In this document: piece after piece, positions 1-35,658 of the stretch
How the letters are laid out: every line of letters begins with the position of its first letter
How positions within the stretch are numbered: position 1 is the stretch's first letter
IMG/VR virus record: IMGVR_UViG_3300030333_004579
Location: 1 to 35,658 of that record
Reading direction: 5' to 3' (one strand)
Origin: a virus
Length of the DNA stretch: 35,658 bases
Program-made: the position numbers and the translations under genes
Notes under the pieces: generated by a model
What the model saw: only the letters and a program-made list of their open reading frames with translations
The model's database searches: none
What the model was told of the DNA's origin: nothing

Positions 1-107
1 CGTGTTCTATAAAAACCTTCAACTAAATTCTTTTCTTCTCCACAAACTCGACACTTTCTATCATTGAGCAATAAGTGCCCAAGTTTTAGTTGATCGTCAA
101 ATTCCAT
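1..107 (-). CDS. Small Cys-containing (zinc-finger-like) protein, 3' end cut by window edge
   Basis: Partial gene. Reading on the minus strand from the ATG at 107-105, the first 35 codons are open to the window edge. The start overlaps the NifU-like stop codon as TAATG, the same coupling used elsewhere in this cluster. The visible peptide begins MEFDDQLKLGHLLLNDRKC and has a CxxC pair (KCRVCGEEK) followed by an aromatic/basic segment (EGFYRTR). The pattern resembles small phage proteins with a second CxxC further on that would complete a zinc knuckle, some of which are annotated as HNH-like endonucleases. The second Cys pair would lie outside the window, so the zinc-binding call is an inference from one CxxC and recalled similarity. 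No function is assigned. Confidence 0.6.
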   Translation of the reverse strand, partial: MEFDDQLKLGHLLLNDRKCRVCGEEKNLVEGFYRT

Positions 108-343
108 TATAATACTTGCACTACCCCATAGCAATCAGGTATCTCATGGCATAACTTAGACTCTATACCTTGTTTTAAAGTAATAGCACTCATTGCACAT
201 GTAGAACATGCACCACCCAATCTTACTTTAACAAAGTTTGTCTCATGTTCTATCTCTACAAATTCTAACCACCCACCATCTGCCTCGATGTAAGGTATAA
301 GTTCTTCAAGAACTTTCATTACGTTTTCTTCAGTCAGTTCCAT
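107..343 (-). CDS. NifU-like C-terminal domain protein (Fe-S cluster scaffold)
   Basis: A 78-aa protein that is essentially one NifU C-terminal domain. This family carries or transfers a 4Fe-4S cluster to apoproteins in the cytoplasm. Seen directly: a helical N-terminus, an ADGG motif at about residues 21-24, the hallmark RLGGACSTCAMS segment with CxxC at residues 46-49, then ITLKQGIESKL. The family's usual Pro after the second Cys is Ala here. Length matches stand-alone Nfu domains; no N-terminal IscU or ferredoxin part is present. The ATG at 343 has no clear Shine-Dalgarno sequence. The gene lies 87 bp downstream of the large terminase, behind a possible sigma-70 promoter, and is coupled to the next small gene by TAATG. 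It is probably a phage auxiliary metabolic gene that supports host Fe-S assembly during infection; that role is inference. Confidence 0.88.
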   Translation of the reverse strand: MELTEENVMKVLEELIPYIEADGGWLEFVEIEHETNFVKVRLGGACSTCAMSAITLKQGIESKLCHEIPDCYGVVQVL

Positions 344-390
344 TTCCCAAATAATCTATAAGTAAATAAATCCATGTAGCAAATAATATC

Positions 391-420
391 ATTATAATAA
401 GTATTCTAAGATTTTCCCAA
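391..420 (-). promoter_or_regulatory. Possible sigma-70-type promoter for the NifU-like gene
   Basis: On the minus strand, in the 87-bp gap between gp17 and the NifU-like gene, a TTGGGA element (415-420) is followed after 18 bp by a perfect TATAAT (391-396). Transcription would start around 384, about 40 bp before the ATG. The -35 matches 4 of 6 consensus bases. In such AT-rich DNA a chance TATAAT is common, so this is tentative. If real, it would let the accessory pair be transcribed by the host RNA polymerase apart from the late operon. No hairpin terminator is visible between gp17 and this site. Confidence 0.4.
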
Positions 421-430
421 CTAAGTACAA

Positions 431-2080
431 TCATCGATAATCCCACATATAAGAACGATCACCATATTCATCTACATTCCACCTATCACCTTCATTGTCT
501 ACAAAACTATCTATATCTTCAAAACCATCTGCAATAAATCCAAATGGTGCCATATCTTGTTCTATCTCATTCTTTCTTTCATCATAAAGTCTTTTACGGA
601 TATCATTATCCGTCATTTCTTTAAAATAATCTTGAGCACATACCCATGCAAATAATACAAGACACATTGCTAAATCATCATTACATCCTTCCTCTGCTTC
701 AAATGAATTATGTTTTTGAGCAAAAGTTGTTAATTCTGAAATAATATCATAATCCCACAAAAGTATTTTATCATCTTCAAGCATCGTCTTCAAGTTAGAA
801 CAACCCAACTTCTTAACTGCTGCTGTTGTTCTTACACCTAACTGTGATTTCTTACCAGAAAATCCTTGTCCAACTATTTGTCCATTTCTTCCTCGCATAG
901 AAGCCATTAAAAGATTCTCATACTCCAAATCAAATTGAAGAATACTTGCTACTTGATCTCCTATATCATTTACTTCTATTAATAAGAATGCTTCATTATA
1001 TCCTTTTGCCACATCATGTATAATATTAGGAAATAGCATAGGTTTAATTTCATTATTCCTATACTTTGCAACTACCTTATATGGAAACTCGGTTATATCA
1101 AAAACAAGAAAAGCAGAATAATCATTACCTAATCCCCTTGCCACATCAACTGTCATCAAATAACTATGATCTTTCTCTGGTTCTCTGTAAATATCAAGTC
1201 CAGCATTTCTTGTTATAGGTTCTTCATATACAAGATTTTTAAGTTTTGCTGCATTTATTAATGTATTAACAGAACCTAAAAACTCACATTCAAACTCAAT
1301 CTTAAACTGTTGCTCTGATGTGTTTGCAATTGTTTGCTCTTTCCATTCAGCATCTCTACCAGGAACTTCACTCCAATGAACGTCAGTAGGAACATATTCA
1401 CTCTTACCTTTTTCACTATCGTGCCACATACGATAGAAATGATTCATACCCCTTGGGGTTGAAACAATAATTACTTTAGTACTTTGTCCAGACGTAATAG
1501 TAGGATAAACAGAGGCAAAGAAGTCATCAGCAATGTGATTCGGGATGAATGCGAACTCATCAAGAAAGATGACATTATAGGAACCACCTCGGACAGCAGA
1601 TGAAGACGTAGAGTTAGCAGAAATTTTTGATCCATTCTCCAACTCTAAAGAACCTTTATTCCATGATATTATACCTTGTTGCATCCAGTTAGGCAAATTT
1701 TCATATGCAAGTTGCAATCTGCCAAGTAGATCTCTAGCCGTGGACGCTTTGTTTGCCAGAACAGCAATGTTGACATTATCATTGAAAACTGCATAGTGTA
1801 ATAAGTATGATATACAAGTGGTAGATTTACCTGTCTGCCGAGGCATCTTACAGATATTAAATCTATTTTCATGGAATCTTCTAATCAATTTCTCTTGGAA
1901 ATCGTACATATTAAAAGAAACAAGTCCCTCATCAAGAGAGACTATCTTTATATACTTTCTAGCAAAATATACAGGATCATCCTTACACTTCAAAAACTCA
2001 AGAATATTATCCTGAGAAAATTCTATGGGAGTATTTGCTTTTTTTAAATTGGGATTACCAAGGTATACATTATCATTCAT
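431..2080 (-). CDS. 17: Terminase large subunit gp17 (packaging ATPase/nuclease)
   Basis: DNA-packaging motor protein that cuts concatemeric DNA and drives it through the portal, acting with gp16. From the ATG at 2080 it is 549 aa (T4 gp17 is 610). Seen: Walker A PRQTGKST at about residues 80-87, Walker B with catalytic acid (IFLDE, 171-175), the coupling motif VIIVSTPRG at about 203-211, and a C-terminal RNase H-like nuclease with acidic residues D312 (MTVDVARG), E369 (LIEVND) and D468/D469 (CNDD). A TTG two codons upstream (2086) could extend the frame, but the ATG is the more likely start. It is the last gene of the structural run and follows the 161-aa gene by a few bases. Tail genes 18 and 19 do not follow directly, as they do in T4. 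Confidence 0.97.
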   Translation of the reverse strand: MNDNVYLGNPNLKKANTPIEFSQDNILEFLKCKDDPVYFARKYIKIVSLDEGLVSFNMYDFQEKLIRRFHENRFNICKMPRQTGKSTTCISYLLHYAVFNDNVNIAVLANKASTARDLLGRLQLAYENLPNWMQQGIISWNKGSLELENGSKISANSTSSSAVRGGSYNVIFLDEFAFIPNHIADDFFASVYPTITSGQSTKVIIVSTPRGMNHFYRMWHDSEKGKSEYVPTDVHWSEVPGRDAEWKEQTIANTSEQQFKIEFECEFLGSVNTLINAAKLKNLVYEEPITRNAGLDIYREPEKDHSYLMTVDVARGLGNDYSAFLVFDITEFPYKVVAKYRNNEIKPMLFPNIIHDVAKGYNEAFLLIEVNDIGDQVASILQFDLEYENLLMASMRGRNGQIVGQGFSGKKSQLGVRTTAAVKKLGCSNLKTMLEDDKILLWDYDIISELTTFAQKHNSFEAEEGCNDDLAMCLVLFAWVCAQDYFKEMTDNDIRKRLYDERKNEIEQDMAPFGFIADGFEDIDSFVDNEGDRWNVDEYGDRSYMWDYR

Positions 2081-2086
2081 AACCAA

Positions 2087-2572
2087 TCAACTATTCAATA
2101 TCTTATTAATCCTCATATTTTTATCATCTCTCCAACTATATGATGCCATAATATCACTACCACCACCCTGTCTTACTGCTTGTAATTTTTTGAGTAGAAC
2201 TTGTTTCTTTATTTGATCTGCTTTCTTCTGTTTTGAATCAATTTGTTTTTGCTGCTGATCATCAGTTGCATTATCATCATCTTCTTCCATTTTTTCACTT
2301 ATTTGCTCAGTTCCTTTCCAAACACCATTAGTAACAATAGGTTTCATTTGAGTAGGACCAACAATATCCATAACCCTAGCAAAGGTTACACCATCAGAAT
2401 TCTCAATATTAAGAGATTCTTGACTTAACTCTTGTTTAATTTCTTTTTTCATTTGTTCTCTATCCCTTTGCTTTTCAATTGCATCAGAAGAAGACTGGTT
2501 AGATTGCCTAAACTTCTTAACTTTTTCAACTTGCTTTTGGCGAAGTTGTTGTCTTCTTTGAACTAAATCCAC
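2087..2572 (-). CDS. Charged coiled-coil-like protein between gp16 and gp17, unknown function
   Basis: A 161-aa protein I do not recognise with confidence. It starts at GTG (2572), eight bases after an AAAGAG Shine-Dalgarno-like stretch that overlaps the end of gp16; no ATG occurs in frame before about residue 41. Its composition is extreme: Gln, Lys, Arg, Glu and Asp rich, with long predicted helices at residues 1-60 and 110-135, an acidic run EEDDD near the middle, and a short hydrophobic/Gly patch (VRQGGGSDIMASYSWRDD) near the C-terminus. There is no signal peptide or membrane segment. Its place between the two terminase genes suggests a virion-assembly or packaging accessory role, and I recall small proteins with a similar ASYSWRDD ending in cyanomyoviruses. 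The function is inference only. Confidence 0.75.
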   Translation of the reverse strand: MDLVQRRQQLRQKQVEKVKKFRQSNQSSSDAIEKQRDREQMKKEIKQELSQESLNIENSDGVTFARVMDIVGPTQMKPIVTNGVWKGTEQISEKMEEDDDNATDDQQQKQIDSKQKKADQIKKQVLLKKLQAVRQGGGSDIMASYSWRDDKNMRINKILNS

Positions 2573-2576
2573 TTTA

Positions 2577-3014
2577 TTACTCTTTGTTACTATTATTTAG
2601 GAATTGTTGTTTAATCATCTTTGATAAGTCACTAGTAGAACCAACAAACACTGCATTGTTAGTCACATTATTTGTAGTTTTTACTTTATCTTCATCAACT
2701 TCTTTAATTTTTTTCTGTAATTCCATTAACTTATCAGTTGTATCAGCAACAGACTTAATAATCTGTCCTGCAACTTCATATGCTCTTGGACTTGCACTTT
2801 CACCAGCAAGTTCCATAATTCCATTAAGAGATTCTTGTCCTTTCTCAATCAAAGAATATAAGTTAGCACGAGTATATTCATAATCTTTTTCAACATCATC
2901 ACTTACATTCTTTGTGCCATCTTTTCTAGTAATACATCCATTTTCTGGTGTAGTACTCACTTCAATAGCACTAGTAGTGTTTAGTGCTTCATCTATAGGT
3001 TCATAACTAGACAT
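2577..3014 (-). CDS. 16: Terminase small subunit gp16
   Basis: 145 aa from the ATG at 3014. The small terminase recognises and oligomerises on DNA and regulates gp17 during packaging. Evidence is position (after gp15, before gp17 as in T4), length near T4 gp16 (164 aa), and the conserved helical core: YEYTRANLYSLIEKGQESL, then a run around ASPRAYEVAGQIIKSVADT with Leu-rich helix DKLMELQKKIKEV, ending in NNAVFVGSTSDLSKMIKQ. That core is the oligomerising coiled coil in this family. A GTG at 3023 overlapping the gp15 stop (TAGTG) could add three residues (MNT); I prefer the ATG. It is followed by the charged 161-aa gene rather than directly by gp17. Confidence 0.93.
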   Translation of the reverse strand: MSSYEPIDEALNTTSAIEVSTTPENGCITRKDGTKNVSDDVEKDYEYTRANLYSLIEKGQESLNGIMELAGESASPRAYEVAGQIIKSVADTTDKLMELQKKIKEVDEDKVKTTNNVTNNAVFVGSTSDLSKMIKQQFLNNSNKE

Positions 3015-3022
3015 GGTATTCA

Positions 3023-4066
3023 CTATACGTCAGTTTGTTTAGTTGGACTATATGATAATCCATCATCAAAGAAATCATTAAATTCATTAAATCCAAAGTC
3101 ATCACCCATCTCAATTTTTGCATCATCAGCAGTAGTTAATAAATTAATAGTTGAACCATTAACATGTTTAGCAGCAATTGAACTATCAAATCCTCTTTTA
3201 ACAATCATAGTAGTTGCATCTTCTATACTTTCAATTCTCATAATTTCACTATCAATTACAATTCTATTCTTAGCAGCTAATCCAGAAGTAGACTGAACAG
3301 TAATTCTAGTTTCAGATGTAGTAAGATCTTCACCTAACTTTGCTGTTTCATCATCATTATAATCTTTAAGTGCCTTAGGTGTTGCAACATATCTAACTTG
3401 ACGTTTTGCGGTTACAGCAGTATCAGTTGAATAATCCACCTGAACTTTCTTAATAAGTCCATCACTAGTAGCAGCAACAGGACCGAATAGATATGTTTTT
3501 GCAGTAAATTGTAAAGTGTAAATTAGTGCTGTTCTTGTAGAGAAATCCCCTTCATATTCATCCCTAAAAGAAATATTATCTAATACTATTGGAACATCTC
3601 TTTTTTCTCCAATAGAACTTACTAAATTAATTGTTATATTAAATGATGGTTGAAAATATGGTAATATCTGTTCAATAATTTGAAGTGCATCATCATTTAA
3701 TTTGGAAAATATACTTAACTCAAATCCAATATTATAAGGAATAGGCATAAAAACTTTTTTTAAATTTGTTCCATCTGATGCCTTAAATGTTTGTGTTATT
3801 CCTGATTTTCTAGATGGATCATATTGAATAGAAGTCATCTCAAATGACATTCTAGGAAGAGTTATTGCAATTGCTTTTGTTAGGTTAGCTTGCTCTCTAA
3901 TTTTTGCAAAAAACTTTTGTTGAGGACCATAAGCAAGTCCAACTTTTGTTTCATCAAGAGTTTCATTATCTTTTCCCTCATGTTTAATAAAAATGCTATT
4001 AAACAAAGTACCAAAACCAATAATGGTTTTTCTAATAATTTCGTGATAATAATATGTTCCTAACAT
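3023..4066 (-). CDS. 15: Tail terminator / sheath stabiliser gp15
   Basis: 347 aa. gp15 caps the contractile tail and joins it to the neck. The N-terminus (MLGTYYYHEIIRKTIIGFGT, then LFNSIFI) and the central FMPIPYNIGFELSIFSK and LQFTAKTYLFGPV segments are typical of T4-like gp15. T4 gp15 is about 272 aa; the surplus is concentrated near the C-terminus, where residues about 246-313 form a small beta-rich module (TRITVQSTSGL, IVIDSEIMRIES, VKRGFDSSIAAKHVNGSTI) that recurs in the DUF4815 protein and the gp7-like giant. The ATG at 4066 overlaps the gp14 stop as TAATG, so translation is probably coupled. Confidence 0.95.
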   Translation of the reverse strand: MLGTYYYHEIIRKTIIGFGTLFNSIFIKHEGKDNETLDETKVGLAYGPQQKFFAKIREQANLTKAIAITLPRMSFEMTSIQYDPSRKSGITQTFKASDGTNLKKVFMPIPYNIGFELSIFSKLNDDALQIIEQILPYFQPSFNITINLVSSIGEKRDVPIVLDNISFRDEYEGDFSTRTALIYTLQFTAKTYLFGPVAATSDGLIKKVQVDYSTDTAVTAKRQVRYVATPKALKDYNDDETAKLGEDLTTSETRITVQSTSGLAAKNRIVIDSEIMRIESIEDATTMIVKRGFDSSIAAKHVNGSTINLLTTADDAKIEMGDDFGFNEFNDFFDDGLSYSPTKQTDV

Positions 4067-5514
4067 TAGTATTGTCCAAATGGGTTGCCTTCAGTAAAGT
4101 CAAGTAAATCATCTGCTTCATTTTCTATTTCAGCATTAGAATCAAATGCATCATCAACACTATCTGTACTGTAAGATTCTACAATATATGTAGCAGATGA
4201 TATTCCACCAACAATAGTTTCACCTGGATAGAACTGTCCAGTATTTAGAGATACCTTAAGATCTATTGGTGGATAAGTCGCATTGATATCAGTACGTATC
4301 TTAAAGTCTCTAACTCTCGCTTCAACTCCAGACGTTTGACCAGTTACTATCTCGTTATATATGTAAGTTCCAATTCCAGTACTAGTTATACCACTAAATG
4401 CAATAGTAGGTGCAACGGTATATCCAGCACCAGCATTAGTAAATTGTATATCAACTACTTTACCAGCACTCATAACTGGTTCTACAGTAGCAGTAGTACC
4501 ACCAGCAGGTGCTGCTGTAACAGATATTGTTGGTGCTTCTGGATAACCAACACCTTGTTGATCTACATTAATAGTAGAAATACCTGCATTCACTATACCA
4601 AATGTAACTGCAGCACCTGCTCCTCCACCACCAGTTAATACAATTAATGGTGGATTCTCAGCACTATATCCCCGACCTGGATTAATCATCCTTATTTCTT
4701 TCAGGGACTTAACACCCCCAAGTGAAGTGGTAATTGCAACAGCAGTTGCTTGAATTAATGTAGATACACCAGGACTCCATCCAGGAGGTGGTGATATTTC
4801 AACAAGAGGTGGAGTCTTATATCCAGCACCATCATTGGTTAATGAAATATAACCAATCATTCCAGTAGATCCTATTGAAGCTACACCATTAGCAGTAACA
4901 CCAGTACCAACTAATTGTACTAATGTAGTATAACCTTCATCTTCCATTGCACTATCAATTTCATTAATAGTGGTATCAATAAGTTCATTCTCATATTCAT
5001 AAAGTTCACAACTTAATTCATAAGTATAGTTTCTACCTAATTGATAAAAAGGTTTTTCACTTTCAACTCTTTTAATTTCAAATAATCTTTCTCCAAGAGG
5101 GAAATAGATTAAATCTCCTTCTTTAGGTCTTGTAACTAAATCTTCAAATGTATAGTCTGTAATATATCCATCTCTAATTCCAGAACTCAAACCTTCTAAT
5201 ATTGGTGCAATAAAGTTTTCAAATCTTTCTCTTGAAATAGTAAGACTTACTTCATTGGTTAATCTCAAACCAAATTTAGTCATTAAATCTGCACCAGGAT
5301 TATATCCCTCATAATTATTTAAATATGCTTCAATTAAAAAAGAGTCATCAAATTTAGATGACTGAACTTCTCTAATAATATCATCAGTTTTAAATGTTTT
5401 TCTAGGAAGGTAATATACCTCTACTCCATAGATACCTAATTGTTCGTTTATTAAATCTTGAACTAAAAACTGCTCGTTTTTAGATCCTTGTAAAAAATAG
5501 GAATTTAATGGCAT
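4066..5514 (-). CDS. 14: Neck protein gp14 with inserted GxGY repeat domain
   Basis: 482 aa. gp14 forms the neck with gp13 and seals the filled head before tail joining. The first about 190 residues match the T4-like family (MPLNSYFLQGSKNEQFLVQD, IYGVEVYYLPRKTF, LIYFPLGERLFEIKRVE). T4 gp14 is 256 aa, so roughly 200 residues are extra. They lie at about 200-390 and consist of four repeats of an I-x-I/V-x-N-x-G-x-GY-x-x-x-P-x-I/V pattern, with GxGY at residues 229-232, 280-283, 321-324 and 362-365. The insert is Gly/Thr/Pro rich and probably a beta structure exposed on the virion neck. The family-like C-terminus resumes after about 395. The gene starts at ATG 5514, six bases after gp13. Confidence 0.94.
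   Translation of the reverse strand: MPLNSYFLQGSKNEQFLVQDLINEQLGIYGVEVYYLPRKTFKTDDIIREVQSSKFDDSFLIEAYLNNYEGYNPGADLMTKFGLRLTNEVSLTISRERFENFIAPILEGLSSGIRDGYITDYTFEDLVTRPKEGDLIYFPLGERLFEIKRVESEKPFYQLGRNYTYELSCELYEYENELIDTTINEIDSAMEDEGYTTLVQLVGTGVTANGVASIGSTGMIGYISLTNDGAGYKTPPLVEISPPPGWSPGVSTLIQATAVAITTSLGGVKSLKEIRMINPGRGYSAENPPLIVLTGGGGAGAAVTFGIVNAGISTINVDQQGVGYPEAPTISVTAAPAGGTTATVEPVMSAGKVVDIQFTNAGAGYTVAPTIAFSGITSTGIGTYIYNEIVTGQTSGVEARVRDFKIRTDINATYPPIDLKVSLNTGQFYPGETIVGGISSATYIVESYSTDSVDDAFDSNAEIENEADDLLDFTEGNPFGQY
4400..4850 (-). repeat. Four degenerate GxGY protein repeats inside gp14
   Basis: Encodes gp14 residues about 222-372. Each unit has a short hydrophobic strand ending in Asn/Gly, then GAGY, GRGY, GVGY or GAGY, then an aromatic/Pro-rich strand (KTPPLVEI, SAENPPLIVL, PEAPTISV, TVAPTIAF). 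Spacing between GxGY centres is 51, 41 and 41 residues. The units are divergent at DNA level apart from short Pro/Gly/Ala-rich runs. The same repeat is present in three other virion proteins of this window. Confidence 0.8.
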
Positions 5515-5520
5515 TTTTTA

Positions 5521-6366
5521 TCAACCTATCATATCAAGAGGTGGCATTTCATAATCAGTTGACATTTTAGACAATATTGCCTCTATGTCCCTATCACCAT
5601 CATCATATAATTGTCTTCCATTTAACTCTATTCCACCAGGAAGTTTAACTCCTTGGAACTTAATTAAATTTTGCCCCCACTGTTTCTTAATTGTTGCTGT
5701 TAAATATCTTTTTAAGAAGCTATCATTATAAACACCACTATATGATGCTGGATCTAATGCTCTATAGCAATCAAGAATAATCCAATTACCTTCTTCTTCA
5801 TCTTTCCAATCAATATCCAAATATAATCTATCTTGCCTTTTGGTATATCTTATTTGTTTATCAGTAGTAAGTAAATGATCAATATCCTCAAGATATGATT
5901 TTGTCATAGAATAATTTAAAAGTCCATTATATCCAAGATTAAACGCAACATCATTTAAAAATAATTGATATTTGAAACTAAACATTCCACTAGAAATAGT
6001 ATTATTATCAAACTTAAATACTTTTTCTACACCAATAACTGAATCTGGAACCTGAATAAAATTAGAGTTTTCATACCAATATGAAGTGAATTTCCCAGAA
6101 CCACTATCCACAGATTCTGCAGAAGTAGTTACAATACCAACACCAGTAGTTGCCTTTGCTTGTCCACGACTTACATCATCAGCAGTAAATTGATGTTTCA
6201 AATACATTCTCTCAACACCATCAAAATGACGTTCATTGAATAATTGAATAGCATCATCTGCTAAATCATCTAATTGCTCATCATCAACATTAATCTCCAG
6301 AACAGGAGCTCCTAATTTTCTTAAACAAAAATCTATCAGTTCTTGTTTAGTGGTTGGTTTTGCCAT
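5521..6366 (-). CDS. 13: Neck protein gp13
   Basis: 281 aa, close to T4 gp13 (309 aa). With gp14 it builds the neck that closes the portal after packaging. The N-terminus (KQELIDFCLRKLGAPVLEIN, then VDDEQLDDLADDAIQLFNERHFDG) is the conserved start of this family in marine T4-like phages, and later parts keep LFLNDVAFNLGYNG and a C-terminal KKQWGQNLIKFQGVKLPGG. No large insertion is present, unlike its partner gp14. The ATG at 6366 overlaps the preceding gene as TAATG and has one of the best ribosome binding sites in the window (GGAGG at 6376-6380). Confidence 0.94.
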   Translation of the reverse strand: MAKPTTKQELIDFCLRKLGAPVLEINVDDEQLDDLADDAIQLFNERHFDGVERMYLKHQFTADDVSRGQAKATTGVGIVTTSAESVDSGSGKFTSYWYENSNFIQVPDSVIGVEKVFKFDNNTISSGMFSFKYQLFLNDVAFNLGYNGLLNYSMTKSYLEDIDHLLTTDKQIRYTKRQDRLYLDIDWKDEEEGNWIILDCYRALDPASYSGVYNDSFLKRYLTATIKKQWGQNLIKFQGVKLPGGIELNGRQLYDDGDRDIEAILSKMSTDYEMPPLDMIG

Positions 6367-8105
6367 TAATACGATCCTCCATCAATTAATCCAGCAGTTA
6401 AAGTACCGCTAACATATGAATCACCAGTAACAGTAGCACCCGTCGATATAGTTTCTAATTTATTAGCTCCATTATGGAATAATTGAACTGATCCAGCCAG
6501 ATTAAATACTGCAGAGTATGTAGTACCTCCTGATACATTAAAGTTTCCGTTTGCAAAAGATAGATTTAAATTTCCACTACCAGTATCTTTAATATAATTC
6601 TCATTAAGTTCATGATATATTGCAAGATCTTTACCTGTCCCCAAGTATAGCTTTGTAGTATCACCTAATATAAGTTCATCTTCAGATTTATCATAAGTAA
6701 CACTACTTCCAGTGCCTATAAATTGAACATCAGAATAAGTTCTTAATGTACGTGCTATATTAACATCATCTAAATCTGTTTGCCCGTCTACATCTAAATT
6801 ACCATTAGCATCTATATTACCATCAAATGTTGAAATCCCAGTTATTTTAAGACTACTACCAGTAATATTATCTAATACTAAGTCATCAGATAGATGTAAA
6901 TCACCACTAACATATAAATCACCTGTAACTGTAGCACCAGTCGAAATAGTGGCAAATTTCTCATTACCATTATAAAATAATTTTACATCTTGATTAACAT
7001 TAGCTTCAAGATATCTTTCACTATCATCTTCTCTTTTAAGTAATATTTTATCACCACGAATTCTGAGATCACCACCAGTATTTTTCATAAAGGTGTGAGC
7101 ACCTCCATGCCATATCTCAAAATCAGTATTACTTCCGAATTCTAATCTAGTATTATCATATAATGTGAAATTACTTCCAGATTTATCCCATATTGCGTTT
7201 GTTGCTGCACCAATAAATTTAACATCATCATTAAATGTAGAAACACCTGCTACATTTAAAGTATCAGTAATATTAACACCAGTAGAAGAAGTTTCTAGTC
7301 GTTTTACATCATTAAAGAATAGAGATACAGATCCACCATCAACTGCTAAAAGATAATCTTCACTACTATCTTGAGATTGTAATCTTAAATCGTTACCAGC
7401 AATTCTAAATTGTCCAGTTTCATTCTTTATAGTACTATTACCACTTTGGTGGTATATTTTTAAATCTCCACCTGAGGCACTACCAAATACTGCCTGTGCA
7501 CTATCATTAAACTTAAACTTACTTGTTGCTTGATCCCATAAAATATCATATGCTGCACCTTTAAATTGTATATCTTCTCTAAAGGTAGTAACACCAGCAA
7601 CAACATCAATACCACCACCAAAAGTAGATAGTCCTACATGTCCAGATTGACCGACAAAGGTAGAAATACCAGTTATCTCAAGGTTAGTAAAAGTATTAGG
7701 TGCATTAACAATTGCTGACTCAATAGTTGCTGTTGTTGTAGCATCCAGAGATGCAATATTTTGTAATTGCCTTGCGTGACTTATAACGGAAGTACTACCC
7801 ATTGAAATTGCAGTGGTAGCACTAAGAGTTTGTGCTGTTGTTACTCCAGTAAATTCAACACCTGTTGCTTTAAGTCGAGTAAATGTAGTGAGTCCTGTTA
7901 TATTAAGTCCATGAGCAATATCATTACCCAGGATATATTTTTCAGAAGTTTTATCCCATATTAAAAGTAGTCCAGTAGAATCAGCATCATCTTTTCTTCC
8001 AGCATTAATGTCTAATAAGTTATTAACACGAGAAGGTGGTGCAGAAGCATTTGATAATACTCGGATTACATTTTGTGAACCGATTCTGTCGTTTATTGTT
8101 GGCAT
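6366..8105 (-). CDS. Fibre/whisker-like structural protein with about 105-residue repeats
   Basis: 579 aa, at the place of T4 genes 12/wac. Probably a virion fibre or collar appendage; no enzymatic motif seen. Residues 1-60 form a distinct head (MPTINDRIGSQNVIRVLSNA, then LLDINAGRKDDADSTGLLLIWD) that likely anchors to the particle. After a linker with VTTF/ISTF motifs come three repeats, at about 181-290, 297-402 and 462-569. Each has F-x-G-x-x-x-x-x-x-D near its start, then L-x-x-G-x-x-x-D-x-x-I-x-H, then a beta segment, then Y/F-N-G-x-x-K-L-E-T-I-S-T-G-x-x-V-T-G. This repeat style is widespread in cyanomyovirus tail/fibre proteins. Copies 2 and 3 share TISTGATVTGD exactly. It ends DGGSY, overlapping gp13 as TAATG. 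Confidence 0.85.
   Translation of the reverse strand: MPTINDRIGSQNVIRVLSNASAPPSRVNNLLDINAGRKDDADSTGLLLIWDKTSEKYILGNDIAHGLNITGLTTFTRLKATGVEFTGVTTAQTLSATTAISMGSTSVISHARQLQNIASLDATTTATIESAIVNAPNTFTNLEITGISTFVGQSGHVGLSTFGGGIDVVAGVTTFREDIQFKGAAYDILWDQATSKFKFNDSAQAVFGSASGGDLKIYHQSGNSTIKNETGQFRIAGNDLRLQSQDSSEDYLLAVDGGSVSLFFNDVKRLETSSTGVNITDTLNVAGVSTFNDDVKFIGAATNAIWDKSGSNFTLYDNTRLEFGSNTDFEIWHGGAHTFMKNTGGDLRIRGDKILLKREDDSERYLEANVNQDVKLFYNGNEKFATISTGATVTGDLYVSGDLHLSDDLVLDNITGSSLKITGISTFDGNIDANGNLDVDGQTDLDDVNIARTLRTYSDVQFIGTGSSVTYDKSEDELILGDTTKLYLGTGKDLAIYHELNENYIKDTGSGNLNLSFANGNFNVSGGTTYSAVFNLAGSVQLFHNGANKLETISTGATVTGDSYVSGTLTAGLIDGGSY
6376..6380 (-). promoter_or_regulatory. Strong Shine-Dalgarno GGAGG for gp13
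   Basis: GGAGG lies nine bases before the gp13 ATG. It is encoded within the last codons (Asp-Gly-Gly-Ser-Tyr) of the upstream fibre-like protein, so it doubles as coding sequence. Most genes here have weak or no recognisable Shine-Dalgarno sequence, which makes this one stand out and supports the chosen start. Confidence 0.8.
6390..7570 (-). repeat. Three tandem fibre repeats (about 105 codons each)
   Basis: Encodes residues about 181-569 of the fibre-like protein. Shared landmarks in each copy are the opening FKGAAYD / FIGAATN / FIGTGSS, the (Y/W)HxxxxxxxxKxxxG block, and the closing TSSTGV / TISTGATVTGD / TISTGATVTGD. The last two closings are followed by LYVSGDL and SYVSGTL, so the repeat ends are the least diverged part and could recombine. 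Confidence 0.8.
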
Positions 8106-8443
8106 TACCTTGTTACTCCACCTCTAACTAGTGCTGATCCTTCAACAGCTTTATATTCCTTATTTCCTGAAGACAAAATCTTTACATCATATACATATCT
8201 TCCAGGTTTTATATTGACAGTAGTTGCAGCTAACATACTAATTGATATAATACCATTCTCTGGCTGAGAAATACTACATGCAAACGCAACTTTAGTTGTG
8301 CTTGAAGAATGCTTTCTAAGCTGAGCTGATGCGGCTGCACCTACTAAATTTAAAAATTCATTAGTTCGAGTATCCTCTAACTGAAAGGATGTATCAAAAT
8401 CAAATCCCTGCTCAATTGTAATGTTGGATACATATACTGCCAT
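8105..8443 (-). CDS. Small conserved virion-associated protein (112 aa), unknown
   Basis: 112 aa, MAVYVSNITIEQGFDFDTSF start, no signal peptide or membrane segment. The pattern of alternating hydrophobic strands (FQLEDT, AQLRKHSSS, VAFACSI, GIISISM, GRYVYDVKILSS, YKAVEGSALVRGGVTR) suggests a small Ig-like or beta-sandwich domain, similar in style to N-terminal domains of phage baseplate upper proteins. It sits directly after an exact TATAAATA late promoter and is coupled by TAATG to the fibre-like gene, so it heads the sub-operon 112aa-fibre-13-14-15-16-17. By T4 synteny it lies near gene 11, but I see no recognisable gp11 motif. A role as a fibre adaptor is inference. Confidence 0.8.
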   Translation of the reverse strand: MAVYVSNITIEQGFDFDTSFQLEDTRTNEFLNLVGAAASAQLRKHSSSTTKVAFACSISQPENGIISISMLAATTVNIKPGRYVYDVKILSSGNKEYKAVEGSALVRGGVTR

Positions 8444-8465
8444 TATTACTCAATATACTTTTAAA

Positions 8466-8473
8466 TATTTATA
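8466..8473 (-). promoter_or_regulatory. T4-type late promoter (TATAAATA)
   Basis: Exact TATAAATA on the minus strand, overlapping the stop codon of the 66-aa gene (its TTA-TAA end) and 22 bp before the ATG of the 112-aa gene. T4 late promoters consist of just this box at about -10, read by gp55-loaded RNA polymerase. It therefore probably gives a short leader and drives the fibre/neck/terminase genes. One of three exact copies found in inter-gene positions. Confidence 0.75.
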
Positions 8474-8669
8474 ATCTTTTATTTAACACTTCATGTAGAA
8501 GAGATTTTAACTCATCAATATCAGATCGTAAGCGTTTAATCTCTTCCTCTTCTGATATTTTTTTATCTTTCAATTTTTTATATTGAGAATATGCATTAAC
8601 ATCATAGTTAATAATTGCACCTGATTTTTCATCTCTATAGAGATGTTTATGCCCTTCAACTCTTATCAT
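8469..8669 (-). CDS. 66-aa conserved protein with C-terminal coiled coil, unknown
   Basis: 66 aa from the ATG at 8669, overlapping the stop of the 2413-aa gene as TAATG. The N-terminal half (MIRVEGHKHLYRDEKSGAII, then NYDVNAYSQYKK) looks like a small folded piece with a His/Tyr-rich strand. The C-terminal half (EEEEIKRLRSDIDELKSLLH) has heptad-spaced Ile/Leu typical of a coiled coil. I recall similar short proteins at this place in cyanomyovirus structural clusters but no assigned function. Coupling to the giant baseplate/fibre gene suggests a virion component or an assembly aid. The last codons contain the late promoter of the next sub-operon. Confidence 0.75.
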   Translation of the reverse strand: MIRVEGHKHLYRDEKSGAIINYDVNAYSQYKKLKDKKISEEEEIKRLRSDIDELKSLLHEVLNKRL

Positions 8670-11600
8670 TATGCTAAAGCTATAACTCTTAAATCTTTAA
8701 ATCTAGGAGGATCTGCTTCATTAGTTCCACTAATAACTACCTTAATTTGGAATCCAGTAAACTCATCTAAATCATTAGCAGTAAATTCATAATCTAGGAA
8801 TTCATCTTTCTTACTTGCACGAACTAATTTATCAGCTCTTCCACTATTCTTAGCTGGATCAACAACTTGAAGTTCAATATCAACATCTCTAAGATTATCA
8901 TATCCAGGGAATAAATCATATGATTGTTCAACTTCAGCAGAATCTGGTTTAAACAATCTATATAAAACTCTAAAGTCTGATGTTGGTCCTCTATAAGCAC
9001 CAATCAATACTTTTAAAGAAGTTGATGGATTTTTTAAATCAACTCTTTGAGATATGTAACAAGCAGCATGTGGATCTCCTGTTAATGCATTGGATCTAGA
9101 ATCTTCAGTGTAATCTACTACTGGATTATTTAATCTATTTCTAAAGAATCTGAATGCTCCACATTGAATGTCCAATACAGGAGATAAATTAGAATCAGAA
9201 GTCTTAAAGTTTGTTAATAAAGTAACTGATTTATTTCTTGGTAAATTAGTTAATCTCAATTCTTCATCAACTTTTGATGCGAGTAATCTAGGTGTATCTA
9301 ATCTATTAAATTGATTAAATTCAACAGGAGTATATCCTTTATCAGTATAAGATACTTCAGTACCACCATCACTAGTTCCAGATACTGTTCTTAATTGTGC
9401 GGAAATTTCCGTTCCACTTCCAGGAGTTAATACATTAAATGATGGAGTGAATCCATCATATTGGAATTGTTTAGAAGATTGAATTGTAGTTCCTCCAGCA
9501 AAACCTTCTTCAGTAAAGGAAAGTTGTGCTCTACCACTAGTTCTATTTGGAAGATTTGTTCTACCAGTTCTCTTCGCCTCTATTACATAACTATCAATCG
9601 TCTTCTGTGCCTTCAATGCAGAAGAAGTTACCATATCATGGGTAGTATTAATTCCAACCAAAGAGAATCCATTAAATTCATATGGATATACTGGAGTATT
9701 TACTGCATGATTCACAATAGGGGTTCCACCGTATCCTCTTGTACCAATACTTAATGCATCAACACTTATACCATCATAATATATAACTTCTGGACCTATC
9801 TTAACATATCCTGTAGAGGTTGATATTCCTTCTGCTGTAGTAAATGTTGCTGTACTTATACTAATTGTAGTATCAGCAGAAGTTAAAGCACCTGTAAGAT
9901 TAACAGGAACAGTATTTGGTTCGATACCCTTAATACTAACTCTATTAGTATCAGCAGTCATACTGTGATTGTACTGCTTTACTTCCATCACATTACCACT
10001 ATATAATTCCCCAAATTGTTCTGAACTAGTAATTGCTGTAGTTGCAGCACCAAGAGTAGTTGTAGTTCCATCTGATTCATATTGAATCAACCAATTACCA
10101 GTATCAAATGATTCTCCCTGAACATTAGTTAGATATAGTGTATTAGCTACATCCATTTGATCAACTGATATTCTAGCACCTGAACCTATTTTCTGAGCAG
10201 CAGTAGCACCTAAAGATGAAGTTTTAATACCTAGAACATCACCAACACAATAACCTTTATCTGCGGTAGAACCTTTAACACTTATTTGAGTTATTTCACC
10301 AGAAGAATTTGTTGTAACAACACCAACGGCACCAGAACCATTACCAGTTATTGTATATAATTCAACACCAGTAAGATCTGAACCAGATGCACTCTGTACA
10401 TATCCACTTCCTGCATTTGTTATAGTAACCTGTCCTATTCTACCACCAACTTTTTCAATATATCCTTCTGCATCACTAGGAACACTAGGAGCAGTTCCAC
10501 CAGCCCAACCAGAAACTTTTTTACCTGCTACATATGAGGTTTCAAAACTACCAGTATAATCAGTATTAGTAAATCCAATCTTAAGTTTTCTTGGATATGA
10601 TTTTATTGCATTAGTAATTAATGTATTCTTTGGATCCTCATCTGTAAGTGCAGAATTATATAAAGTTAAATCACCTGTTGAACCAGTTATAAATGAAGCC
10701 TTATAAAGTGTAAATTTAAGATCTTCAAATTGACTTGCTGTCCAAATAGTACCATTCTGAGACTTAAATAGACTTCCTCCAATATATTGTTTAGATATTA
10801 TAGATTGACTACCCTCACCTAGAGTTCTAGTTTCTATAGTAGGTTCACCCATTCTAGCAGTCCAAACTTGATACTTTTGAGTATTTGGTGCTAAAAGTAC
10901 AACTGCATATTCCTTTCCTGCTTCTAGGTAAACTGGAGATGTGAAAGTTACTCTTGTGGGCACTGATGCATCATCAGATGTCTTAATAATAGAATCTCCA
11001 GTAGAATCTGTTTCTGTCGGATCAAGTTCAACTTGAGCATAATCTGCTACAACTTGATTTGTTGGAGTTCCAAGTTCAACTGTTCTTATTTGAACTGTTA
11101 TTCTTTGTGTATCATCTTTAGAGAAGAAATATAAATCCAACCCTGTTAAGAATGCTCCACTCTCATCAACAAAGAATGATTGAGCAAGAGGATCGTCATG
11201 CTGATAAGGAGGAATTGGGCGTGGTCTTATAATAGTTTTTGTTCTATCATAGTAATTTATAATACCGTTAGTAGTATAATTAGTTTCACCAAAACTCAAA
11301 CCAGAATCTCCAGCGACTCCAGGTGCATTTGTACTAGATGATGTTAATCTGAATGTACCAGTACCATTGTTAAATCTTAATGGTGGAGTAGGAGTAGTAT
11401 TTGGATCTCTAACCCAAAAAGCACCATTTACATTTCCAAGATTATCTGCAATCATTCTAACATCAGAAACTGTAGCAATTGCACCACTTGTTAGTCCCTT
11501 TAATTGCATATTTTTAGTAACAAATCCATAATAATCACCTCGTGTCTCTGTCAATAATGATGCAATATCTACGTTTAGAACTGTAGAAGACTCTGTATAA

Positions 11601-14600
11601 GCACCTGCAATTCCTGATGTAGGTTCATATGGATTAACTGCGTACTCTGTTAATGGAGCATTATAAGGACCAGTTCTATGATTTGGGGTTGCAACTCTAA
11701 ATCTACAGCTACCTGCTGGTGATATTCCAAAACCTCTAACAGTTTCTCCAATTTGGAATGAACCAGATGACATAGTTATTTCAATTAACTTAGGAATTAC
11801 ATCAATACCACTCTTTCCATTAAGGAATGGATAATATCTTACTAATGGTTTTAAACCATTTGCATAAATTGCAACATTTCTAGATCTCATAAATGGTATT
11901 GGATCAGATCCAGTTATTTCTGTAGTAGTAGTTTCTCCTACTTCTTCTGGATCTCCCAAAAGTTCTATATCAGCTAAATCATTAAATTTGTCCTCTACCC
12001 AATTATCTCCAACAGGATTTAAAGTAATCCTACCTCTAAATACAACAACATTAAATGGGTTAACATTTTCAACCCTACTTGCTTGTGTATTTTCAATCCA
12101 AGAAACATTATCATATTTCAATGTAATTAAATCGCCTGTTTTTACAACATTTGGATCTAATAATTGTAAATTTTGTGAAAAATCAGCAGTATCTACATTT
12201 ATTGATGGATCTAATCCTAATTCTGGTGCATTTGTAAATCTGTTTAATGGAACAATCATTTCATGATTTACTGTATCAATACTAATTTTATTGTCTGGAT
12301 TTGCTGCATCCATACGTTTAGTATCTTTAAAATCATCAACAAAGAATCCAGATTTAAATCTATCACCAATTGCATCTCTAACTTGGAAACTCTTAGTATC
12401 AAGTTCAAGTAAAGTTAAACTAGTAACAACTTCCAAATTAGATAATCTATCATCTATCTTACCAATATCTCTCATAGTATATCTCTTATTTTCTACAAGA
12501 GATATTTTCGCATCAGATGCATGATAAAGATAAGCTGGCATATCAATTGTAGCAATATGCATTGATTCATCAAGTAAAACTGGTTCACTTGGTTTTAATG
12601 ATGATGAACCCTTTACAATTGTATATTTTCCATATTGTCCAGCAGTGGCAGGTAATGCAGTAAGAATTACCTTATCAATTCTTGGTAGATAATAACTATA
12701 ACCTATTTTACTATCACCTTCAGGAGATACAACAACACTAGATGTTGCTCCTGCAGAACCAAAGTTTCTAGTAGTCCATGCAAATGGAGATTTATCAGTA
12801 GCAGCAAATTCAGCTAATCTTGGTCTGAAGTCAAGAGTATCAGTTGCCCGTACATTATTTGCTAAAAGAGGTACATCATTTGAAAATCTATCTTTATCAT
12901 ATGAATTAACAGTATAAACATCTCCAGTATCACTCACATCAACATTATAGTAATTGTAAATTACCAATAACTGTCTAGATGGTGCAGGAAGATTCTTCTT
13001 TCTAACTAATCTTGAATAGTCATAGAATTGTTCTCTCTGTCCCTTATCTAATGTAAATCTACTTGTTATATTACTATAACTACCTAAAGTTACTGCCTGT
13101 AAAAGAGTTTTAATATTAGATTCATCAAATGTAACTAATTCTCCAGGACTAAATTCATTACTATTTAAATAAACGAATTCTATTTGTTCTTGAGATGGTC
13201 TAGATACAATTTGTCCAATAGCACCAGTTTCAGAACCTATCATTTTTTCACCAACTATTGCATTATCCTGCAATTGTAAACCACTTAAAAATGTTAATTT
13301 ATCTAATGTTGGTACAGAACCATCTTTCGATTCTAAGACAGCTAAAACATTTACTACATCACAATTGTTTAATGAAATTTCTCTATCTTCAACTCTAAGT
13401 CCATAGAACTTATTTAAAGATAATCCAGTATCAGAAACTCCATCATCTGATGCAAAACCAGTAACAGGAGTTTGTGTTTTATTGACAGTTAGGGTTTTAC
13501 TACGAACAAATTCTTTATTTTTCTCTTTAATTGCCTGTTTTTCTACTGTTACATTAACTGTACATGCAGTATTTGACAGTCCATTAATGCTAAGTCTAGT
13601 TGAACCTACTTCAAAATTAACTTGTTCGCTAGTTAATGGTTCAATAGTTCCATCAGAATAACTAATAGAATATTTTTGAGTATCAAAATTACTAAAGAAT
13701 GCAGTTTGTATACCACTTAAATCTGATATGTTTACAGTTAATCCACCACTAGAAGGTGTTTTATTCTTTATTTGAGAAGAAATTACTAATTCAGAATCTT
13801 CTAAAGATACATCACAAACATTTGGAATTTCTATAGGAGTATAAAGTCCAGAAGTATCACTATCAATTATTTGTGGTGCAGCAATAGATATATTAGAAGT
13901 TGAAGTAAATCCAACAATTCCAGTTGTAATTCCAGCTACTTGAGGAAGACCTATAACAGTTAATGTCTTTAAATCTGCAGATTTACTAACTACTCTATTA
14001 AGAGTTGGTATTGTTTTACCAGGAAGTCTATATTTAAGTATAGTACCATCTTTAACAGCACCAAAAGTATTTCCAGGTGAAGTAATAGTACCATTTGAAC
14101 CAGTTGCATCACCAACTACGTAGAAAGTAGAATTTTTATCAATACCAGGAATATCCTTTTCTCTTAATACGGTATCAGCAGCAAAATCAACAGCAATATC
14201 GGTAAAATCACTACTATTTTGATAAACTGATTTTATATCATTTGTACCATACTGTTTTACACTTTGAATGGCTCTACCAAAAGTATCAACTTCATTGACT
14301 AATATACTTTCACCTGCAATAAATGTACCAGAAGTTTGAGATAATAATAAAGTTGTTCCTGAAGTTCCACCACCTGGATTACCAGCAAGATATCCAGTAG
14401 CATCACTACTGACACCTCTAATAAATGAACTAATAGGACAATCTGTTAAAGATATTTCTGCATTAATTGTTAACTCTGTATATGTTTGAACATCATAAAG
14501 ATATAAATCCCACTCACTAGCAGCATTTACATAAGGTGTATTTCTTAATCCAAATGAATATACTCGTGCTGTTCCAACACCTACTCCCATAGGAACATCA

Positions 14601-15910
14601 TGTCCAGCTGCTTCTTTTCTCTGACTATTAAGATATACTGTATTACTATTATTATTAATTCCTATTAAAGGAGTTCCAGTTACGTTATTAACTCTTAGTA
14701 AAGAGCCCATTTCATATGGAACTTTTGCAGTTTCTATACTTTCCTTATCTCTTGGTTTATCTAAATCTAATACTTCTCCACCAGCTCTTTCAACTCTTTT
14801 TCCTTTAACATAAGCAGTTCCAGGAGAAATTGTTACAGCAGCTAAATTATCACTTGGAGTATTAGGGTCATCACCTTGACCATTATATCCTTTTGTTGAT
14901 TGATTTGATTTATAAACACCATTATTTCCAATACCATCATCTAATGACTCATCTATATTAACATTTATATTACCTAAAGCATAATTACCAGACTCTTCAT
15001 ATGTTCTCTCAGCTATCATATCCATTAGCCAAGCATAATCAGGTCTATTATCTATTTTTTTAACTTCACCATCATCTAATCTAACTATTTCAATAAAACT
15101 AGTATCATTAAAATCATTTAAAGATTTTTTAGCTAATGTTGTAGTAATTTTTAATCTGTCTGCACCTGGAGCAGCAAAATTAGAAAATCCCTTTGCATTA
15201 TCATATAAAGAATTATCATCCTTTGCAGTAATAATTGATTCTAAAATATTCAATCCAACTCTATATTGAGGATTATTATCATATGGATCTAAAATTATTG
15301 TATCAGCAGAAACATCTACAAAAGTTCCTCTAATAAAATAAACACCATCTGTAATCCTAACAGCACTTCCAGTTGCTGTTGCATTTGTTTCTATTAAATT
15401 AGCAACACTATCTCCTACATCTATTGTAGTATTTCCATAAACAATACTTTCTTCTGCAATTAAAGGTTCACCATCTTCCAATGTAGAATCTATATTATTA
15501 TCATCTGCAGTCAAATATTTAACAAATAAAGTTAAATCAGTAATATCTGGCGAATCTGATGTAGTTTTATAATCATCAACTATAACTTGTACTCCTGTAT
15601 TCTGTCCTTTGAGTTTTTTACCTTTTAAACTATCTGCATATAAAGTAACTGGAAGTCCTAGATGTTCTGATTCTATTTTAACAGAATAATAACTATCATC
15701 ATATGTAACACTACCAGGAATAACTAAAGAGCCTTCCTTAAATACATGTTTACCAAATGATTCAACTTGATTTTGTAATATTGATTGAAGAGTAGTTAAT
15801 TCTCTTGCTTGGACAGGTCTTCCTGGTCTAAATAAAACCTTGTAAAAATTATCTGCCTGATCAAAGTCATCATAATATGGACTTATATTTAAATTAGTTT
15901 TCTGTGACAT
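8669..15910 (-). CDS. Giant DUF4815-type baseplate/tail-fibre protein (2413 aa)
   Basis: 2413 aa, in the place of T4 genes 9/10. The N-terminus (ISPYYDDFDQADNFYKVLFR, then PGRPVQARELTTLQSILQNQ and SFGKHVFKEGS) is the hallmark of the DUF4815 family of T4-like marine phage structural proteins. Residues about 280-380 keep WLMDMIAERTYEESGNYAL and AYVKGKRVE. The middle is a long beta-rich region; about 1500-1640 holds a 'DPLAQSFFVDESGAFLTGLD' segment seen in related virion proteins. Residues about 1825-1900 carry GxGY-type repeats and about 2000-2080 the IGxE...RGxxGT module shared with gp15. It ends in a conserved FTGFQIKVVISGTNEADPP / FKDLRVIALA segment. It likely connects baseplate wedge and fibres; this role is inferred from family and synteny. 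Ends as TAATG with the 66-aa gene. Confidence 0.85.
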   Translation of the reverse strand: MSQKTNLNISPYYDDFDQADNFYKVLFRPGRPVQARELTTLQSILQNQVESFGKHVFKEGSLVIPGSVTYDDSYYSVKIESEHLGLPVTLYADSLKGKKLKGQNTGVQVIVDDYKTTSDSPDITDLTLFVKYLTADDNNIDSTLEDGEPLIAEESIVYGNTTIDVGDSVANLIETNATATGSAVRITDGVYFIRGTFVDVSADTIILDPYDNNPQYRVGLNILESIITAKDDNSLYDNAKGFSNFAAPGADRLKITTTLAKKSLNDFNDTSFIEIVRLDDGEVKKIDNRPDYAWLMDMIAERTYEESGNYALGNINVNIDESLDDGIGNNGVYKSNQSTKGYNGQGDDPNTPSDNLAAVTISPGTAYVKGKRVERAGGEVLDLDKPRDKESIETAKVPYEMGSLLRVNNVTGTPLIGINNNSNTVYLNSQRKEAAGHDVPMGVGVGTARVYSFGLRNTPYVNAASEWDLYLYDVQTYTELTINAEISLTDCPISSFIRGVSSDATGYLAGNPGGGTSGTTLLLSQTSGTFIAGESILVNEVDTFGRAIQSVKQYGTNDIKSVYQNSSDFTDIAVDFAADTVLREKDIPGIDKNSTFYVVGDATGSNGTITSPGNTFGAVKDGTILKYRLPGKTIPTLNRVVSKSADLKTLTVIGLPQVAGITTGIVGFTSTSNISIAAPQIIDSDTSGLYTPIEIPNVCDVSLEDSELVISSQIKNKTPSSGGLTVNISDLSGIQTAFFSNFDTQKYSISYSDGTIEPLTSEQVNFEVGSTRLSINGLSNTACTVNVTVEKQAIKEKNKEFVRSKTLTVNKTQTPVTGFASDDGVSDTGLSLNKFYGLRVEDREISLNNCDVVNVLAVLESKDGSVPTLDKLTFLSGLQLQDNAIVGEKMIGSETGAIGQIVSRPSQEQIEFVYLNSNEFSPGELVTFDESNIKTLLQAVTLGSYSNITSRFTLDKGQREQFYDYSRLVRKKNLPAPSRQLLVIYNYYNVDVSDTGDVYTVNSYDKDRFSNDVPLLANNVRATDTLDFRPRLAEFAATDKSPFAWTTRNFGSAGATSSVVVSPEGDSKIGYSYYLPRIDKVILTALPATAGQYGKYTIVKGSSSLKPSEPVLLDESMHIATIDMPAYLYHASDAKISLVENKRYTMRDIGKIDDRLSNLEVVTSLTLLELDTKSFQVRDAIGDRFKSGFFVDDFKDTKRMDAANPDNKISIDTVNHEMIVPLNRFTNAPELGLDPSINVDTADFSQNLQLLDPNVVKTGDLITLKYDNVSWIENTQASRVENVNPFNVVVFRGRITLNPVGDNWVEDKFNDLADIELLGDPEEVGETTTTEITGSDPIPFMRSRNVAIYANGLKPLVRYYPFLNGKSGIDVIPKLIEITMSSGSFQIGETVRGFGISPAGSCRFRVATPNHRTGPYNAPLTEYAVNPYEPTSGIAGAYTESSTVLNVDIASLLTETRGDYYGFVTKNMQLKGLTSGAIATVSDVRMIADNLGNVNGAFWVRDPNTTPTPPLRFNNGTGTFRLTSSSTNAPGVAGDSGLSFGETNYTTNGIINYYDRTKTIIRPRPIPPYQHDDPLAQSFFVDESGAFLTGLDLYFFSKDDTQRITVQIRTVELGTPTNQVVADYAQVELDPTETDSTGDSIIKTSDDASVPTRVTFTSPVYLEAGKEYAVVLLAPNTQKYQVWTARMGEPTIETRTLGEGSQSIISKQYIGGSLFKSQNGTIWTASQFEDLKFTLYKASFITGSTGDLTLYNSALTDEDPKNTLITNAIKSYPRKLKIGFTNTDYTGSFETSYVAGKKVSGWAGGTAPSVPSDAEGYIEKVGGRIGQVTITNAGSGYVQSASGSDLTGVELYTITGNGSGAVGVVTTNSSGEITQISVKGSTADKGYCVGDVLGIKTSSLGATAAQKIGSGARISVDQMDVANTLYLTNVQGESFDTGNWLIQYESDGTTTTLGAATTAITSSEQFGELYSGNVMEVKQYNHSMTADTNRVSIKGIEPNTVPVNLTGALTSADTTISISTATFTTAEGISTSTGYVKIGPEVIYYDGISVDALSIGTRGYGGTPIVNHAVNTPVYPYEFNGFSLVGINTTHDMVTSSALKAQKTIDSYVIEAKRTGRTNLPNRTSGRAQLSFTEEGFAGGTTIQSSKQFQYDGFTPSFNVLTPGSGTEISAQLRTVSGTSDGGTEVSYTDKGYTPVEFNQFNRLDTPRLLASKVDEELRLTNLPRNKSVTLLTNFKTSDSNLSPVLDIQCGAFRFFRNRLNNPVVDYTEDSRSNALTGDPHAACYISQRVDLKNPSTSLKVLIGAYRGPTSDFRVLYRLFKPDSAEVEQSYDLFPGYDNLRDVDIELQVVDPAKNSGRADKLVRASKKDEFLDYEFTANDLDEFTGFQIKVVISGTNEADPPRFKDLRVIALA

Positions 15911-15913
15911 GTT

Positions 15914-17566
15914 TTAGAATTCCAGGATAACTTTAATATCTTCTTTTTGTCGTGCATCTCTAGTGATTAATGCCCTATTATCTAAGTAGATAATATCACC
16001 CGACTCATTATTTATCTCAGATGCTGCTATACCATTTACAAATTCAACTCCAAGTTCAACAATTTTATTTCCAGTTGGATTTGTAGTAATACCAGAAAAA
16101 CCATAATTAATTTTTGCATTCCAACTACCACCAACTTGTTCTACACTTTGATTACTAGAAGCAGATGCATTGGATTCAAAATTATAAATTGTACCAGATG
16201 TATTACCACGTTCAGTGATATTATCAGCAGCACTATAATCAGTTTGATCTCCTGTAGTAGGATCAAAATATAATGATCTATCTTGATAATATTTTAAAAT
16301 AGCAATTTTATCATTCTCATCCTCAGAAATAATATCATACGAAACTACATACCCAAATGCTTTACCAACTTCCACACCATTATCATAAACTTTTTGTTCA
16401 ATCTTATCACCAATTGAAATAGATTGATTAATATCAAAACTATTTAAATATAGTGATTTAACAGCAGAAAATTGATTATCAGTAAATACCTGAGTAGATC
16501 CTATTGATGTTGGATTTTTCATAATACCAATTTGTGCAAATTTAGTATCAATTGGAAAATCCTTTGTTGAATCGTCAAATCTAGCATATACTAAAACTCT
16601 ATCAGCACCCAATTCTTTATATAAATCATAACCATGCCCTTTTGAAGGTGGTATAATTGGAACTAATTTAGCAGGAGTATTATTACTAATTGCACCAGAT
16701 GAAATGCTAGTTAAATCTACCATTCCATAAGTGTAACCTTTACCACCAACAGAAACTTGAGTATTTGTTATTTTACTTCCAACAACATCAACTATAACTT
16801 TAGCACCACTTCCATCACCAACAACATTAAATTCTTGCCCAGTACCACCAGAATATCCATTACCTTGATCGGCAATATAAACATTTTTAAGTTGATTATT
16901 ATTTACATCAGAATTACCATTATCTCTAACCGCAGTTATTTGAGCATCTGTAGATGATCCCCAATCATTTGGAAGAGGTATAAATTCTGTAGCATCAAAT
17001 TTTATAATATCACTTGGTGCAACTGAGAATAAAAATTTCCAAATATAACCATCATCAGTTGATCCTGCTGCTCTAGTTGGTTCTAAACCAGTAAATAATG
17101 GTTCATTTTGGGAACGATTACCTTCTTTATTAATTCCACTTGATCCATTATCAATACAAATATAAACATTATAATCTTTATTAATTACAAAGTAATTTGC
17201 ATCATATAATCTAGAAGAATCTGTTATTGGTGACGAATTACTAGAATTATAATCGTGACGATATATTTCATATCTATTACCACTTGTCCAAGTTACTTTT
17301 CTAATAACTCTTCTAATATTATCTGTGGTAATTTTTTTACCAAAAATGATAGTATCTTTACTATGATTCAAATAATTAAAATCATCAGTTGGATTTGGTG
17401 TTGAAGAATTCCAATCAGAGTTACTAGCTGATCTACCAAAAGCGTTACTTATGCCAGGATTCGATAGACCTACAAATACATAATAAGAATTTGAGGTATC
17501 ATTAACATCCCCCAAAAAATTACTAGCATTATTGATTCTAAACTGGTCTGTTACAATTGCGGCCAT
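15914..17566 (-). CDS. 8: Baseplate wedge protein gp8
   Basis: 550 aa. gp8 is a baseplate wedge subunit. The N-terminal region (NNASNFLGDVNDTSNSYYVF, then VGLSNPG, FGKKITTDNIRRVIRKVTW, NRYEIYRHDY, YDANYFVINKDYNVYICIDN) and the YIWKFLFSVAPSD segment are characteristic of the gp8 family in marine T4-like phages. T4 gp8 is 334 aa; extra length includes residues about 225-285, which hold two GxGY-type repeats (VYIADQGNGYSGG and TQVSVGGKGYTYG) related to those in gp14. The C-terminus ends ALITRDARQKEDIKVILEF. Starts at ATG 17566, about 20 bp after an exact late promoter box, so it opens the sub-operon gp8-DUF4815-66aa. Confidence 0.93.
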   Translation of the reverse strand: MAAIVTDQFRINNASNFLGDVNDTSNSYYVFVGLSNPGISNAFGRSASNSDWNSSTPNPTDDFNYLNHSKDTIIFGKKITTDNIRRVIRKVTWTSGNRYEIYRHDYNSSNSSPITDSSRLYDANYFVINKDYNVYICIDNGSSGINKEGNRSQNEPLFTGLEPTRAAGSTDDGYIWKFLFSVAPSDIIKFDATEFIPLPNDWGSSTDAQITAVRDNGNSDVNNNQLKNVYIADQGNGYSGGTGQEFNVVGDGSGAKVIVDVVGSKITNTQVSVGGKGYTYGMVDLTSISSGAISNNTPAKLVPIIPPSKGHGYDLYKELGADRVLVYARFDDSTKDFPIDTKFAQIGIMKNPTSIGSTQVFTDNQFSAVKSLYLNSFDINQSISIGDKIEQKVYDNGVEVGKAFGYVVSYDIISEDENDKIAILKYYQDRSLYFDPTTGDQTDYSAADNITERGNTSGTIYNFESNASASSNQSVEQVGGSWNAKINYGFSGITTNPTGNKIVELGVEFVNGIAASEINNESGDIIYLDNRALITRDARQKEDIKVILEF

Positions 17567-17585
17567 CTTTTATAGCTTTTTTCTT

Positions 17586-17593
17586 TATTTATA
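17586..17593 (-). promoter_or_regulatory. T4-type late promoter (TATAAATA)
   Basis: Exact TATAAATA on the minus strand in the 31-bp gap between the gp7-like giant (stop at 17598) and gp8 (ATG at 17566). Position, 19 bp before the start codon, and sequence fit a T4 late promoter -10 box. It would let gp8 and the following genes be transcribed without reading through the 13.4-kb gene upstream. Confidence 0.78.
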
Positions 17594-17597
17594 CGGT

Positions 17598-20500
17598 TTA
17601 TGTTGATTTATTTATTCCACCTGATTTCCTAATACCAATATTTCTTCTTTGTATTCTTGGGAAGGTGGATAATCCAGCATTAATAGTCTTAGAAGTTACT
17701 CCTATTGATATTGGAGTTGCAGATCTACTAAACCCAGATAATCTACCCCAAGAGAACTTACCAGAACCTTCACCAGTAGTACCAATTCCAATAATACTTG
17801 AATTAGAATCAACATTAGCAATAAAGTCTGCATTTAATCCAGTTCTATTAATTGAACTTACATAATATATGTTATCAATAAAGGTAGTACCTATTCCTAC
17901 AACAGAATCATTTCCAGTTGCATATATTGAAGTTACTCCAGTTCCTATATTAGTATCATAAACATAAATTGGATATCCATTTTGAAGTTCGGTGAAATCA
18001 CCAGAAGATTTATTCAAGAAGAACTTCAATGCCAAAGTTCCAGTACCACCACTTCCAAATGCAGTGGTTATTCCAGTAACTATTCCAGAGAATCCATCAA
18101 TATTTCCTTGTGTAATACCAGCAACGGTTTCTGATGGAATTACTGGTGCTGGTGCAATTACATGAGGTGCAACAGTATATCCTAATCCTGGATTTGTAAT
18201 AGTAATAGATGTAATATTTCCACCACTTATTGTTGCAGTTGCAGTTGCAGTTGTTGCAACACCAACCTGAATCTTAGTCCTTGGTGGTGATATTGTTAAT
18301 GGGACTGTAGTAGTACTAAATCCACTTCCACTACTAGCAATTGAAATAGCATTAACACTACCTCCAGAAATAGTAGCAGTAAAAGCAGCTCCTGATAATG
18401 TTTCTGATTCATCAAGAACAATAACATCCATATTTCCAGATCCTTCATAATCAAATAATTCCACAGTATCAACAAACATTTCATTATCGGTTGTAGTGAA
18501 ATCAGCAATTATTCTTGCATTTGGGAATACTAATGGTTCAATAGAAGGTCTTACTTTAGAAATTACTTCACCATTAATTGTTTTGTCGATTTTTTGCTTA
18601 ATCCAAGTTAATGGTTTTGGATTAACAGCATCAATACCTTTACCATAATACAAATTAGTTTCAACTGTATCAGAAGTTGTTATACCACTAATAGTTCTCT
18701 TTTCTTGATTAGTTTTTGTACCATCACCAAATATCTGTACCTGATCACCTACCTTTATAGTTTCATCTACATCAATATAAGTAACATCAACATTATTAGT
18801 TCCTTTATAGAAGAAAATAACAACAGTATCATCAACATCAGGTGGTTCAGTAAAGGCAAATGTAGTTCCTCCACCAAATGTATAAGATTCACCAGGAACC
18901 TGTAATACACCATTAACGAATATTAGAAGCAATGCTTGTATATCCATTTCTACAGCATCATCTTTCTGGAATGATACTAATTGATCGTTATAATTTAATG
19001 GGAATCTTGTTCTAAATCCATCCTGTAAATCTTTAATAGAATCAATATAATCAAATTCTCCAACATTCCAAGAAGCAAATGCATCTGTAAATACATTATT
19101 CACAGTAAACTCTAAAGGTGTTAAAAGTGAAGAGAAATATCTATCAGTTACAATACCAATAGGTGTAAATACATCACCTCTCTTAAATCCAAATCCTTCC
19201 CTCTTAATATCAAAAGAATTAACCTCATTCGAGATAGATCCAATACCTGTTGTAGAACTAGGACTAGGATTAATATCCATTTGCAATGAAGTACCAGTAT
19301 CTGTAGTTAATCCAATACCTAATCTAGATATTCCTAGTACATCAAGATTTTCATATGCAGGTGCTGGTGGTAGAATTCTTGGATTAACATAACCCTTACC
19401 AGCACTACTAATAGAGAATTTCAGTGCTCCACCACTTCCTGCTGGTGATTTACCAACATTTAAAGTAAATGAAGTTGTAGTACCAACGGATTCAACACCC
19501 AAGGTTGTATTATATGCTGGATCTGAACCTGGATTTTGCTTATCCTTTCTAGGATAAGAATGTAGACTAACATTACTATCCTGAGTACATGTAAATGTAA
19601 ATGCACTTGTACCAATTCCAACTGTATTATTTGCTTTCAATATACCACTAGTAGTTCCAGATACAAATGTATGATCTGTTGTATTAGTTGAAGGTACTGA
19701 ATCTAAAACTTGAATCGAGAACTGAGTGGCTGTCTTCTTAGTAATTTGTACCCACTTATTGAAAATTGGATCTGTTGCTCTTGGGTAAGTGTGAGTACTG
19801 TCATTATTATCCTTTGCACATGTGAATGTTAAAGAATTTTCTGCAATCTTAACATAATCACCAGTATTATATCCATGACTACCATTAGTTGTAATAGTCA
19901 TAATACCAACATGTGGATTATATACTGCTGCTGTAGCTGTCTGCAATCCTGCAGCACTAAGTCCATGTGGAGTGGTTGTAGTGACTGTCATAATACCACT
20001 CACTGGGTCGTATGCATTACCTAAACCACCTATTGAATATGGACTAAAGTAAGTAGTACCATCCATCAAGAGAGAACTTGATAATCCACTTACATAAGTA
20101 TGAATATTTCCTTGTACAACAGTAGCAGTTATAACTGCACCAGTACCTCCACCACCAGCAGATCCAACACCTACTGTAATTGAATCATCCGTTGCCGACT
20201 TAATGGATAACCAAGCACCATTAGCTTCATCAGTTGAACGTGGATAATATTGAATACTCTTATAATAATCACTAGAGCATCTAAATGCCATAGAAGTAGT
20301 TGCAATTCCAACAGTATTTGCAGATCTACTAATACCATTAGTAATACCAGAAACAAATGTATGAGTACTAACATTTGATGAAGGAGCACCAGCAATCTTA
20401 AGAACGTTAATCTCAAAGGTATCCCCACCAGTTACGTTAGAAATAGGTACATATCTTCCAGCTATAGGATCAGAAACTCTTGGATATAAATGCTGAGTAG

Positions 20501-23500
20501 CATCATTATCTTCTTTACATGTAAATGTTAATGATTCATTTGATATCCTAACTATTTGTCCATTTGCAAGAGCAGGAGAAGGTGTTGCACTGAGTTTAAC
20601 AGTCAATATACCTACAGTTCCATTATAATATGTTCCAGTCGTTGCTGTGTAAGTATCAGCAGTTATAAGTCCATGACTAGACTTAATTAACGTTAATTCA
20701 CCACTATCAGACTTAAATGTTGCATCTGTAGGTGTAAATGTTGAATAAGCACCAATACCATTAGGATTAACTGTAATTGAATTAACACCAGCACTTACAA
20801 ATCTATGAGTATATGCTACATCTGTTATACCAATAGAAATATTTCCATTAAGAGTATATCCAGATCCATGATAATCTGTACTACCAATTCCAACTGATGT
20901 AATATTTCCTACAGAGTTAGTTACTGCAGTTACTGATGCACCAACTAGAGGGGCAATTCCAAGTCCACCACTAGAACCAATAGATATAATTTGTCCACCT
21001 CTAGGTAATTGATTCTGATTTGGATCGTTATCTACAACAATTAAATTACCATTGGTAGATGTAATTCCACTGAATACGAAACTAGTAATGCCAGAAACTT
21101 CTTTTGTAAAGTCGTAATTATTAAGTTGATTATTTTCAGTAGTTGGTGACTGGAATAATCCATTTAATGCTACAAAAGTACTTCCAGTTACAATACCAGC
21201 AGTATTTGCACCACCAACTTTTACTGTAAATGTTTGTCCAATACCAGTAAACTCTCCAGATATATCATCAAATACAGCATTAGTAGAATAATCTTGTCTT
21301 AAATAAACTCTTCCACTGAAAGTTGCTCTACCTGAATCTCTATTAGAAGAAGCTTTTAATCCTTGATCTACACCACTAGGTGGTTCAGTAAAGTAAATAC
21401 TATCACCAACAATATTATAAGCACCTCTATACAATCTTAAAGTGGTATTATCAGCATGTGTAGATGCAGAAGTACCAACAAATCCTCTTTCAACTTCTAA
21501 TATATTAAGTGTTCCATTTTCAGTTATAGGTCCAACACTGGTTGTTCCAACTCCAATATTGGTGACTTTCATATATTCATTATCTATTTTTAGAACATCA
21601 TTTAATATAATAGATGAAATTCCACTGACAGAAATTAATGTAGTAGATATTCCAACTTGCCCTGCTACGTTATTAGTAATAGTTTCAGTAATTGGAGTAT
21701 ATGCCAATGGAGATTGAACCATACCATCCAATGTAATCAAACTCTTCTCATTTTTCTTGGACATCTCCAATAAATGATAATTACCAGTACCAAGTCCAAT
21801 AAAGGTTACTGCTGCCCCTGCTTTAGTAGTTGATAATTGGAAACTATCTGAATTTGTTCCTGAAGCTTTTACATATACTTCTTCTGGTAATGGATTACCA
21901 TTAGACATTAATAAACGTCCAGTACCAATACCATCTATTGAAGATCCTGGAGTATAAAGTAATTTCTCATCATTATAGAAGAAATTATTTGGAATATTAA
22001 ATGTTCCTGTTGCTAAATCAACAACATCTGAAGGATTAAAATAATTACCAAAAATTGGATCTTCATTATGAGTTAATTTAAATTCATTTCTATTTGTCCT
22101 AGTTCCATTTATTGAATCATATTGTAGAAGAGATAAAGAATCTATTTCTAAACCTGAACCATACTGTAAGTCTGGTGCTAAATTAATTAAATCTAGTTCA
22201 GAGTTAAATACTTCACTATAAGTTTGAACCTGTATATCATCTCCACCAGTAAATACAGAATCTGGATGGAATACTAACTCAAAATCAGATCCATTAAGTT
22301 GCGATGAGAATGTTCCTATTCCAGTAGTAGTACCAATAGATACGAATGGATACTGCTGATAGTATACATTAGATTCATCATGTGCCATTAATACTTGATG
22401 TATAGCACTTGTATTGCCAACAGATACCCTTATAATACTCTTAGAACTGGTAACATCAGTCTTACTAAATTCAAGAATTGTTGATGCAGCAGAAACCCTA
22501 TTATATGAAGATTGTAATCTTAGAGTATTTTCTTGTCCATCATTTTGAGCACTAGTTTTAAATCTATATGTTCCTATACCAGCTGCTGTTGTACCAAATC
22601 CCACAACATGAGATTTAACTGATACTTCATTACTCCTATCATTTTCATAATTTACCGATAAAACACCAGACTCAATTTTTGATGTAATTGAACCAATAGC
22701 ATTTGTTGTATTAGTATCAAAATCATAACTTGAAATATAAGAGTTAGTTCCATCATGTGTTACATATAATTCAACAATCTTATTCTCATTTGAGAACGTA
22801 TCATTTAATTCAACTGTTGTGAAGAATGAATCAATAGTTCCAATTCCAGAAGATATTATAGTACTTGTAGTTGCAGCACTAACGTTTTGATTAATAGAAG
22901 TTAAACTAACAAATCCAAAACTAGTTGTTCCAATACCAGTTGAAGCACCTAATTCAGTTTGGAAGATTTTTATATCAATATCATCACTGTAAATGTCAGA
23001 TGGAGTCAATAGTAACTGATATGAAGTAGTTGGTTCCTTATCCCCAATAATATCTAAAAGAGGATTGGTTTCAAATATATCACCTTTTTGTATAGTATAA
23101 ACATCTTCATTTGTAAAATCTATTGTTGTTAGTAATTCAGTTAATTGAATTTTCTTAGTGGTTGGATTTTTTGATTGTATTAAAAATCTTCCAAAAGATT
23201 CAGTTAATGGTAAAGTTCCATCTTTCTTTACATTATTTGTTGCATTGCGGAATAATGATACAATATCATCTACAGTTAATACTCTATTGGTAGAACACTT
23301 AAAGTAATCTACAAGTTCTTTAGTTTCAAATCTAATATATTTTGATCTTAATGGATTACTTAATGGTGCAGAATCTGTAACTAAATCAAATGCTTTAATA
23401 ATATCAACTCTGTTCTCAGAGAATAAATCACGAGTTATAGTGGTAGCATCTGCTGCAGTTGATAATCCAGAAGATGTAGAAGAACTAATACCAGTATCAG

Positions 23501-26500
23501 CAAAATTCTTAAGTCCACTAGTATGAAGAAGATTATTTACATGACTTGATAATTCTTGATATTCAATTGGACTTTGAATAGTATATGATAAATTCTGATA
23601 ATAATCATTATCTGGTAAGACTTGATAATCTTCATTTAACTTACCAGTATCACTATACCACCCTTTATTTGTATCTGATGAATAATCTACTGTAAATTTA
23701 CCAGTATTATCATATAAACTGCCAATAGTAGCAATAGAACCACTGAATACTCCTTTAATTCTATCACCTTTCTTCAAATCATACTTACCACTTAATTTAA
23801 TATAATCATTAGCAATTTTATCCAATTTAAGTCCAACATCTCTAAATTCAAAACCATCTGCATTATCTTTAGGGAATTTGACTAAAATAGTTTCACCTTC
23901 TGAGAAAACTGAAGATTTTTGAGTTATATTAAATCTAGGATATCTATTTTCATTAACAACTTGTCCAAAGGTTTGTACTGTTTTAGCAAGTCCTGGATTA
24001 TTAGCAATATCAAGTATACTAATTTCCATTTGGAAAGGATTTTTAGTTAATCCTGGCTTAGTTACCCAAGTATCAACAACAGGGAAGAATTTATATCCAT
24101 TGTCGGGTGAATTAAAACTATTTCCTCCAAAAGCTTCTTCAAATTCTACTTGTTCAACAAATGCTTTATCATTAGGTATAAATGGATCTGTTGTAAATCC
24201 AAGTACTGGAGTTTCTAAAGTAAATGTTACAATTCCAGTTGCATTATCAGTAACAACAGTACTACCAGAAGTTACTCTAGTAATTGAAATAGAGTTTGTA
24301 TTATCAACAGCATATATTCTAGGAACATTTAATCCTTTAGGTGGTGATACCACTCTAACAGAATCAACAGCCTGTGTTGATTGAGATACCTCTGCAGTTA
24401 AATTTCCAGTTTCATTAACTTCTCTACTAATTTCATCAACAACAACTAGTTTAGGTGCACTTTGATATCCTCTACCACCATCAACAATTTCTATTGGCGG
24501 TTCTATAGCACCATAGTCACTTAATGAAATTACTGGAGATAATTTTGCAGTTGCCCTTAAAGTTTTATCTGAAGGATATTCAAATCCAATATTTGTAATA
24601 TTAACATCTTCAATTTTATTTGCTTTAGTAGATCTTGGTAAGATTACAGCATTTTGTCCTTGAGTAGATGCAATACTTACAAATTTTGGCATTTGTTTGT
24701 ATCCTACACCACCAAAATCAACCTTAATAGAAGCTACTGGACCTCTAGTAGATTTTGATTTAGTAGTATATCTTAAAACATCAGTATCACCATTATCATA
24801 TATTAGAGATTCTGGTTTTTTATCTAATAAAATACTGAATGTTGTATCACCAACACCAGTAATTGAATATTCACCAGTATAATCACTTGTATGATAAGAA
24901 ATTTTAGATCCATTTTTAACACTAACATCAGATGTGCTAATAAAACCAGTTTTTTCTATATTATAAAATAATGAACTTGGATTATCTTGATAATATTTTA
25001 GAGTAACAGTTGCAGTTGTTGTAACACCAACAGTTCCAACACCAGATACACTAATTAAATCTGTACTTCCTGTAGATACAAATTGATTCTCAAATTTACT
25101 GTCATAATATAGATTAAAATCATATCCCTCTAAAGAAGAATCGGAAACGTCAAATACTAAATCATTATTTCTTATGACAGGAATATTTGGATTTATTAGA
25201 GATATTTCCCCAACAAAAGTTGAACCTACACCAACCAAATTTATAACTTTTGGTGGATAATTTACAACATTATGATAAGTATTTGCTAATTTAATATTAT
25301 TATCATCTACCCTATAAACAAAATATCCACCAGTTTCTAATCCACTAATAGAACTATATGTAGGACTATAATATACCTTATCACCAGTTTTAGTATCATG
25401 TCCATTAAGGGTTATAATATTTGTTCCTACATTTACCCCTACTTTTCCAAATGTCTTTGGATTAATTAATAGTTTATTGATAGATGAATTATATTTTACA
25501 ATAACTGATGATGAAGTACCTACTCCAACAGCTTCATTAGCATTAACTGATAAATTAATAACATCGTTTGCTATTAAATTGTGATTAGTTGAAACAGATA
25601 CTAAAGCTGAAATAGTCTCAATAGTTCCTGTTACTTGTTCAAAATTAGATTCGAACTTGTATTCAAAATCATAATCAGCATTAGATAAGAAATATAAACC
25701 ACCTGGTGATGCATTGGTTGTTTCAGTATTTAATCCTATATTATCAATATCAGTAACTATACCAATAAAATCATCTGATTTATTAATAACAAATACATCC
25801 TGTGAATTTCCACTTAAAGGTATACTAAATCCTAAAGGATTTGTTCCATCATCAGATACACCAATATTTGCTTTACCTGCAGGTTTTGTAAATGTTACTT
25901 TTTGTCCTGTTTTAAATGGATGATTTGGTAAATAAATGCTTTGAGCAGGAATTGAAACATTACGTGCGGTTTCACCCACAGAAACCCATGCAGTATATCC
26001 AATACCAGTATCTCCATCAGTACCTATTCCAAGAGCTTGTTTAGGATTGAAGTAGACAACATCATCTATTTTAGACTCAAAATTATCAGTTTCTACAGGT
26101 AATATAAATTGAGTTGGATTTAATTTAACTTCTGTAGATAATGTATGTGCAGTTCCTACAACACCCCTTCTAACTCTTAATACCTTTCTATCATCAAATT
26201 TATTAATAACTGCAAGACTTTCTGTTCCTATGCCTATACTACTTCCTACAGATATTAAAGAAGTACTACCAACGTAAATATCAGTTATAATTCCTGCTGT
26301 TGCATTTGCAGCAACTTCTTGATATAAAATTGTACTTTCAGTTGCAATACCAATAGAATGTGTACCTTGAAGAGATTGAATATCTGTTGTTAATCCAGAA
26401 ACTTCAACTTTATCACCAACCTCAAATTGATGTGGAGTATCAAAATGTGCTATTACTTTCTTAGAATCTTTCCAAGTAAACTTAATTTCACTATATTCAT

Positions 26501-29500
26501 TATAAGTTGTTTCAATTGTAGATAAAGCAGGTCCATCAATACTTTCAACAGTAGCACTTAAACCATTTCCATTAGTTCCAGTATCATCAAAAGTTAATAC
26601 ATCACCAACCTTATAATTATCTCCCGATTTTACAATTTCAAGACTTTCTACATCACCTTGAGTTACAGCACTAATAACTGCTGATTGAGAAACAATATCA
26701 TCAGATTCTATAAAGAATGTTTTAGTAAACTTATCAGCAGATTTATATGGGAATGTATTTCGTACCAATTCCGAATTATTAAAATCAAAATTTTGATTTA
26801 TTAAAGATTCTTTATCTAAAGTTTTAGGTTCACTTCTATAAGTTCTTCCGATAAAATATGGGAATTTTGGTTCCATATTACCTGTAGAAGATATCCCTGC
26901 AAAATATGCATAAACACCATTAGGAAATTCAGGTGTTACACAATATCTTCCATTATGCTCATCCAAATCACCAGAGGCATCATATGAATAATCATCAGCA
27001 AAGAATCCTGCTGGATATGTAGTTATTCCAGGTCTATTAGATACTTTTGAAGCATCTAAAGTATAACTAGGACTTAAAATCTTAACAGAGCTAGTATCAA
27101 AAGGATCACTGTATCCAAATGGACCATATATTGGATTTCCATCATAAGCCCATCCAATAATAGGGGAATGTCCTCCTTCAAAATCTCTAAAGATATTGGT
27201 AATTTCTGGAGATGATGATTCAAAATAAGACTTACCAATTTGAGTTGAATATCCAACTACAGAATATCTTAATCCATATTCAGATTCTTGAAGTAAAGTA
27301 CCAGGATATTTTTTACTATATGGACTTTGTGTTTGAATATTATTCAAAGGTAATTTTCTTACGTTTGAATCAATAATTGCATTTTTACCAGCTGGTATTA
27401 CCTTAATTTGAGTATTGGATGTAGTAAATCCAGTACCACCATTAAGAATTACAGTATCAATTATTCTTAAATAATTGGTTGATGTTGGATCTTTATCAAT
27501 AATAGGACGTATTCTTGCACTCAATCCATCCCCAACTACCTCTAAATCAGGCGTAGAGTAGTATTCCCCACCTCCATCATCTATTCTAACCTTTGATATT
27601 TTAGAGTCTATTATAATCGGTACCAGAGCAGGTTTGATATCCTTATCTCTTCTACCTACACCATTCTTAATTGTTATTTCTGGTTTATTTTCATAATTTA
27701 TAACTGTATCAGAACCATATGAAGTTCCTTCCTCATATAATAATACATCAGTTAAATGTCCACGAATAACAGGTGTTAATACAATTTTATCTGAAGTATC
27801 AACAGAATATCTTATTTCAGATTCTATTTCAATATTAGGATATTTAAATTCTTGATAACCAGTTCCAGAAGAAGTAAATTGAACATAATTCTTTTCAATA
27901 TAGTCTGTATTATCCGTTCCAGCAACTCCAGCATTTGCTAGTCTAAATGAGTCATCATTTTGCTTAAGTACTTTATATTGTACTGTAGTTCCAAGTCCTA
28001 CAATATTTACAGAAGAACCACCACCATATACTATCTTCTCTCCTTCAGAGAATCCATGATTCTTAAAGTTAATAATTGAATCAATTGTTGATATTTTTTC
28101 TGGTTTTACAAAAACACTTCTATTCTCAAATGTACCACCTGCCTGTATTATAGCAACAGAATTTAAAGTATTTTTAGCATACTTGAGTCTAAATTTATGA
28201 GTACCAACATTTTTACCAGTTACTGCAGTATATCCTATAGTATTAATTCCTGCATTATAATCAGACTCTGTTCTATAAAGAAAAACACTACTTATTCCAA
28301 GAACTTGTGGATAATATGTTGCACCATCAACTAATTCATCATTACCAGGATTAAAGGGATTATTACTTCCTTGATATGTTCCTATACCTAAAGCAGGATA
28401 GGTATTTCTATTATAAATTAATGGTTCTCCACTCTTTAAATTATGATTTTCTTTAAACGTAATAGTTTCACTAACAGTATCTACTCCACCACCTTGTGTT
28501 ATAATTCTAGCATCAAATTCTAATTCTCTATTTCTCTTTTTAATTACAGGTCTTAAAACAGTTTCATCACTATTACCACCAACTACTTTAATAGTAAGAA
28601 CGTCTTCAATATCAAAATTTTGAGGATCAACTTGGATTTCACTAAGAGTACCAGAAATTACAGGTTGAATTAATGCTGTAACACCAATACTAGTAGCAAC
28701 ATCTATTTTTGGTGGATTAACTACATCATAATTAGTTCCTTTACTTATAACTGAACAATTTTCTAATTCTCCATAATAAATGATGTCTGATGATCTATTA
28801 TTTTCAATTTCAACACCATTAATCAACATTCCAACTGGTCCTGGAATTGTTTTTACTTTTTTAGTAGAATTTAGATTTACATCTATTGAAAACTTTTTAA
28901 GTAGTTTTTGAGATTGAAGTTTTTTATTATAATGCTTTAATAGAGTAAATGTATGAGAACTTGTTACAGTTGGAATAGTAAACTCTTCAAAACCATCAGT
29001 TTCTACAAAAGATGCAGATAAGTATAGCTTAATTTGATTATTACCAACATTCTTTATATAATAAACACCTTCTCTTAATCCAGTTAATGGTGTAGTTCCA
29101 GGTGTATATTGTACAGCATCACCAGTAACAAAAGGAACATCACCAGTAAAAGATATTATTGAATATTTTCTTGTAGTTGAATTATATCCTTGTATAGTAG
29201 TGTTTGCAGTAGCACTACTAATACTAGATTTAAATATTTCATTCTCAATTGTAAATGATGGTAAAGAATTAGTAGCAACGTATAAAGATTCATGAGATTC
29301 ATTATACACATTTTGTATATCTGAAGCTAAAACATTATTACCATAATCAATTTCTACACCACTACTAGAAGATTTTGTTATAATTTTTCGTAAATCATAA
29401 TCCTTTCCAGACTCAAAACTTTGAGGATTTTCTATTACAACTTTATTTTGAGAAGGTGTTACACTAAGTACTCTTCTATTTGTAATAAAAACTTTTTGTT

Positions 29501-31016
29501 TATCTAATGCTAATGGATTACTAATTCTTTCTAGTATTTCAACAGTATCACCTACTTTTAAATAAGATTTATCAATAGAAGTCTTTAATATTAAAGGATC
29601 TGTGCCATTTGCATTATCAACTATTTGTAGTAATGTTGATGTATTATACTGCCAAGAATTTGCAAGAACTTCTTTACGTGTTTTTGCATTATTTTCAATT
29701 ATTTCACCAACACCTTTAATAAGAATAGTTTCTCCTTCTAATGATAATCTATTATCATCTGATGGAACAAATTTGGATAATACTCCAGTAATTCTTAATT
29801 CAACTTTCTTACTTAAATCTCCATCTTCATATCCAAAGATAATTTCATCAGATCTTAAACTCTGTCCAGATATAATATCTGTAGTAATTGAAGATACACC
29901 CAAGAACTGGTTAATTGTTTTATCAGTATAAACAATATTTGTATTAATTCCAACAATTTCACCATCTATCTCAACACCATCACTTATAATTGTTCCAGAA
30001 GTAGAAAAACCTATTGTTGAATCTACAGTAATAATAGATGAACCAGAAGATACATTACCTATTACTCTAGTTTTTCCTGGAACATCAAACGTTCCTGTAA
30101 CATATTCTTCATCATCATATCCAACAAAAATATCTAAATTATAATATTCTGCAGTACTAACACCAGTAATTCCTGTAAGTTTCTCAACTTCTGATATTGA
30201 TGCAGTGCTTGTACTATCACTAGACTTAGTTATTGTTTGTCCTTCTAATTTTACTGGATCACCACTTAATCTTTCTGCAACTATTCTTTCACGTCTAATA
30301 TATTTTGCTGAAGATGGTTTTACTAGGAAATTTTCAAGATCAATAACTTTTGGATCAACACCATATAATACTTGGAAAAGGATTCTAAATGATTCTTCAG
30401 TACCTTTTGCTTCGTAAAAGCTTCTTGCTTCTTTTATAAAATTATTAACATCTAAATGTGATACAAAATCAACACCTTCCAATCCTGGTGTAAGAGAAAT
30501 CTTAAGTTTTTTATAAAATTCTTGTAAAAATAAGGCACTTAGGTTTTGAATAACAGCATCTTCATCATGACTAGCAGCAGTGGTATCTGAAAATACCAAT
30601 GAACTTGGATCATCACTAGAATGATATGTTGTTATTCCACTAAAACCACGTTCACAACCTGTAAAAGTATTTCCTGCTATTCCAGTATAAGTGATGATTT
30701 CATCACCTATTTTTAAAAGACCGTATTGATCAGGGAAACCTTTTGTACTACTAACAGTAATACTATCATCACCAGCAGTTATACCAACACCTAAAGTTGT
30801 TCTTGCTGTTATTACTTCTGGTGTTAGATTGTCTAATTTTAGATATTGATCTAAATTATCAGTAATATCAATGGGACCGCCACGATATTCTTGTGAAATA
30901 TAATATTGTTTTAGAAAATCAGCAGCTTTCGGGCTTTCAGATAATACAAACTCTGGAAGTTGATTATCAATTATTTGTTGTACTTGAACCCTTTTATCAA
31001 TCCCTGTTGTAATCAT
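17598..31016 (-). CDS. 7: Giant gp7-like baseplate wedge protein with YHYH domain (4472 aa)
   Basis: 4472 aa, one uninterrupted 13.4-kb frame, in T4 gene 7 position between gp6 and gp8. T4 gp7 is 1032 aa and ties wedge proteins to the baseplate centre. Residues about 13-255 are the conserved N-terminal part (LPEFVLSESPKAADFLKQYY, QEFYKKLKISLTPGLEGVDF, EARSFYEAKGTEESFRILFQ). Residues about 1275-1365 hold a YHYH-type domain, with GWAYDGNPIYGPFGY at 1288-1302 and DEHNGRYCVTPEFPNGVYAY some 50 residues later. The rest is mostly beta-rich: three IGxE...RGxxGT modules (near 75-145, 1577-1637, 3118-3205), many GxGY-type repeats, and four LTFTC...YPR units at about 3470-3840. Around 3960-4060 is a segment with INPLN/LIFVNGVLQVPGESYTFGG style seen in phage appendages. 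The gp7 call rests on synteny and the N-terminus. AAGGA precedes the ATG. Confidence 0.85.
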   Translation of the reverse strand: MITTGIDKRVQVQQIIDNQLPEFVLSESPKAADFLKQYYISQEYRGGPIDITDNLDQYLKLDNLTPEVITARTTLGVGITAGDDSITVSSTKGFPDQYGLLKIGDEIITYTGIAGNTFTGCERGFSGITTYHSSDDPSSLVFSDTTAASHDEDAVIQNLSALFLQEFYKKLKISLTPGLEGVDFVSHLDVNNFIKEARSFYEAKGTEESFRILFQVLYGVDPKVIDLENFLVKPSSAKYIRRERIVAERLSGDPVKLEGQTITKSSDSTSTASISEVEKLTGITGVSTAEYYNLDIFVGYDDEEYVTGTFDVPGKTRVIGNVSSGSSIITVDSTIGFSTSGTIISDGVEIDGEIVGINTNIVYTDKTINQFLGVSSITTDIISGQSLRSDEIIFGYEDGDLSKKVELRITGVLSKFVPSDDNRLSLEGETILIKGVGEIIENNAKTRKEVLANSWQYNTSTLLQIVDNANGTDPLILKTSIDKSYLKVGDTVEILERISNPLALDKQKVFITNRRVLSVTPSQNKVVIENPQSFESGKDYDLRKIITKSSSSGVEIDYGNNVLASDIQNVYNESHESLYVATNSLPSFTIENEIFKSSISSATANTTIQGYNSTTRKYSIISFTGDVPFVTGDAVQYTPGTTPLTGLREGVYYIKNVGNNQIKLYLSASFVETDGFEEFTIPTVTSSHTFTLLKHYNKKLQSQKLLKKFSIDVNLNSTKKVKTIPGPVGMLINGVEIENNRSSDIIYYGELENCSVISKGTNYDVVNPPKIDVATSIGVTALIQPVISGTLSEIQVDPQNFDIEDVLTIKVVGGNSDETVLRPVIKKRNRELEFDARIITQGGGVDTVSETITFKENHNLKSGEPLIYNRNTYPALGIGTYQGSNNPFNPGNDELVDGATYYPQVLGISSVFLYRTESDYNAGINTIGYTAVTGKNVGTHKFRLKYAKNTLNSVAIIQAGGTFENRSVFVKPEKISTIDSIINFKNHGFSEGEKIVYGGGSSVNIVGLGTTVQYKVLKQNDDSFRLANAGVAGTDNTDYIEKNYVQFTSSGTGYQEFKYPNIEIESEIRYSVDTSDKIVLTPVIRGHLTDVLLYEEGTSYGSDTVINYENKPEITIKNGVGRRDKDIKPALVPIIIDSKISKVRIDDGGGEYYSTPDLEVVGDGLSARIRPIIDKDPTSTNYLRIIDTVILNGGTGFTTSNTQIKVIPAGKNAIIDSNVRKLPLNNIQTQSPYSKKYPGTLLQESEYGLRYSVVGYSTQIGKSYFESSSPEITNIFRDFEGGHSPIIGWAYDGNPIYGPFGYSDPFDTSSVKILSPSYTLDASKVSNRPGITTYPAGFFADDYSYDASGDLDEHNGRYCVTPEFPNGVYAYFAGISSTGNMEPKFPYFIGRTYRSEPKTLDKESLINQNFDFNNSELVRNTFPYKSADKFTKTFFIESDDIVSQSAVISAVTQGDVESLEIVKSGDNYKVGDVLTFDDTGTNGNGLSATVESIDGPALSTIETTYNEYSEIKFTWKDSKKVIAHFDTPHQFEVGDKVEVSGLTTDIQSLQGTHSIGIATESTILYQEVAANATAGIITDIYVGSTSLISVGSSIGIGTESLAVINKFDDRKVLRVRRGVVGTAHTLSTEVKLNPTQFILPVETDNFESKIDDVVYFNPKQALGIGTDGDTGIGYTAWVSVGETARNVSIPAQSIYLPNHPFKTGQKVTFTKPAGKANIGVSDDGTNPLGFSIPLSGNSQDVFVINKSDDFIGIVTDIDNIGLNTETTNASPGGLYFLSNADYDFEYKFESNFEQVTGTIETISALVSVSTNHNLIANDVINLSVNANEAVGVGTSSSVIVKYNSSINKLLINPKTFGKVGVNVGTNIITLNGHDTKTGDKVYYSPTYSSISGLETGGYFVYRVDDNNIKLANTYHNVVNYPPKVINLVGVGSTFVGEISLINPNIPVIRNNDLVFDVSDSSLEGYDFNLYYDSKFENQFVSTGSTDLISVSGVGTVGVTTTATVTLKYYQDNPSSLFYNIEKTGFISTSDVSVKNGSKISYHTSDYTGEYSITGVGDTTFSILLDKKPESLIYDNGDTDVLRYTTKSKSTRGPVASIKVDFGGVGYKQMPKFVSIASTQGQNAVILPRSTKANKIEDVNITNIGFEYPSDKTLRATAKLSPVISLSDYGAIEPPIEIVDGGRGYQSAPKLVVVDEISREVNETGNLTAEVSQSTQAVDSVRVVSPPKGLNVPRIYAVDNTNSISITRVTSGSTVVTDNATGIVTFTLETPVLGFTTDPFIPNDKAFVEQVEFEEAFGGNSFNSPDNGYKFFPVVDTWVTKPGLTKNPFQMEISILDIANNPGLAKTVQTFGQVVNENRYPRFNITQKSSVFSEGETILVKFPKDNADGFEFRDVGLKLDKIANDYIKLSGKYDLKKGDRIKGVFSGSIATIGSLYDNTGKFTVDYSSDTNKGWYSDTGKLNEDYQVLPDNDYYQNLSYTIQSPIEYQELSSHVNNLLHTSGLKNFADTGISSSTSSGLSTAADATTITRDLFSENRVDIIKAFDLVTDSAPLSNPLRSKYIRFETKELVDYFKCSTNRVLTVDDIVSLFRNATNNVKKDGTLPLTESFGRFLIQSKNPTTKKIQLTELLTTIDFTNEDVYTIQKGDIFETNPLLDIIGDKEPTTSYQLLLTPSDIYSDDIDIKIFQTELGASTGIGTTSFGFVSLTSINQNVSAATTSTIISSGIGTIDSFFTTVELNDTFSNENKIVELYVTHDGTNSYISSYDFDTNTTNAIGSITSKIESGVLSVNYENDRSNEVSVKSHVVGFGTTAAGIGTYRFKTSAQNDGQENTLRLQSSYNRVSAASTILEFSKTDVTSSKSIIRVSVGNTSAIHQVLMAHDESNVYYQQYPFVSIGTTTGIGTFSSQLNGSDFELVFHPDSVFTGGDDIQVQTYSEVFNSELDLINLAPDLQYGSGLEIDSLSLLQYDSINGTRTNRNEFKLTHNEDPIFGNYFNPSDVVDLATGTFNIPNNFFYNDEKLLYTPGSSIDGIGTGRLLMSNGNPLPEEVYVKASGTNSDSFQLSTTKAGAAVTFIGLGTGNYHLLEMSKKNEKSLITLDGMVQSPLAYTPITETITNNVAGQVGISTTLISVSGISSIILNDVLKIDNEYMKVTNIGVGTTSVGPITENGTLNILEVERGFVGTSASTHADNTTLRLYRGAYNIVGDSIYFTEPPSGVDQGLKASSNRDSGRATFSGRVYLRQDYSTNAVFDDISGEFTGIGQTFTVKVGGANTAGIVTGSTFVALNGLFQSPTTENNQLNNYDFTKEVSGITSFVFSGITSTNGNLIVVDNDPNQNQLPRGGQIISIGSSGGLGIAPLVGASVTAVTNSVGNITSVGIGSTDYHGSGYTLNGNISIGITDVAYTHRFVSAGVNSITVNPNGIGAYSTFTPTDATFKSDSGELTLIKSSHGLITADTYTATTGTYYNGTVGILTVKLSATPSPALANGQIVRISNESLTFTCKEDNDATQHLYPRVSDPIAGRYVPISNVTGGDTFEINVLKIAGAPSSNVSTHTFVSGITNGISRSANTVGIATTSMAFRCSSDYYKSIQYYPRSTDEANGAWLSIKSATDDSITVGVGSAGGGGTGAVITATVVQGNIHTYVSGLSSSLLMDGTTYFSPYSIGGLGNAYDPVSGIMTVTTTTPHGLSAAGLQTATAAVYNPHVGIMTITTNGSHGYNTGDYVKIAENSLTFTCAKDNNDSTHTYPRATDPIFNKWVQITKKTATQFSIQVLDSVPSTNTTDHTFVSGTTSGILKANNTVGIGTSAFTFTCTQDSNVSLHSYPRKDKQNPGSDPAYNTTLGVESVGTTTSFTLNVGKSPAGSGGALKFSISSAGKGYVNPRILPPAPAYENLDVLGISRLGIGLTTDTGTSLQMDINPSPSSTTGIGSISNEVNSFDIKREGFGFKRGDVFTPIGIVTDRYFSSLLTPLEFTVNNVFTDAFASWNVGEFDYIDSIKDLQDGFRTRFPLNYNDQLVSFQKDDAVEMDIQALLLIFVNGVLQVPGESYTFGGGTTFAFTEPPDVDDTVVIFFYKGTNNVDVTYIDVDETIKVGDQVQIFGDGTKTNQEKRTISGITTSDTVETNLYYGKGIDAVNPKPLTWIKQKIDKTINGEVISKVRPSIEPLVFPNARIIADFTTTDNEMFVDTVELFDYEGSGNMDVIVLDESETLSGAAFTATISGGSVNAISIASSGSGFSTTTVPLTISPPRTKIQVGVATTATATATISGGNITSITITNPGLGYTVAPHVIAPAPVIPSETVAGITQGNIDGFSGIVTGITTAFGSGGTGTLALKFFLNKSSGDFTELQNGYPIYVYDTNIGTGVTSIYATGNDSVVGIGTTFIDNIYYVSSINRTGLNADFIANVDSNSSIIGIGTTGEGSGKFSWGRLSGFSRSATPISIGVTSKTINAGLSTFPRIQRRNIGIRKSGGINKST
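18160..18370 (-). repeat. GxGY-type repeats near the C-terminus of the gp7-like giant
   Basis: Two adjacent units at residues about 4220-4290: NAISIASSGSGFSTTTVPL and ITSITITNPGLGYTVAPHVI. The second closely resembles the gp14 unit with GAGYTVAPTI, sharing GYTVAP exactly. Further units in the same protein are near residues 1145, 2100, 2180 and 3865. Confidence 0.75.
19500..20560 (-). repeat. Four LTFTC...YPR repeat units in the gp7-like giant
   Basis: Residues about 3485-3840. Unit cores are LTFTCKEDNDATQHLYPR, MAFRCSSDYYKSIQYYPR, LTFTCAKDNNDSTHTYPR and FTFTCTQDSNVSLHSYPR. They alternate with ...HTFVSG(I/T)TxGI segments, so the array looks like two copies of a two-unit block of roughly 230 residues. 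The second unit has lost the first Thr and the His. Each core keeps one Cys and a Tyr-Pro-Arg. Confidence 0.85.
27070..27190 (-). other. YHYH-type domain core within the gp7-like protein
   Basis: Encodes GWAYDGNPIYGPFGY at residues about 1288-1302, the signature of YHYH domains, also found in secreted and membrane proteins of bacteria and in cyanophage baseplate proteins. The partner motif with His and Tyr (EHNGRYCVTPEFPNGVYAY) is at about 1340-1362. The function of the domain is not established to my knowledge; a role in surface binding is speculation. Confidence 0.8.
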
Positions 31017-31017
31017 A

Positions 31018-33021
31018 TTACGTCCTTATTAATTCTCCGTTGTTATAACTTGAAGTAACTTTATATCCGACACCAGATATTTGTTCCCCTGAAGTAATAG
31101 TGTCTTTAACCATATTTATTGCACTATCACCGATGCTAAATTTTAGGTATAAATCCTGATAACCTATAACATCATTTGATTCTGGGAATGCCTGAACCTC
31201 AATTATATTGTTAGGTTTATCAGTTTCTGTTATATTAATTGTAGTAAGAATAATTTCACCCTTAATATAATCAACAGTTCCTGCATCTTCAATAATTATT
31301 ATTTTAGAACCATCAACTACATCTTTTCTTATAATTTGCACAACACCTGTTTTTTTATCAGCATTAGGAGTATCTGATAGATATACAGTTTCAGAAGTTC
31401 CTTGAATTTTGAATCCTGTACTTTTAATATTTAAACCACCTGGTTTTACATTAAATTGATTACCAAAACATAATTCATATTGTGCAAATCGATTAACTAA
31501 AGCATTTAAGTTTCTTCTAATTTTAACTCTGGTAATATTAGATGTTATTGCATCATCTATATTATCAATTACACTTAAAACTTTACTATATCTAAATCTA
31601 CCACCAAATTTATTAATATCGAGAGAATTTGCATATGTAGTAAGTCCTTCAACAACAGTTGCTCTTAATCCAGGAACATCTGTTACCTTAGCAGTATTAT
31701 AATAAGTGTAATTTTCCAATTCAATATAAAGTACTTTCAAATCAAGGATTTTTTGATTAATTCCAGTCAAAGAATAATTTTTTAAATCAGAAAGTATCTG
31801 TTGTTTATCAAAATCAGAGACAAAATCACCATTTTTAGGCTTAATTGTAAGAAAAACGGTACCAAATTGAGGTGGATCCATTTCTTCACCACCAACTACT
31901 GATACACTTTCAGTATTTGGGTAAATTGTTTGTATAATTGACTCATAATCCCTTGCTGTAACTGCTCTATATTGCGATGAATACAGTCTAGGAGCGAAGT
32001 ATTTAATAGAGTTGATTGATTCTATATCTCCACCATTACTAGCACGTTGAAGCGTTGTTATAGTGGAAGTATTTGGTGTTATTGATTGTCTTTCCGATAC
32101 TCCTGAATTTGTTACTTCTTTTTGAACAGTACCTGCAAATGAAAATATATTTTCAGTTCCTGCATTTCCACCAGGTCCATTACCTTCTACACCATCAGTA
32201 ACAATATACTGAACAGTTATTTTTGTTTCATTTGGTAACTTTTTACCAAAAATACCATCACCAAATAGAAGTTCCCATTTTTCATCTTGAACTTCTTGAA
32301 GCAAATATATCTCAGAATCTTTGTTTATATTAAGAATATTATCTACTTTAGTATATAATACTCCCTTTCCTAAATTAAGACTTCTATAATCTCCACCACT
32401 TGTTGGTATATTTGCATATACAACCAAAGTTGATGTATCAATATCGGGATTATCTAAGATAAATCGTTGATCTAAAGAACCATCAACAGTAAATGTTTTA
32501 GTTAGATAAGTACCTTGATATACTGTTATTGGATAATTTACTACTCCTATAGTATTTTCAACTTTAATACCGCTAATTTCTATATCTTGGGGAATAGAAA
32601 AGGTATATGTAGTATCTTCTTGCACACCAGTACATACTAAACCTTCTTTCAAATAAAGCGACCTATAAGGTACGTATGGATTATTAGGATCTGCTGAATT
32701 TGGATCTATTAAATTTTCCCCACTTAAATTTAACTGTATTTCTGCTTTTGCAGCAGTTTTGGAGCGTGGTACATAACCTATATTTCTTGCTAACGAAACA
32801 ACGTTTTCTCTGACAGTTGCTGAATCTAAGAAAGACTCATTAACTACCATATTGGAGTTAAATGCTGTAATGTAAGTATTATACGCTAGAGTATCAATTA
32901 AGACGGAAAAATTGGAACCTTCGAAGTCAAAATCGGTAAAATTCGAGTTTGCACGAAGATAATCCTTAATAGATGTCTTTATTTGATCAAAATCTAGGTT
33001 TGTAAATTTAGTAAAAGGCAT
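31018..33021 (-). CDS. 6: Baseplate wedge protein gp6
   Basis: 667 aa, nearly the length of T4 gp6 (660). gp6 dimers form the continuous ring that links baseplate wedges. The N-terminus (FTNLDFDQIKTSIKDYLRAN, then FTDFDFEGSNFSVLIDTLAY, NMVVNESFLDSATVRENVVS) is a clear gp6/Baseplate_J-type start, and the central part retains YKAVTARDYE-like YRAVTARDYESIIQTIYPN with a following SVVGGEEMDPP. The gene follows gp25 by one base and precedes the gp7-like gene by one base (TAATATG), giving the 25-6-7 order of T4. No unusual insertion is evident, in contrast with gp8, gp14 and gp15. Confidence 0.96.
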   Translation of the reverse strand: MPFTKFTNLDFDQIKTSIKDYLRANSNFTDFDFEGSNFSVLIDTLAYNTYITAFNSNMVVNESFLDSATVRENVVSLARNIGYVPRSKTAAKAEIQLNLSGENLIDPNSADPNNPYVPYRSLYLKEGLVCTGVQEDTTYTFSIPQDIEISGIKVENTIGVVNYPITVYQGTYLTKTFTVDGSLDQRFILDNPDIDTSTLVVYANIPTSGGDYRSLNLGKGVLYTKVDNILNINKDSEIYLLQEVQDEKWELLFGDGIFGKKLPNETKITVQYIVTDGVEGNGPGGNAGTENIFSFAGTVQKEVTNSGVSERQSITPNTSTITTLQRASNGGDIESINSIKYFAPRLYSSQYRAVTARDYESIIQTIYPNTESVSVVGGEEMDPPQFGTVFLTIKPKNGDFVSDFDKQQILSDLKNYSLTGINQKILDLKVLYIELENYTYYNTAKVTDVPGLRATVVEGLTTYANSLDINKFGGRFRYSKVLSVIDNIDDAITSNITRVKIRRNLNALVNRFAQYELCFGNQFNVKPGGLNIKSTGFKIQGTSETVYLSDTPNADKKTGVVQIIRKDVVDGSKIIIIEDAGTVDYIKGEIILTTINITETDKPNNIIEVQAFPESNDVIGYQDLYLKFSIGDSAINMVKDTITSGEQISGVGYKVTSSYNNGELIRT
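31023..31027 (-). promoter_or_regulatory. Shine-Dalgarno AAGGA for the gp7-like giant gene
   Basis: AAGGA lies six bases before the ATG at 31016, inside the last codons of gp6. It supports this start for the 4472-aa protein and suggests translational re-initiation after gp6. Confidence 0.65.
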
Positions 33022-33022
33022 A

Positions 33023-33421
33023 TTATCTAGTGGCTTCTAATATGAATTGAAATGCTTGGGTAGGAAACTCTTGTCCGATGATGTCAAAGTATATATTTAC
33101 TTCAAATTCATTGTCATCAGGTCTAGGAAAGACTTCAATGTTTAAATTTTCAACTCTAGGTTCAAAATTGTCTATTGTAGTCTGTATTTGCCTCTCTATA
33201 ACCGATGCAGTACCAAAATCAACGAAATCAAACAAGCTACCTCGTACATCAGTACCTAAAATAGGGTTAAAAAACCTTTCTCTAGGGATAGTTTGGACTA
33301 AATTCCTTACAGATCGCTTAATTGCGTTCTCATTCTTAATTATTGTAAGGTCTTTTGTTACTGGGTGAGCATTAAAGGATAGACTAATATCTTTAAATGA
33401 TCTAGATACCCTTGTTTTCAT
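33023..33421 (-). CDS. 25: Baseplate wedge protein gp25
   Basis: 132 aa, matching T4 gp25 (132 aa). gp25 links the wedge core to the sheath and helps start sheath contraction. The family features are present: RSVRNLVQTIPRERFFNPIL followed by G-x-x-V-R-G-S-L-F-D, then IERQIQTTIDNFEPRVENL with the conserved EPR at residues 87-89, and a C-terminal DIIGQEFPTQAFQFILEAT. It is the first gene after the terminator and the late promoter at 33467-33474, 46 bp upstream, and it opens the sub-operon gp25-gp6-gp7. The ATG at 33421 has no clear Shine-Dalgarno sequence. Confidence 0.97.
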   Translation of the reverse strand: MKTRVSRSFKDISLSFNAHPVTKDLTIIKNENAIKRSVRNLVQTIPRERFFNPILGTDVRGSLFDFVDFGTASVIERQIQTTIDNFEPRVENLNIEVFPRPDDNEFEVNIYFDIIGQEFPTQAFQFILEATR

Positions 33422-33466
33422 TCATTTTAAGCAGTTTTTCTAGGTTTATTTATACTCATTTTATCC

Positions 33467-33474
33467 AAATATGT
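33467..33474 (-). promoter_or_regulatory. T4-type late promoter (TATAAATA)
   Basis: Exact TATAAATA on the minus strand, 45 bp before the gp25 ATG and just downstream of the terminator at 33484-33511. Terminator followed by late promoter marks the start of the structural operon. No sigma-70 -35 element is needed or visible. Confidence 0.8.
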
Positions 33475-33483
33475 ATCAGACAT

Positions 33484-33511
33484 AAAAAAACGCCCCAAAA
33501 GGGACGTTTAA
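33484..33511 (-). terminator. Rho-independent terminator after the 48-aa gene
   Basis: On the minus strand AACGTCCC-TTTT-GGGGCGTT forms an 8-bp GC-rich stem (one T-G wobble) with a four-base loop, followed by a run of seven T. It begins three bases after the stop of the 48-aa gene. It is the clearest hairpin terminator in the window and separates the accessory block from the late structural operon. Confidence 0.92.
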
Positions 33512-33513
33512 CG

Positions 33514-33660
33514 TTATTTTCCTTGTCCTCTGTACCTTTTACGAGCCGAGTTACGGGATGTAGCAGAGTATTTTGAGTGTTTTCCGTTCCCTTGACGAGA
33601 TTTTTTCGGAATTGCCTCTACAAACATGTCTCCACTGAGACTTTTTTTCATTTTTGCCAT
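33514..33660 (-). CDS. Very basic 48-aa conserved small protein
   Basis: A 48-aa gene from ATG 33660 to TAA 33514. The sequence starts MAKMKKSLSGDMFVEAIPKK and ends with an Arg/Lys/Ser/Gly-rich tail (SARKRYRGQGK). About a third of residues are Lys or Arg and acidic residues are rare, so it would bind nucleic acid or an acidic partner. I recall near-identical short proteins beside gp25 in cyanomyoviruses, with no assigned function. It lies six bases after the 108-aa gene and is followed at once by the strong terminator, which supports it as a real gene ending a transcription unit. No other domain is visible. Confidence 0.85.
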   Translation of the reverse strand: MAKMKKSLSGDMFVEAIPKKSRQGNGKHSKYSATSRNSARKRYRGQGK

Positions 33661-33666
33661 AATTTT

Positions 33667-33993
33667 TTACCAAGGGGTACCATTTTGAATTTTGTTATGC
33701 TCCATTTGTCTAGATAAATCACCTTCTACCTTTTGTTTATAGTTTAAATTTGGCATAAGTTGTTGTGTTGCCCATTGATCATGAACCCAACCAATAACTT
33801 GTGATTCTGTAAGGTCATTAAATGGAATTAAAGTGCCTGAAGGACGTTTTAGTATACAATCTTCAACAACTTGTCCTATTATTGATGCATCAGAGTCATC
33901 TACAGCATTAGCTTCAATTCTAACATTGTAGACATACCCATCCGAGGCTTCTCGCTGCATATCTCTTATTTTCCATGTAGTAGTATAAGCCAT
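33667..33993 (-). CDS. Conserved phage protein (108 aa, DUF7936-like), unknown function
   Basis: 108 aa from ATG 33993. The start MAYTTTWKIRDMQREASDGY followed by VYNVRIEANAVD, the LIPFNDLTESQVIGWVHDQW segment and the C-terminal GTPW resemble a widespread small phage protein family (DUF7936 as I recall it). Seen: beta-strand-like N-terminal half, helical middle around ESQVIGWVHD, no signal peptide, no Cys motif apart from one Cys. Function is not known; it commonly sits near structural genes or fibres in marine phages. It lies two bases after the 56-aa gene and six before the 48-aa gene, so all three are likely co-transcribed. Confidence 0.82.
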   Translation of the reverse strand: MAYTTTWKIRDMQREASDGYVYNVRIEANAVDDSDASIIGQVVEDCILKRPSGTLIPFNDLTESQVIGWVHDQWATQQLMPNLNYKQKVEGDLSRQMEHNKIQNGTPW

Positions 33994-33995
33994 TT

Positions 33996-34166
33996 TTAGT
34001 CTTTTAACATGATTGTTCGTAAATCCTCAGGGTGAGGTATACCATTTATATAGAAATCTTGAGATAATTCCTCTAATTTATCGAAGTATTCATCTTCTGT
34101 AAGGTTTTCATAAAGAAGTTTTTCCTTACAGAAGATACTATACCTATATGACTCTTGTTTTTTCAT
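33996..34166 (-). CDS. Small 56-aa conserved protein, unknown
   Basis: ATG at 34166, TAA at 33996, 56 aa, overlapping the last 23 bases of the glycosyltransferase-like gene in another frame. The sequence starts MKKQESYRYSIFCKEKLLYE and continues NLTEDEYFDKLEELSQDFY, ending PHPEDLRTIMLKD. The IFCKEKLLYENLTEDEYFD part resembles a family of small cyanophage proteins of the style 'IFCKDKLLxENLTEEEYF'. The same layout is seen in the partial protein at 35492-35658 (YLQEQCLFKDLNEEEFD), so they may be paralogues. Function unknown. Its coding density fills what would otherwise be a 150-bp gap. Confidence 0.8.
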   Translation of the reverse strand: MKKQESYRYSIFCKEKLLYENLTEDEYFDKLEELSQDFYINGIPHPEDLRTIMLKD

Positions 34167-34899
34167 GTCCAACCCTTACACGAGGATCGCACCAGATTTC
34201 AAAACCTGCTTCTTTCGCATCAAGACAGAAAGAAACGTCCTCACCGCACATATCTTGCACTTCTCCTGATTCGAAGACTTGCATTTTAGGTGCGAACCAA
34301 GGATACTTCATTTCCTCATGCTCGAAGACTCCATTTTTAATTAGAAGCCAACCGAAACCTGTATAATCAACTGTGAAAGGTTTGCGACGTTTGGATATAC
34401 TTTCGATAGTTTCATGATTCATCACTCCACCATTGCTACGAAAATCATCCTCATCTAACCAATGTGCTACAGAAGTAGTCTTACCATCTTCGGTACAATA
34501 CCAACCTGCTGCTAAATCCTTATCCATTAATACTAACTGAAAGAATTTCTCAGAATTGAAAACAATATCACTATCAATCCATAGTTGATAATCATACTTT
34601 AACTTACCATCCCAAGGTTTCTGATCAGGACCCCTTAGAACGTTTGCTCCTAGACATTTACATCTGGCAAAGTTTACCATAGATGAATAGTCTTGAGAGA
34701 TTTGGATACTTGCTCCTGCCTGTACCAAATCAAAACATAACTGAACAAATGATTTCAAATATGCATATGAAACTCCTCTACCAGGTAAGCAAAACACAAT
34801 TGCTTTACCTTTTAGCATTTCTTTTGCTTTATCGTAATCCCATTCAGGTGCTTTATTAACTGCTGGTGACTTAGCTTTTACTGTAAATCCTTTAGCCAT
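34144..34899 (-). CDS. Glycosyltransferase-like protein (GT-A type)
   Basis: 251 aa, soluble. Likely transfers a sugar from a nucleotide sugar, the acceptor being unknown (virion protein, host envelope or DNA base). Residues 32-41 form a beta strand and loop (KAIVFCLPGRG) instead of the usual GT2 start; residues 69-90 include SSMVNFARCKCLGANVLRG; the DxD-type metal site is WIDSD at 108-111 (D109, D111). The C-terminal half has the acid pair G-E-D at 219-221 in CGEDVSFCLDAKEAGFEIW and the closing DPRVRVGHEK at 238-247, a pattern typical of family-2-like GTs (catalytic acid, then Gly-His). The first 25 residues are Lys/Pro/Ala-rich. It has its own near-perfect sigma-70 promoter, so it is probably expressed early. 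Confidence 0.78.
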   Translation of the reverse strand: MAKGFTVKAKSPAVNKAPEWDYDKAKEMLKGKAIVFCLPGRGVSYAYLKSFVQLCFDLVQAGASIQISQDYSSMVNFARCKCLGANVLRGPDQKPWDGKLKYDYQLWIDSDIVFNSEKFFQLVLMDKDLAAGWYCTEDGKTTSVAHWLDEDDFRSNGGVMNHETIESISKRRKPFTVDYTGFGWLLIKNGVFEHEEMKYPWFAPKMQVFESGEVQDMCGEDVSFCLDAKEAGFEIWCDPRVRVGHEKTRVI

Positions 34900-34921
34900 A
34901 ATATCTTGTAATTACAATGCA

Positions 34922-34950
34922 ATTATATCAGTTTATATAGTAATTGTCAA
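34922..34950 (-). promoter_or_regulatory. Consensus sigma-70 promoter for the glycosyltransferase-like gene
   Basis: In the 55-bp gap between the oxygenase-like gene and the glycosyltransferase-like gene, the minus strand has a perfect TTGACA (34945-34950), a 17-bp spacer and a perfect TATAAT (34922-34927), all matching the bacterial consensus. The start would be near 34915, giving a leader of about 15 bases before the ATG at 34899. It is the only full-consensus host-type promoter seen in the window and suggests early expression of the accessory genes downstream to the terminator at 33484-33511. Confidence 0.9.
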
Positions 34951-34954
34951 TAAT

Positions 34955-35485
34955 TTAAGACTCTAATGCTAAATTTAAACTAATACAAACTCTTGGTGTT
35001 TCTGATTCGTTTGCTTCAACTTCATGCTGTACATCTGAAGGAAAAACTACTATATCTCCTTCATATGCATTTATTCTATAATCAGGACATCTACCTAAAC
35101 GTTGATATAATCCCCATCTAGAATGTGCTGATGGATCTCTAAGATTTAATAGATTATGATTATCAGTCAAATACCATACAACTGCTAAATCAGAAGCAGG
35201 ATGAGTATGTAATACATTATAGTTACCTTTGTAATTTACATTTAACCACCAATTACAAAACCTAAAACTAGGTAAGAAGTGTAATTTTTCTCTAATATAA
35301 TCACAATACTCAAAAGGTAAGTTATCTAAACAATGCTGAGACGGACTTTGATATCCTCCCCTATTTGATATTTGTGTACTAGAGTTCTCATTTTGAAACT
35401 CTCGTGCCCATTCATGTATTCCATTAGGTAGTTTTCCTCTTAATAACCAAAAAGGTGTTGAGAAAATATCAGTTGGTTCTTTCAT
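34955..35485 (-). CDS. 2OG-Fe(II) oxygenase-like protein
   Basis: 176 aa from ATG 35485 (a TTG one codon upstream is unlikely to be used). It resembles the short 2-oxoglutarate/Fe(II) oxygenases common in marine T4-like phages (putative 2OG-Fe(II) oxygenase family, PF13759 style). Seen: DIFSTPFWLLRG N-terminus; NVLHTHPASDLAVVWYL at about 90-106 with His93/His95 and Asp99 as the likely first metal-binding set; GDIVVFPSDVQHEVEANES at about 143-161 with distal His154; then PRVCISLNL with Arg165 as the likely 2OG carboxylate binder. The substrate is unknown; phage members are suggested to act on proteins or nucleic acids. It overlaps no neighbour and is followed by the glycosyltransferase promoter. 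Confidence 0.88.
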   Translation of the reverse strand: MKEPTDIFSTPFWLLRGKLPNGIHEWAREFQNENSSTQISNRGGYQSPSQHCLDNLPFEYCDYIREKLHFLPSFRFCNWWLNVNYKGNYNVLHTHPASDLAVVWYLTDNHNLLNLRDPSAHSRWGLYQRLGRCPDYRINAYEGDIVVFPSDVQHEVEANESETPRVCISLNLALES

Positions 35486-35491
35486 CAATAA

Positions 35492-35658
35492 TCAATAAGA
35501 AGCGTCTGCCAGTATACCATTATCACTATTATCATATTCAACCTTTGTATAGGTTATCTCATCTGTAAAGTAAGACTTATATATTCTACCCCATATTATA
35601 TCAAACTCCTCTTCATTCAAATCTTTGAATAAACATTGCTCTTGCAAATATATGTGGT
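35492..35658 (-). CDS. Small conserved protein (DASY C-terminus), 5' end cut by window edge
   Basis: The last 54 codons of a minus-strand gene whose start lies beyond the window. Translated from 35656: HIYLQEQCLFKDLNEEEFD, then IIWGRIYKSYFTDEITYTKV, then a tail ending NGILADASY and TGA at 35492. The frame is open to the edge with no in-frame ATG. I recall a family of about 55-60-aa cyanophage proteins with the same EEEF-x-x-I-W-x-x-I-Y-K-S-Y and DASY ending. Function unknown. The stop lies six bases before the oxygenase ATG at 35485, so the two are probably co-transcribed. It looks related to the 56-aa protein at 33996-34166. Confidence 0.75.
   Translation of the reverse strand, partial: HIYLQEQCLFKDLNEEEFDIIWGRIYKSYFTDEITYTKVEYDNSDNGILADASY

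Follow-up and report, generated by a model that had tools for sequence, protein, structure and literature searches.

Structural gene block of the fragment

The window analysed here comprises the entire viral record of 35,658 bases and is a structural-gene fragment of a T4-like cyanophage of the Kyanoviridae. Its structural block lies on the minus strand and holds gp25, gp6, a gp7-like protein of 4472 aa (17598-31016), gp8, a DUF4815 protein of 2413 aa, a fibre-like protein, gp13 (5521-6366), gp14 (4066-5514), gp15, gp16 (2577-3023) and the large terminase (431-2086), the last being assigned from its sequence and position only. The gp15 gene (3023..4066, minus strand) encodes a tail terminator, or tail sheath stabiliser, of 347 aa that matches PF16724 (E 6.9e-84; 281 bits against a Pfam gathering score of 25) and phrog_227 (E 2.8e-97). 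The terminator fold was recognized through T4 gp15 (4hud/4huh, VIA Z 16.4), and the gene order gp13-gp14-gp15-gp16-gp17 is that of the T4 gp15 neighbourhood. Among phage records the nearest gp15 is that of Marine virus AG-345-L05, also in the Kyanoviridae, with 84% identity.

An additional domain between terminator core and C-terminal tail

Being composed of three parts, gp15 begins with a terminator core (residues 1-228; 3383..4066, minus strand), and both Pfam and T4 gp15 alignments stop at about residue 216-239. The PF16724 match spans residues 5-239 and ends where the following module begins, while the T4 gp15 match ends at residue 216. The module itself (residues 239-313; 3128..3352, minus strand) comprises about 75 aa with the motif I-[DG]-x-E ... 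V-x-RG ... H and is predicted to form a small beta-barrel, as indicated by profile matches, a confident model and structural matches. It is followed by a conserved C-terminal tail (residues 314-347; 3026..3127, minus strand) of the form DDFGFNE...YSP...DV, in which D322, F324, G325 and F326 are invariant in 52 sequences. This tail is found in relatives without the module too and is probably a sheath-binding arm.

On its left the module is flanked by KALKDYND (residues 232-239; 3350..3373, minus strand), which is like the first half of an EF-hand-like linker, DxNxDGxIxxxDD, carried by some relatives that have no module. The flanking sequences KALKDYNxD and DDALI are each similar to one half of this linker, which suggests that the module lies within the EF-hand-like loop.

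Module copies in two giant proteins

The original prediction held that a module with the pattern 'IGxE...RGxxGT...H' is shared by gp15 and the two giant proteins. A profile of gp15 sequences only, taken from 68 relatives, confirmed this by finding all four other copies above shuffled controls, the best of 400 shuffled copies of both giants reaching 2.4 bits. Against the 4472-aa protein this profile gave a whole-sequence E-value of 3.1e-11, with domain scores of 5.8 bits at residues 72-134, 13.6 bits at 1577-1624 and 17.3 bits at 3115-3193; in the 2413-aa protein it scored 8.7 bits at residues 2005-2074. A mixed profile gave E-values of 1e-18 to 1e-20 for three of the four copies, and these are circular for those giant-protein copies that the profile itself contained.

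The first copy occupies the N-terminal region of the gp7-like protein (residues ~71-158; 30543..30806, minus strand), as indicated by profile matches and a weak model. It has an insert of about 20 aa ahead of H150, the homologous histidine, which is invariant in 42 relatives, whereas the H of 'RGFSGITTYH' is not conserved. The second copy, which had been placed near residues 1577-1637, was detected as well, yet it is short and divergent and covers residues 1577-1624 (26145..26288, minus strand). The third lies at residues ~3114-3198 (21423..21677, minus strand) and the fourth at residues ~2004-2078 of the DUF4815 protein (9677..9901, minus strand). Identity of these copies to the gp15 copy is only 16-28%. 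The 4472-aa protein also contains a YHYH domain (PF14240, E 6e-24) at residues 1283-1374.

Predicted fold and solved relatives

AlphaFold models the module better than the rest of gp15, with pLDDT mostly 90-97; the core is poor, many blocks having pLDDT of 42-78, which makes the position of the module with respect to the core unreliable. The nearest solved structures of the module are small beta-barrels of phage virion proteins, namely the VP1 major capsid protein (9in6_M, VIA Z 12.7), domain VI of the JBD30 baseplate hub gp53 (8rk3_b, Z 10.8), the Mystique tail tube (9n71_A, Z 10.1), the GP4 portal-tail protein (8jov_1, Z 10.0) and the Chi tail-tip minor tail protein (8vjh_B, Z 9.0). The original prediction had called for a structural comparison of the segments, and for two of them, those of gp15 and the gp7-like protein, it agreed with a common fold: the gp7-like copy has the same five chains on top (Z 6.7-8.3, a narrow margin over the value of about 6 of F1-ATPase barrels), although its model is weak (mean pLDDT 48.7) and these matches serve as support only.

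Sequence profiles reach three of these proteins. The strongest match among solved structures is Chi, in which two copies are found (E 3.7e-12), followed by the JBD30 hub, which shares the E...RG...T...H motif (E 3.1e-5), and the VP1 capsid protein (E 0.0026); half of a K1 depolymerase domain is also matched. These relatives occupy other virion positions than gp15. Chi and JBD30 are siphophages with the barrel at the tail tip, where that of JBD30 is an insert in the hub that contacts domain VII, whereas the barrel of gp15 belongs to a terminator, at the opposite, head-proximal end; the other three lie in a capsid protein (VP1), a tail tube (Mystique) and a portal-tail protein (GP4). The JBD30 barrel superimposes on the gp15 module with an rmsd of 2.1 Å over 78 residues; the range 446-560 of the 8rk3 chain is read as domain VI from the domain order in PMC11445458, which describes this domain as a six-stranded small barrel with a stabilising role in the baseplate.

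E, R and H are invariant in the module alignment, and no residues other than E, RG and H are (nearly) invariant when all copies are considered. As these residues are common to modules of unrelated phages, they point to keeping of the fold rather than to a shared ligand site. Scans of the module against Pfam and PHROGs found no named domain, Pfam matches being merely scattered and weak (K1-lyase Rider, E 0.03; Rcc01698_C, E 0.13). The solved neighbours and profile matches together place the module in a fold family that is already present in solved phage structures without a Pfam name: it belongs to a widespread kind of small RG...H beta-barrel in phage virions that has no name as yet. An analogous behaviour is that of the Ig-like accessory domains, optional surface beta domains on several virion proteins of phages, but the predicted fold of the gp15 module differs, and none of the Ig families in Pfam match it.

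Presence and absence among relatives

T4 gp15 (PF16724; 4hud, 4huh, 3j2m, 9mkb) is homologous to the core, residues 1-239, and has no module, as had been expected; likewise the gp15 of T4-type RB5 has 272 aa and no module. The aligned gp15s came from IMG/VR and named phages. The module is present in 64 of the 89 sampled Kyanoviridae gp15s and a short or EF-hand-like linker stands at the same place in 25, fractions that are not a census because the gp15s were sampled by their similarity to a query that itself has the module. The module is thus carried by only part of the cyanophage gp15 family. Among the 92 gp15s in the tree, 64 have the module, 21 a short linker (e.g. RYTVTPDPIDAEPGDDFGFSE; two of these lie outside Kyanoviridae), six an EF-hand-like loop (e.g. 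KALQDYNDDGVVNATDDPLIPYGDDFGF) and one, V07, a repeat extension. Carriers that can be cultured include S-CAM9, P-SSM4 and Syn19. Absence is clean in S-T4, S-SRM01, ACG-2014f, S-RIM2 and others, and nine changes between presence and absence are needed on the core tree of the Kyanoviridae sampled.

Profile searches found no module copy anywhere in the genomes of RB5, phiM12, V07 and Melnitz, and all other phage records tested hold two to eight copies. Many relatives without the gp15 module still keep baseplate copies; in S-CAM9, the copy-bearing proteins are annotated as baseplate wedge initiator, structural protein and tail fibre protein.

The EF-hand/dockerin-like loop (DxNxDGxIxxxDD) replaces the module in P-SSM2 (L007), DSL-LC02 (L104), S-RIM14 (L098), S-CAM3 (L105), L067 and L083, the P-SSM2 loop being without the G, and possibly forms a calcium site at the neck hinge. 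In Vibrio phage V07, which is KVP40-like, gp15 (L100:1201-2544, 447 aa) carries about 200 aa of DIDWSTRxxVxS-type repeats after the terminator core; the module profile has no match there, and the extension is an unrelated repeat.

Descent and rate of change

A module tree was built from 34 gp15 modules and 44 other copies on 70 columns, few for such a tree, and most of its deep forks are supported below 95. A single branch (support 89/84; recovered in 86% of bootstrap trees) separates the gp15 modules from all baseplate and fibre copies, including those of the same genomes. Core and module distances among carriers are correlated (Mantel r 0.66; none of 2000 permutations as high), and in close pairs core and module have equal synonymous divergence (dS ratio 0.96). 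The single gp15 grouping, the correlated distances and the equal synonymous divergence fit one ancient acquisition, vertical descent and repeated loss. A single early acquisition in cyanophages followed by vertical inheritance and several losses is probably the simplest account of these sequences, the direction of gain versus loss resting on the module tree and not on a rooted reconstruction. The module changes faster than the core: its dN is 3.4 times that of the core, with omega of 0.30 and 0.09, respectively. E, V and R are invariant and H is kept at 98% in 64 carriers.

Proposed role of the module

Several descriptions of other phages bear on where the module may sit. In T4, the terminator is attached to both the tube cap and the final ring of the sheath, and loops of fibritin touch gp15 (PMC3004832). 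In phage XM1, the C-terminus of the terminator augments a sheath beta-sheet; the C-terminal region of T4 gp15 is absent from the crystal structure (PMC10457771). Taken with the bracing role of the JBD30 barrel, this literature suggests a module on a neck-sheath tether with a bracing or weak docking role. By analogy, the module is most likely tethered at the neck-sheath junction, on the outside of the particle.

We propose that a single copy, probably derived from a giant baseplate or fibre gene, entered an ancestral cyanophage gp15, and that the descendants of this gp15 passed the module down vertically while several lineages dropped it. The module lies in the hinge that links the core to the C-terminal tail; the core would form the hexameric ring, and the tail, by analogy with XM1, would extend into the last sheath ring. 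At the neck-sheath junction, six barrels would then project as surface beads that are dispensable; they may brace or shield the junction or give a weak docking face for neck appendages, and would not be a receptor-binding surface copied from the baseplate. An accessory bead at this junction is the more likely role, and the explanation as a whole, an ancient gp15 barrel inherited vertically, repeatedly lost and dispensable, is favoured with modest confidence.

The module may instead be a tolerated passenger without a selected role, a self-folding domain in a permissive hinge that drifts until it is lost. Its repeated absence and fast amino-acid change would fit, as would a hinge that also takes other linkers and, in V07, a different repeat extension. 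However, omega is clearly below 1, and the near-invariance of E, V, R and H indicates that the fold has been maintained over great divergence; such maintenance could still reflect only selection against misfolding, and we regard this explanation as possible, if unlikely.

About as unlikely is a role in docking, with a neck fibre, collar or whisker protein as partner; presence of the module would then track the gene of that partner. Precedents exist in the T4 fibritin loop that touches gp15 (PMC3004832), the XM1 collar spike that touches the terminator (PMC10457771) and the neck fibres attached at the neck of A-1(L) (PMC10966104). Nevertheless, the sole neck variable compared, the length of the gp14 insert, does not track the module, and no partner gene was identified. 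Equally tentative is a broader possibility that the cyanophage terminator serves as an evolvable display platform, whose hinge cassettes (none, EF-hand-like loop, barrel, or long repeat in KVP40-like phages) would adjust the neck to collars or neck fibres that vary among hosts.

The original prediction further suggested that both tail ends may carry the same binding surface; terminator and baseplate would then bind the same ligand. One domain family does occur at both places, and two of its copies share their best structural matches. Beyond this common fold there is no positive evidence, and the proposal is not supported: the copies are only 16-28% identical within the genome, those of gp15 group by themselves, the module changes fast, and relatives keep baseplate copies while being without a gp15 copy. 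Comparison at the level of sequence columns between gp15 and baseplate copies revealed no shared positions besides the fold-type E, RG and H, which are kept across all copies and in unrelated phages. In addition, where a role has been described for a solved relative, it is to brace the baseplate hub of JBD30 (PMC11445458). A shared surface is therefore very improbable.

Repeated fresh transfer of the module into gp15 from baseplate or fibre genes, which patchy presence would allow, is mostly refuted by the separate gp15 branch, the distance correlation and the equal synonymous divergence of close pairs, and is the most improbable.

Significance and variation of the neighbouring gp14

A tail terminator, usually regarded as a conserved structural ring, here carries a real and well-defined domain that is optional, the gp15 module. 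A gp15 hinge that gains, keeps and loses whole domains shows that variability in these abundant marine viruses extends to the head end of the tail. No cyanophage gp15 domain of this kind is described in the searchable literature, which leaves most subscription papers outside and is thus weak evidence of novelty. Unrelated phages have members of the barrel family in capsid, tube, hub, fibre and neck proteins, and no Pfam entry matches this family; naming it would help to annotate many giant cyanophage proteins.

The neighbouring gp14 carries an insert as well (residues ~200-390; 4345..4917, minus strand), which consists of GxGYxxPP repeats and is unlike the gp15 module. Among relatives, no link was seen between the length of this insert and presence of the gp15 module. 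Matches to the repeats come from PHROG families (phrog_708, 701, 5342 and 22827) assigned to baseplate and virion structural proteins. The length of gp14 ranges from 213 to 1030 aa among relatives, and it is therefore an even more variable neck protein than gp15. In S-SRM01, an annotated homing endonuclease lies between a virion structural gene and gp15 (L091:656-1183).
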